64,000 bases of DNA, taken from Thuidium tamariscinum. Lineage: Eukaryota > Streptophyta > Bryopsida > Hypnales > Thuidiaceae. The stretch lies in contig OX344758.2 of assembly GCA_947034885.2 (NCBI GenBank), positions 22,967,067 through 23,031,066 on the forward strand, in the 5' to 3' direction. The notes beneath the pieces are model-generated. The model had not been told where the DNA came from and searched no databases. It saw only the letters and a program-made list of their open reading frames with translations. How positions within the stretch are numbered: position 1 is the stretch's first letter; each line of letters starts with the position of its first letter. Below are positions 1 to 64,000 of the stretch, piece after piece. Both the position numbers and the translations under genes were made by a program.

Positions 1-454
1 GCTATCATTCATTAGAAGATGAAATACGGCCTATATTGTATGTTGTGATGTATAGTGTATGGTATTATGTACTATATTGTATAAAAACTGGACATGTATT
101 AATGATTCATTGCCTCATTGGTTCAGAATGACGGATATCTGGCTTCACATTAATAGACAAATAATTGGGATTAAATGTTCTGAGAGAATCTTGATTACCG
201 GTACAATGACATGAGAACTTCAGTTCACTTGTTCCCATAAAAGGAGAAAATGTTACTTAAAGCATGTACCAAAACGTTGCTTCTTCTGAACAACGTCTTC
301 AGTCAAGTTCAAAACAACGTTTAATGGTCCTTCCAAGCTTGTCATTCTAGTGTATTGAGCAGTGTCTTAGGTGATGCAAATGGGACTTAATTCTAGTAGT
401 GTGTCTGTACAAACCTAAAGAATCAATTTGAAATTTCACTTTTTGAAAAAAAAG
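1..454. other. Non-coding, nothing recognised
   Basis: AT-rich; no supported gene or repeat. Confidence 0.6.
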
Positions 455-700
455 TTTTTTTAAAGAAGTTTTTTTAGCTGCCCGGGCAGCTTTCTGAATA
501 AAGAAAACGACATATCATGCCATAACTTTTTAATCACAAAGTCAAAAGTTACTAAAATTGTTGGACCTTAAAGCTATTCCTCGTCTCCTCAGGCACATCT
601 TGTGTAAGAATTTCTTTTTAAAAAATAAAAAACCCCATTTGTAGTGAGCTGCCCAAAAAATTTATAATGCCAAAAAATACACCTCAAGGCTTTAGGGGTT
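455..700 (-). repeat. Dispersed repeat family A, copy 1 (reverse)
   Basis: Reverse complement of the blocks at 1505-1740 and 43300-43640: a TTTAAGGYCCAACAATTTT-like segment, then a segment on ATAACTTTTTAATCA, and AACCCCTAAAG near the outer end. Ends not defined. Confidence 0.6.
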
Positions 701-802
701 AAAAAATCTCCAACATGAATGAAAAATTTATAACCACACAATATATAGATATCATACATCAAAAGATGATTATAGGAGGTATTTTTTTGACTAGGATTTA
801 TT

Positions 803-1161
803 CATTAGAGAATATCTGGACTCTCCAGAGGGTCGCTAAGAAGTGACGAAAGGGACCCTTATTACATTTATTTAGTATGAGGCAAAAATTTTCCCCTATA
901 GCTGTGACGGACAAGTGTCATGTGCTCAACAGTGGAGCCAAATGTCAGAGTTTCAAAATACGAGTTCTTCAACTTCATTGGACGAAAGCTGTAAAAACTG
1001 ACATATTCTGCGTGGCAGTGAAGATATTCACACAAGCTGAACCGCATCTCTTGTCAGGAATTGGGCACTTTATATAAAAATCAAGCTTACACAAAAATCC
1101 TTATATAGACCGGCTTGTCAAAGTTAGACGGTCCACTGGAGAGTTGATATTTTCTCTAATG
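803..1161 (+). mobile_element. CATTAGAG element (359 bp), diverged shorter copy
   Basis: Begins CATTAGAGAATATCTGGACT and ends ...GATATTTTCTCTAATG, an imperfect inverted repeat with the ends of the two longer copies. The interior differs and is shorter, as expected for another subfamily or an internal deletion derivative. Confidence 0.7.
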
Positions 1162-1349
1162 TGTATTTCAAAATGGACTAAAATTGGTCTAAAACTTGAT
1201 CTAATTTAGATTTGCATTTCAAGAGTCACACTACATTCAAAAGTGCCAAATAGGAGAATATATATTGTAAATCTAATCATTCTATTGAAATGACTATATT
1301 ATTGGTTTATGAAAGTACCTGTACTCTTGTTGAGTCTTAGTTGTTGCGA

Positions 1350-1453
1350 ATTGAAAGGAAATAAATTCTACATTTTCTAAGCATGTTCATTTTAAACAAC
1401 CATTGAAAGGAGATAAATTCCACATTTTCTAAGCATGTTTATTTTAAACAACT
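1350..1453. repeat. Tandem duplication, 2 x 52 bp
   Basis: The unit beginning ATTGAAAGGA at 1350 is repeated at 1402 with four differences. Confidence 0.9.
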
Positions 1454-1504
1454 ACTGAATGAATAAACTATGAAATTCAAAGTATTCAATAACCTCTAAA
1501 AGAC

Positions 1505-1740
1505 CAAGCTTTTTTTTGACAACATAGCAATTTTGGGTAACTCTCTACAAATGGAATTATTAAAATTCTTAAAATTTTAAATTTTAAATTTCATACAACA
1601 TGTGCTCAAGGAGTAGCTTTAAGGCCCAACAATTTTCATAACTTTTGACTACATGATTAAAAAGTTATTGCATGATTATAAATAATTTTTATTCTACAAC
1701 AAACAATTGGAGACAACTCATAAAACTTCTTTAAAATCAA
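1505..1740 (+). repeat. Dispersed repeat family A, copy 2
   Basis: TTTTTTTGACAACATAGCAA, AGGCCCAACAATTTTCATAA and AAAAAGTTATTGCATGAT are shared in the same order with 43300-43640. Confidence 0.65.
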
Positions 1741-2977
1741 TTTTTTAAAACAAAAATTTGTAACATTCCATTGAAATGGTATGGAATATGTCAAAAATAG
1801 CATGACAATCCATTAAAATAGTGATGAATATGTCAAAAATGGCACATATATATAGTGCCATTTAAATGAAATTCACCATTAAGGTCAAAATTATGTGCAT
1901 TTAAAAAGAATTCAATACAAATTGATCCACTACTGACAATTGAATGTTGATATAGCTTCTTTCTAAGTTTGTTTTGAAGTTTGAATTCATATCTTAAAAT
2001 ATTGATTATATATATATTATGTGTGTGTTAGTGTAAGGTTGTGGTATGTTTAAGGAAATAATATTTTTTAATAGCTTTTAAAAATATATATAAATATTTT
2101 TTTAATTTGTATTTTTTGGAGTATTGGTTTAGATTTGGTAGTTCTCCTGAGATCTCATTCTTTTTCTAGTGTCTGTATATCCCTAGCCATGTCATCACTC
2201 ATCAAAGACAAAATGTAAGGAAGAAAGTTTTTTCGAATTGTATTAAGATTAAATAATGTAAAAACCTTGTCCCAATTGCAGAGTTCTTGATTGTATATTG
2301 TTTGACATCTCTATCCTAATTTATGAATTCTAATTCTAAAGATGAGTTTGATTTTTTCAAAATTTACCACCTATGAAACATAATCTATTCAAACAATTTT
2401 TTATTTTTTCTCCTTTTTTTTATTAACCTCCTTGCCTACAAGCCCTATATATAAATGACATAAATGTATACAAGAAAATGGAAGGTTAGTGGATACAAAA
2501 AATAGAGTAAGGTATCTCTATCTTTTTGCAACACAAATCATTTGCCTCAAGCTAAGTAATTTTTTTGATAATGTCTCATTGATCCAAATTTGACAAAATT
2601 TTTGTTCAAATTCAATACATGTTTAGTCTTTTAATAAAAACCAGTAGAAGTTGACCAATTATTTGGAGCAACTAATAAGACTTTTGGATTGTGTCTATTT
2701 AAAGGTAGTCTAGTGTCAATAGTAGGTGTTTCTAAGAATTCAACCTTAAAAAATTGAACTAAAAGCTTACAACCCATTAAGGCCATTATCAACCACTCAA
2801 AGACATTAGATTTTTTTTAAACATTACAGAAGATTGTTTGAAGCCCATTCTCAATGCTATGAACAAGATGTTATTTGCTAGAATAATGACTAACTAAAAA
2901 ATTATTGAAATATTGAAATATTTTGAAATAAATTTTATTTAAATATTTTAAAATATTTGAGTATCATTATTAGATGT
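1741..2977. other. Non-coding, nothing recognised
   Basis: AT-rich with poly-T and poly-A runs. A GAATATGTCAAAAATRGCA motif is repeated near 1785 and 1828. Confidence 0.5.
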
Positions 2978-3720
2978 AGGGTGATTGCAAGAAACACTTG
3001 TACTATTTGTTGTGTTTTAAAGAACATTCATGATTTTTTTCTAGAATACTTTAAAATTAGAAAACTAATTTTTTTAAAATTTTTAAAATTTGATTAATGT
3101 ATTTACTTCTAAGACAAAGTTTTTCATCAAAGGAAATGGATAGAAAAATTTTCTATGTAGGAGAATTTGAAAAGTGTCAAATCTCAAGAAAATAGGTACT
3201 TTGATTCAAAAATTAGTTAAAAATAGTATAAATAAGTAAATAAGAAAATAAAAATTTTCCATTTGTAATAACTTTATGGAGATGGTCAATGACAAAAAAC
3301 CCATGAAATAATATTTTATATGTTTCAAAATGCAAGTAGATAGAAGCTCACTTTTTAGGCTTCCACCTTACATATAATTAATTATTTTTAAATTCCTTTA
3401 GTGGAAAGTTTTATTTCTATAGTACAAAACACTCCACAAAATTTCACAATGTAACTTTTCAAAAAAAGGTACTCGATAGTACTAAAAATTCCAAATTGGC
3501 AAGTGTGACATGCATTTTGGGCCTATTTTTGGATAGTAAATTATTTTTGAAAATTACCGAAAAGTTAAGGAAGTTGTATGATAGTCATAAATACCTTGCC
3601 TATAAATCTTAAATCATTTGGAGTTAAAACACAAAAGTTATGGCCAATAAACAAATCAGCACACCTTGTAGTACACATGGTGTGACAAAAAATAGGACAC
3701 GTTTTTCTTACAATTGCCCT
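2978..3720 (+). mobile_element. AGGGTGATTGC MITE-like element, copy 1
   Basis: About 743 bp with ends AGGGTGATTGCAAGAAACAC and an inverted partner ending TTACAATTGCCCT. It shares with copy 2 long internal blocks, such as the TAGGAGAA.TTGAAAAGT region, GTTTCAA followed by TGCAAG, and the TAGTACTAAAAA region. No coding capacity. Confidence 0.8.
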
Positions 3721-4498
3721 ATAGTAGTTTCTTGATCACGTCTAATTTTTTAAGTGGCAATCTTTATAGGGTTCCTACATACTTCCTACAATATGAGAAC
3801 TTGTAGTTTTTCAAAGGCCTTAAAAATCATCTAATGATCATGCATATCTAGAGTACAAATTTTATGCTTGCATAGATTTCATCATGTGCAAAAATTAAAT
3901 TTGAAAAGATTCTGAAATTTTTTAGAATTATCTTCATCAAAAAATGATTATCTTGAATATTTTAGTTCAAGATATATAATTGACTTACATTGGTCATATA
4001 GACCTTTATATTTCCAACCACAAGTTGCAAACAAAATTGATCAAGGGTTAAATGCGATATTAAGACTTGTAGTCAATGATAATGCGTCAAAATTGCACCA
4101 AAACATGCATTGGCCATCATTGATCTCTATTCATCTTTCCACATGCAAAAATAAAGTAACATATAATGTATATGTGTGTGTGTTTGTGAAATGGATCATC
4201 TACTCTATAGTCATTCAAATTCAAATTATTTTTTTTCAATCTTTTCATTGGCTGACATTGTGGTATGATCATTTTTCCTATATATTGTATTTTGAAAAAA
4301 GAATTTGTTTAAAATCTAGACACTTTATGTGTTTGAGTCAATAGAAGGAACAACCATCATTATTGACACTTGGTAGGAAGAATGAGGAATGTTAGAGTTC
4401 AAGATTTTTTTTAACAATATACATAGTAGAAGCACCACACATACAAACTCTTTGATTTTGGAGGGAGTGACAAATGTTTATTTTGTCTTTGTTATTAA
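3721..4498. other. Non-coding spacer between two MITE copies
   Basis: AT-rich. An 83-codon frame at 4093-4344 is low in information (Ile, Phe and Tyr from AT bias) and not supported. Confidence 0.6.
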
Positions 4499-5221
4499 AG
4501 GGTGATTGCAAGAAACACCTGCCGATTTTGTTGCGTTTGGCTGATTTTTTCGGGAGTACTTTAAAATTAGAAAATTAATTTGAAAAAAATTTGAAAAATA
4601 TGAATAGTGTATATACCTCTAAGATGAAGGTTTTCACCAAAGGAAATGGATAGAAAATTTCTCTAAGTAGGAGAACTTGAAAAGTACCAAACCTCTAGAA
4701 AATACATATCTTTATGTTTTAATTAGGGAAAATAGTGAAAATAGATATTTTCAAAAAATAAAAACTGGAAATTTTCAACAACTTTATAGAGATGGTCATT
4801 CACAAAAAAACCCACCAAAATAATATTTTATATGTTTCAAGATACAAGCAAAAGGGAGCTCACTTTGTAGACCTCCACACCACATAAAATTAACTATTTT
4901 TAAAAATCCTTCCTTGGAGAGCTAGAAGTCTATTAGAAGACCATTTCATCCAAATTTCATCTTAAAATCATTAAAAGTAGGTACTCCATAGTACTAAAAA
5001 CCCTTAAACTGCCAAGTGTGACATCCAATTGGGGTCTATTTTTGGATAGTAAACTATTTTTGAAAATTAGGAAAAAATTAGGAAAGACTTATGATAGTTA
5101 TGAGTACCTTCCCTACAAATCTTGAGTCAATAGGAGCCAAAACACAAAAGTTATGGCCAAAAAACAAATCAGCACACGTAGTGTGACACAAAATAGGACA
5201 AGTGTATCTTGCAATCACCCT
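4499..5221 (+). mobile_element. AGGGTGATTGC MITE-like element, copy 2
   Basis: About 723 bp, same orientation and colinear with copy 1. Ends AGGGTGATTGCAAGAAACAC and CTTGCAATCACCCT. TAAA directly precedes GGG at the left end and follows CCC at the right end, a possible 4 bp target duplication. Confidence 0.8.
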
Positions 5222-5611
5222 AAATGACCGTGCAAACTTACAACACACTTGTAAGTTCACAACTTAGATAGAGAGAGAAAAAAGACCATGATTATGCTTG
5301 ATCTTGGCCCTAACAGGAAAAACAGCAAGCTACATGACATCTATTTAGGGCCTACTCATTAAGAGCATCTTTAGACATCCATCAAAAGTTCTTTCAGACA
5401 AAACTTCATATCAAAAATTTGGAAAATAATTCACGTAAGTGCCCCACCCTTGCAACTCACTATTTTAACTTCCAAACAATGACAAGTCTCCTAATGCACA
5501 AAAGCATCAAAATATCTCATCATTGACGATGTCAATAAACATTATTAAAATGGAGTAGTAGCATTGACGGAGTTGCACAACAACATCTAAAATACAATTT
5601 TTGCTACACCA

Positions 5612-5715
5612 AAGTAAAGATTTCAGAAAACCAATGTGTTCATAGCTCACTTTTCATCCCGAAAAGTAAAGATTTTAGAAAACCAATGTGTTCATAGCTC
5701 ACTTTTCATCCCGAA
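5612..5715. repeat. Tandem duplication, 2 x 52 bp
   Basis: The unit beginning AAGTAAAGATTT at 5612 is repeated at 5664 with a single C/T difference, so it is recent. Confidence 0.95.
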
Positions 5716-7933
5716 AATGTTCGAGTGGGCTTGAAAGTCAAACTTGCTCCTATGAAAAGACTCAAAAGAGCCCTTGCACCCATCCACTTGCAATGTGGAT
5801 CAAATTTAGAAGAGCATTTTTCCAAACTTGAGACTGCAACGAAAAAATTCTTTCACCGGTAGTGGCAGGTCAACAAAAATTCTCAATTTTCAAGATGAAG
5901 AACAGCTTTTGGCAGTTTTAGAAACGAAAATTGCTCACCAAAATTGGAATTCAAAGTGAAGAAGATACATCAAGGATTATCTTTTGGCCCAAGCATGACG
6001 ATGGCCTGAATTGCTTTGGAATTGCAAGGCTGTTGAAATTAATGTTGGGTCGTGTTGAAAGTCTGGAAGGCTTTATTTTTCACTTCAAAACTTCATGGGA
6101 AGTAGATTGTTACTTTAATTTTCCATGTGACAGGCCTGTGTTGCTGTAGGCACTCAGGAGATACGCTTCAAGTTTGTTAGTTTGGCGTGATTCCTGCATC
6201 AAAAGTTGGAGACTGGAATCTGCATATCAGTGTAAGAACAAGGCCTCGTGTCAATTTGAATTGACAAAGTTAAATTGATACCGCCAACTTCACTAAATTG
6301 ACGTGATGAGCTGTCGAGCTCCGCCAAATTGTGGATGAAAACATAATTACATACATGTGATACTTATGAATGCAAATTTTCTATCCAATCGAGTTATTCG
6401 TAAAGTACCCTAAACCTATCCTAAACCGGGGTTTAAACCCATGAGTTTTGTGAAAAAGTCGGTTGAGTTAAAAAAGTTGAAATAAAAGTGGGTATGAAAT
6501 TTATTTTTCCATCAAAATGATGCCTAAAAAAGTTTGGTCTCCACTTTTGAAGTCGTGTGACATAAGTTGCCTTCTTAACTTCAAAAAAAGTCATGCCCAA
6601 AGTGGTGGGGACTTTACAAATAACTCAAATATGTAGACATTTTTTTGGCACCAAAAAGCCCCCAAAAAAACCCTGCCGGAAACCACCGTAATCCCCAAAT
6701 ACAGTATATCCTTCAGTAAGCCAGTAATTGACAACCACGAACATTTTCACATGCAATTTCTGGCTCATTCAAATTGAGGTACCAAAACCTATTATTCAGT
6801 GTTATTTGTATTCCGCCAGAAGTAAATAGTGGATTTGAATGAGGAATGCAACTTAATTCATGTGATTGAAATCTTTGAAAAAATCTCCCCCTGTTCAAAA
6901 AAAAAAAAAATCCCTTGTGCCTCTCATATGCAGTAGCTATCACAAATAGACTTTGTGCAAGGCATGCCAAGTTACAAAATCAGCTACCATTCCTACAGAA
7001 ACTATGATAAATATATTGCAAAGAAAAGATCATAAAAGTGTAATAAACCTATACCTAACAACCTTATAATTTAAAACATGTACCGGAAAAAACACCTTAA
7101 TTCAAATGTGGAACAAGGTATGTAATTCTTTTCTTGAAAACTAATATTATTGTATATTAATTGTAAAAAAAAACACCACAATTCTACAAAGCAACCTTAC
7201 AACTCAAAGATGCAACATCTAAGCACTTAGGATGACTACCACTATACTTGTGTAGCTACTTTTGCTTTGTAAATACTGCAACACCTCTTTGAGATATAAA
7301 ACATAATTATCAATTTCCTAATAACATTAGCCTCTATACTATACCAATTTTCTTGCATCTTTATGTGCTAATTGCTTTTGCAAGTGGGTTTCCTCTCAAA
7401 CCTTCTCATTTGGCAAATCAACAATGTCCTTTATTTTGGAGGTGTTCTATAGGATTGAGGGTAGGCAATTTGGGTGGGCCCAAATAACTTGGATTTTTGG
7501 AACAAGCAACCAATTTATAATGTAATGAGCAATGTACTTTTGGTCATTGTTGTGTTGAAAAATAATATTTTCTTCTTCTAAATCTAGAATTTGTATAGTG
7601 TCTATAAGTTGCATTCCTACAATGTCTTGATATACATATCTATCCATCTTCCTTGTAATGAGATGAAGCTTACTCACTCCTTTCCTCGGGTGGGTCATTT
7701 CCCGCATTTTAAAAACCACGTGTAGCATAATATAGCATGAATTTTATTGTTTCAAGGTAAAATTTATAAAGGATTTACAAATAAAGTAGGGAACATTCAA
7801 AGTCAAAGATGCATTATAAGTAAAATAGGTAGCTAAAAATTCTCAAGTATTAAATTTTTTTTATATATAATTTAAGGACTAGAAATTAGGATCTTGAAAA
7901 TTGTATTTACTAGGGTCAGTTTTATTTAGAGTT

Positions 7934-8037
7934 GGTTGTACAAAGGAGTTAGAGTATAAAGGTAGTATATGATGTTTGCATAGCTGGTTGTACAAAGTAG
8001 TTAGAGTATGAAGGTGTTACATGATGTTTGCATAGCT
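7934..8037. repeat. Tandem duplication, 2 x 52 bp
   Basis: The unit beginning GGTTGTACAAAG at 7934 is repeated at 7986 with a few differences. It is unrelated in sequence to the other two 52 bp duplications. Confidence 0.9.
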
Positions 8038-9204
8038 AGTTGTTGTGTTGTACTGAGTAATAGACCTTGGATGGATGAAAATAGGAGCGATAGAGATGTA
8101 GTTGAAGCTATGTGGATGGACTTTGAGCTTCAAGTTAGGGTTACGTGAACTTTCCATTGCGATTTGTGTCTCACTTTTCAAAGCATTATATTTTCTATAA
8201 ACCATGATTCTATTGTTTTCCTTTCATGCATTATCAAACTATGTTTTTCATACACTATAGAAGTTTTTGTACATTCAATTTTTGGATTTTTGTATATTGC
8301 AAGTGGTAAAATTGTCATACTAGTTCATTTGACTAATAAATTATATATACAAAAAGGGTGTGACAATGAAAAATAATATTGAGCAAAGTAAACATCTCAA
8401 TTTTTTATGCAAATTTCCTTTATCTTCTCTCTAATCTTCTTGCTTTTAACTTTCTCTTTAATTCACTTTTTCTCCTTATAAAGAAAATACCCTACAAGAA
8501 AATGATTTCACCTACGTAATATAAGTAAGTATAAGGTGCCATAATATAGGACATTTTCACAAATTATGTAATTATAGGGGACCATTTATTTGAGCCTTCA
8601 AGGTTAATAGCCCCCCAAAAAATACCCCCTTCCCACACGGGGGGGATGAAATATACAAAGAGTGACCCACCCGAGCTCCTTTCTAGCTCATACAACCCCA
8701 ATTCATTAAACTTCCTACACCATCTTTAACTATACATTGCACATGTTAGTCTAAGAGTTACTCTTCGACTGTTGGAGAATTCATTTTCTAACTATAGTGG
8801 TGCTTATTTTAGCCAAAAAATGATTAAATAATTTTTCATAAGAGGAAATATGATGAATTTTATTTAAATGGCAATATTATATGTGCCATTTTTCAAACTG
8901 CATGGTCTAAATTCAATACTAACATCTAGAACAATCATAGATTTTCAAACATTTAGGAGAGATATAAATTTTAGAAATTAATGAGAGCTATAAATTTCAA
9001 ATTGTGTGGTTTGAAACATCTATAGTTGGTATAAATTTCAAACATTTAGGACAAATATAGCTTTTAGGTGATTGCAAGAAACACTTCACATTTTTGGCTC
9101 AAAACGTTGTTTTTGGACATAGTATTAGTAGTACTATGCGATCTTGACAGTACAACACGTCTGACGTGCGCTTACAATTCTCAACCTTCGATGTCATGTG
9201 CTTG

Positions 9205-9260
9205 TAGATCTGGGCCATCAGTATAGTACTATGCAGTACTATGCAGTACTATAGGCTACT
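9205..9260. repeat. 10 bp repeat AGTACTATGC
   Basis: GTACTATGCAGTACTATGCA followed by GTACTATAGGC; AGTACT is palindromic. It lies inside the copy 3 AGGGTGATTGC element. Confidence 0.6.
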
Positions 9261-9780
9261 ACAAGTACTTCACAAGCCACATGAAGCAAAAAATAGCAAA
9301 AAGAAGGGTCTATGAACCTTTTTATTTTTAATAATTCAAAAAAAAATTAAAAAATTATTTTGAAAAGAAGCCATTTAAAAAAAAAATTGTATTCATATTG
9401 CAACAAAAAATTCTTCTAAATTTTTTTCCTTTCTTTGTAGCATTTATGCAAAGGAAGGTCACTTTGATCCCATGTGGACAATAGACATTTTACTATTTTT
9501 ATAAAAACTCATCGTCAATCCTTGAAATGTTAGTAGACCTCCAACTTGTCCAATTTGTGGCTTCAAATTCAGATTTTTAAGTCAAAAATAGGACTAGAAA
9601 CCTCCAAAATGGCCAAGGTAGACAACCAATCGGGGGCAATTTAAAAAAATAATAATAATTTTTTAAAAATTGAAAAAATTACACAACATACAAAACTTTT
9701 GTTTTCACCTTCATTTCAAATTTCTAGTTGAAAAGGCAAAATATGCAAAAGTTATGAGCGAAAAAATACCTGTTGGAGGT

Positions 9781-9866
9781 AGGGTTGTCACATTGGATGA
9801 GTTACTATTCATTTCTTGTCCAATTGGATAAGAAATGAATAGTAACTCGTCCAATGTGACAACCCT
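9781..9866. mobile_element. 86 bp near-perfect palindrome with 9 bp target duplication
   Basis: Two 37 bp arms starting AGGGTTGTCACATTGG differ at one base and enclose a 12-base, itself palindromic centre (GTCCAATTGGAT). GTTGGAGGT is present immediately left (9772-9780) and, after one extra G, right (9868-9876). A 9 bp duplication fits a Mutator-like foldback MITE. A transcript would fold into a long hairpin. Confidence 0.8.
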
Positions 9867-9923
9867 GGTTGGAGGTCAAGGGGACAAGAAATAGGACAAG
9901 TGTTTCTTGCAATCGCCCTTTTA

Positions 9924-12900
9924 GACAAATAATTTAGACAAAAACTATGACAAATATAGACTTTAGACTAGATAGTCTATATTATAAAAGTGTCAGCATT
10001 ATGAAATTTTGCCATTTAAATAAAATTTGATAAAATGACAAAATTTCAACCTATCCAGGTTACATGGTTGTAATTTTTTGGCCATTTAAATCTATAAGGA
10101 CAAGTTGGTCTCTATAGAAATCATCACCTTTTTGAAGCAATGCAAATCATCGACTTTAAAAAATTCAAAAGTATTCATTGGAGACCAAAACTATTGTTCA
10201 CGACCTCCTTTTTGCACAAATTCCAATTCCAAGGATGAACAATTAATTGCACTTTCTCAGTCATCCAGTGCACCATTCAGCAATGTCCCGCTTCCAGGGT
10301 AAAAAGAACACGCTTCTAAGAGCTTTAGTCTTTGTCTAAAGTGTATGCTTTTGGGGTGTTTTTTTTGACAGGGTTAAAACAACACGCTCAATGCTTCAGT
10401 CTTTGTCAAAAGTGTTTTTTTCGTTTTGACTCATGCTTGCAGCACTTGCCTATACTGTATATGAAAACTCTTTTTTTATAGTGTCATCACTCAACTGCAT
10501 ATATGCCCCAAAATTGTAATCATCTTCTTGTTATTGCAGAATGATGCACTCTCTGTACATTGATCATTTTAACCTCCCTACAATTTCCCATTCTCACAAA
10601 TGACCTACAAGTGGCTACTTTGAGGACATTCATTTTCAATTATTGCATAACATGTGCTATTCTTCCAAATTTTGGTCAGAAAGCAACTGACAACCACATT
10701 GTTCAATCACTGTCTCAGCGATAAATTTCGAAATTCCCTCACCTGTCCGATCACTTCTGCTAACTATTGTACACTAGCAATCTAGCTAGCTTTTGAAGTT
10801 TTGTTTTGAGAGGTGCATGGACATCACCAGTTTGGGTGCAATTCCCTCCCAGCATTCCAGGGAAAGTTGGGATATCCCATCCCAGAATACCTGCCTCGGG
10901 AGAGGGATTGAAGCTGCAGTCGGCTAGGGCCACTGCCCGGCAGACTGTGAAACTAAGACTGCCCTCACAAATTCTATCTGTTTTCTTGCATTGCTGAGGA
11001 ACCTGTTTGGAATCTGATTCTTTGCTTGTCGTATACGCAAATTAGAAGGCAAACTAGCTTGCAGAATTCCATATCAGAGTAGCTCGTCGATCGATTAAAT
11101 CACAAGCGACCATGCATGCACCTAGCTGAATATTCTGGTATATCAGAATCCAATCTGAGCCCTTGCATCTGGCACCAGACGGACTGAGTCAAATTCACGC
11201 TGTCCGGGTGGTGGGAAGATTTCTTCCCTGTCGATCTAGCTCGATCCGATCTTGCAACGCATGGCTCTGGAAACCCCGAAACTCCAGGAGTCCAGGGAGC
11301 CCGGGTCAGAGTCCTCACCCCCTCGCCAAAATTGTCTTACGTGTATGTACTTAGAAGGTCTGAAATTTAGGTTGCACATATGGATTCCTGTCTCAGAACA
11401 GGTTTTCAATTCGGAAAGGTGCTGCCAAATTTTAATACGAAATTGATGTTGCTGTTCCAATTATGTGAAATTTCGGTGAAACTAGTTAATATTTTACGAC
11501 AAATTCTGCGATACATACGATTCTGGGACAGTGACTGCCATAGACGACAAGTGCGGATCGTAAATTGCGAAACACGAAGCTGTGTCGTTTTTGTTAGTTG
11601 CACTTGGTGCGCTAATAATGAGGAGTTTTGCTCTGGCAGGCTCCAAGTACTCCCGGCCTGAGGTGGAAACTTTCTCCGCCTTCGATCTTCCAATCCATTT
11701 AATCTTCCCAGTGAACCGGATTGAGATGATATACACCATCCGTTTCAAGTAAAAAATAAAAAATAGTACGTGTCAATCGACACATTTAAATATTGTCGAT
11801 ATCACAAAGCAACCTCTGCCCGTTGAATTTGTAACTCTGGGCGGCACCGACTTCTCTCTTCAGAAAATCGTGCATAGCTTCGATTCCAATAAAATGATCT
11901 CGTACTCTAGAATCAATGAAATACAGTTTTGCACCCTTAACAAAATTGGACAGCAGAACAGTCTCCGTGCGACATACTGAAAACCACAAGGGACTTATAT
12001 GCATTTCTCTTTCTCACTTTCCCCTGTGTGGGAGTCACTTAAAGAAGGTTAAAAAACATGGTGTCGAGTCGACAGGACAAGTACTTGTTTCGGGACGGAG
12101 TCCTGAAGTATTTGTCAGTGAATCGGGGATCCCGCCCGGCCCATGCAGAGCGAGATGGACGGTGACAATGCAATAGAAGTGCGCCGGAGAGCCCGAGACA
12201 CGCAGAACTGTCAGTCCGTCCACAAGTTGATTAATTAACACTGTATGTCGGAACAGAATTTCGAAAAACCAACGGACGGCCATGGTCTAACTTACTAGGG
12301 ATCGGCTCATACCGCCGCACAGCCGTTGAGCTAGCTGCCATAATTGTTCCCCTCGAATTGAACCCAATCCAAACGAAAACTCGACAAAGAATCTGACAGT
12401 ACCGACAGTGCTCACGGCAATGCTTGTGCTCCTGTTGCAGTTATTTAGTAAACACAGTACTGCGTAGAAATGGAACAGTCGCGAGGAGAACGCAGTCCCC
12501 AACTCGCTCGTAACTAACCGGCTCTCATTGTCTGTCTGCTCTGCTGTACCGGAGTTTCATCCACGAGCAGGGCGGTTCGTTCGTAACCCCAAGATATCCA
12601 TCCACGAGCAGGACAGTTTGTTAGTAACCAAACGATATCCATCCACAAGCAGGACACTGTTTGTTTGTAGGCACACGATATTCATCCTCAAAGACAACAT
12701 TACATGGGTTTTCATCCAAGGACAGAGCTGATTACGGAATACGGACTACACTAAAATTAGGTTGCCCCTCACTAATTTCTTGAAATCCACACTATTGAAA
12801 TATATATTGCTCCTGTACAAGAATGCATTCTATTACTTTTGAATTAGTTATGGGGCAGGTGTAGTTGGAACTCATGAACCTACATGTGCAACCTATTTGT

Positions 12901-15084
12901 AAAGGCAATCTGATTTCACTATTTAGGTAACCCACTCGCCACCTCACTCGCCTCACAGTCTGTATCAATGTGCTGCACGTGCACCTCACCGTATTATTTT
13001 TGTATGCAAATTTCAAACTACGTGCTGGCATGCAACTCTCTGTCGGTGCATGCATGAGGAGCGGCTAAATGTCACCGATGTCATGAACTTTGGAACCGTC
13101 GGTAGCGGCGACGTCCGGAAAATTGGACAGGGATAAGGGCTTTCAAGCGAAACCAGGCTCGTACATTCTTGTACGTCGGTGTTCGTTTAATTGGTCGAAG
13201 CCTCGAATGAGGAAAGGAGTTGAAGGGAGCAACTTAGTTACCAGTCGATTCCTGTTGGGAATAATCGCTCTAACAAGGATACCCGGATCCAATTAATGTC
13301 AGCACGTGCTAGCTAGCTACATGCTTAAGAAGATTGTGTTGCACAGTAGGGTCCCAGGCAACAATGTAAGTTCGGTTGCGGACATTTTCTAGTGCAGCCT
13401 TTTGATTGGACACTGTTGTTTGGTCAACTTCATGTGAACACATCATGACCTATTCGTATAGCTTATAAAAGTTCTCGAGCGGTCGCATAGGTAATTCATA
13501 ATTAAAAATATGAGTTGTGGTCAATCTTAAGTGGCAACTATTGCATTGAATCGCTGTATCAAAGATTTATTAGCCACCAAACTCCCTAGATTCAAATTCC
13601 ATGATAGAGAATCTAAGTATGCAAGTTGTGAAAGACCATGTTCAAAGCTAGCAACATGGGTTTCGAAAAATCTCACAATATGGATGCTTGGGTTGTTGCA
13701 AATTTGCACTTCAATGTTTTAAGAAAGAGCCTCTAAAGACATCCTTGTGATGTCGGAGGTGGTCGTACTGCATCCAGTTGAAAAAAGTCAAAAGGTTCCA
13801 AATTTTAAATACTTTTCAGTGTGCCCGTCTCACACAACTTGAAAATAGACTATTGAATTTCGCATTTCCCTTTGTGGTTCTCGATTGCATTAAAATTTTG
13901 AGCTTTCGAGATCAATTTCAGTTTGTACTCTTTACATTGTTGAATCTTTGAAACATGCGCGTCTGCAATAACATTGTTGCCTGGCACTTTACATGAACCG
14001 TGTGACTCTTTACTTTAGACTTTTGAAGCGCTGTATCCTGTGAAACTCTGACCACCTACTATAACGGCGGCAGTCAGAATTGTTTACTTAATTGTATACA
14101 TATTAATTATTCCGTGGCTGTTTCGTGTCAGTTGCATGCGAACCTGCACTGGACAGGACAGGAAGCGATATATATCGATGGAGTGCAGCACAAGGAAAGG
14201 CAAGGAACATTCGTGCTCAGGTCGGGGAAACGTCCGAGATCGATCAAAGCTATCCAGGTCGATCTTGTATAAATATAGAATGACTACTGCAAATCCTTCT
14301 GCGAAATTCTCGAGCTTCAACTCGCTTCAACAGGCATGCACGGAGAGTTTCTATCCATGTGCGTCGAAAATCCTCCTCAACAACCCTCTCACCTAACTCT
14401 CTTGCTGAGGCATCTCTTTCCAGGTGTTACGCTGCTAAATTAGCTAGTTGATTGATCGAATTAGTATTCCTTCCTGCAGTAATTATTCTCCTTATTTATG
14501 GAAAAGCTTGGTGTCCATCGATATTAGTCGTAAGGGCTCATATGCATTCCGCTGGACATCCAAGTTTCTCCTGCGTGAGGGACAGACCTGTGAATTTCCG
14601 CGCGAGTCCCTTGTGCATGCATGCATGCATTGCCTTGACCTTCGACACCCCTTTGATCGCTTCTTCGAACTTCTAGTTTAATTTGGTGATCCACGTGTGT
14701 GCAGTCAAGTGACGTACTATTTCGACCAGAAATCACAGAGTAATTTTCGAAGCTTCCGAAAGATTAATTTGACTGGAGAAGTTACTGTTGTTCCGCTTTC
14801 CCGGAGTACGTGAGGTTTCAAATTGCAAGGTGCATTCTAGTATTGTCAAGTTTCGCAATTTTAGCCTGTGATGGGCCTGTGATTCTATGGTTTGTTTTCA
14901 AATCCATGCGCGTGTGATTCGGAGCCCCAGAATCTCATTTTAAACAGCTCCAACCTCCAAATTATAGAGATTTCACATGATTGCATATCCTACATTTAAC
15001 TTCATTCTCTGAGCACAAGCCTTAGTTGCCATATATGATAATAATTTATACTAATGTTGTGTCATTGCATTCGTCAACTTAGAA
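9924..15084. other. Non-coding, partly GC-richer, minisatellite
   Basis: 10.7-14.7 kb is less AT-rich than its surroundings and may be old genic DNA, but no family is recognisable. Frames of 60-95 codons overlap on both strands without splice-consistent continuation. A (GCAT)n run is at 14616-14631. Confidence 0.45.
12558..12700. repeat. Minisatellite, ~41 bp period, 3-4 units
   Basis: CATCCACGAGCAGG begins at 12558, 12599 and, slightly changed, 12640. A degenerate fourth start (CATCCTCAAAG) is at 12683. Each unit ends in a GATATC-like string. The open frame across it is a repeat by-product. Confidence 0.8.
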
Positions 15085-15797
15085 GGGTGATTGCATGAAA
15101 CACGTATCAGTTTTGTTGCGTTTTTACAATATTCAAGCCTTTTTTTTCTAGGAATATTTTTAAATTAAAAAAAAAAATTTAAAATTAGAAAAAAAAATAT
15201 GGCCAATGTATACACCTATAAGATGAAGGTAACCACTAAAGGAAAATCATAGAAAATTTCTTTGAGTAGGAGAACGAGAAAAGTGCCAAATCTCAAGAAT
15301 ATAAATATTGTAATGTTTTAATTTAATTAATAAAAAATAGGAAAATAATGAAAATAAAATAAATCCATATGCAAGAACTTTATTGATATGGTCATACACC
15401 AAAAAACCCACAAAAGTTATTTAATACATGTTTTAAAATACAAATAGAAAGAGGTTCACTTTGTGAACTTCTACAAGACTTATAATTATTTATTTCTAAG
15501 AATCCTTTGTAATATATCTATAAGTCTATTAGAAGACCATCTTGTCTAAATTTTAGCTTTAAATTCATTAATTTGGATACTCAATAGTACTAAACCCTTC
15601 AAAATTAGCAAATGTGACATATAATCGGGGGCTATTTTTAGATAGCAATTTTTTATATCACAAAAAATTAGGTAGAGTACATATTAGTCACAAGTATATT
15701 GTCTACAAATTTCAAGTCATTTGGAGACAAAACACAAAAGTTATGGCCAAAAAACTAATCAATTAGAAATGTGTGATAGATTGTTTTATGCAATGAC
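15085..15797 (+). mobile_element. AGGGTGATTGC MITE-like element, copy 4
   Basis: Starts GGGTGATTGCATGAAACACG and follows the interior of copies 1 and 2 (AAGATGAAGGT, TAGGAGAACGAGAAAAGTG, AAACACAAAAGTTATGGCC). The right end is degenerate (TTTATGCAATGACT). An older copy. Confidence 0.7.
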
Positions 15798-16112
15798 TGA
15801 GAAATTCAAATATGTAAATAAAATAATATCAATGGTAATAATGACAATAATGATGATCTATCTTGGCAATATCTTGAGTGAATAAACAAGGAAAAAAAGT
15901 CATGAAAAAATTATAAAATAGTTACAATAGTAACATTGACTTTTTCAAACTTAAGAATAAGGAGCAATACAAAAAGGCATGGACCGTCATCCCTTGAATG
16001 AGTCTCTAAAGAATCACCCATATAGTAGCACTCATAAGTATTTGGAAACTTCAAAAATTACCACATCTAATTCAAGAATTAGATTTTTCCAAATAGATTT
16101 TGTTACATTGAG

Positions 16113-16682
16113 CATTAGAGAAATTTTGAACTCTCTAAAGGGCCTCTAGAATGGCCTCAATTGGGGTCCTCAATTGGATTTAAATGCGTACTTGTCAAAT
16201 AAAGGACAACTTTTTTCCCCTATTTCCACCCATTTTGACATCATGATGTTTATAAGGGTACATGTTTTTTTATTGGATAATGGGACATTAGGTACTTCTT
16301 GTCATTCAAATTTTAAGTACATTGAGGGATTATTTTATTTGGAGAAGGACAAATTTGGTGCAATTAAGTACTAATGGCTCATGTGTTTTTAGTACAATGA
16401 GTGAGACTTTTTTTTTAATAAGATCATTGGTACTTCATGCTCATGATGTTTGCACCATGAAATACCTCTTATTGGACAATGGAACAATAGGTACTTTTTG
16501 TCATTCAAGTCCTTGGTACAATAAGTGAATTCTTTATTTAACAAATTCATAAGTACTTGATGAATATTCACACAAGGTAGCGACACATATTGTGTACTAA
16601 GGCTATCATCTTTAGCCTTCAATAAATAGCTTTGCATGTCAATTCCTAACGGCCCTCTAGAGAGCTCAAAATTTCTCTAATG
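16113..16682 (+). mobile_element. CATTAGAG element (570 bp), second near-identical copy
   Basis: Starts CATTAGAGAAATTTTGAACT and ends in the inverted sequence CTCTAATG. Read in reverse complement it matches 53284-53854 almost base for base. A shared 77-codon stretch (16404-16637, minus) is identical in translation. The flanks (GAG left, GCT right) show no target duplication. Confidence 0.85.
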
Positions 16683-18114
16683 GCTGATTGAAATTAAGTC
16701 TTAACTAGTACACATGTTTCAAAATGATTTTCCAAATTTTTTTTTGACAATTTTGACTTGTCATAATGTAATCAAACTTATTAGACAGAGAAAACTATTG
16801 AAAGAAGCAAATTTTTTTCAAGATTTTTTGAAAAGTGGGATGAGAATTCTTGTTAGAATTTTCACATAAGAATTCCTTTAACTTTTAAATTTTATTGAGT
16901 GAAATATAAATGACTGAAGTACGACTCCAAATTTTGATTTTTCTTAGAAATCACTTAAAAAAATTCCAAAAAGTTTAGAATGTTTAGTCAAAAAGACTAT
17001 GCGAAAGTTATGAGAGTAATTTGAAGTCTTTCAATCTACTACCCTACTATTTACATGTCAAATCTAAAGTCTATTGAGGTCATGAACCAAATATGAAGCT
17101 AAAGGACACAATGTTCATGCATTTCCATATTAATCAATTTAAGGAGTTCTTCTCAAAATCTACTCTACAATTCTTTTATGTGAATTTCAAATATGATTAT
17201 TCTCTTATTAATTGTCTTAAGATCCAATGTATTTTGAGGTCCATCTCCAAGAGCCTCCACAGCTTAAAAATCATTAGATATCCTTATAGACAAAATCTTC
17301 AATAGGAAAATCATGAATAATTTCTTCAAAATTGAATTTTAAGACTTAAAACAATTTTTATAGGATCTTTAAAATTTGATACCAAAATGTGATACCTCGA
17401 ACATTTAGCGGGGTTCAAACTACACTTGCCTAATGCTCATATCTCACTTCATTTTGTTTGTTATAATTGAGATTGAAACTAAGTTATTCTAGAAGATGGT
17501 TGCAATTCTGACAGAGAAATGACTTACTGTTTTTGTCAATATACAGGGAGTCATCTGGAGCTAAATATGATTGTTGTGCACTAATTTAGAGCATCCCTAT
17601 GCCTACACACCAAAGTGTTGAAATATGTTAATGTAGTGTGTTTGGTGTCTGGCACTGCCCCATGCTAGACATGCCAAGTAGAAAAATCAACTAATCAACA
17701 CTTCAAAGTAAGAATGGCACTAAACTGTTGTGGGTCTTCCCCGTGGCTCACTATACCCTAATTTGTTCAATTATGGTACACTCTCATAGATGTTTAGCCA
17801 TTCGGAGCTATGATGCCCAACACTTGGCTTGACTATTCCACCTAGCTTCATAAAAGTGGTCCCTTGGCTTAGGAGACGTGTTTAGTGGGTGAATTACCAA
17901 TGTAAGCATGGGACAACTAAGATTTGGGAGGACCTTCACTAGTCATCAATCCACGCCAAACCCCACTTGGTGCCCCTGCTTGAGGGGTCGGTTTGGCATG
18001 GGGATGCTCTTACAAATGCATTAACTTATATTCAGAGGATAACTTTGCAGCCTTTAAGTGAGTTAAAGTGAATTGAAGCTCAAAAATTGCTTAGGCTCAG
18101 AAACCTATCCACTT
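16683..18114. other. Non-coding, nothing recognised
   Basis: AT-rich. The frame at 17093-17305 is unsupported. Confidence 0.55.
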
Positions 18115-18385
18115 TTTCAAATGTACATTATTTGTACATGCTGCTTTTTCATCTTTACAAGAATGTGCAGACATTGTACATTTAAGTAGGTTGGGGCAAT
18201 TTACGAGCCCTATGCCATTTCAACTTCAAAATTCTATGACTAATTCCACAGAGCTCCAAAAAATTTGAAACAACTAGAGAAAGATGCCAATTCTACATGT
18301 CTGTCGAGGAAACTCAGTTTACTGAAAAATAATTCAATGAGTTTCACCTCCCTTGGAAAACTCCGTTTCAGCTCTTAAATGGGCG
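18115..18385 (+). repeat. Dispersed repeat family B, copy 1
   Basis: Shares with 46240-46535 the series TTTGTACATGCTGCTTTTTC, GAGCCCTATG, TTCAACTTCAAAATT, CTAATTCCACAGAGCTCC, TTACTGAAAAATA and CCGTTTCAGC. Ends not defined. Confidence 0.7.
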
Positions 18386-19019
18386 CTTTCTAAACCTCCG
18401 GCCCAGTCCTCCGGCCTTGAAGGTGTTTCCGAGAGCTCAAATTCGGGCCACGAGGTTGGGTCGCCGGATTTTATTAAAAGTGGTCCCGACATTATTCCGA
18501 GAAGTCACATGGGCCGGCACTTCGATCCCTGCGAAGGTCGACTCGCTGGCTGTTTCTGAGCATTTCTGTTCTCGCTACACCAAAAATTTGCACCTTTCAA
18601 AGGCTTTCAATCTAATAAGTGGACTTATGAAACCCAAAGTTATTTGAGATGATTTGGTCATGAATAGTCTTGGTATTCTCACTGTAAAGAATGTTGCGGT
18701 TGTTTTTTAGATGATGAATGACATAGAATCTTTCTATGTAGGACCAAAGTGCAATTGTTCATTCTTGGAATTTTGTGCAAAAAGGGGAGAACAGGTTTCA
18801 CCTCCAATGAGCAATTTTGTTTTTTTCAAAGTAGATATTGTCATACAATGCCAAAAGGGATGATTTCCATGGTCACCAACTAGGTGTTTAAGGATTAACT
18901 TGTCAAAGCTCATGTTGAGTGTGGTGCACCATCACACCCACTTTCAACATGTAGTATACTACTAATAAGTTAAGTTAGAGAAAGCAATTGCAAACTCAAG
19001 TAAGGTAGAACCACCCATA
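18386..19019. other. Short GC-rich scrap, then AT-rich DNA
   Basis: 18390-18560 is markedly GC-rich (CCGGCCCAGTCCTCCGGCC) and directly follows a family B repeat, as the GC-rich exon island does at 46.55 kb. No product recognised. Confidence 0.4.
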
Positions 19020-19280
19020 AGCAATTGGCATCCTATAACCAATTTGTCAATGGACGTATTTCCAAGGCTAGAATGTTTTGTTTTGTTTTTTCTCTTTTTT
19101 GAAGTTGGGGCTAAAAGTTCATGGCAGATGTCCCGAAGTGGGAAATAGTGAGTAAAAAAGTCATTTTTTGCATGATTGGAATCAAAAGAGTCTACATATT
19201 GACAAATCTTTAACTATCTTCCAAAATTTCTCTATGAAATGGTAGATTCTATATAAAAGAAATCCAAATTGTTGTATGAT
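19020..19280 (+). repeat. Dispersed repeat family C, copy 1
   Basis: Diverged direct repeat of 26585-26910: CCTATAACCAA, AAGGCTAGAATGTTTTGTTT, TGAAGTTGGGGCTAAAAGTT, CATGGCAGATGTCCCGAAGT and AGTGAGTAAAAAAGT recur in the same order. Confidence 0.55.
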
Positions 19281-19488
19281 TTTGAGATATTCATTTTGCA
19301 CTTGTTATGAAGTTGAATCACACTTAATTGCAATTTTGAGGCAATTCACACAATCAAAATCCATTCATTTCTAGTAGTTAAGAGCATCTTCAAGTTCATG
19401 AAGCTTTTTGCTAAATCTACATACTTGAGAAGAAAAATTCATAAGTTAACTTCACACCCTATTGTACAATAATGTACAATAAATGATA

Positions 19489-19569
19489 CTCCCTCTATTG
19501 TTGAAAAAGTCCTATGTTTCCTTCACATCTTACAAAGGAAACGTAGGTCTTTTTCAAAAAGAGAGGGAG
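19489..19569. mobile_element. Stowaway-like MITE (81 bp)
   Basis: Ends CTCCCTCT and AGAGGGAG with the extended inverted arms TTGAAAAAGTCCTATGTTTCC and GGAAACGTAGGTCTTTTTCAA, flanked by TA on both sides (19487-19488 and 19570-19571). CTCCCTC ends and a TA target are typical of plant Tc1/mariner Stowaway elements. Confidence 0.85.
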
Positions 19570-20474
19570 TATAAGAAATTCTAATCAAGGATCTTTACAA
19601 CACTTGCAAACGCTCATTTTGAACATACCCAATTGAAAGGCTGATATATACTGCATCACTTCGTACACTGATACTGTGATCGAGTGAGCAACCAGTCATG
19701 AACTCATGATACAAAACAAGGTACATCAAGTGGGCTATTGCATGCAAAAAATCATTAGAAATAGATTAAAATGAGCACTGATGTGCCTGTTTTCTGCAGA
19801 GAGAGAAATGCTCAGGGCGATGAAGAAAGAAGGTCGGCAATGCTCTTCCCCGACACATTTCAGCACAAGAGGCACAGTCCTGGACAAGGCGGACGCAGCC
19901 AAGGACATGCATGTTCTCCAGAGACTCTTCCACCGTTAGCTTCCACAATGTCAGTCACCGCCTTCGGCCATTCGTAGAAAGCCCCCATTTCAATCAAACC
20001 ACTTCATACTTCATAGGGGAGTGTCAGAGTGCGAGCTCTGGGTTTCAGTTAGACAGACGATTCGCTTCCCGAACTCGAAACCTCTACGCAGAAGCAAGTA
20101 CTTAAGAGAAAAGATCTTGGGGCTCAAAATCGCACAGACCACAAATTCAGAAGTAAATTATATACGCGGCGTTAGAGTGCTCGACATCAAGCACAAAATT
20201 CCACTCTTTCTATTTGAAGGGGCAATCCGGAGCTCCAAATTTCGTTAGAAATATCAGAGCCCTCACAGCGTCTTGATATATCGTCTCAAACTGAATGCCT
20301 CTCTTTTGCAGACCACAAGCTGGCAATCACAAACCCGATGAAATAATGCAGGAGAATTTGCAAGTTCCGACACCACCTAGTAACCGAAAGAATGATGCAC
20401 GTCACAGCTACATCAGTCCATGCAAACCAAATAATTGTGCCTAATGAGTTCATGGTCCAGTTTATATGACTGAC

Positions 20475-20861
20475 CTCCATGTCCTTGATGGTTGCATCAT
20501 TGACCTTGACGTACTCTTCGTCTTGCAATGACATGTCCAAGGAATTCCCTGTGGGCACCTCCCTTCCTGCAACGAAGATGCAAACGAGAGTGCACAAATA
20601 GGTCTTCAATGTCACAGCTTCGGCACCAGAAATGCACGAAATTATATGCAGTTTTCAGAATCATCAATAGAGCAATAGAGCTTCATGTAAGAGTGAGAAC
20701 AAGAAATTATCCCGAGTTTGATCAGAGAATGAGGATGTGAGAATAGAGAGGTGATGTTCAAGAGGTATGGACGTACAGCAGCGCACCTTGAGTTTGAGGT
20801 CTTTGATGAGATTGCCAGTCGAAATGGATTCCATGGTTCCCACTCCGTACTTGTCGAATAC
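20475..20861 (-). pseudogene. Possible fasciclin-like (FAS1) exon fragments
   Basis: Two exon-like blocks on the minus strand. 20787-20861, between TCATGCAG and AAG|GTGCGC, encodes VFDKYGVGTMESISTGNLIK. 20475-20566, between GTTGCAG and GAG|GTCAGT, encodes REVPTGNSLDMSLQDEEYVK and VNDATIKDMEV. The second block resembles the end of FAS1 domains (TLQGxxVxVNDATVxxxDI). The splice phases do not fit directly, and the downstream sequence (membrane-like, 20286-20470) is not FAS1-like. A weak call. Confidence 0.3.
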
Positions 20862-23759
20862 CTGCATGATATTGCAAGAGCTAAATCTTTATGAACTTAT
20901 CCAAGAGCTACATCTGGTTAATTACTAGTGCTCAGGAAAAGGTGTGTATTTAAGTCATTGGCAGGTCGATAACCAAACACAGGTTCCAGTCGAGACGAAA
21001 GCCATGACCCGAAATTGAAACAAGCAACAAGGTTCGAAACTATACAGGGAGTATTAAACAATGTCAATTTCATCAGGGAATTCATCATCGAAACGTATAG
21101 AAAACCCGATCACATCTTTGTTAAGGGAGAAGAATTCTGAAAATGATGCAGTAACCTCAAACCCATTACATAAGGTAGAAGATACTAAAAACGATAAGAA
21201 ACTGAGCCTGTCTCCTATTCTGTCTGACCTCTATCACATCCACGCCTCCTACCTTGCCAACTGGGATGATACAAACCTAAAATTTGGTCCTTTCCAGGAA
21301 CAACATGGACGTTGAGTCCACCAACATCCCCGGAGTACTACTTCCAGGGAGCTCCTTTGGGAAATCTGCAAAACAATCAGGAAAGCATTGAAGGAGGGAA
21401 CTGGAGATCCTTCGCCCATCCCTCCTTTTGAAAAACAGAAGCCGACATACTCAGGAGTGTACATTGCTTACATGGTTGATGATTCTTCATCTTCCACACG
21501 CAGGAGCGTTTCCACCAAGGGAAGCGCTTCCGCCTGCATTGCTAGCAACAAGCATTCATGAACAGAAACAATCGTCAATCGATCGGTCACCCGAATAGAC
21601 AAGACAAGACAGACCGTCTTTGAAAAAAAGGCTGCGCATAGATACTCCCTTGCCAATGACAACTACGACTGTGTTAATGATGGTCTTGTCTCCGCCGTCC
21701 TTCCCACCAACATCCACCGACCCCGCCATGTCCACTCCCCTTCCTCACTTCGTCTGCAACCACCAAAATTCATCCTTAACTGCACAAATACACTCAAAAC
21801 CTCTCTGTGGTCATTCTAGAATAGTATCTGTTCACTTGCAACGCTTTCGTGAACTGTAGCACACTTGTCAACAATTCAAACTATGTTAAAGTTGGGACCT
21901 CAGGTGCAAGACAAAAGAGGTCTGAGTGTAGAGTCTGGAACTTTTCAGTTCTAATTCAACACTGAAATTCGACACTAAATCAAGTCGAAAAACCTAAAGG
22001 AAGAGCAATCCACTTGCAACATGAAATCGACGAACGACACTGATACACTCTTCCAGCAACATTTTCACAAATCGGAACCCTAATTACCCCTCTATGCAAA
22101 AGAAGACATGCAACCAGACTTCTCGTCAACCACGCGGAAACGCAACCACCGCGACTTCAGAAAGGGAAAATTCAACGAAATCAAAAGCTAAAGGAGTCCC
22201 ACTTCAGAAGATTCAAGCTCACGATTTCCGAAAACACAGAATTTCGGACCGCTAGAGTCTACAATTGCTGGCGCATAACAATAGATGATCTAAGAGGCTC
22301 ACCTGCTCAAACGAGGCGCGATTCAAGATTCGAAGTAAAGTTTGGTTTGAGGAGAGATGAGGAGCTTCGAATCTCTGTAACACCGAAAATCGAGCCTGTA
22401 ATCTCCCGAGGTGGCGAAGCTGCCAAGGTTTTTGTAAGACCTATGGAACAACTTACATTCCAATTCACGGCAATTCCTGTTCCGCAATCACGACTGGCCT
22501 GTATATGGTAGCTTATGAATTGGTGAACACTTCGCCACGAAAGCATTTGTTGGAGGCAGGAAAACCTGGGTGCTGCATGCCCGCCGTAGCCTGCAGTTGC
22601 AGATATTACGCTTGTGAAAGTTCCAATTAAGCTGGCAACTGGAATGTTGTTTTGAATACGTTGTTGTTTGCCCTGTTCATGCCAAGGATTCGTCCCGAGA
22701 AATTGATGAATCTGGAACTTGCTCTCCTGAAGTACAGGACCACTTGGTGTGGACTTCAGCTTCCTTCTTCCTCGCTCTCGCAGATCTTTGAAATAGAATT
22801 TTCATGCATGTTCTTCGCACAAGCTTGTGTCCCTTGTTTCCGATTTCAGAAGTGAAGTTTCACAATGGAAGACCTACGGAATGGCTCAAAATGCAACTTA
22901 CATGCATGTTTGTGACATCGACAATTTGAATTTTGGTAAGTATTAAGGTAGCCTGAATGCTTCATTAATGGAGTTCTAAAATGTTTTTATCCCTATTTTT
23001 CTTTAGAATTTCAGGGAAAAGAAGGAAGAACGGAGGACATAACTTAGTGGTTACTACATGTTTGCTTTGTTCAATAACATCGTTTGCTTGGGCTGTAGTG
23101 TGCAGTTTTGCTATATAAGCCAATACTTTTGCATTAGCCACCTGACCGATTCCACCAAGTCAGCTAAGTTATGAAAGATTGAGCATTACTCTGTTCAAAC
23201 CAAGTACATGGAAATCATTAATCCTTCATAACTTTTTCGTTTTTCAGTTTCCACGAAAGGGTGTTACTATGATCGGCAATGACACTTTTAACAGGGTTCT
23301 TCTCTCCGACTATGAAGACTGAGTAGTTATTTGTAAGAGTTTCCTTATCATGATTGAATGAAGATATGTGCAAGAACGTACTTTCTTTTCGGTGCTTGAG
23401 AGTAGTTGGGTAAAAGATTTTTCCCTAGTATGACGATGACATCGTGTTTTCCCAAGCATTTTCTCTGACAGTCGCTTTACTAGTTAATTCTGAAGGTGCA
23501 TAATTATCATAAACGCAAACTATATTCTTCTTCAAGTAATGTGTGAATAGAGGTATTCCCTTCGACAATCGATAATGTGGAACATGGTGTATTTCCCTCT
23601 TACGTGACAAGGAATACATCTGGAGCCCTTTGTGTATCCGATCGAGTTGGAGCAGATCGATGTAACCCAGGGCCCAACTCGATCACACCAGTGCAACCAT
23701 TCAGTAGTGCGTGATGGAAGTTAGAAAGCAAGAATTGCAGCAAGTTATTTTCTTGGCCA
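20862..23759. other. Gene-like but unassigned sequence
   Basis: Mixed-composition DNA with short open frames (for example 21061-21315 plus and 22307-22546 minus) and possible splice sites. No protein family recognised. It may be the remains of the gene that left the fragments at 20.3-20.9 kb. Confidence 0.35.
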
Positions 23760-24323
23760 AAATTTGATGTCCGAAACTATAGCCAAGAAAATACATAAAC
23801 TTACTTCAATGTCTTAATTTTTAGAAAATAGAAATACATAAACTTACTTCAATGTCTTAAATTGAGAAAATAGAGTAACAATTTTCAACAAAACTAAAAA
23901 TTGGACATTTGGGAAGACTTCTTGGTGATGATATTTGAACCAAAAAATGGAAGTCAAAATCATCTCTAATGTTTAGAAGTATGTGTGCAAGGGAGGCCTA
24001 TATGCACAAACATAGAGGGTATAAAATAATGTATTTTTAAACTTTCTTTGGTAGGAACATGTGTCCCTATTAGGAGAATCTACCACAAAAATTTCAGCTC
24101 AAAACTATTAATTTAAACCACTTAACAGTATGAAAAAACCCGTAAATGTCAAAGTGACAAATTAACAAAATTGATTTCTAAATATAAAAAGACTTTCAAA
24201 ATTTCTGAAAAATAAAGGATACAATCAAGATCAAGATATCTAGAAATAAATTTTTTGATTCAAAAGTTATAGCATTCCACAATTGAAACGCAAAGAAATT
24301 GGCAGGTGTTTCTTGCAATCACC
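23760..24323 (+). mobile_element. AGGGTGATTGC MITE-like element, copy 5 (left end unclear)
   Basis: Right end GGTGTTTCTTGCAATCACC is clear. The interior shares the TAGGAGAATCTACCACAAAA and AAAAGTTATAGC-type blocks with the family. I cannot place the left end; a tandem duplication occupies 23791-23876. Confidence 0.5.
23791..23876. repeat. Tandem duplication, 2 x 43 bp
   Basis: ATACATAAACTTACTTCAAT at 23791 recurs at 23834 with the same following bases and a diverged tail. Confidence 0.85.
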
Positions 24324-25064
24324 TTAAATCAATTTGCACAAACTTGATATTGACTTAGAAATGGAAGAAAAATTACCTTGTTTGGATGTTGCTACAATGC
24401 TAATTGTTTGATAAGGGTAAAGACAAGATTGTACCATTTAGTGTTGATTAATTGTTGCTTCAATGTGCATTGCCCAAGTGATGATGTATTGTCAAAACAT
24501 ACATTAAATTAGTATAGAACTTTAATGTGATTAAACCAATAATGAACATGTGTTAACTCCATGGGGTCCAAAGTTGAGACTAGTTGTGAAGGAAGCAGGA
24601 ATTGGCGAAGAGAGTGGGAATTGAAAGCTAATTGCAAGTAGGCTAGGGTTAACTTAATTCCATATTGTTGAGATTGTGACAAACGTAGTTTACTATCTTG
24701 TCGGGTTAGGGTTACTAAGAGTTTCTATTTCGATCGAATATATGTCCGTGCGCCTGCCTATTTGCGAATTGGAGTCGTGCATGCGAGGCTGCATGTCGGT
24801 AGAGCAGATGTCTGCCGTTCCAATCGTGCTTGCTTATCCTCGTGTTGTCCTTGTGCTCAGACACACTGTTCAACCAACTTATTAGAAGAAGCAGCAGTGC
24901 ATTGGTCCGAACTGTGGCTCCTGCGAATCTCCTGGGGCGTGAGAAGGCACCGAAACAATTAATTTTGGGTGTCTACCGACAAATCCTGCTTACAATTCCT
25001 GCTTTAGGGTCTTGTGAGTTGGGTTTGTGTTTCGTTCACGTCTAGGGTTATGTGAGCCGGTAAT
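24324..25064. other. Unassigned, contains a short dispersed block
   Basis: Short frames only. The GGAAGCAGG block at 24585 is the only repeat seen. Confidence 0.45.
24585..24660 (+). repeat. Short dispersed block (GGAAGCAGG), copy 1
   Basis: GGAAGCAGGAATTGGCGAAG ... AAGTAGGCTAGGGTTAACTT recurs with changes at 25065-25135 and 28005-28075. Confidence 0.5.
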
Positions 25065-25135
25065 CGTAACGGAAGCAGGGAAGTGGCAAGGAGACTGGGG
25101 AGCCAATGGAAGTAGGCCAGGGCTAGTTTGAGCTC
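25065..25135 (+). repeat. Short dispersed block (GGAAGCAGG), copy 2
   Basis: GTAACGGAAGCAGGGAAGTG ... GAAGTAGGCCAGGGCTAGTT. It is followed some 400 bp later by a CTGCCTCAACCTAAGGTGAA block that also has a counterpart after copy 3, so a larger unit may have been duplicated. Confidence 0.5.
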
Positions 25136-25639
25136 ATCCGCTCTTGGTCAGGAGATCTTTCCACCTTTGGAAGGTCCTGGAACTGATGATTTGGAACTTA
25201 CTGTTTAACACAAGATGATCATCCATACCTTAAGATAGGTTGTTTGTTTGTTTTGTTTGTTACGTTGAGATCTCACTAACCGTGTGTTCCCAAGGGGTGC
25301 ATGGGCTTTGTTTCGTGGCATTCGGATGTATGATGAGAAAACTAAAGAATTTCAAAGTTTTTATGAATTGGAAAAATTAGAAAAAATACTTTTACTTTGA
25401 TTTGCAATGACACAGGGCACACTAGTATTCTTTGAATTTTATCGTATTGGGGATCGGGAACTCCGAATTAGATAGAAGTGGTCAATCACGAAATTCTGAA
25501 TCATCACAAAATTTTCTGCTCTTAGCAGGCTTATAATAACCCCCTGCCTCAACCTAAGGTGAAAAAACCTCGAGAGCAGATGACCTGAGGCCCTCGCCAT
25601 GAAAACATGGTACCCTGTAAAGGTGATGTTTTCGTATGT

Positions 25640-26000
25640 TCGGGAAGATTCGAAGGCATTCCGAATTTCGGTGCAGTGCCGTTGTGGCCGACGGTCATTT
25701 CGATTCAAGTTTGGAAATTTTCGAACTCGTTTGTCGGCTTGCTTCAGGTTTGTGACAACGGCTTTATAATTTCGATGGTTGCCGCTTCGTCGAATCGAAC
25801 AATCTGGGCAGGTCATGTGCTATTGGAATTGCATCGCACCTTTGTGTTCTGGACACTGCTCTCCGAGTGAAGTGTACGTGACTCAGTCAATTATCTCAGT
25901 GGAGCTTCTATGGTACAGTGCTAGTAGACTGCATCAACGCAAGATTGCAAGGGAATGGGATCAGCTGATCTTGTGTGAGTGTATTTGGTATGAAGTGATC
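25640..26000 (+). repeat. Dispersed repeat family D, copy 1
   Basis: Diverged direct repeat of 49860-50112: CGGTCATTTCGA, TTTGTGTTCTGGACACTGCT, GACTCAGTCAATTATCT, AGACTGCATCAACGCAAGAT and TTGGTATGAAGTGA. This copy has about 100 extra bases inside. Open frames cross it, but I recognise no product. Confidence 0.65.
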
Positions 26001-26584
26001 CATCATTTCTTGTACAAGTATCAAATTTTAGAAAGAAAGAAAAAATTTTGACACATGTAATCATAGGATCTTATACAATGCTGGTTTGAAAAAATGGGAA
26101 AAAAATTGCAAAAAATTTCATTGTGTGGATTGCAAGATATTAGCATCTAAATTGACAAAAATCATTTTTTTGGTTGTATTAAAAAAAACAAGGTAGTTGC
26201 ACTTCACAAGGTCACATTTGTATGAAAAAATGTTGATGTTGATGGTGCTACTTTGGATTCATTCTTCAAAGCAAGTTGGTTGCATGTTTGGAAAATTTCA
26301 AAATTAATCATTTAGAATTGTACAACTTATGGGAAAAAGATAGTAATTAGAAAGAAACAATGATTCAAAATAGTGAATTGTTAAGGATTTATTTATGAAA
26401 TTAACAAAATGCCAATCTTAATAAGGGTAATGTTGAAGTAAACAAACCACATACAATGATTTTATTTATTTCATAAATATTGAAAATTGAATGAAATAAA
26501 GGACTTCAAAGTTTGTTTTAGAATAGAGAATCTGTAATTATGTGCAAACTAAAACTTCTCATAAGGGAGAATTGCCTATAACCA

Positions 26585-26910
26585 ACCAAGACCCCATAGC
26601 TAACCTATACATTGATGTATTTCTAACCAAGGCTAGAATGTTTTTTTTTCCTCTTTTTCAAAGTTGGCACTAAAAATTTATGATACATGTCCCAAAGTAT
26701 GTAGTGTGCAAGAAAGTAGGAAGCAGTGAGTGGAAAAGTAGTTTTTTGAATGGTGAGAATTAGAAGAGTTTATGTGAATGAAAAGTTTAGTAAAAAAATC
26801 GCATCACAAAATATGCTATTTTAGTGTATGTTAAGAAGTTGTTCCTTCTTATTCTAACTCTGAAATTTCTCTTCAAAAATGGCATTTAAAAAATTTGAAT
26901 CCAACTAACA
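26585..26910 (+). repeat. Dispersed repeat family C, copy 2
   Basis: CCTATAACCAACC, AAGGCTAGAATG, CAAAGTTGGCACTAAAAATT, ATGTCCCAAAGT and AGTGAGTGGAAAAGTAG match 19020-19280. Confidence 0.55.
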
Positions 26911-28004
26911 AAATGAAGGTCCTCACTATTCTAGTTTCTTCTCCAATTTGAATTTTGATAAAATTTGTAATCTTAAATATTTTATTGCATCTTGAACTTT
27001 GAATGTAATTTCAATGTCTATTGTATTCTAATTAAAAAATGACATGAAAATTGAGTTTGCAACATAGTGCTTGTCATTGTAACATACACCCATATGAAAT
27101 TTTCAAATTTTTTTAAATAGTTTTTCAATTGATGTGATTTTTCTTCACTTCTTCTTTAGAAATGGTCAAAAAAGTCAATTCTCACAAAAGAAATCTAAAA
27201 ATTTTGTGAAGTGTAGAAGACATATAATTTCGTCTTTGAAAAATAAGTATAAAGATTTTCATACATATCTAGTTCAAAAATGGCAACAAATTGATTGATA
27301 GGCAATGAGGCTTGAAACCAGTGGTCATACGTCTGTCTGTCTTTTAAGGGTTAAACCAAGCAGCTTCATATTTTTCTTCCCACCCACCCACCCCAAAAGC
27401 AACTCTAAGGCATCTCGAAGGTCAATCCTGTCTTTTTTTCTTACACCATTGAAACGCAATTTCATTGCAAGGGCGTGATAAAAAAACCCACCAGCCACAG
27501 GTCGCGTGGCGGAGATTAAAAGACAAGAGACCACAACTTTGATGAACTTAAACAACAGGGGAGCCGGATGAACAGGCTGGTCGTGGCCTCATCTCTGTCT
27601 TAAGAAAGCAGATCGCATTGGTGCACAAACTTCCAAATAATATCGAAGTCACACAAAGGTCAATCCCTAACCAACCTTAGCAATTGAATCCATATAGCAA
27701 ATCCATACCGCAATCCGTGTTAACTAGACTTCTCAGAAGACGACCACACTCAACAGGATAATTACACACCCGTGGACTACATCCTCGAGGAAGCACGAAC
27801 ACCATAAAATGTGTATAACATCTAGTCAACGTAACTCTCATTTGGAAATACCGGTCACGTCAGTCACGTCACCTCTTGCAGATCAAATTATCAGTTAAGT
27901 AAGGCACTCGTTGCAAGCTCTCCGATCGTTGGTTTGCACAGTAGCCATAAATTTTTCTTCTAAAACGAAGTATCGAAGGTACGGAAATTAACCCAGGAAC
28001 TTAA

Positions 28005-28075
28005 GTAAACCGTTACGGAAGCGGGGAAAAGGCGAATAGTATTTGGAATCGGGACCTTTAACCAAATTAACTTGA
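28005..28075 (+). repeat. Short dispersed block (GGAAGCAGG), copy 3
   Basis: GTTACGGAAGCGGGGAAAAG ... ACCAAATTAACTTGAAGCTA. At 28147 CTGCTTCTACCTAGGTGAAA matches the block near 25545 behind copy 2. Confidence 0.45.
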
Positions 28076-28205
28076 AGCTAGAAGTGATCATGAAATACAA
28101 AATGAACACAAAATGAACGGCTCGAAGCAGGTATTTATATTTACCCTCTGCTTCTACCTAGGTGAAAGAACCCTTCAGACCAGATGACGTATAACAGGGA
28201 ACCTT

Positions 28206-28254
28206 GAACACTTCACGGGGCAGTGAATTTGGCCCGCTGCCCACGTGAAGTGTT
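28206..28254. repeat. 19 bp hairpin with G-box in one arm
   Basis: GAACACTTCACGGGGCAG and CTGCCCACGTGAAGTGTTC are inverted repeats with one bulge, separated by about 12 bases. The right arm contains CACGTG. GC-richer than its surroundings. Confidence 0.6.
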
Positions 28255-31200
28255 CACGCGGTGCCAGGTCGGGCACAGGGAGCTTCCCTCCGACATTCTC
28301 CACTGCGCCTCACTTTCCCGCTGTTTTTCATCCACAGGTTTGGGACTAGTACTGCGAGAGAAAAAGCTCGCGGGGACAGAATACTGTAGTCAACACGCCA
28401 AAGCTCCCCCTCTCCGTCCATCGGTGCGTAAAACGTTAAATCCTACCAACCAGCAGGGTGGATTCACCTCGGACTGAAAACAGGAATTTTTTATTTTTTG
28501 CCAAAAATTCTTTTTTGCAAATTCTGAATTCATATCAGGAATCAGTGATTTCCCAAATTAGCTAGGAGTGGCGTTGGACGTAACCTAGAAGGCTCGGTGC
28601 GGTGGATGGAGGAATGCCAGCCCTACTATACAGCTTCTGCGAAGTTGTTCGGGCGGAAGGTAAGGTAAAAACACTTGGACACAAGCTCGTAGGTCTCTTA
28701 CTCTCCTTAACCAAATTTGGTGTTTGCAAACCTTGAAGTTAAATGAAACCTAATTAAGTTGCTACTTCTTTCGTAGTTTTTAGATCTTTTAGATTTTTAA
28801 GAAATCTAATTTTAGCATGAAAAATTCAATTTTCAAAATGATTGATTACAATTTTTGTATTCAAGATTTTGTACAAAGGTGTCCATTGCAATCTTGACTT
28901 TCCATATTGTTGAAGGCTTTTGGAAATGAGCCTCAAACACATTAGATCTTAGGGAAACAATCACATTCGAAATTCATTTTAAGAAATTATAGAACAAATT
29001 TTGAGAAGCCACAAATTGATTGAGGTCAAATCGCACTTGCTGTTAGTAGATTACTCTAAAATCTCCAAAAATGCATTTTTTTACACAACATATGAATAAA
29101 TTATGAATTTTCACAATGCTAAGAAATTAGTGTTCCTACAACAATATTGTACAAATTAGATAGGAATTTGTAAAGACTATCACCTTAAGAGAAGGAGCAC
29201 AATTGGATTCACTTACTCAAATAGAAAATTCTACACCTTTAAGATTGTACAATTTTCAACACTTTTCAATTTTATTCATAAAAATGAAGGTGCTAATAGT
29301 TTAGTTGAAATGGACGAATTGTGCTCGAAGTTGAATTTTAGACTTCATTTGGGCATCGTATAATAGCTTCTTCTAAAAATAAAATAGAACTAGAAGAAGC
29401 AAGCTAACATTTATCCCTAAAAATCCACTTGAGATTTTAAACCCTCATGTAAGAGTTTTCAACAAATTCTATAGGGGTGTGTATGTGTGGATAGGACGTT
29501 TTTGGGGGACACTTTCAAACACCTCCTTTGAAATTTGGAACCTATCTTTTAGGTGGAGTATTGAAATCTCAAACGGATTTTTGGAGGTAAAATTTTAGTT
29601 GATTCCCCAACTTTTCTTAGATTTAAGTTTGAAGAAAAAATATAGTCTATTATGTCTAAATGAGGTCTAAAATTTGACTTCCATCACAATTCCTGCATTT
29701 CCACAACCATGACTGCAGGAGCTCATTTTTCTCCTAAATCATACATCCCACATGGTTTGTTTCACCGACCACTACTCTACTAGTATAAATAATTTCTCTT
29801 CTCTCCCATCTCAACACAAATTCGGATATGAGGCTCAAGTCAATATGTGGCACAGAACCCACATCATTGCTTCAATTTCCTTCTTGGAAATCTTGTGTTC
29901 TATAGCTTTGAAAAAATCAAATTGAAATTGAAATCAAAAGTAAATTGATGGGTCCTCAAAAGGTTGTGGAGCAGCCCCTTGATCTATCCAATAGGTACAT
30001 TCTGTCTAACCACGCCCCTGTAAATGCACCTAAATTTTTACTAACACCAAGTGCAATTTCACCTTTGGAGTCGAGCATGTTACGCCCTTTCTAGATTTCA
30101 CATGTGAAAAGAGGATCAAAAGACTTGAAGTCACTTTTGGTGTTTCAAATCCATCATGTTCAAACATTAAATCTTTCAATCCATTAGTGATATTTTTGTT
30201 TTTTGTTTTTTCCAAGTGTTCCCTACCATGACTAGTTTGAGTTCTGTAGGGTTATATTTTTTTTAAATTGATAAAGCATATCAAAATGTTTTTGTTTTTG
30301 TTCAATTGAAAGCAAATTTGTAGTAATTCAAAAAAGATCTTGGGCATTTAGGGATTAAAGGACATTATAAGACTTACAAGCACTTTAAAAGTCAAAATTT
30401 GAATTTTTACATACTTCTTCAACAATGTTCTAAAGGATAAGTAGTAAACTACAATTTCATTTATCTCTCTTACACTCTACTTGAATTTTCTTCAAAGTTG
30501 TTTACATTGTAGTCCTTACAAAACTTTGAACATAGCATCATCAAATCTCATAGCACACCACTCATCTGTCTCTTTGAAATTTTTCTTGGTGTGAGCTCAA
30601 GTACAACAACTACAACATGATATTTCTCACTATTTTTATATTTTCTTCAATAATTTCAAGTCCTTCTAAATGATTGTATGAAATCATTACAATTTCAATT
30701 TGATGTTTTCATTTTTTTTCAAAATGTGATTATTTCTTAGACATACATTAATATATTTGAAAATTTTCAAAATGATGAAATGTGTGATTTGGCTTTGGAA
30801 TGTTCTGAAGTATGCCAAAGCTCAAACATACAAAATCCTTTAAGGATTAAATATTATTATTCTAATATTTTATTCTGTGTGTGTGTAGAATGCTATCTCT
30901 ATGTAATTCTACATTCAAATTCAAAATTGTGTATGAAACATACTAAATAATATCCAATGTCAATGTAGCAATGCATTTCTTTCATCTTAAAAAAAAAAAT
31001 GATATCAAATTTTTGCGACAATTTCAAACTACTATAGAAAGGTTTGATTTCCACACACAAATTTGAGATCATACAATCCAATTATCATTTACAAGGGAAT
31101 TTATACTTTCAATGCACGCATAAATTCAAAAGACATACATTCCATTTCACTAAATCAATCAATTGCATCAGGCATGATGTACCACATTTCAAAAACTATT

Positions 31201-34200
31201 TGAACCTCACAATAATAATTTTTGGCTATAAATTTTGCAAGGATAGACGTCCTAATGTAATATGAATTGTAAGAATTCAATTAGCTCTTCAAAACTACTA
31301 CCTTTAACATTCAATTGGTTGAATGTGTAGAATTTGATAATCTTTAAAAAATTATTTCAAAAATAGAATAACTTTTAGAAAATATACAACATTTCCAAAA
31401 AATTAGTGTCCTAATTTTTGAATATGAAAAACAAATAACTAAACTTTATTTTATTGTTCTATGAATTAATCAATTCCTAAATCAACCTTGTTCTTTCATA
31501 TGTTGGTTTGCTTACAATTACAATCAAGTGACACTTTAAAATTCTTAGAGAATTAAACATTTATAATTTTATAATTTCAAAATCTCATAGTGAATCTTTA
31601 GACTTCTAAATTCTTTAATTTCGGTTATTTTTTATTCAAAACTTCAAATTTCTACTGAGCACTTCAAAATCAACAAGTGAATGTCATACTGTTAAATTTC
31701 TACATTCCTTAATTTCAAATTCCTTAATTTCTTTTTTTGGAAAAAATCCATGAAATAATTTGTTACTACGTCTTTACATGTGTGACTTTCTTAGATTCAA
31801 GTCATCTCCACAATAATGAATTGAAAATACTCAACTGTACTAATTTACAATTTATAGTGCACCAAACTAACAACAATAGATGTATAGTATAATATAATAT
31901 TGTACAATATAATTCTAGAAAACTAATCACCTCTACTTTATTTGCAAACTTCTTTTTTCATTCTAACCTTCAAACTTGAATATTGGGATCATTTTCAACC
32001 TCAATTTCTTAGGATAGTGGAGATTAACCCTTAAAATTTTCAACAACTTCCAAGATGTCTTGCATCATTTTGTAAATTGCAAAGAGAAGAAACTCACAAT
32101 GTGATGAGTCACTTCTGAGAGAAATTAACTACTGTATCTTATAGAAAACTAAGTCTTCATTATCTTAGCAAAGCATGGTTTCAATTCAATTAATTCCTAG
32201 TTTGCAAGATTAATTATAACATGAAAGTGAAGCCTACTTCAAGCAAAAATCCATATTTTGGCCTCCAGGAGGTCACTCGGCAAAAAGTAGAAAAGTACGT
32301 GAGTTAAACTATAGCGTGCATTTTTTTTTGGTAGTACAAAAAAGTGATAAATGATTTGGATGTACTTTACCTTGGATATAATTCTTCAATCATTATTATA
32401 TGTAAAATAGGATATTGATAAATGTCTTCAGTTTAAATATAGATAGATATAAACTAGTATGAGTATAAAATTGCACACCCTAAAAAAAATTAAAGATGAC
32501 TATAAACTCTAAACCTTCTTATAAAGGAATGAAAAATAACATGTTCTTAACCATTTAATGCTTGTAATATTGTAGCTAGATGTAATGGACATCAAGCACT
32601 TCACTTTTAAGCACTAATTGATACCTATAATAAAAATGAGAATACAAATGGATTAGAGTAGGAATTATATATCCAACTGTATTTTTGATTGGAGTGGAAG
32701 CATTCTATCAAACTTAGAAAATCACTCTATGATGGAATTGGGAGATCATGGTGTGTATTTGAACTAGATTTACCATATTCAAAAATGTGATTTTTAAAGA
32801 TTCATGCCTTTAAATTGAATAGAAATTGAAAAATAAAAGTACAAAAGATTCATTTTTATTTGATATCATCACCTCCGCATTGCAACTATTTATACCAAGA
32901 ATAATATAAATACTGTGAAGTTTATGAATGAGAAATTAAATAGGATTTTGGTTCAATTTTCCAAAATAAAATAAAGTGAATTATAAAGACTACGAGCAAT
33001 GTTGCAATCTTCCATATTAGGAATACAGTCCCATACATTTAGTTGATGAGTGGGAAAGATCTTTGAGTTAAATTTTCAAAAATACAAGTGAAGTGATTCA
33101 ACGTCTCTTGTCATTACCTCTTTCTTACAACCTTTCAATCAAGAATAAACCCACGTACCATTATTATGAAGTATATGAGGGAAAGTGACCTCTCTATTAA
33201 ATAGAAAATATGGTCAAGTTTTTAAAATTAAAAACAAAAAACTCTAGCAATATTTGTGGCAATGTTTGATGTATCACCTCCCCATTGCAGTCCAAATTCC
33301 ATATACATAACTATTGCAAAGTTCATGAATGAAAGTACCTTAGAAGAATGAACTTTAGTTCAAATTTTTATATGCTGAAAATAGTTGCTATTGATTGATT
33401 AAGATTAAAACACATACATTGCTAAAACATAAACAATAAAATATAATTCAAACAAGCAAATCAAGATAAAAAAAACTTGACAGTTGACTTTAAAAACCAA
33501 AAAACACAACATATTAAGTTAGTTGTATTTGTAATTTTTTCCTATGCTTTCAAATATGTTCTATACTTTTTTGTTTTGTTCACTAGTACTTTGATAGTTT
33601 GAGAACTCCACATTTATTTATTTATTTATTCAATAGTTCTGTATTATGAATGGCTTCATCTAAATTTCAAAACATAAATTCAAATTCTTCATACAGTTTA
33701 TGTCATTTGCATTTTGAAGAGATAAATGACAATGATGACAATATGTTTAATTGACCACTACATGGTTAATACAATACATGGATGAAATTAATCCCTAAAT
33801 GCCACCAAAGCCAATAAATAGTCATTTGGTCAATGGACGATTCAACAATAAATGCACTTTCTAGTAATTACATGGTTTCCTTTCAAGTTCTTTTAGGCTT
33901 CTTTGAAAAAGTGTACAATAAATGCTAGTGAAAATTTCTAATTGAGGCAATATTAATGCTCTTATACAAGAGTTTTTGTTAAATTAAATCACCAAAGATG
34001 ATTTCTTAGTATTCTTTTATACCTCCTAGATTATTGTTTTGAATCTCAAATTTAGCTTTAAAAATGATCTTTTCTAGAATTTACATCCAACTAATGAAAT
34101 GAATCTTACCAAATCTAATCTATATTCCAATTTGAATTTTGAAGACTTCATAAAATTCAATTTTCTATTGCAATGTGAAGTTCATAAATATATTTGTAGT

Positions 34201-34974
34201 AAATTAACTTACTAATTGTAGAATGACATGGAAATCTGGTTAACCTGTACAAGTTCTATACTATTATGCATGTCTATGGCAAACATTTTAGGAAGTGGCA
34301 TCCTATGCTTATTTTCAAGGTAACTAAGTTCCATATGCATAGAAACAAGTCTTGTAATAATTGGACCACAAATGAGTGAGGAAGTGGTCTTACAATAATA
34401 CTTGCTTTGAACATAATTAAATTTTAAATCATTTGAGATACAGAATTGATTTGTCACAAAATTGGAGCCAAAATTGAAGATCGAGTATAGTTTAGTGAGA
34501 GAACACACAAAATACACAAAATAGAAAAAACAAACAAACAATACGCATGTTTCTTAGGCCAATATTCTTGCTTCTTTATTCCAAATGTCCTCCATTTGAA
34601 TGCACTTGGAAATTTTCCCCTATCCACACCTTCTATTCAACTTTGGGTTGGAAACATAGAAATCTTTAGAAAATTCATGTAACTACCTAATACTGTTGTT
34701 TTGCCAAATTCAAGAAGTTAGTCCTTCACTAGTTAAATTGTAAACCTCTTTTCTACCTTTCCTTAAAGGTCAACAATTCTCTTGAAAACAAAAGTGTATT
34801 GAATGGGATGCCATTTTCTTCGTCCTCAACTACCTTTAACCACACTATGAGTTTCAGCAAACATCAAGCATTCCATCTAGTAATAAACTTCAAACTAACT
34901 ATACTATTTGAAACATCTTCAAGTATTTTTAACTAAATTTTCCTCAAGGAAATTTGAATTCACATGTAACCAAA
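28255..34974. other. 6.7 kb AT-rich gene desert
   Basis: After ~28.7 kb the DNA is very AT-rich. Open frames are short and composition-driven. Only the degenerate repeat at 32.9-33.4 kb is noted. Confidence 0.6.
32860..33390. repeat. Degenerate ~0.2 kb tandem repeat
   Basis: CATCACCTCCGCATTGCAAC (32867), CATTACCTCTTTCTTACAAC (33112) and TATCACCTCCCCATTGCAG (33271) each precede similar series with ATGAATGAGA- or TATGAGGGAA-like and TTCAATTTTCCAAAA-like segments. Spacing is uneven. Confidence 0.45.
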
Positions 34975-35110
34975 GTTGTTTCAAACTATTTTGAGCTTTT
35001 TGAAAGAAATTTTGAAGTTGAAACGACATAGGGCTCTAGAATGGTGTCCTATCAAAAATGTACATTGTATGTATATTGATGAAGGCTACCAAAAAATAAC
35101 GTGTACGAAT
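34975..35110 (-). repeat. Dispersed repeat family B, partial reverse copy
   Basis: TTTTGAAGTTGAAACGACAT followed by AGGGCTCTAGAATGGTGTCC is the reverse complement of the corresponding part of 46240-46535. Confidence 0.6.
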
Positions 35111-35793
35111 TGTGTACATTGAAGTTAGGGCTTCATATTAGGGCCTACTCCATTTAGACCTCTTACTCTATTTGAACCTATTGATCCACATTGCCTGCAA
35201 ATTGTAAGTAAAATAAAATATTATAGAATCAAATGTGTACAATAGCCATCTATATTTCAAATTGTTGGAAAGAGAAATTTTCTACTATTATAAAATTGTT
35301 AAATTATTATCAAGTGAATTTAATTCAGTTAAATTAGTGTCTAAAGAATTTTAAAATAATAAAAAAGGAATTAGTGAGCATCATGTTTTGGCTTCAAGTT
35401 TTTCTCAAAGAACACATGTGCCAAATTTCATATAGAAATTTATTTTTGTAAAGTGAAAAAGTCTTGGAAATTTTTTTATTAAAATATATTTGGATATATT
35501 TTATTCAAGAATGCAATAAGATGTCAATTTCATTCAAATGAAACAAAAAAAAAAGAAATATTTAGATAATTAAGTATACTTGTTTTAAAAGAATAGTTGA
35601 ACGTACAATGACATTCATTTTGGATACATTTTGATGCCCAATCAATCATAAGAAACAATATGAGTCTCTAATATTTTTAGGTAATCAAAAAAGTCATAAG
35701 GTCATTTTCCTTTCAATCAAACATACCATTTTCAATTCAAAGAATAGAAAAAATTTCCTTTTCTTACATCTAACTAATATTTGTTGAAAATGC

Positions 35794-36365
35794 CTAAGCT
35801 TGTTCAATAATCCTACCATGTAATTGTAATATGCGCTCCGGTTTGATGCTATCATTCATTTCAAAAGCAATTCTTAATCCTTCCCTTCTAGCTCCATCAA
35901 GGATTGGACCAATCTTCATGAATTTGTGTTGCAAGTAACTTAAAGGCCTAAAACAATTGTCATCGACTGCAGCCATTTGATCTGTATATATCAAATGCAT
36001 CTTTGTAATGGATTCTACATAGTCTGTTCCCTTCCTAACTAGTACTTTGCGCCGCCTCCTGTGGCCATTTGTTTTTTTTGTTCGATAAAGGTAGTAATAA
36101 GTCATTCCAAAGAACACGTGCATTTCGCTTTTATACCATATATAGATGAATTGAGATACTTGAGCTTTCATAGGTACATACTCTAAGTCATCCACCTTGA
36201 CAATGACATCATCTCCAACCTCATATAGCACTCCCCGTAGCATGCACTTTTGAATGTGTGTGTACACATATGTTCCCCAATCCTGTACTTGAAAATGAAG
36301 TTGTAAGAAGTTAGCTAACCTGGCATCGGCAGCTTTAGGGCGCGCTCTCCTACCCTTCTTTGTTC
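35794..36365 (-). pseudogene. C-terminal part of the Tnp2-like transposase, in a shifted frame
   Basis: The frame is open from about 36365 (GTKKGRRARPKAADARLANF, reading minus) down to the stop at 35794, so it overlaps the end of the main transposase frame by a few codons and needs no start of its own. It contains LRGVLYEVGDDVIVKVDD, QFIYIWYKSEMHVFFGMTYYY and a basic KKTNGHRRRRK stretch. A G-x-x-Y-x-V-G-D-x-V segment followed by an aromatic-rich strand resembles BAH-like domains, which I recall at the C-terminus of some Tnp2-type transposases. The simplest reading is a one-base indel near 36350-36370 in a ~1,130-residue protein. A very short intron is less likely because no good donor/acceptor pair is visible. 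Confidence 0.6.
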
Positions 36366-39193
36366 CAATTTAAATCCCTTTGGAAATGGCTATAGACAAA
36401 CACATTGTCTCCGGTGCAATTTTTAACAATTTTGTCAATGTTTTGGGCAGCATCAATGGTAGTGCAAAAAAGAAAGTGTTTCTTGTGCCAATCCGGACAA
36501 CGAGAAGTGTCATAGTTGTTTTCTTCATTTTGATAATGAGGCAAATGCAAATACTCATGAAGTTGAATAAGTGCTCTTCCAGACATACCAATCACATCGC
36601 TCTCTGCACATACACTTTTTTCTACACTTTGAAATTGTTTTCGACTGTAGAATTTGATGAATGTTTGTTCCACTTGTTTGTCGTTGGAGTGTATATTTTG
36701 GTATTTTTGAACCTCTCTTTCATAAGGAAAACACCAATATACATCTGAGTGTCCAAATCTAAAGATATCCTCCAAAATGTGTCCTGCACCTGCAACGTGC
36801 TCTAAAGGTCTTCCATTTGGTCCATAAGTATCTTCAGAAAGAATGTGCCACGTTTGAAGCAATAGTCTTACATTTTGGAGGTCTGCTCTTGTCCATCCTT
36901 TACTGCAAGTCTCATTGAAAATGTAATGTGAAATATCAATAAGACACAATCCCATGTTCAGGAGTTTGTAATCCATAGGTTCATCCTTGTTCAATGCATA
37001 TAATACACTTGGTAGCACCCACTGAATAAATTTCTGATTTTCTTCTGCCATGAAAGAATTCCTATACTCAAATGGATCATTAGGCCACCGTCCCCCTCTT
37101 AACTCACGAGGGCGTGACTCTTCCACTGCTATACACATTTTTGATACTATTGTTTGTTTGTCTATATCTTCACCAATCCATGTGAACAAGTTCTTGATGT
37201 ATGTCTTGAAAATGTTCAAGCCCATGATGTGCATTACATCAAACACAAGGTCAAGGGAAAGGTCAAACCCATATAGATGATATAGTATCCATAGAGGGGA
37301 CTCTCCACAAACACCAGTTCTTTGTCCGTGACTAGTGAACGCACTTTTCGGATAAGGAGGCAACCGGTTCCAACTACGCACATCTTGCCATAGCTCTGCA
37401 ATGTTACGTCTTTCAGGAGGATGGTGAATTTGCTCACGATTATGGCCGTATACATAATGACCATCTTGTACCTTTGAATGCATTTTGCACCTTCTACACG
37501 CCGACTTTCCAGATTGTTTCAACTTCCCCATTTTGCATTGAGCCGGATGGTCCCCTGTCACAAGCATCAACATTGCCCTTATCTTTGAGTCTCCCGGTAT
37601 ATTTGGGAAGTGTTCACTCATAAGAGACCGCGGGTAATTTACGTTGAAACCATCGCAATACAAATCTTGCAACTCTTTAATGAATGGTTCTAGTAACTTC
37701 ACCATGGATTCTTTGATTTTTCTATCTAACATTGAGTTTGCACCACTTGTTTTGGGGATGAATGATGTTGGAATGAAAAGCACAGGAATGAGTTCAATTG
37801 GATTTGTTTTTCCTGCATTTAATATGGCAACTTCTAAAACCCAACTGCTTCGATTGTGGCGCTTTGAAATAGTGAATCCATCCCAATGAGCAGCCAATGC
37901 TACATTCCATGGATCACCTTGTATCATCTTTTTCATAGATGATATTTTTTCTAAACAATTCCAACAATCAAAATTGTATTCTTTTGTTTCTTCATTCCAA
38001 GCAGAATTCAAATAATTACGTTTATATGGAAATGTAGAATGCCCCATCCTGCATTTCTTACACATTACTGGCAATTCCCACTCTTGTTCAGGGTTCCACC
38101 AATCTTGGTAAATTCGGAACTTCTCCCCATCCCAAAAGTCTTCTATATGTTCAGGAGCATCGTTTGTAGACTTCCCAATCCAACGGTCCTTGTTTTTCCA
38201 CAAGCTTAACATTCTTTCGGAATATGATTTAGAACGCATAAGATTTTGCAATTGACTTCCTATAGGCAAGTAATCAATTGGAATCATGTTTTTTCTTGGC
38301 ACATTGCACATTGTGCAAGTTTCAGCATGAATATGACAATCTCGTTTGATTTTTGGTGGACTGCATGTGCAATGAACAACATTGTCTCCTTCATATACAT
38401 CTTCAACACTGGGTTCAAGGATGATGGCATCATGCATATTCGCTTCAGTAGAACCAATACACATTCGATACCTTTTGGGGTTTACCATTCCTCTACTTCT
38501 GTACATTTTCATCAATTTCTTCCACGAATTGATAACTTGCCCTTCATCTAGTTCTCCTTTCCATTGCCTGGGCATTCCTCTTAAAATGGCACCGAATTTT
38601 GGGTCTTTGTCATGAATATCTAGAGGTTGCAATCCATCAAATAAATGGCGCATGATGGAATCTTGGCACGAGATTGGACAATTAAAAGAATCCCAATTAC
38701 TTTGCATTTTAATGAATGCATATCTCAAAGCATCCAAAGAATGTTCACCTTCTTCTTCATTTGGAATATCATGTAGTGGATCACCACCTACAATACCCAC
38801 ATTGTTTGACATATCATGAGGTGCGTCACCTTGTTCGTCCTCTATGTCATTTGCAATGTCATTTTGAATGTCATCTATAATGTCATTTGCCAAACGAGCT
38901 ACATTATCTTCCAAAACATCATTGTTTTCATTGTACTCATTCATTTCATCCTCTGGTCTAGTTTCTTCACTACTTTCATGAGAAGTAGTCATTCTTTCAG
39001 GCTTCGATACATCATCAGGAGGTGGTGCATCAAGTCTTTGTCTATCATTGAGTATATTTTCATTAATACGCGCACGTCTTTCAGCTTCAACTTTGTGCCT
39101 ATCATATGTTGTTCTCCAAACACGCCTCCCTCCAAGACAATGGAACCAACAAGTGCATAATACTTTTCTGGGCCTTCGTGGAGGTCGTGCCAT
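36350..39193 (-). CDS. Tnp2-like transposase, N-terminal and catalytic part (947 aa)
   Basis: Transposase of a cut-and-paste DNA element. Seen: ATG at 39191-39193; basic, Cys-containing N-terminus (RPPRRPRKVLCTCWFHC); acidic low-complexity stretch ~60-150 rich in N, D, E and I; Cys/His clusters CTC...CHIHAETCTMC (~275-296) and CKKC...CWNC (~378-413); then WDGFTISKR (D438), GDHPAQCKMGKLK (D548), CRRC (~565) and LDLVFDVMHIMGLN (~645-660). Known: GDHPAQ/DFPA followed by a CxxC and a DxMH helix is the core pattern of Tnp2-family transposases. The frame ends in TAG at 36350-36352, just after FQRDLNWN. The protein-like sequence continues in the neighbouring frame (next entry), which implies a frameshift. 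No other internal stops, so the copy is fairly young. Alternative: a related superfamily such as KDZ; the GDHPAQ core makes Tnp2 more likely. Confidence 0.8.
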   Translation of the reverse strand: MARPPRRPRKVLCTCWFHCLGGRRVWRTTYDRHKVEAERRARINENILNDRQRLDAPPPDDVSKPERMTTSHESSEETRPEDEMNEYNENNDVLEDNVARLANDIIDDIQNDIANDIEDEQGDAPHDMSNNVGIVGGDPLHDIPNEEEGEHSLDALRYAFIKMQSNWDSFNCPISCQDSIMRHLFDGLQPLDIHDKDPKFGAILRGMPRQWKGELDEGQVINSWKKLMKMYRSRGMVNPKRYRMCIGSTEANMHDAIILEPSVEDVYEGDNVVHCTCSPPKIKRDCHIHAETCTMCNVPRKNMIPIDYLPIGSQLQNLMRSKSYSERMLSLWKNKDRWIGKSTNDAPEHIEDFWDGEKFRIYQDWWNPEQEWELPVMCKKCRMGHSTFPYKRNYLNSAWNEETKEYNFDCWNCLEKISSMKKMIQGDPWNVALAAHWDGFTISKRHNRSSWVLEVAILNAGKTNPIELIPVLFIPTSFIPKTSGANSMLDRKIKESMVKLLEPFIKELQDLYCDGFNVNYPRSLMSEHFPNIPGDSKIRAMLMLVTGDHPAQCKMGKLKQSGKSACRRCKMHSKVQDGHYVYGHNREQIHHPPERRNIAELWQDVRSWNRLPPYPKSAFTSHGQRTGVCGESPLWILYHLYGFDLSLDLVFDVMHIMGLNIFKTYIKNLFTWIGEDIDKQTIVSKMCIAVEESRPRELRGGRWPNDPFEYRNSFMAEENQKFIQWVLPSVLYALNKDEPMDYKLLNMGLCLIDISHYIFNETCSKGWTRADLQNVRLLLQTWHILSEDTYGPNGRPLEHVAGAGHILEDIFRFGHSDVYWCFPYEREVQKYQNIHSNDKQVEQTFIKFYSRKQFQSVEKSVCAESDVIGMSGRALIQLHEYLHLPHYQNEENNYDTSRCPDWHKKHFLFCTTIDAAQNIDKIVKNCTGDNVFVYSHFQRDLNWNKEG

Positions 39194-39614
39194 TGCAACA
39201 ATGTTGACTTCTAGAAATGAATGTTTTCCTATCTTCGAAAATGAATAATAAATATATTTCTTTTCAGATCATATTTATATATTTGGAAGTTGTAAACAAA
39301 TGTTGGTTGGTATTACTTTTATATTTTTTCAATCATAATTTTTTTACTTTTTGTATGTGCATTTTTAAAACAAAAAGTAAATGTATTAGTCCTTTTACTT
39401 TAAACACATATTAAATGTAAAAGTAGGTTAATCACATAAAAAATAAAAGTAAAAGCTTTTGTAAAGTTTATTATATAAACCTTTCACATAATTCAAGTAC
39501 ACAATTGATTTATATATACTATTGATAATTATATGTTAAATAGTTGAAGCATCTTATATTGTTTAGAAGTAGCCATAGTCATTTTAGATTGTCTGTTTGT
39601 CCTCTATTCTCACC
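39194..39614. promoter_or_regulatory. Putative divergent promoter region of the transposon
   Basis: AT-rich 420 bp gap between the two oppositely oriented start codons. It must hold both promoters if these genes are expressed. Several TATATA-like strings occur (around 39280 and 39510), but none can be singled out. Confidence 0.4.
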
Positions 39615-40936
39615 ATGGCTGACCTTCTGGAATTATGTTCCCGTTGTGATCACAAATTCAAAAGTAGGTCATACAAATATTGTCCTATGTGTGGTGCTCG
39701 ACGTTTACCGTTTGTAGTGGAGGGTTCCTCAACGGACGAAAGAGAAGCAGAAACTGTTGTAGAGAGTCATAGGTCACAAGCTCTTCCCGTTCCTACATAT
39801 GAACAAATATATGTTCATCATCCCAAGACCTTGAAAGAAGAGGGGAAGTTGTACGGGAAGACATTTCTTATGGCATATTACCTTGACGAGTACTACAAGT
39901 TCCTAAACAACCAGTTGAAGGCAAAACTCTAGTTGCAGGAAGACAGTTTAACAAATAAAAATGTTCAAGAGAGTCGAGTGCAATGGAGGACCACGTTGAA
40001 GGCGATTTGTGAGGCAAGGTCAACAGAAATGGAGTTGTTGGATTTTGGAAAAGTCCAAATACCTTGGCGACCTAAAGAAATTTACAACTACTTGTTGGAG
40101 CATATTGAGAACCAGAGGAAGTATGAAAAAAGCAAACACATGAAGACAGTAGAGGTAAGCTTTTTGGATAACCTTTTTTTATATTGTTCTGTAATTGTAG
40201 ATTTTGTATATAATTGTCAATCATAAGACAAACATTTTGTAGAAAATTAAAATAATAAACTAGAAATCTGCTGCATTTTGGTGTCATTGCATAAATCTTT
40301 GTTTATGTGGAATCGTTCATTTTGAATGTTGGATGTCTTTTACCTTATCCGTTTGTGGCCTTTGAAATGTATTTTCTATGATGAAATTTGTAGAGGACTC
40401 CTGGAGAAGTGGGCAATCCTGAAATTCAAGAGCGCTTATTACAATTGGAAACTGCAGGAACTCAAACTGTAAGGGTATGTTATTTTCAATGATCACTGTG
40501 TATTAATCATGTCATCTTCATTTTATTTCAGTGTATGCTTCTTTGTTCTAATAATTTCTAATGGTGGGATGCTTGGCAGATTGAAATTGAGGACAATGTA
40601 CAAGAGCCACCTTCAGAACATCAAGAAGAACCGAAGCCACAACGTCAAAGGCGAAAAACAAGGAAGGCAGTAGAAGGAGATTTCCAACGCAAGAGGAAGA
40701 CTAGAGGAAAGGCTCCTACGGAAGATGTTGAACACGTGGATGATTTAGCATTGAAAGATGCTGAAACAACCACCCTTCTCCATTATCAATACAGTAGAGT
40801 TGACGACATAGCAAGTCATATAGATGCAGCTATTGACCAACTGAATGTTATAGAGGAAACAAATCGATACAACAAATGGAAGACATATGAATACCACAAG
40901 AAGGTCATGAAGTTAGCTCACAAGTTAAATAATTGA
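39615..40936 (+). pseudogene. Zinc-ribbon accessory gene of the transposon, 3 exons, in-frame TAG
   Basis: Exons 39615-40154, 40394-40474 and 40580-40936 join in phase 0 through donors GAG|GTAAGC and AGG|GTATGT and acceptors TTGTAG|AGG and TTGGCAG|ATT. The product starts MADLLELCSRC, with a CxxC...CxxC zinc ribbon (CSRC, then CPMC ~20 residues later), an acidic middle, a basic stretch (QRRKTRKAVEGDFQRKRKTR) and an amphipathic C-terminal helix. A TAG at 39930-39932 interrupts exon 1 in an otherwise open frame (KAKL stop LQED). It lies divergently beside the transposase, so an accessory DNA-binding role is plausible. I do not recognise the family. It could be functional only if the TAG were read through, removed in other alleles, or a sequencing error. 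Confidence 0.65.
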
Positions 40937-41914
40937 GAATTAATAGATGTTTGAGCTTAGTATTCTGTAATTCAAAACTACTTATAAGTAAGAATATCGT
41001 TTGGATTGCAAGGTATTGTCATTAGAAACGAAGAAGCAAGTTTGTTCACACTGCCTTTGCTACATTTTTTGCTTCATATCTTCTTAAATTAATATATTTG
41101 CATTGTTGATTTTGATTACATATATTGAAAAAAATTTGAAAATTCAATTGAGATTCTACAAAACGACAGTCAGTTAAAAATTAATTAATTTACATTAATT
41201 AAATAATTGTTAAATAGAAGGAAAATCAAGAGTAACGTACAAGCTGAATTTCAAAATTGATCCAAAAGTGGTCAACCGGTCACTAAAGGGTTAAACAAAA
41301 GAATAATGTCGGTTTCATAGTTGAATTTGCATACAAATTTCTATAGCTTGACCTTTAGTTTTAGGTTCTCCTATGCATAAAATAAGAATATATTTATCCT
41401 TAAAAAGTTATTTTGTGGATAGGATTAAATCTATATGGATACTACTACATGAAATTAAAAGTACTCCTACAAAATTTAATCTTCATCAAATGAAAAACAA
41501 TAATAAAATAATATAGTACAAACATTTGAGAATTATAGTCCACTTGTGTCTACACATTTATTTTTTTGAATTTTAAAATGGACGAAATAAAACTCAATCT
41601 TGTTTTCAATTATAAAAATTCAATATTTGAATTAAAACAAAGTAAAATATAACCCAAACAAAAGCTATACTGTAATAAAGTTATACAAGAGTACTTTAAA
41701 ATTAAAAAAAGAATCTGAATACATAATTTTCATTTGTTGATGCCTATTTTGGAAGCCTCAATAATCCCACACCAAATGAATGTCGAGCAACATAGATTAA
41801 GGTAGGAGGCTCAAACTCTGACATGGTATTAAAAGCGAATAGGACCCAAAGATACATTTTTCTTTCTTCAATGTTCCAAATCTGCACATTTCAAGAAGTG
41901 GTCACTTTTGATGA
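40937..41914. other. Non-coding flank of the Tnp2-like element
   Basis: AT-rich. A terminal repeat of the element would be expected here or beyond, but none is identifiable by eye. Confidence 0.5.
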
Positions 41915-42100
41915 CCACAAATGATGACTTTCTTTCAACTTCAAAAATTTGCAACTAATTCAACAAAGCTCCAAAAAATATGAAACAACTTGGGTTAGAT
42001 GCCAATTCCACTAGTCTTTCAAAGTTAATTTATTGAAAAATATTACAAGATGTTTCATGTCCCTAAAATTCAGTTCCAACCCTTAGATGGTTGATTTATG
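41915..42100 (+). repeat. Dispersed repeat family B, partial copy
   Basis: TTCAACTTCAAAAATTTGCA, AGCTCCAAAAAATATGAAAC, AACTTGGGTTAGATGCCAA and a TTATTGAAAAATATT segment match 46240-46535 in the same order. Confidence 0.65.
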
Positions 42101-42175
42101 GACCTTATACCTTATGTTTCCCACTTTTGTAGTCTATAGTGTAAGTGATAACTATGGTTTGAAGTGATGAAGCTA

Positions 42176-42446
42176 AGGTGGGTACACCTAAAAGCACCAC
42201 TTTTTGGTACTGCGCCTAGTAACTATTATTGGTCTAATCAAATTTTCATTTAGTCTTTTTGGCAAGTGAAAGCACGTCCCAATGCACCAAAAAACATAGC
42301 ATTTGGATATGGTATACAAAAGTTATTAAGGTTCAAAGTCTATTTCTAAAAGCACTCCAGCCAAATAGTTACATAATCGAATTCAAAATGTACTGCAACT
42401 ATAGATGGCACTTTTAGATGAAGTGCAATTTTAGGTGTATTCACAT
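42176..42446 (-). mobile_element. TA-flanked MITE (AGGTGGGTACACC family), copy B
   Basis: Starts AGGTGGGTACACCTAAAAGC after TA. It shares with copy A, in opposite orientation, the blocks AGTCTTTTTGGCAAGTGAAAG, the GTATACAAAAGTTATTAA region and TAGATGGCACTTTTAG. The right end is degenerate (GGTGTATTCAC). Older than copy A. Confidence 0.65.
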
Positions 42447-43299
42447 TTATCTAAACAGAAAGTATTGATGAAACATGAATGTCCATACAAGGAATTATAA
42501 TTTGTCTGAATATGGCAAAATCATGAACTTTTGAACTTCTGGAGATGAATTCTAACAGTTCCATTCATTAATAACTAAAAAATAATGTAAAAAACAATCC
42601 AATATTTTATTTCAACATATGAACTATAGAAAGAATTTGACAAATAAAATCTTTGATTAAGCTTAGTCAAAGATTTACCTAGTACTTGGTAGTCAGGCAA
42701 TTATATTACTGCCTCTTTTGTCATTGTCATTGTCATTGTGACAAACTGTCACGAGCTCACATTGAGTTAAATAAAAAAATTGTTTTATTTTATTACAACA
42801 ACCCCCCACGGCCCCACCCCACCTGGTGAGCCCCCAAAAATGATGTAAATTAAATTAAAGTAAATCTCCCCTTTCCAACCCTATTTGTAATTTTCAAGTG
42901 GGATGGGGTTTGGTATTTGATAATTTTGAAGTCATTATAAAATTTTATATGACTTCAAATTTATTTATTTTTATTTCGATTTGTTTTTAAATATTAATTA
43001 TACAATTTAAAATTTCAAAACAAACTACATACCTACAATGAAACAATATGCATTGTGATATGTGCATAAACATTTAGCACTCTACCTTCTGAACCTCTAA
43101 GGGATCAGACCTTTTCTTCGTCAAAAACATTCAAAAATAACATTTCTATTGTAGATTTCAATACTTTTAAAACTTTGAATTTTTTTGCATATCAAAGTAA
43201 TCAAACCATGGAATCTTATACTCAACTAGGGTGAGATTGTGTGGAAATTTTTTAGAAACTCTTACCACATGGTGACATAATTTGCAAGATATACGCGTT

Positions 43300-43640
43300 T
43301 AACCCCTAAAGAACCAAGGTGTGTTTTTTGACAACATAGAAATTTTGCGTAAGTATATGTGACTAGAGATATCTATGTTTTGGACCTAAAGGAATATCTT
43401 TAAGGCCCAACAATTTTTGTAACTTTTCATTATATGGTAAAAAAATTATTGCATGATATGTTGTTTCTTTTGCAACTTGGGCAATTTGGGTAGATCAAGA
43501 AAACATTTTTTTTAGAAAAAAAAATTTGAAATTGGTTTTCTAGATTTATATGTACAATACATGGAAAATTTTGAATCATTCCATTTTGATAAGTGAGTCA
43601 AAAGTTATGAAGAGTTTTTTTTATGGGTAGGTAAATGGAT
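43300..43640 (+). repeat. Dispersed repeat family A, copy 3
   Basis: TTTTTTGACAACATAGAAAT, AAGGCCCAACAATTTTTGTA and AAAAATTATTGCATGAT match copy 2 in order. AACCCCTAAAGAACCAAGG upstream matches copy 1 in reverse. Confidence 0.65.
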
Positions 43641-46239
43641 TCTCTACTCTAAAAATAAACTTTGAAGTCTTTTATTTAATTAAATTTATAATAATTTGGG
43701 AAAAATTAATAATTGTGGATGTTGATTATTTATTACAACATTTGAACCATTGGGGTTGGTATTTTCCCATTTCATAACAAAATTCTTAACAATTTAGGAT
43801 TTTGAATCATTCTCTTCTTTCTACTTAGTTACAATTTTTTTCGTATATGTTGTACAATTTTGAACGATCTAAAACTTTTCAAGCATATAGCCCACTTGCC
43901 TTGAAGAATGAATTCAAAGAAGCATTACTATTTTAGATAGTTATTCATACAAATGTGAGCTTTTGAAGTGCAATTGCTTGGTTGTGCAAAATTGCAAGGC
44001 TAAAAAAAGGATTTTGGTCAATGTAAGTGCTATTATCTTTTGATCCACATTATAGGAATTTTTGAAATTTTTTTCCATCTTCTGAAACTAGAATACAACA
44101 AGATCCTACAATTATATGTCTCTGAAAACAATTTTTTTCAAAAAATTGGTACTTGTGTTAGAAATGGTAATTCTAAATTCACTTTGGTGAAAATATAGTC
44201 AAGGAACTTTAGTGGTTTAATTGAAGAATTTTTATCACTTGAACCAATTATCAATCCAATTAGATATAAGATTTTGGATCTTTTTTAGTCTCTTGATGGC
44301 CTAAAAAAGCATATATTGCCTCAATCCTTGTTTAGATTACATATTCACATTTAGATTTAAAAGGCTTATAAAAGTACTAGGGCTAGATTCCATATAGTGT
44401 TGTTAGATACAAAGTCTAAGAACTATAAAATTTTGACAAAAATAGATGATGTATAAGAAGTTCATCCCTATTCTAAAAGAATAATTTAATAATTTGAAAC
44501 TATACATGTCTAATATGAGGTTTTTGATTACCAATCCTATTTCAAATCTTTCAAATTTTATCATTGATAACAATTAATAAATTTTAGCATTTTTCAAAAT
44601 TACAAGAGTTTTTTTTAAACTATGTCTACAAGCCCACGAGTGGTTTAAAACAAGATGTATAAATTAAAGCATCAATGTTAACATTGCATTTCAAAATTGA
44701 AGATAAGTAAAGTTGTATGACTCATATACTTTCTATTGCTCCGTGCACATATTAAGGTTTCATTGATTCACAAAGTTATTTGTGCTAAAGAACAACAAAT
44801 CAAAGGATATTTTGCAAGTATTTTTATCAATAAATTTCTGAAAAACAACAATAATATTTTTAGTGGTCAAATTAAAAACATTTATAATCTTCTATTATAT
44901 AGCATGAAGGGAAGAGTTCTTGTCTTTGTGAGAGGCTGAGAGCTAATGTACGTAGTTCTTTGGTAAATTTTTGGAAACTCTCTTACAAGATAGAGAAATT
45001 GATGAGCTTTGTGGGAACCCTAATTTTTATTTCAATTGCTCCTTGGGAGCAAAAGTTATACCACAAAAAGTACAAAATCAAAATTATTAAGTTATTCCTA
45101 AAATAATGTGTTTTTTAATATGTGAAGCTTTGATTCATTCTATTTGAACTAGTAATGAAAAAGTTACAAACAATGTAGTTTTCTGGGCTGTTTTAACATC
45201 TTCTTATAAAAAATAACTTTGATCGCTAGTATTTTCCAGTCTTTATAGTCAAACTTCAAAAAAAATTTATTACATGATCTTGAACAAGTTTAGTACATGA
45301 TCCTATGGTTAGATTTTCAAAAAATGTTTTATTGATTTTTTGTTTTTAAATGAATGCACTAAAAGTGGCAATTTTGAGAGGTTTTGATAGAATATTGGTT
45401 TTAGTCCTTTAGAAGTTAAATAATAACATAATTGTAATGATAATATAAAATGTTCTTTGATGTTGTAAGAGGATAAGTTTTCCCTTTGTAACCATAGATA
45501 TTCACCTAGTTCTAATCATTGATTTTATGAAATTGTCATTTCAAATTCAATTTCACAATCAACTTGTCCTTATACAAACGCAATACATTTTATGTTAATT
45601 ACAATGAAATAAAGTGTAATTAAATAGAACTATAGGGCATATAATTAGAGTTGTCAATTTTGGTCATCCAACTTTTAAATTCACCCGAAAGGATTCAAAT
45701 AAGTGTTTATATATTAATCTCTTGAAGATCAAAGGTTCAAATTTTGGAAGAATTGAGTGAGAAAATAGTTGTAGCCTCACTACAAAAAAATGAGTGTCCA
45801 ATCAATTTGTGGCTTTAGAAAGTTTATTCTAGAATTTGTGTAGAAGAATTTACAAAGTCATTTTTTCAACAAAATGTAGTGTATGTGAGGCTCATGTCCA
45901 AGAGCTCTCAACAATATAGGAAGTAGACATTGCAATGTGGACCCTAGGACCAAATTGTAAATAGAGAAATCAATATCATTCATTTACTAAATCAAATTAT
46001 TGACAAAAGAAAAAAAATCCAAAACTATGAGCTATTGAAGAAGTAATTTGGTTAGGTTTTATTCAACTTCAAAGTTTTGCAAACACCAGAGTGGTGTTAT
46101 CTTGGGCATTGAGGGAATAAAGGATGATTTATCTTGAAACGGAGTAGAATCCGAATGCGTACAATGGGGTTAGAAAAAAAAATGAAGAATGAAGAATTAA
46201 AACAAAAGAGTGAGGGTAAGGTGGAAGGCTCTTTAATGG
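43641..46239. other. Non-coding, nothing recognised
   Basis: AT-rich; frames up to 67 codons without support. Confidence 0.55.
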
Positions 46240-46535
46240 AGCGGGTTCTAAAATGGTGCCCTACCTGAAATGTATAGTACTTGTACATGTTGCTTTTTCA
46301 TAGCATGTAGCCATGTACTAGCAATTTTCATTTTAGCGATGACACCATATTAGAGCCCTATGTCCTTTCAACTTCAAAATTTGATAACTAATTCCACAAA
46401 GTTCCAAAAAATATGAAACGACTTGGGTTAAATGTCAATTCTACTTCTCTTTCAAAAGAAAATTACTGAAAAATATTTCTAAAAGTTCTACCTCCCTGAA
46501 ATTCTGTTTCAGCCCTTTGATGGTCCATTGTAGGA
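46240..46535 (+). repeat. Dispersed repeat family B, fullest copy
   Basis: GGTTCTAAAATGGTGCCCTA ... AGAGCCCTATGTCCTTTCAA ... GACTTGGGTTAAATGTCAAT ... TTACTGAAAAATATT ... TCTGTTTCAGCCCTTTGATG. Four copies of this family occur in the window. It ends just upstream of the exon-fragment island. Confidence 0.7.
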
Positions 46536-46639
46536 CCTCTTACCTTACGTGGACTCAATCTGAGTCGTGAACCGAGTATCACAGACGGCCTCCTTGCCCG
46601 GAACCACCTCGTTAGGTCGGTTTGTTTTTTGTATCCCTA

Positions 46640-46860
46640 ACCCTTTCACAGACATGGCCGGTGATGATCACTTGATGACGCGCGGAAGACTTCTTGCGAT
46701 GCAATTGTGATTGCCGATTGGAGTTTGTGGAGCAAGAGACACTTGTTTGACATCGAGCGCAACTCCACGGCGTTGTCCACCGTTTCCAGCTTCAATTTCA
46801 GTGATTATGTGCGGATTCCCAACATCACCGGCGCGTCTCTTCCCGTTGGCTACCTCGCTG
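46640..46860 (+). pseudogene. Unidentified exon-like fragment
   Basis: GC-richer block with protein-like coding (SCDAIVIADWSLWSK, then HLFDIERNSTALSTVSSF and YVRIPNITGASLPVGYLA) ending at a donor-like CTCGCTG|GTGAGC. An upstream ATG at 46654 opens a different frame (MAGDDHLMTRGRLLAMQL, then stop), so a frameshift separates start and body. I do not recognise the protein. It is probably the first fragment of the exon island. Confidence 0.45.
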
Positions 46861-47145
46861 GTGAGCTCATCGCTGGTTTTTCCATACGAGCCCTAATTTC
46901 TTTGAAACTGGAATTCTTAGCAGGGAGGACAGCAGATTAGAAAGTTTCAGTTTGTATACAGAATGTGAGGTTGATGCGATTAAATTCTAAGGGTTCGTTT
47001 CTGGTAAATTTTTGATTCAGTCATGTGAAGGAACCGTATTTTCTTAGGGTGACTGTTTGTACCTGTATGAGCACCCTGCATCGCTCGCTCTTTTTGCTCG
47101 CTTCGTCTGCGACTTCCTTAGCGAGCGTCGTCTAAGCTTCACAAC

Positions 47146-47415
47146 ATGGTGCGTTGGTTTCATGCTCGTGGATTCGTGGTTTTAAACATAACTATTTTCG
47201 TTTTGTGTCCCATGTCCTGGCATGCCGGTAATCTTCGGTTTGGTTTAGGTTTTTGAGCTCTAGGGTTTTGGATATGTTGGTGATAGTTCTTGTGCTGGAT
47301 GTGATCTGGTTCTGCAGACTGCCAAGAGGCGCAGCGGAGGTCGTAACAAGACCACGTGGCCATGTGAACCTTATTTGGTGCTTCAATTGTTCATTGTGGG
47401 CGTTGCGTCCCCAAG
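47146..47415 (+). pseudogene. RPS26: Ribosomal protein eS26 gene fragment
   Basis: eS26 is a small-subunit protein near the mRNA exit channel. Seen: ATG|GTGCGT at 47146 (the start codon ends exon 1), a 168 nt intron, TGCAG|ACTGCCAAG at 47317, then codons for TAKRRSGGRNK, RGHV, a C-x-N-C and finally CGRCVPK before CCCAAG|GTAATT. Known family sequence: MTxKRRNGGRNK, RGHVKPIRCSNCxRCVPKD. At least two frameshifts are needed, one after GGRNK and one between NCS and CGRC. The remaining exons (DKAIKRF onwards) are not visible. The 5' UTR-like stretch at 47085-47145 is pyrimidine-rich, as in ribosomal protein genes. A dead fragment. Confidence 0.75.
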
Positions 47416-48661
47416 GTAATTCAGCATTTGAGTTTGATGCGGCATTAGAGGAGTTGGCTTTCTATATGCGTCCATGTTGTTAGGACTTGGATTTTTGCGA
47501 GCTATTACACCAGACTTTGCTGCTTTGACGAGCAAAGAACAGCAGTTGGACGGCTCCTTTCGGTTAGTTTCTTCATTCGTCATAACAATGAAAGTAAACG
47601 TGGGGTTTTCCTTTTATTATTTTATTATCTTAGGTATGTACAGTGCGAAGTGACTTGTTGAAGGACTTAAGAAGCAGACAATTTTATCATCTTAGATTAG
47701 CAACAATTTGTGAGCGTGGTGGTTGGAGATTGGATTGAGAAGTTCTTGTTTTTATTTTTAGTACTATCAGTGCTTCTGAATCGGTGAAGTTTTTTATCCT
47801 ATGTGTGATTTAAGAAATTATCTGGTAATCCATGAAACCGCAAGTTCCTAGACGACCTTGAGTTGTTTCCCTCACTCGCAGATATATTCACTGTAGACTA
47901 AGAACTGACGCTGAATCTGTCGCTTTCTTTGGGGGTGGATCACGTAAGCAAGCTGTAAGTTATGAAGGGCCTCAAACTTATCAGTGTTTTGCATTGATAC
48001 AGCGTAGCGTTTTTGAGTATGCATGCCTGACTTGTGCTATATCTGCGATCGAAAAGATTTGGACTATGTGTTTCTCTCTTAAATGATTGTTGCTTTATGT
48101 TCGTTCAGCTGCCACTGTAGTGGATGACTTGGAGATTTGAGCTTGCGCTTGTTTGTAGGTAACGGCTGGGCGCTTTAAAACCTTGCTTGCACATTCTCAA
48201 GAACTACTTCGGATGAGGTGGTTGTCTGGTATTGCAGACGACTTCATTACAAAACAATTGCCGCACAATGTGACATAGGGTCTGATTTTAATGTATGCTG
48301 TGGAGCACAAAGGCAATCGTGCGCTCACATCTGTTCAAGGCAAGTAATTCTTTCAGAGCTTTTAATTTCCTATTTGCAGTGGGTACATACTACACTTCAC
48401 CATGGAAAGTTGGAATCTCCTGCCATATCAGATTTTGAATGTTCTATTGTTTTAGATGCTCTTACACAAGAAAACATTTTGCAGATAATTGTAGTCAGAG
48501 TTGAAAGTATTGTCCTCCTAATGCATGTGATAGTCTTTTGAGCTCAACCCATATGCCAAGTCCTTGTATCTTTGGATTCTTATAACATCTTTTGATTGCT
48601 ATATACATGTAAAGTGAATTGTATCTTTTAGCCCAATTCAAATTCGGTAATTCTTTTACAG

Positions 48662-48820
48662 GAGAGCTGGCACATGACCTCCGATTTCTGGCATGTGTGG
48701 TCTCTCGAAGCTTTCTTGCTTTGGGGGATATTCTAAAACTGTATCGCAAGTTTTTGGAACTGTCGGGAGGCATATCTCGGGTTTCTGAGTTGAATGAATT
48801 GCTGATAGCTGCTCAAAATG
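48662..48820 (+). pseudogene. Peroxisomal ABC transporter (ABCD1/PXA1/CTS) exon fragment
   Basis: The parent protein imports fatty acyl-CoAs into peroxisomes. Seen: a 159 bp exon between TTTTACAG and AAAATG|GTGAGT encoding GELAHDLRFLACVVSRSF, LALGDILKLYRKFLELSGG and ISRVSELNELLIAAQNG. Known: the plant PXA1 second half has an LRFxASVVSQSFLAFGDIL...KFLELSGGINRIFELEE segment after its last membrane span, an unmistakable match. No neighbouring ABCD exons (nucleotide-binding domain, membrane spans) are visible within several kb, so this is an isolated exon with preserved splice sites: a captured fragment or gene relic. Confidence 0.75.
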
Positions 48821-49419
48821 GTGAGTGAGGGTTTCTGTGCGTTATACCCGACCCCGTAAAAATGGTCAAGTTTGTGGTTGAGTCAGGGTAGCTCGTCACA
48901 TTGTTAAATACAAGTCCGTTGTGATGGTGAAACCGAATCCATGCATTTGTAACAATTTGGATTTGCAGCTTGGACTTTACAAGTTATGATTTCTTTCATT
49001 ATGAATTTTGGGTTAGGTACAGTATAATGAACCTTGTGCTGACTATGATATATATGTGGTTTGCTCTTCTAGAATCATGCTTTTGATAGGCTGCCAAACC
49101 ATTCTTCATCATTTTTGTGAAGATGTGAAGAGGAGGCCGAGGGAGCTGAAGAGCTTAGCAGGAGGCCTACGGAGTTGACCGAGATAAATCACAAGTTGTT
49201 TAGAATTAGAGTTTAGTTTCTAGTGATGTTTAGTGATAATGTAGTCCAAGGAGCAATATTGGAAGATTAGATCTGTTTGTTCTCTTGTTATGTATTCAAT
49301 ATTTATTTTTGTAAGTATTGGTGCAATGCCAATAAAGGAATTCTTTTCAATGGACTTTGCATATGCACTTCTGCAGAACATATCTCAAACTACGTGAAAA
49401 AAACCCTAAAGTAGAACTT

Positions 49420-49600
49420 CATCCAAATAAATTCATCCAAAAATTTTCATCTTCAATGTTTTGTTTTCAAACTTTCATCCATAGATCTTCATCCAAAAAA
49501 ATCATCCATATGTCATCTATTTCATCCATTCAACATTGTCAATGAATTTCATCCAATGTTCATTAAATTGTCATTCATTGGACAAATATTCATCCAAAAT
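49420..49600. repeat. Degenerate TTCATCCA array
   Basis: TTCATCCA or a one-base variant occurs repeatedly (about 49420, 49432, 49477, 49490, 49518, 49549 and 49589), mixed with TTCATT/TCAATG. It looks like a decayed short tandem array. Confidence 0.55.
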
Positions 49601-49859
49601 TCTCAATGCAAATTCACTTGGTAGTAATTTTACATGGTAGTAAGTGGTACAAAAATGGTAGTGAAATAGTAGTTAATTGATAGTGAAATTAAGGTGAAAG
49701 TGAGGAAAAGAAATTTCACTTTGAAACGGTGAAAGAGGGGTGAATGTTCGGTGAAAGGATAGTGAATTGCCGGCACTTCACCGTACATTCACCCCTCGGT
49801 GAACCGGCTGAGGTTCCCTGTCGACTTTGAAAAGATAATTGCCTATCACGGTAATATGT

Positions 49860-50112
49860 ATGTCTGGGAAGAGTTCATATTCATTTTGAATTTTAATACC
49901 TTGCCGTTGCGACTAACGGTCATTTCGACTCAAATTTGGATTCTTTCTTTGCCTTGTGTTCTGGACACTGCTTTCCATGTGAAGTGTGACTCAGTCAATT
50001 ATCTTTGTGGAGTTTCTTTGGTATATATATTGCTAGTAGGCTGCATCAAAGCAAGATTGCAAGGGAATTGGATTGAGTGATCTCGTGTGAGTGTGTTTGG
50101 TACGAAGTGACC
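49860..50112 (+). repeat. Dispersed repeat family D, copy 2
   Basis: CGGTCATTTCGA, CTTGTGTTCTGGACACTGCT, GACTCAGTCAATTATCTTTG, GGCTGCATCAAAGCAAGATT and TTGGTACGAAGTGA match 25640-26000 in order. Lies inside the exon-fragment island. Confidence 0.65.
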
Positions 50113-50918
50113 CGGTGGTTCTTTCCATTTGAGGTCTGCCTTTAAGGAGATGTACTCACGAGACAGTATCATAACCTTAACCTTAGTGTCATTTGACCGC
50201 TTCAATTCCAGCTTGCAAATCGATACTTGATCAATTTCGACCTGTAAGGAAGTTATTTTTCAATATCTCGAATTGCCAGGCGGCAATTTGCAGCTTCTGT
50301 TTGTATTAAATTTTCAATTTTGCACGTCACTTACTATGGAAATGCTTCTCTGTGCAAGTAACGCGATAGCTAGCAAGCCCGCTGTCAGTCTGACTCTTGA
50401 ATTCCAGATGACAGTTTCTTGATCTGGTTCGGCCCCGTCCATGATGTAGTTCGATTTGTTTCTATCAGTACTTGTGTCAGGGCCGGGTAGATTGAAGTGC
50501 TATAATTGAATTGTGAAGTTTCAGTAGTAACTAATCGATCGATTGGTGTAAGAAGTCTGAGCAGAAGTACTTCCTTGTTTCAGCTTAATCAAGTACTCCT
50601 TGTTTCATGAGCTAGTGAAGCTAAAGCGAAATTTGTTTGCTACGTACTGGGCTCATGCAGCACTTTACTTTTGGAATTTCGACGCCAGTGCTTTCTGTTG
50701 TTCTGAGTCACGAGGCAATTGAACTAGGTACCGGTGTTTCAAAACGCTAGATTCCGTCTTCTCTTTGTGGACGTTCAATTGTAGGGATTAGCAGAACAAG
50801 TACTGTGAGTGTGTCACCGGCCCACGCACTGCATGTGTGACGATTTCTGAACGCACAATTAAATTAGAAATACGTCTAACTTTTGGTGATGATATTTTGT
50901 TTTTGATAGGATCCCTGG
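50113..50918. other. Unassigned part of the exon-fragment island
   Basis: Composition is closer to genic DNA than the flanks, but no reading frame or family is recognised. Confidence 0.4.
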
Positions 50919-51286
50919 AGGAGGAGGTCTAGCGAATTTTCAATCACCGGTGTCGCTGTTAGTGATTACGACGACAGCCAAGACGATCATGGCGGAAGAG
51001 CCGGCCTGCTGATGGAGATGCAGCTGATGTGCCGAACGGGGTTGCTGGAGCAGATGCGCCTGCTGGGGCAAATGCGGCTGCTGCGGCAGGGCTGGCGGGA
51101 CTGCCTGCGGCTCCCCTGGCGGATGCCCCCGTGCCAGGCCCTGCCGTCGCCAATCTGGCGGGAGCGCTCATTCCTCCTGCCGGTTCTGTCCTCCCACGGC
51201 CCCGTTCCGACATCGACGCTGCTCTGTTGGGTCCCTGGCCAACAAAGAGCAACCTGAGCTTCACCATCCACGCCAAAGTGGATTGA
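50919..51286 (+). CDS. GC-rich Ala/Pro-rich ORF fragment
   Basis: GC-rich island in AT-rich surroundings. After a possible acceptor (TTTGATAG|GATCCC at 50911) a frame reads DADVPNG-like sequence into an Ala-rich stretch (AGADAPAGANAAAAAGLAGL), a Pro-rich part and a Lys/Ser end, with a stop at 51284. Other frames, including two on the minus strand, are also open because of the composition and the short internal repeat GCTGGGGCAGATGCG-like. There is no ATG in this frame near the start. Function unknown; it may be a last exon of something lost, or not coding at all. Confidence 0.3.
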
Positions 51287-51833
51287 AGCCTGGTCATCAG
51301 TCTGCAAAAATGGAAGTGCAGTACACTGGGTTGAGCCAAATCCGTCACTGGGCTGGGAAATATAAATAAGAACGGAGAGCACTTGTTTTGGGAAAATTCC
51401 ATTTAGCGATGGAACTTTTATATACCTAAACACTTTCCGTGTTGTTGCTGCTTTTTATTAAAAGAAAAGTCTATGGTTACAAATCAGTAATCAGAGAGAT
51501 GCAACGAGTACTGTAGTTTGATAGTTCGATATGTTACAAGTGACGTGACTGAAGACGGTATTTCCGAATGAGGGTTTGACTATTTTATACACATTATACT
51601 CCGTATATATTTTATGGTGTTCCGTCTACTTCGAGTGTGTAGTCGGTGGGTGTGTATGGTCGTCTTAACCTACAAAAAGTCTATCGCTGGATTCAGTAGG
51701 GTTGGTCTTACTTTTGTGTGCTTGAAGACTATAAAGACCAGGAATTAAAAAAACACCCAAACAGGAGTCAGAGGAAGATGGGAGGCACCGTGAAGTGCCA
51801 AGTACCATCCCCAGAAATACAAAAGAACGGAGT

Positions 51834-53280
51834 CTATTCCGCAGCAAAGAAATTTTCTACGAGTTTAAGTGTGTCCTTGTGTCTAATAACAGAGTGGAAA
51901 TGTTGCCAAATGGCCATCCCAGCATGAATAGTAGAAATCCAAGTAGATCTAAGTATTCTTTGTGTGCTAATGTCAATCGAGCTATATCTCTTGCTACATC
52001 TGTCAGTCCAGATATGCCAGATTAGGAAACTTCGCATTATATCCCATGGTTGAAAAGTATAAATAAACTTGCCAATCCTAAAATTAGAATCAGCTGCAAG
52101 TCTTCCAAGTAAGGCATCTTGTATAGAGTCTATAGTTGGGGCTCCTGCCCTTCTTGCTAGTGTGTTAAACTTCTTCCACAAGTCCAGGGTGACCGGACAT
52201 TCCCAGAAGAGATGAATCAATGTTTCCATCCTAGCTGGGCACATAGAACATCCCATGTCTGTCGTTCTAACTCTCCAAGAGAGCCATTCACCCGTAACAA
52301 TTCCTCTATTGAGTATTTGCCAAAGAAACATAGCCTGTTTTTTTGGTCTTGCATTATGCCATAAGAGTTTGAAAATACCTTTAATCTCTGGTTCCGAGAA
52401 CCCTTGATTATAAAGCTCTTGAACTCCAATTGGTCTTTCACCTTTGGATTGTAATCCTTGTATGTAGCCTCTCTTCGATGTATATCCAAAAAAAGGGGCA
52501 TCTTTAAGCTTGTGTGTCTTTTTCCAACGCTAGTCATTAGGATCCCAATCAAGATTGCGAACCACCTCGCCTGGCATAATCCATACAAAGCTGGGATTGT
52601 CAGGAATTTCTTCTAGATTACAGTCCTGAAAGGACCTAGAAACATAGTCCCACCGAACAACCCTAGCTAGTAAATAATGGGAATCAGGGAGAGCAGAAGT
52701 GCCTTCCCATGATAACAAGCCTGAAGTCTGGTTCCAATGAAATCTAACTGCTTGTGATTCTTCTGTATCTGACAATTTGTGAAAAAAGAAGTTTGAGCTC
52801 CCTGGTGAATGAAGCCATGTAGTGTGACCTCTATCTGGAAAGGCTCGAGGATCCCATGGTATGTGGGAAATAATCTTCAGTCTTCGTGCTCTACTCTTCT
52901 CCGTGACTGCTCCTCGTCGTGGGAGCTGCCTCTATAATTTGTCTATCTTGAGCCAATTTGCATTTCTATCATCCCAAACATCCTTCACATGAGTAATACC
53001 TTCTCTAGACCATAAATGCAATCCCATATTGACTCCCATTCCCAATGGTTTGTTTTCTTCTTCTAGAATTGATTGCCAAATAAAGGTTGTCTCAATATTC
53101 CAACTGTAAACTCTGGTTGCACTTGTTCTAGCGCCCCTTTTACCGAAATGAACGCCTTTGAGAAAGAGGACATCAAAGGAGAAAAATTATCTTTCTTGAG
53201 TCCCTTGCTAAAAAACAACCAATTTCTAGAGCTGTGCCATTTAGCATCACCCAATGGCCTACCTATATCAATCTTGTGTT
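51834..53280 (-). pseudogene. LINE ORF2: C-terminal zf-RVT region
   Basis: Downstream of the inserted element the frame resumes with GDAKWHSSRNWLFFSKGL (53.2 kb) and, after further breaks, RFHWNQTSGLLSW and the Cys/His region CSMCPARMETLIHLFWECP typical of the zf-RVT domain of plant L1 elements. It ends with LKLVENFFAAE at 51834. Confidence 0.75.
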
Positions 53281-53283
53281 ACT

Positions 53284-53854
53284 CATTAGAGAAATTTTGA
53301 GCTCTCTAGAGGGCCGTTAGGAATTGACATGCAAAGCTATTTATTGAAGGCTAAAGATGATAGCCTTAGTACACAATATGTGTCGCTACCTTGTGTGAAT
53401 ATTCATCAAGTACTTATGAATTTGTTAAATAAAGAATTCACTTATTGTACCAAGGACTTGAATGACAAAAAGTACCTATTGTTCCATTGTCCAATAAGAG
53501 GTATTTCATGGTGCAAACATCATGAGCATGAAGTACCAATGATCTTATTAAAAAAAAAAGTTTCACTCATTGTACTAAAAACACATGAGCCATTAGTACT
53601 TAATTGCACCAAATTTGTCCCTCTCCAAATAAAATAATCCCTCAATGTACTTAAAATTTGAATGACAAGAAGTACCTAATGTCCCATTATCCAATAAAAA
53701 AACATGTACCTTTATAAACATCATGATGTCAAAATGGGTGGAAATAGGGAAAAAAAGTTGTCCTTTATTTGACAAGTACGCATTTAAATCCAATTGAGGA
53801 CCCCAATTGAGGCCATTCTAGAGGCCCTTTGGAGAGTTCAAAATTTCTCTAATG
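53284..53854 (-). mobile_element. CATTAGAG element (571 bp), inserted in the LINE
   Basis: Terminal inverted repeats of about 30 bp (CATTAGAGAAATTTTGAGCT at one end, its imperfect complement ending CTCTAATG at the other). It interrupts LINE ORF2, so it is younger than the LINE. Nearly identical in reverse orientation to the copy at 16113-16682. A 102-codon open frame runs through it on the plus strand, but it is part of the repeat and resembles no known protein. No convincing target-site duplication: flanks are ACT and TAG. Confidence 0.85.
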
Positions 53855-55424
53855 TAGTTGTCGAATTAGGTCACAATTCTTCTTTGAAATCCCACAACAT
53901 GCTGCTGTGTACCAACATGTTGCTAAAAGCACCTGATTAATAATAATGACCCTTCCAGCTTGTGAGACCATTTCTACTGCCCAGGATCTAAGTTTCTTCT
54001 TGATGGAATTAAGAAGAGGAACAATGTTCGTGTCTAGAGGTAGATGGAAGCCAATTAGAGGACCTAAATATCGAACACCAGTGCCCTCTAGTATCCACTT
54101 CAATCCTAGGTCTTCTCCCCAAGAAAAGTTTTGTTCGTTTTTGGAAGCCTAAATCGCATAGGTTTTATCCCAATTGATTCTAGATCCAGAAGCAAGACAA
54201 AATATAGATAAGACTTTTCTAACTCTCTCCAGATTAACCACTGAACCAATTAGGAATAAATTCATATCATCTGCTTAAGCCGCATCTGTCACCTCTGTTC
54301 CGTCTGGCAAACAGAAACCTTGGACTCCATATCGTCTATCCTGCAGCATGTGTCCAAGTGCATCCACTACCACTACAAATAAAAAGGGTGCTAAAGGACA
54401 ACCTTGTCGAACTAATCGTGAAAGATCAAATTCTTTGCCCACAACCCCATTTACAATAAACAGATGAAGAAGCATTCTTGTATAGAGCCATAACGCCTTT
54501 AATGAAATCATTGTGGAATCCTTGTTTCACCAAAACAGCTTCCATAAAGTTCCAAGAGATGCGATCATATGCTTTCTCAAAATCCAATAAGAGAAGAGTC
54601 AAATCCTGTCCTGACTCTAGAATTGCAAAATGCATAGCCTCTTACGCCATAAAAATATTATCTATAATACATCTTCCTTGAACAAATCCGGATTGATTCG
54701 GATGAACGATTTCAGGCAATATTGCCTGCAATCTATTAGCCAAAACCTTCGCCACTAGTTTGTAAAAGGAAGATAATAAAGTAATAGGTCGATAATTTTT
54801 AATAAGGCTGGCATCCCCTCCTTTTGGTAGTAGAGCAATAATACCTTTGTTGTGTGATCGTGATAGTTGTCCCGAGCTAAGTACTTCCTGCACCATTGCT
54901 AGAAGTCCATCCTGAAGAGTGTCCGAACAATTTTTGAAGAAATGCGTGGGGATTCCATCATCACCTGGCGTGTTCCCTGAGGACAAATCTTTGATAGCTT
55001 ATTATAGCTCCCTTAATGACAACTCCTTTGCAAAATTCTTGTTGTATTCATGTGTGACAACTTGAGGGACACTAAGAAGGACTTAATGCCTAGCCGCCAA
55101 ACTTTCTGGCGTTTCAGGATCCTCCGTGTACAGTTGTCGATAAAATTCTGTCACCACCTTAGATTTGTTTTGCTAGTCTGTGACAATTGAGCCTCCAACT
55201 TGAAGCTGGGAGATATACGATCTCTTATGTATGTCTTTGAAAACATTGAAGAACTCTTTGGTACATTTGTTTCCTTTCCTCAACCATCGTGCCGAAACTG
55301 CATGATATTGCGCTTCAAGGCCTTCCAAGGTCAATGAATGTAACATAGTCTGTGCTAAATCGAGGCGTAAGGATGCCTCCACTGATCCTGGATGTAGTTC
55401 CAAATAGGCCTCTGCATCCTTCAC
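53849..55424 (-). pseudogene. LINE ORF2: reverse transcriptase domain
   Basis: Contains the RT palm and finger motifs, including FEKAYDRISW and the remnant of YADD at about 54265-54275, where TAA replaces the Tyr codon. The pre-RT linker is at 55173-55424. At 53854 the frame is cut by the inserted CATTAGAG element after KKNCDLIRQLH. Confidence 0.85.
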
Positions 55425-55664
55425 TTCTTGCAGCGCCTTATGTTCTTCTCTAAACTTCTTACTACGCTATTCCTTGGAGATTTTGCTTGCTTCTTGGAGT
55501 GCTCTAGATTGAGCTTGGTATATCCAATCCTGATGAGATTCCCCATCTCCACATACATCACTTTCACTCCAAGCTTTATTCAATCTCTCCTTAGCTTTGT
55601 CACTTTGAAATAAATCATTTCGCATAGGCTTTTTCTTGGCTAAAGTTTTGGTCAGGGGAAAAAG

Positions 55665-56440
55665 CTAGAATTGAACAGGGGGGTGATCTGAGACCTTCAA
55701 GTGAGGGTGGATGTTCACCACCCCTCTTTGACCGCAAAGAGAAGAAGATATATAAATTCTATCAAGTCTGGCTCTCCTCCTAGCATCGCCATCTCGATTG
55801 TTTACCCAAGTAAAGGATTTTTGTGAGGCTCTTCGAATGGTATCTGCATGCCAAGTATCTTCTAAGCCATAATGGTTCAAAAGACGTGTCCATGCTCCCA
55901 TTTCTCTCCTACTGGGGCTAGAGCTAATTCTACCACTCCCCAATCGATCCTCTGGAGATTCTACCATATTGAAATCCCCTGCTAGAATAAAACCTTGGCC
56001 ACTCAAGTTGGCATCCACTAAGGCTCTCCGAAGGGAAGCCCTTTCATTGGAAACCACCGGTGCATAAACATTTATAATTGTCAAGATGAAATTGTCATTG
56101 GTTTGAATTGAAAGGTATTGTACCCTTCCATCCAATATGATTCCTTCACCTTTAATCATCTGAGACATATTTCTAGCTATTAATATCCCAGTCCCAGACC
56201 TCCATCTTCCCCTATCACTCATCGTGGTAGGGTTCCAAGCTCTATGTCCTGTAGGAAAAGGAATTTAACTTCTAGTTTTTAACCTGCATTTATCCTCATT
56301 CATCCAGTGTTCTTGTAGTAGAATCACCTGGGGTTGAGGATGCATGCGATTAAAAATGCGTCTAACATGCACTTGTTTCTTAGAACCTCTAGTGCCAATG
56401 CCTGCTCCTCACAAATTCAATGTATATAATGAAAATCCAA
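55665..56440 (-). pseudogene. LINE ORF2: APE-like endonuclease domain
   Basis: First domain of ORF2. The N-terminal part (GIGTRGSKKQVHVRRIF, then LLQEHWM) precedes two stops. The rest is open from 56222 and holds the Asp-Asn pair of GDFNM and the Ser-Asp-His end motif SDHPPV. These are the landmarks of exonuclease-endonuclease-phosphatase fold enzymes in LINEs. Confidence 0.8.
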
Positions 56441-56487
56441 AATCCATATAAAAAGTTTTATAAAAGATAAGGGTTCACCGTGCTATT

Positions 56488-57174
56488 TTAGGAACGTGTG
56501 TTGGCTGCTCTCTTAAGAGCTTCCACTACCACCTTCCTTTGCCGTTTCGAGATCTGAACTGGAGAAGCATGAATCCCTGGCTGCCAATCTGATGTCGTGT
56601 CTTGAAAGTTGGGAATACCAGCCGATAATTTGAGAAGAAGGTTGGCTTTCTCCCTGCCTCTCCATGGTGCCAGTTGATCAATGCTCGACTTTTCCCACCA
56701 TGAGACACTCAATCCTAGAAGAGGGGCAGCTTTCTTCGTGACTTTCACTGCTGCCAGGACCATCAACTCATGCGCACCACCTGCCGAGTCCCAACATGCA
56801 GACCATCTGATCAATTCCCATCTGTGCAAGTTAAGAGGTTTGTGGACATATGACTTGAGGTGTAAAACTACACTCTCAAAGATTTTGGATTTTATGGAAT
56901 CCAGATCCGTATCAGATTCCACAAATGCAAGCTTTATAGGGTCAGTAAAACCCGGCAGCTCCTCTGAGTCATCGAGTAACAAAACCACATCCTCATTTGA
57001 ATCCTTAAACAATATAACCCATATAGCTATAAACCTTGGACTTGAACTCGGAATTGTCAGAAAAGGAGAACTGAACTCCTTTTGGAGAGAATCTTCGCTC
57101 CATGCAGACCACCATGAATCTGATAAGTTTGTGGATGGCCGATCCTTCTTTCCTGACCAAAACTTGCCTGACAT
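56488..57174 (-). CDS. LINE ORF1-like protein (228 aa)
   Basis: Uninterrupted 228-codon frame directly upstream of the LINE endonuclease, in the position of ORF1. It begins MSGKFWSGKK, has a Trp/Ser-rich N-terminus, an acidic centre (KDSNEDVVLLLDDSEELP) and a basic C-terminus (ISKRQRKVVVEALKRA). I see no CCHC zinc knuckle and no clear RRM, which plant L1 ORF1 proteins usually have, so this is either a shortened ORF1 or an unrelated lineage-specific protein. Only 38 bases separate its stop from the first endonuclease-like residues. It is open while ORF2 is full of stops, which is unexpected for an equally old sequence. Confidence 0.55.
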   Translation of the reverse strand: MSGKFWSGKKDRPSTNLSDSWWSAWSEDSLQKEFSSPFLTIPSSSPRFIAIWVILFKDSNEDVVLLLDDSEELPGFTDPIKLAFVESDTDLDSIKSKIFESVVLHLKSYVHKPLNLHRWELIRWSACWDSAGGAHELMVLAAVKVTKKAAPLLGLSVSWWEKSSIDQLAPWRGREKANLLLKLSAGIPNFQDTTSDWQPGIHASPVQISKRQRKVVVEALKRAANTRS

Positions 57175-57180
57175 GCACTA

Positions 57181-57688
57181 CAAGAGAATGGGGTCTTTTA
57201 AGTAGTGTCCATTACAAGAAAAACGAGCCTTCAAAAAGGCCGTCATTTTGGTTTTTTCTCAGAGCGGATCTTTTATTCTAGTCAGTCTAATATGGTGTAT
57301 CCACCCACATTGTCAATCGGTCAGACAAAAAAGGGCAGTTCACGAACGGTGGAGATGATATCGCCCATCCCTGCCGTCATGCATAGTAATTGCATCCCGC
57401 CAAGCGCCTGCTGATGAGGATTTCCATCGAAAAGTTAATCATCCACGCAGAACTTGCGCCTAAATTATCTACTGCTTGGCTTCCTTTGATTTGTACGTGA
57501 TCTACCTTCTTCCACCTCGAACACATATCGTTGTGGACTGTGGTAGCAACACTCATCGATTGTAGACTGTTAACTAATCTTTGTTGTATATTTGAGTAGT
57601 TTTGTACAATGAGTTGATCTTTTTTTTGTTAGTAGTCCGTAAACTTTGTGAATGAGTCTTTCCTGTACTCACAAGTATTGTGTAAGGA
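57181..57688 (+). promoter_or_regulatory. Upstream region of the 986-aa gene
   Basis: About 500 bp between the LINE 5' end and the ATG at 57689. Holds a TATATTTGAG string near 57586 and a T-rich tract near 57622. It must contain the promoter and 5' leader unless these lie beyond the LINE. Confidence 0.35.
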
Positions 57689-60600
57689 ATGGCGACTAAT
57701 CTTTTGCCGTACAAAGTTCAAGTAGCTATCGATGGAAAATATCGCCTGCTCATTCTCCGAGGTCGACCGCTTCATGAGCAGACACCTCGATCGACTTTCC
57801 TTGAGAAACGGAAAGCTGGTGAAACCAATCTAGACTTGTGGCTCGATGGTTCACTTTATCCTGCAGATTCATTGAGTAAACACCCGAAGTTTAGTGACTT
57901 GAGGACCTTTCTAGAATTTGTAGGAGAGGGAGAAAATGGACTCCTTGGTTATACAACCAGTTTAGCCAATTCTGTGCCACTTGCGGCCATTGCTCAAGCA
58001 ACAACCGACCATAGAAATTCTGAATTCCATGACCTCCGAGAGTGTGTAGATAAGTTGACTTCACACTTAGAGCAACAAGAAGTTGAACTAGACAGCCTAC
58101 GGGAGCAAGAACGTAAAAACAAACATGACTTCATAGTGACTTCGAGAGAAGCAGATTCACTTCGTGCTCAGAATTCTCAGTTCCGAAGCAGAATCACAAA
58201 CTTGCGAGTAGATTATGAAGCACAGATTCTAGATCTAAAGAAGGATCTTGATGAAAGCATTCGATCAGAAGTTGCTCTTGAATCTGACATTGACTTAATG
58301 ATTAATGAGAACGTTGACAAGTTAATCGCTATACAACAAAGTCATGAGGCTGAAATCCACAAACTCAAGCTAGAGCATCGTCAGACAGTACTTCGTTTAT
58401 CACGTTTGACAAGAAAATGGAAGCAGTTGCGTTCCACCGCCTATGGATACCGTAGTCAGGTTCGGAGAAAAAGAGATATCTCGATGCTTTCTCAGACAAG
58501 CGGACAAGCAAAGGCTTTACGTAGACTTGCTCGCTCAGTCATTGCCCCTAGTACTGTCCAAGCAATTCATGATAGCAATGTCACTAACAGGAAAAAACAA
58601 CGTCTACGTGGTTGTCAGAAACAACAAATTGAATCTGGCAAGATTCTCGCAAGTATCTTCTCAAAGACAGAAGTGAAAACTATGTTGAATTCGCCTAATT
58701 TACAATCTGTTGGTATTGACGTAGCTAATGAATTTCTTGACAAAATTGGAGCCGGGATGGGAGCTCATGAAGTACTGGCAACGTGTGATAGGAGTGGGAT
58801 CACTCAAGAAGGCTATTCCTTAGTTTACAAACAATTCAAAGGAAGTGCAGAGGCTGCAGGAAAAGGCCTTCGAGTTAGCTGTCTTCCTAAACCCTATCAT
58901 GTATCTCTCTTACGGAAGCAAATGAATTCTAAGTTAACCAACTTTGTTGGAGAGTATTATCACATCAACAACTCATTTGAGATTCCACCACATCCAAAGT
59001 CCAAGAAAAAAGAAGCAATACATGTGAAATTGACGGAGAACAATTCCTTGTTTGTCGACATTGAGCAGGTGCAAAGGACCATGATACAACTTTATCGTAT
59101 AACACCAACAGGTATGCCAAATCAAAACTCTATTGCAGTAAACCCTCCTTCTATTTCTTAGAATGTCTATCATGTACACATTTTTTTTTGGGTTGTCTTC
59201 TTTATTTTCCTCACTACCATGTACTCAAAACTCCTACACTTCGAATATAATGTCTAAAATTTACGAATTCACATATTATTGGATTTGTAGCTTCAGTTCC
59301 CAAGACTGCGCCTCTATTGATACTTAAACTCTCTGACTGTATCTCTCCTGCACACTTCAAAACGTACACCAAATTATTCTTGCATTCATTTGCTGAAATT
59401 ATCATTAATTTTTTAAACTAAAAATTGGTAGCATTTAAAATGCAACATAATAGCTTTAAAAATAATAGGACACATTTAATCATGCAAACATTACTTCCAT
59501 ACATAGCTTTTGCCATGTTTCTCTGTAGCTCCTCTCCATATCAGTAGATATCTGCACATCATATAGATAAATGCTATGTGTCCTTATCATCAATTTGACA
59601 TACCTCAGGATTGGCTTTGTTGCAGAACTGGATGGCAAACCTCTCATCTTTGTCCTCAAGTTAGACGAAGCTGAGATCGTCCACTCGCAGAAGTTGGAAC
59701 GCTTGAGTATAACTTTAATGAATAGAGCACTGAATCCAGACATTACCATCGGAAGTGAAGATTACTTCGCTGTCCAGTCTGAGAGGGAAATTTGGCCTAT
59801 AGGATGTTTCCAGATACCTAAAGAATCCCATGAAATACTATCATGGGTATTTCATCAAACACGTATTCCTACTCTTATAGAAGCCCAGGAAGCTGGTCAA
59901 AAACTCCACGTACTTGAAGTGGGCGAATTTGTTGTACAATGGCATCTCTCTGCAGACATGAAAAGCATTAAATGCATGTATGGACTAAGCCATGGAGCTT
60001 GTGCCAAGCAAAGTTGCATCTACTGCCTTCAAGAACGAGTAAAGCCAACAATTGCAACTATGGAACAAGCAACTACAGTGTTTTCTAAACGACCTACAAC
60101 ACTAGATGGAGGTTTGTTCAGTTCACGCCATGCAGCAAAACCAATCACTGGAGTGGCAGGGAAGGGAGGATGGAAGCCCATTGTCCCTATACCAATGGAT
60201 AGGGTGCACATGTGCACTCTACATGCTTTTAACAGGATTGTTGAAAAGCTTATTCACCTGCATTTCCAATTCATATGGATCCTTCGTGACAAGAACATAC
60301 AAAAAATTGCAATTGAAGATATGCAGTGTGCTATTTCATCAACAGGAGCTCACGGAGGAAACGCCATCATTTTTAAGGATGACCAACTCTCTGGTAAGCA
60401 GAACAGCATCCCGTCAAAACCATCACTGAATGGATCTCATGTAGCTAAATTATTTGAACCTTCTACACTTCCTACTGGTGCAAGCAAGTTGTACATAGAT
60501 GTGGTCACAGCAGAGAGGAACTTCATGAGCTCAGGTGACTCTAAAAGGGCAAAACTAGATGTTTGGATTGGATTGGAGAAGCTCAAACCTTATTTCGAGG

Positions 60601-62325
60601 GGTTGACTCTCTCTAACGATCAGAAGTCCGAATTCAAGGGCTTGGCGGAGGCATGGGGCCAGCAATTCATCAAGGCATTCGGGGAACAACATGTTACTCA
60701 TTATATTGTAAGATTCTTCAAAAACCTGCACATGCAATTCACATAAGTAAATCAATTGAATTGTATATTATATGAAATAATACCATTTACCACAAGAAAA
60801 GTATAATGCGTCTAATTACTCTTAATGTCCCTGATAGTTAGTACAATCACTCTCGATAATATATTATTAGTTAATTTGGTTATCCTACCAAGTTCACAAA
60901 ACTGAAATTGAGACTATGCCCTAATTCCACCATCCCTATGTATGACTATCTTTTCAATGCTATACCTAGTAGAAGTCAGGTGGAAACTAAAATCAATGAA
61001 CTACTACTAAGGTGGGTACACCCAAAAGCGCCCTGTTCCTAAAAGCGCCATCTACAGTGCACATACATTTCCAAAATCAGTCATGTTCACAGACTGTAGA
61101 TGGCACTTTCAGAAACAGACTTTGACTGTTAATAACTTTTGCATACACTATCCAAATCCTACGTTCTTTAGTGCGTTGGAACATGCTTTCACTTGCCAAC
61201 AAGACTACATAAAAATTTGAACTAATTAATAGCAGGAACTAGGCTCAGTATGAATAAGTGGCACTTTTGGGTGTACCTACCTTATATTGTTTTTATGGTT
61301 TGGAATACTTACGATATAAAATAATTGTCCAAATTCACTAGGTCAGTTCAACATTATTCCCACATGAGCTTCATGACCAAAAAGTTTGTTAAAAGAGAAC
61401 TTGTCAACAGAAAGCCACATAAGCAGTGCTAAACACACACTGCACTAGAACCTCATCAACAAAACTGAAAATACTAAAATGATTTGTAAAGAAGCAATGA
61501 TACCTTATCCCTTTCTTGTCAACAACTTGAAGGGAGGCAGTCAAACAAAGTTATTTACATTGCTTTCTATGATCCTTTCATTGGATACTATCCTAATCCA
61601 TTACATTCACTTGCTCAATCCATATAGAAATTAACCATCATAGTATGTTTGAACAAGTATTAATGTTTACGAAATTGACAAATTCTCTAACTGAGATTTA
61701 ATAGTGCCTTCACTAACTTATAGAAATAATGGCGTATACCTTGCCTTCGTAGAGCCGGTTCAATCTAAGTTTATGTTACATCTTACAAGCAAAAAGTACG
61801 GAGCAATCTTCATAATTTATATTGAAGTAACCATGATTTTAATTATGACATGTTGGTTTATGATTACAGCATGCTTTCATCAAACACGCACCTTGGTTTG
61901 TATCAGAGTATGGTAGTCTTTCCATTTGGTCTTGCCAAGGGATGGAATTCTCCCACTATGCAGCAAAATCTGCTTATCAACGTCACACTCAGCATGGAGG
62001 CGGAAAAAACAAAAGAAGTCCACTAATACAGACTTATCAGCATTGGTACCGCATCATACAACATCGTTTCCATGAACAAACAATCCAAAACACTAGAGAT
62101 ACTATTGAGGAAGAAGAAGAGCAACTTACAATGGAGGCCAATATCCGAAAAAGAAGGGAAGCATATGCAGCCTCTTCGGCAAATGCACACATGACTTTGT
62201 GGCGTCAGAAATGTCGTAGAGTTGGTTCAAAATGGGTGCCTGTTGTTGCTTCTACAGATCCAATAGGAGAAGAGCCTATGTCAACTTCCAATAGTAACTC
62301 GGACAGTACCAGACTACTTCAATAG
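57689..62325 (+). CDS. Intact 3-exon gene, 986-aa coiled-coil plus putative RNase H/DDE-like protein
   Basis: Seen: exons 57689-59111, 59626-60707 and 61870-62325 join through GT-AG introns (514 and 1162 nt) into 987 codons with no internal stop. Junction 1 is phase 1 (ACAG|GTATGC to TTGCAG|AACTGG) and junction 2 phase 0 (TATATT|GTAAGA to TTACAG|CATGCT). ATG context is GGAATGGCG. Residues ~110-250 are charged and heptad-like (coiled coil). From ~365 there is a globular region with ITQEGYSLVYKQF and FVDIEQVQRTM, then KLDEAEIVHSQ (~486), WHLSADMKSIKCMYGL (D585), CIYC (C605, C608), MDRVHMCTLHAF (D666) and, across junction 2, HVTHYI|HAFIKH followed by CQGMEFSHYAAK (E861). Known, from memory: uncharacterised invertebrate and algal proteins show the same order (WHLxADxK, CxxC, a D..HxF helix, TxYxH, QGxE). 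Inference: transposase-derived nuclease fold with D488 or D477, D585 and E861 as a possible triad. No terminal repeats seen, so host gene or domesticated copy. Exon structure is firm; function is not known. Confidence 0.85.
60708..61869 (+). other. Intron 2 of the 986-aa gene, carrying a MITE
   Basis: GTAAGA donor and TTACAG acceptor. Splicing joins TATATT to CATGCT and restores the Y-x-H pattern expected inside one helix. Unspliced reading would stop at 60744-60746, after FKNLHMQFT. The intron contains the 273 bp TA-flanked element at 61010-61282. Confidence 0.8.
61010..61282 (+). mobile_element. TA-flanked MITE (AGGTGGGTACACC family), copy A
   Basis: The ends are inverted repeats starting AGGTGGGTACACCCAAAAG, and TA dinucleotides flank both sides (61008-61009 and 61283-61284). 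A second subterminal pair repeats the motif TAGATGGCACTTT. A TA target and short TIRs fit a Tc1/mariner-type non-autonomous element. A diverged second copy lies at 42176-42446 in the opposite internal orientation. Confidence 0.75.
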
Positions 62326-64000
62326 ACTATACACAGTGAAGGAAAGATGATTAATTCCTTCTAGATGCAAAAGTTCAAACTAGCCATTCATGTGAAGATT
62401 CATGCTCATGTTGTGTGATCTGTGAAGTTGAATCCCCCTCTTCATTTGTGGGAAGGACATTGCTCTTTCTTAGAGTAATTCTCAAAGCTTATTACACGCT
62501 TACCAAGTTTAAAGTGTTCAAAACAGGTGTTCCTATAACCAATCGTACATTGTCATCAATAGGAGAATTTCACTCTATGTGTAATCTACACTTTCTCTAG
62601 GTCTAGAAGTTCAACAACTGTCCTTATTTTGAGGTTTAGGAGAAATTCCTTTTCTGAGAGCCAAGATATATGGTGAAGGTTCTACAATTTGATGTTCAAT
62701 TTCTTCTTTAAAGAAATACATGACTTAAACTTCATTTTCTTCTAATTATGTTCACATGCTTCTTCACTACTTTAGAGACAATTCCAATGCCAACAGAGAG
62801 AACCTACCTCATCAAGAAGCCAATGATGCCCTCTTCAACATTGGCCTCCAAACATACTGCCAATTGCTGCAATTTGTTTTCTTAATTCACAAAATCATAA
62901 TATATGTATGCTGACTAATGACTCGCAGTAATCACTAGTAAACTAACTATGGAAAGGAAGATTAGCATGAAACAACAATAATACATTAAAAAATTAATAA
63001 TAAAATGATTGTAAACAATAGTCAAAGAGGGGATTTGGAATCGAATTTGGTAGGCGAATTGAGGATCTTTATTGCAGCAATGGTGCTCAATGGGCCTTCT
63101 TTTGTGCTACTATTCACGTTGGTGACGCTAGGCTGATTTTGTATTATGAATCTCCTTCATCTGCTATTGACATCATTATTTCAGGTCACAATGAAGGAAT
63201 ACACATAAAACACTCACAATACACATTACGATAATAAGTGACCAAATTCAAAGCCACTATAACTTACATCAGCAACCATTCCTTGAGAATGATCTGTTTC
63301 AAAGCTTGACTAGAACTCAGGGTTGTTTCCCTATCCTTGTCGAACTACTTAGCAAAAGTATTAAGGGTGAGCCTTGAGGGATTGCAGAAGCTCATGAGTA
63401 AACATCGAGAAATGCATGTCATTTTGTAAAGGGAATTCATCACCCTGGCCCATAGAAAAGAATTGAGGAAGACATCCATGCATAGAAATGTGTGCAAAAT
63501 ATCTACAAACATAAACTAGAACATAAGATAACTCTTACAAGACAAATATGAAGGACTAATAATATGTAGAAGGTTTTCCATTGCTCTATGGTAATGAGAA
63601 ATTCGATACTAACCGTGTTGGGGGTTTGGAGCTATTGCAGATCTTGCTTTAGGCCTTGATCAGTGTCTCACTAGTGACCTCACCTATGGTTTTGGTGCAG
63701 ACTTCATTTTCGGTGTAGCTGTTTGTTTTACCATTGTCTTGGTAGATCCGGTTGTCACATCAAAGTTCAAATGATGTCACCAAATGTTTAGACCCATCTT
63801 GAAACTTAGGCAATTCCAGTATTGCCGACACAGTGGGAGTGTCAAAATGCAACCGCTAGATGTTCATCATCACATAGCATACCTGTATGACTAAGTAAGC
63901 ACGAAGAGTTAGCATTTACAGTCATTGATACAATGAGACTATATTCAAAAAAAAGAACTACCTAGAAGTAGCTATTCTAACACTATGAATCAAGAAATAG
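62326..64000. other. 3' flank of the 986-aa gene, nothing recognised
   Basis: No supported coding region. If the gene were part of a transposon, its right end should lie here; no inverted partner of the 57.2-57.7 kb sequence is visible. Confidence 0.5.

Follow-up and report, generated by a model that had tools for sequence, protein, structure and literature searches.

Does the 986-residue protein encoded near the right-hand end of the 64,000-nucleotide stretch analyzed here (the window) belong to a gene of the host, or to something mobile? A sequence-only reading had proposed a lone gene, intact among dead elements. The analysis below indicates that the protein is very probably the DDE transposase of a two-gene DNA transposon with terminal inverted repeats (TIRs) and a catalytic core of the RAG1/Transib/CACTA (CMCT) type. 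The gene (gene A) thus most likely encodes a mobile-element enzyme whose fold is related to that of RAG1, the cutter of antibody genes. The positions of the features are collected in Table 1.

Table 1. Gene A, gene B, the surrounding element, and other features of the window (window numbering; extended positions continue past 64000)
Feature	Position	Strand	Remark
TIR DNA transposon, left part	57210..64000	+	left end CATTACAAGAAAAACGAGCCTTCAAAAAGGCC; empty site in palindrome arm spans both flanks
Left terminal inverted repeat region	57210..57249	+	CATTA..., imperfect
Gene A exon 1 (N-terminal region and coiled coil)	57689..59111	+	frame, Pfam scan, related copies
Gene A intron 1, phase 1	59112..59625	+	GT-AG, 514 bp; missing in copy L015
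Gene A exon 2 (predicted core: D488, D585, C605/C608)	59626..60707	+	C(2)C
Gene A intron 2, phase 0	60708..61869	+	GT-AG, 1162 bp
Unrelated MITE-like insert in intron 2	61008-61284	.	277 bp; 25-bp arms TAAGGTGGGTACACCCAAAAGCGCC
Gene A exon 3 (predicted core: H836/H841, E861)	61870..62325	+	H(4)H
Gene B, three exons	65846-65537, 65425-64626, 64505-64422	-	extended positions, beyond window end; last position from length
Open 972-codon frame resembling CACTA Tnp2 transposase (PF02992)	36353-39268	-	24.7 bits against a cut-off of 28.6
191-codon frame after the 972-codon frame	35794-36369	-
571-bp inverted copies, two	16113-16682, 53284-53854		98.9% identical; each with ~32-bp inverted ends
Diverged direct repeats, three, ~0.65 kb	2978-3658, 4542-5190, 15084-15761		71-78% identity
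Relative of the intron-2 insert	42174-42352

Gene A and its predicted catalytic core

When joined, the exons of gene A gave 2,961 bases that encode 986 residues and a stop in frame. The order of exons 1, 2, and 3 was matched in all 20 of the related loci compared (10 kb each), with exon 1 partial in L023. In copy L015, intron 1 is missing and a 745-codon frame crosses junction 1 as GITPAEVEGDPLIF; the continuity of this frame confirms the junction, and this copy together with the exon order in 20/20 loci places the exon structure beyond chance. No copy without an intron was found at junction 2, where L024 and L039 have a short in-frame intron, and the predicted junction is supported by the conservation of its flanks and by splice signals. 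The MITE-like insert within intron 2 contains a further imperfect hairpin.

Searches with the gene A protein yielded no PDB match by phmmer, only six chance hits in a PDB profile search (best E 0.28), and no Pfam family above the cut-off; CCDC39, CALCOCO1, THOC7, and CmlS_C, which appeared below it, were rejected as coiled-coil noise. PHROGs gave no match (lowest E 0.078), nor did IMG/VR, GTDB genomes, phages, or plasmids; these last collections hold viral or prokaryotic DNA, and little follows from an absence there. Transposase_21 (PF02992) did not match the joined protein at E up to 1 or five exon and copy proteins at E up to 10; the same genome holds at least 150 matches to this family among 627 candidates. 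An hhalign comparison with the Tnp2-like frame of the window gave no match. The description of an intact three-exon gene of 986 residues, with both junctions in frame and no family known from its sequence in PDB or Pfam, was therefore borne out, as was its N-terminal coiled coil, with which the weak coiled-coil Pfam matches at residues 102-275, the sole ones obtained, agree. The accompanying statement that all remaining long coding regions are broken was too strong, because the 972-codon frame is open. Elsewhere in the window, the 571-bp pair has the sequence characteristics of very recent MITE-like copies.

The motifs of the protein occur in the order D488, D585, C(2)C, H(4)H, and E861, with 20 residues from D585 to C605 and 20 from H841 to E861. 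The equivalent distances in mouse RAG1 are 19 (second D to C) and 20 (H to E). Across 36 copies the first D was present in 36, the second in 36, the cysteine pair in 35, the histidine pair in 33, and E in 34, where L032, whose exon 3 is incomplete in the stretch used, was counted as a miss. The alignment for fold prediction was reduced to 20 rows because the ends of exon-2 rows were misplaced in larger alignments (one of 33 rows); rows with exon 3 only were cut from 12 to 4, exon-2 rows L032, L035, L036, L040, and L044 were excluded, and pieces with stops were kept out of the alignments. For the model of a relative of the gene A protein (pLDDT 55), RAG1 and Transib structures took ranks 1-5 in Foldseek and rows 1-29 in VIA. 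RAG1 E962 appears in the titles of VIA structure rows, and no CACTA or hAT structure was among the best 50 VIA rows listed. A RAG1-type RNase H-like fold with a helical insert is thereby predicted with low confidence.

The element, its copies, and selection

Gene A had been described as a feature ending at position 62325; it is instead part of an element that starts at 57210 and continues past the end of the window. The right end of this focal element, CCTAATG, was located via family-like subterminal sequence 6,722 bp beyond the window (extended position 70722). The whole element is 13,513 bp (G000:C10:23024276-23037788) with the termini CATTA...TAATG, and its inverted ends agree in 11 of the first 20 bases. 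Several extra kilobases near the right end account for its greater length compared with its relatives. Downstream of gene A and on the opposite strand lies gene B, which is intact in the focal copy and encodes 397 residues in three exons. Matches to gene B were found in 19 of the 20 loci, with L021 the sole exception and with partial matches in L009, L026, and L027. A Pfam search at E up to 10 placed it in no family, and its structure model (pLDDT 43) is too poor for use.

The 363-Mb genome contains at least 115 exon-2 matches (E ≤ 0.001), in which one copy sometimes accounts for several matches; 113 of 160 candidates were scored, so the count is a lower bound. They occur on every one of the 11 large contigs. 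Identities began with the self match, 89%, 82%, 68%, and 68%, after which came long matches of 45-62% identity and fragments of 32-76%. By hand count, at least 26 of the 115 listed, including the focal copy, cover at least 358 of the 360 exon-2 residues free of stops. Not every one of the 20 loci is an independent event. The 10-kb stretches of L014 and L017 do not differ at all, and those of L025 and L028 hardly differ from position 714 on. L014 and L017 lie 53 kb apart on contig C6 with their flanks identical as well; this pair reads as a segment, element copy included, that was recently duplicated. In recent copy pairs, similarity ends within ~10 bases of the left-hand CATTA... and, at the other end, at ...TAATG. 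At nine loci both ends could be set, giving complete elements of 5.5-7.0 kb whose inverted ends agree in 14-18 of the first 20 bases; at the other eleven, one or both ends were not found within the stretch read or, for L017, the locus repeats another. A 444-bp short copy is present in L009 and absent from the window copy. Its family gave at least 40 scored matches among 203 candidates, all but the query 90-94% identical, and the 20 of these that were read (L046-L065) are each full-length. The termini CATTA...TAATG are shared by the focal element, the nine other long elements, the L009 short copy, and 20/20 short copies. Gene A is accordingly no lone survivor but a component of a multicopy transposon; decayed copies with terminal repeats, named by the sequence-only reading as evidence against its own proposal, are represented by the at least 115 stretches, with CATTA...TAATG wherever ends were found.

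Rates of dN/dS were calculated by the Nei-Gojobori method with stops skipped and are reported for pairs with dS under 1.2 (11 of 153 exon-2 pairs). Six diverged exon-2 pairs gave 0.07-0.18, among them the focal copy against L009 (0.18; 0.30 for exon 1) and against L010 (0.08; 0.18 for exon 1). Four recent exon-2 pairs (dS under 0.1) gave 0.36-0.63, and a fifth, L025/L028, has dS 0 and no ratio. A ratio near 1, which had been expected to count against a preserved gene, was thus not seen in exon 2. The pattern looks like that of a transposon whose enzyme would be selected during spread, with decay of resting copies. A host gene under selection, either domesticated or laterally acquired, as originally proposed, would also account for the intact focal frame and for the low exon-2 ratios of the focal copy. 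However, the focal copy retains both element ends and an intact gene B, the other diverged pairs are equally constrained (0.07-0.13) while recent ones are not, and the exon-2 matches are spread over all large contigs. We consider a host gene highly improbable, the element ends largely refuting it; what stands of the earlier proposal is an intact, three-exon gene with a coiled coil and no known family, and what falls is its stand-alone character. An equally remote prospect, in our judgment, is that gene B encodes the true transposase and the 986-residue protein an accessory factor. The gene B matches in 19 of 20 loci and its lack of a Pfam family would suit that role, but it is gene A that encodes the DDE triad, the zinc-motif residues, and the predicted fold resembling RAG1/Transib. 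The fold comparison in itself does not exclude gene B, because the gene B model is so poor.

Insertion sites

The focal element sits in one arm of a palindrome, and the other arm retains the uninterrupted target. On alignment of the left and right flanks with this empty arm across the joint of AGTAGTGTC and CTAGACATC, 113 of 115 columns were identical, the exceptions being a single-base gap in the left flank, ~35 bp from the joint, and a mismatch in the right flank, ~67 bp from it. No base is duplicated: C stands on both sides of the element, and both Cs are present in the empty site. Preservation of the empty site in the other arm supports the end points assigned to the focal element. The near-perfect palindrome, with TCTTTTAAGTA units, runs from G000:C10 23037789 onward, and the last bases of the left flank, ahead of 57210, are part of this palindrome too. 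A second empty site was provided by the full element L016, inserted in a CACTAGTAGAA-type repeat of which L011 has an intact copy; the L016 flanks align with it across the joint over 225 bp, gap-free, at 88% identity and with 0 bp duplicated. This palindromic repeat with CACTAGTAGAA ends (L011 9453-9677 and the L016 flanks) has served in one copy as the target of the element. The third empty site came from the 444-bp copy of L009 compared with the window copy, with an overlap of zero bases; the insertion scan behind this case listed insertions with CATTA-like ends alone.

Flank bases were also compared directly. Among the 20 444-bp copies, identity of length 1 occurred in 10 (5.7 expected from shuffled pairs), of length 2 in two (1.7 expected), of length 3 in one (0.3 expected), and of length 4 or more in none. 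For the 11 other insertions (ten long elements, including the focal one, and the L009 short copy), length 1 occurred in five, length 2 in one, and lengths 3 and 4 or more in none. Pooled over the 31 insertions, matches of length 2, 3, and 4 or more number 3, 1, and 0. The copies appear to insert without the usual small target duplication. The agreement of the single flanking base in half of the short copies and in nearly half of the others might instead reflect an enzyme that makes a 1-bp duplication, yet a genuine case should yield agreement in nearly all copies, the focal empty site already holds both Cs, and the bases on the two sides differ at the other two empty-site insertions. We judge this alternative improbable as a general rule; the mild excess at length 1 may reflect a 1-bp duplication in some copies. 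By eye, the flank bases of the 444-bp copies that are not equal are complementary in 7 of 10, and the equal and complementary bases together may hint at a symmetrical target preference.

Relation to known transposon groups

The best fold matches, as modeled, are to the RAG1/Transib group (including amphioxus ProtoRAG, BbRAGL), which has the same order of D, D, C(2)C, H(4)H, and E; the CA...TG termini, given for most of the CMCT clade, are shared as well. The present element differs in lacking a sequence match in the PDB profile search and in having gene B and a long N-terminal coiled coil; RAG1/Transib elements produce a 5-bp target site duplication (TSD), compared with 0 bp here. A two-gene layout is known in CACTA elements too. 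EnSpm/CACTA (Tnp2, PF02992) also has CA..TG ends and the C(2)C/H(4)H/DDE motif set; the differences are the missing Pfam match, TIRs that begin with CATTA rather than CACTA, and the absence of a 3-bp TSD. KDZ elements (Zisupton, Kyakuja, Dileera) differ by their 7-8 bp TSD, seen in 0/31 insertions here. Insertion without a TSD, as at the three empty sites, is reported for Spy (PHIS), which targets AAATTT (PMC4482050). That target differs from the sites used here, since AAA on the left with TTT on the right was seen by eye at 0/31 insertion sites, and the Spy transposase is of IS5 type, with no PHIS family matched in Pfam by our protein.

The CMCT clade comprises CACTA, Mirage, Chapaev, Transib/RAG1, Plavaka, ESTA, and Lanisha. 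Its termini are mostly 5'-CA..TG-3', its lineages have reported TSDs of 2-5 bp, and Kojima 2025 places Lanisha within it, with the CMCT motif set (PMC12730594). The mark of the clade, a DDE triad whose second D and E enclose C(2)C and H(3-4)H, is present in the gene A protein, and CATTA...TAATG agrees with the clade termini. The element differs from the clade in its 0 bp at three empty sites, the 2-5 bp TSD being reported and not definitional. Maumus, McDaniel and Carey reportedly proposed Lanisha as a superfamily in 2020 (Repbase Reports). Its proposers are moss genomics authors who work on the moss Ceratodon, and Lanisha is probably from a moss. This background, the shared motif set, and a genome that seems moss-like in size and chromosome number speak for the element being a member of Lanisha, and hence already named, although the TSDs that Kojima gives for CMCT lineages argue against it. 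We put membership at slightly below an even chance. The element is therefore described here as a CMCT-type transposon that inserts, unusually, with zero bases duplicated, and is assigned to no named lineage. A separate superfamily within the RAG1/Transib/CACTA clade, having lost target staggering, joining to opposed phosphates, and depending on an obligate second gene of an unseen family, is a tentative proposal that we regard as possible, with the chances leaning against it.

If gene A encodes the transposase, its protein would bind the CATTA...TAATG ends, excise the element, and join it to directly opposed target phosphates with a 0-bp stagger. The zinc motif would keep the insert domain next to the RNase H-like core, and the 444-bp non-autonomous copies would be mobilized in trans. 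DDE transposases carry a mechanical signature in their target stagger, reported as 2-5 bp in the relatives of RAG1/Transib. A 0-bp relative, if true, would mean that target-joining geometry can be lost inside the CMCT clade, as Spy shows for PHIS, and the many natural copies would serve for the study of zero-stagger insertion. The element would also bring to a plant-type genome a RAG1-like fold and, in gene B, a gene with no Pfam family. Should it prove to be Lanisha, what these results contribute would be its gene structure, the evidence on its fold, and the zero-length TSD.
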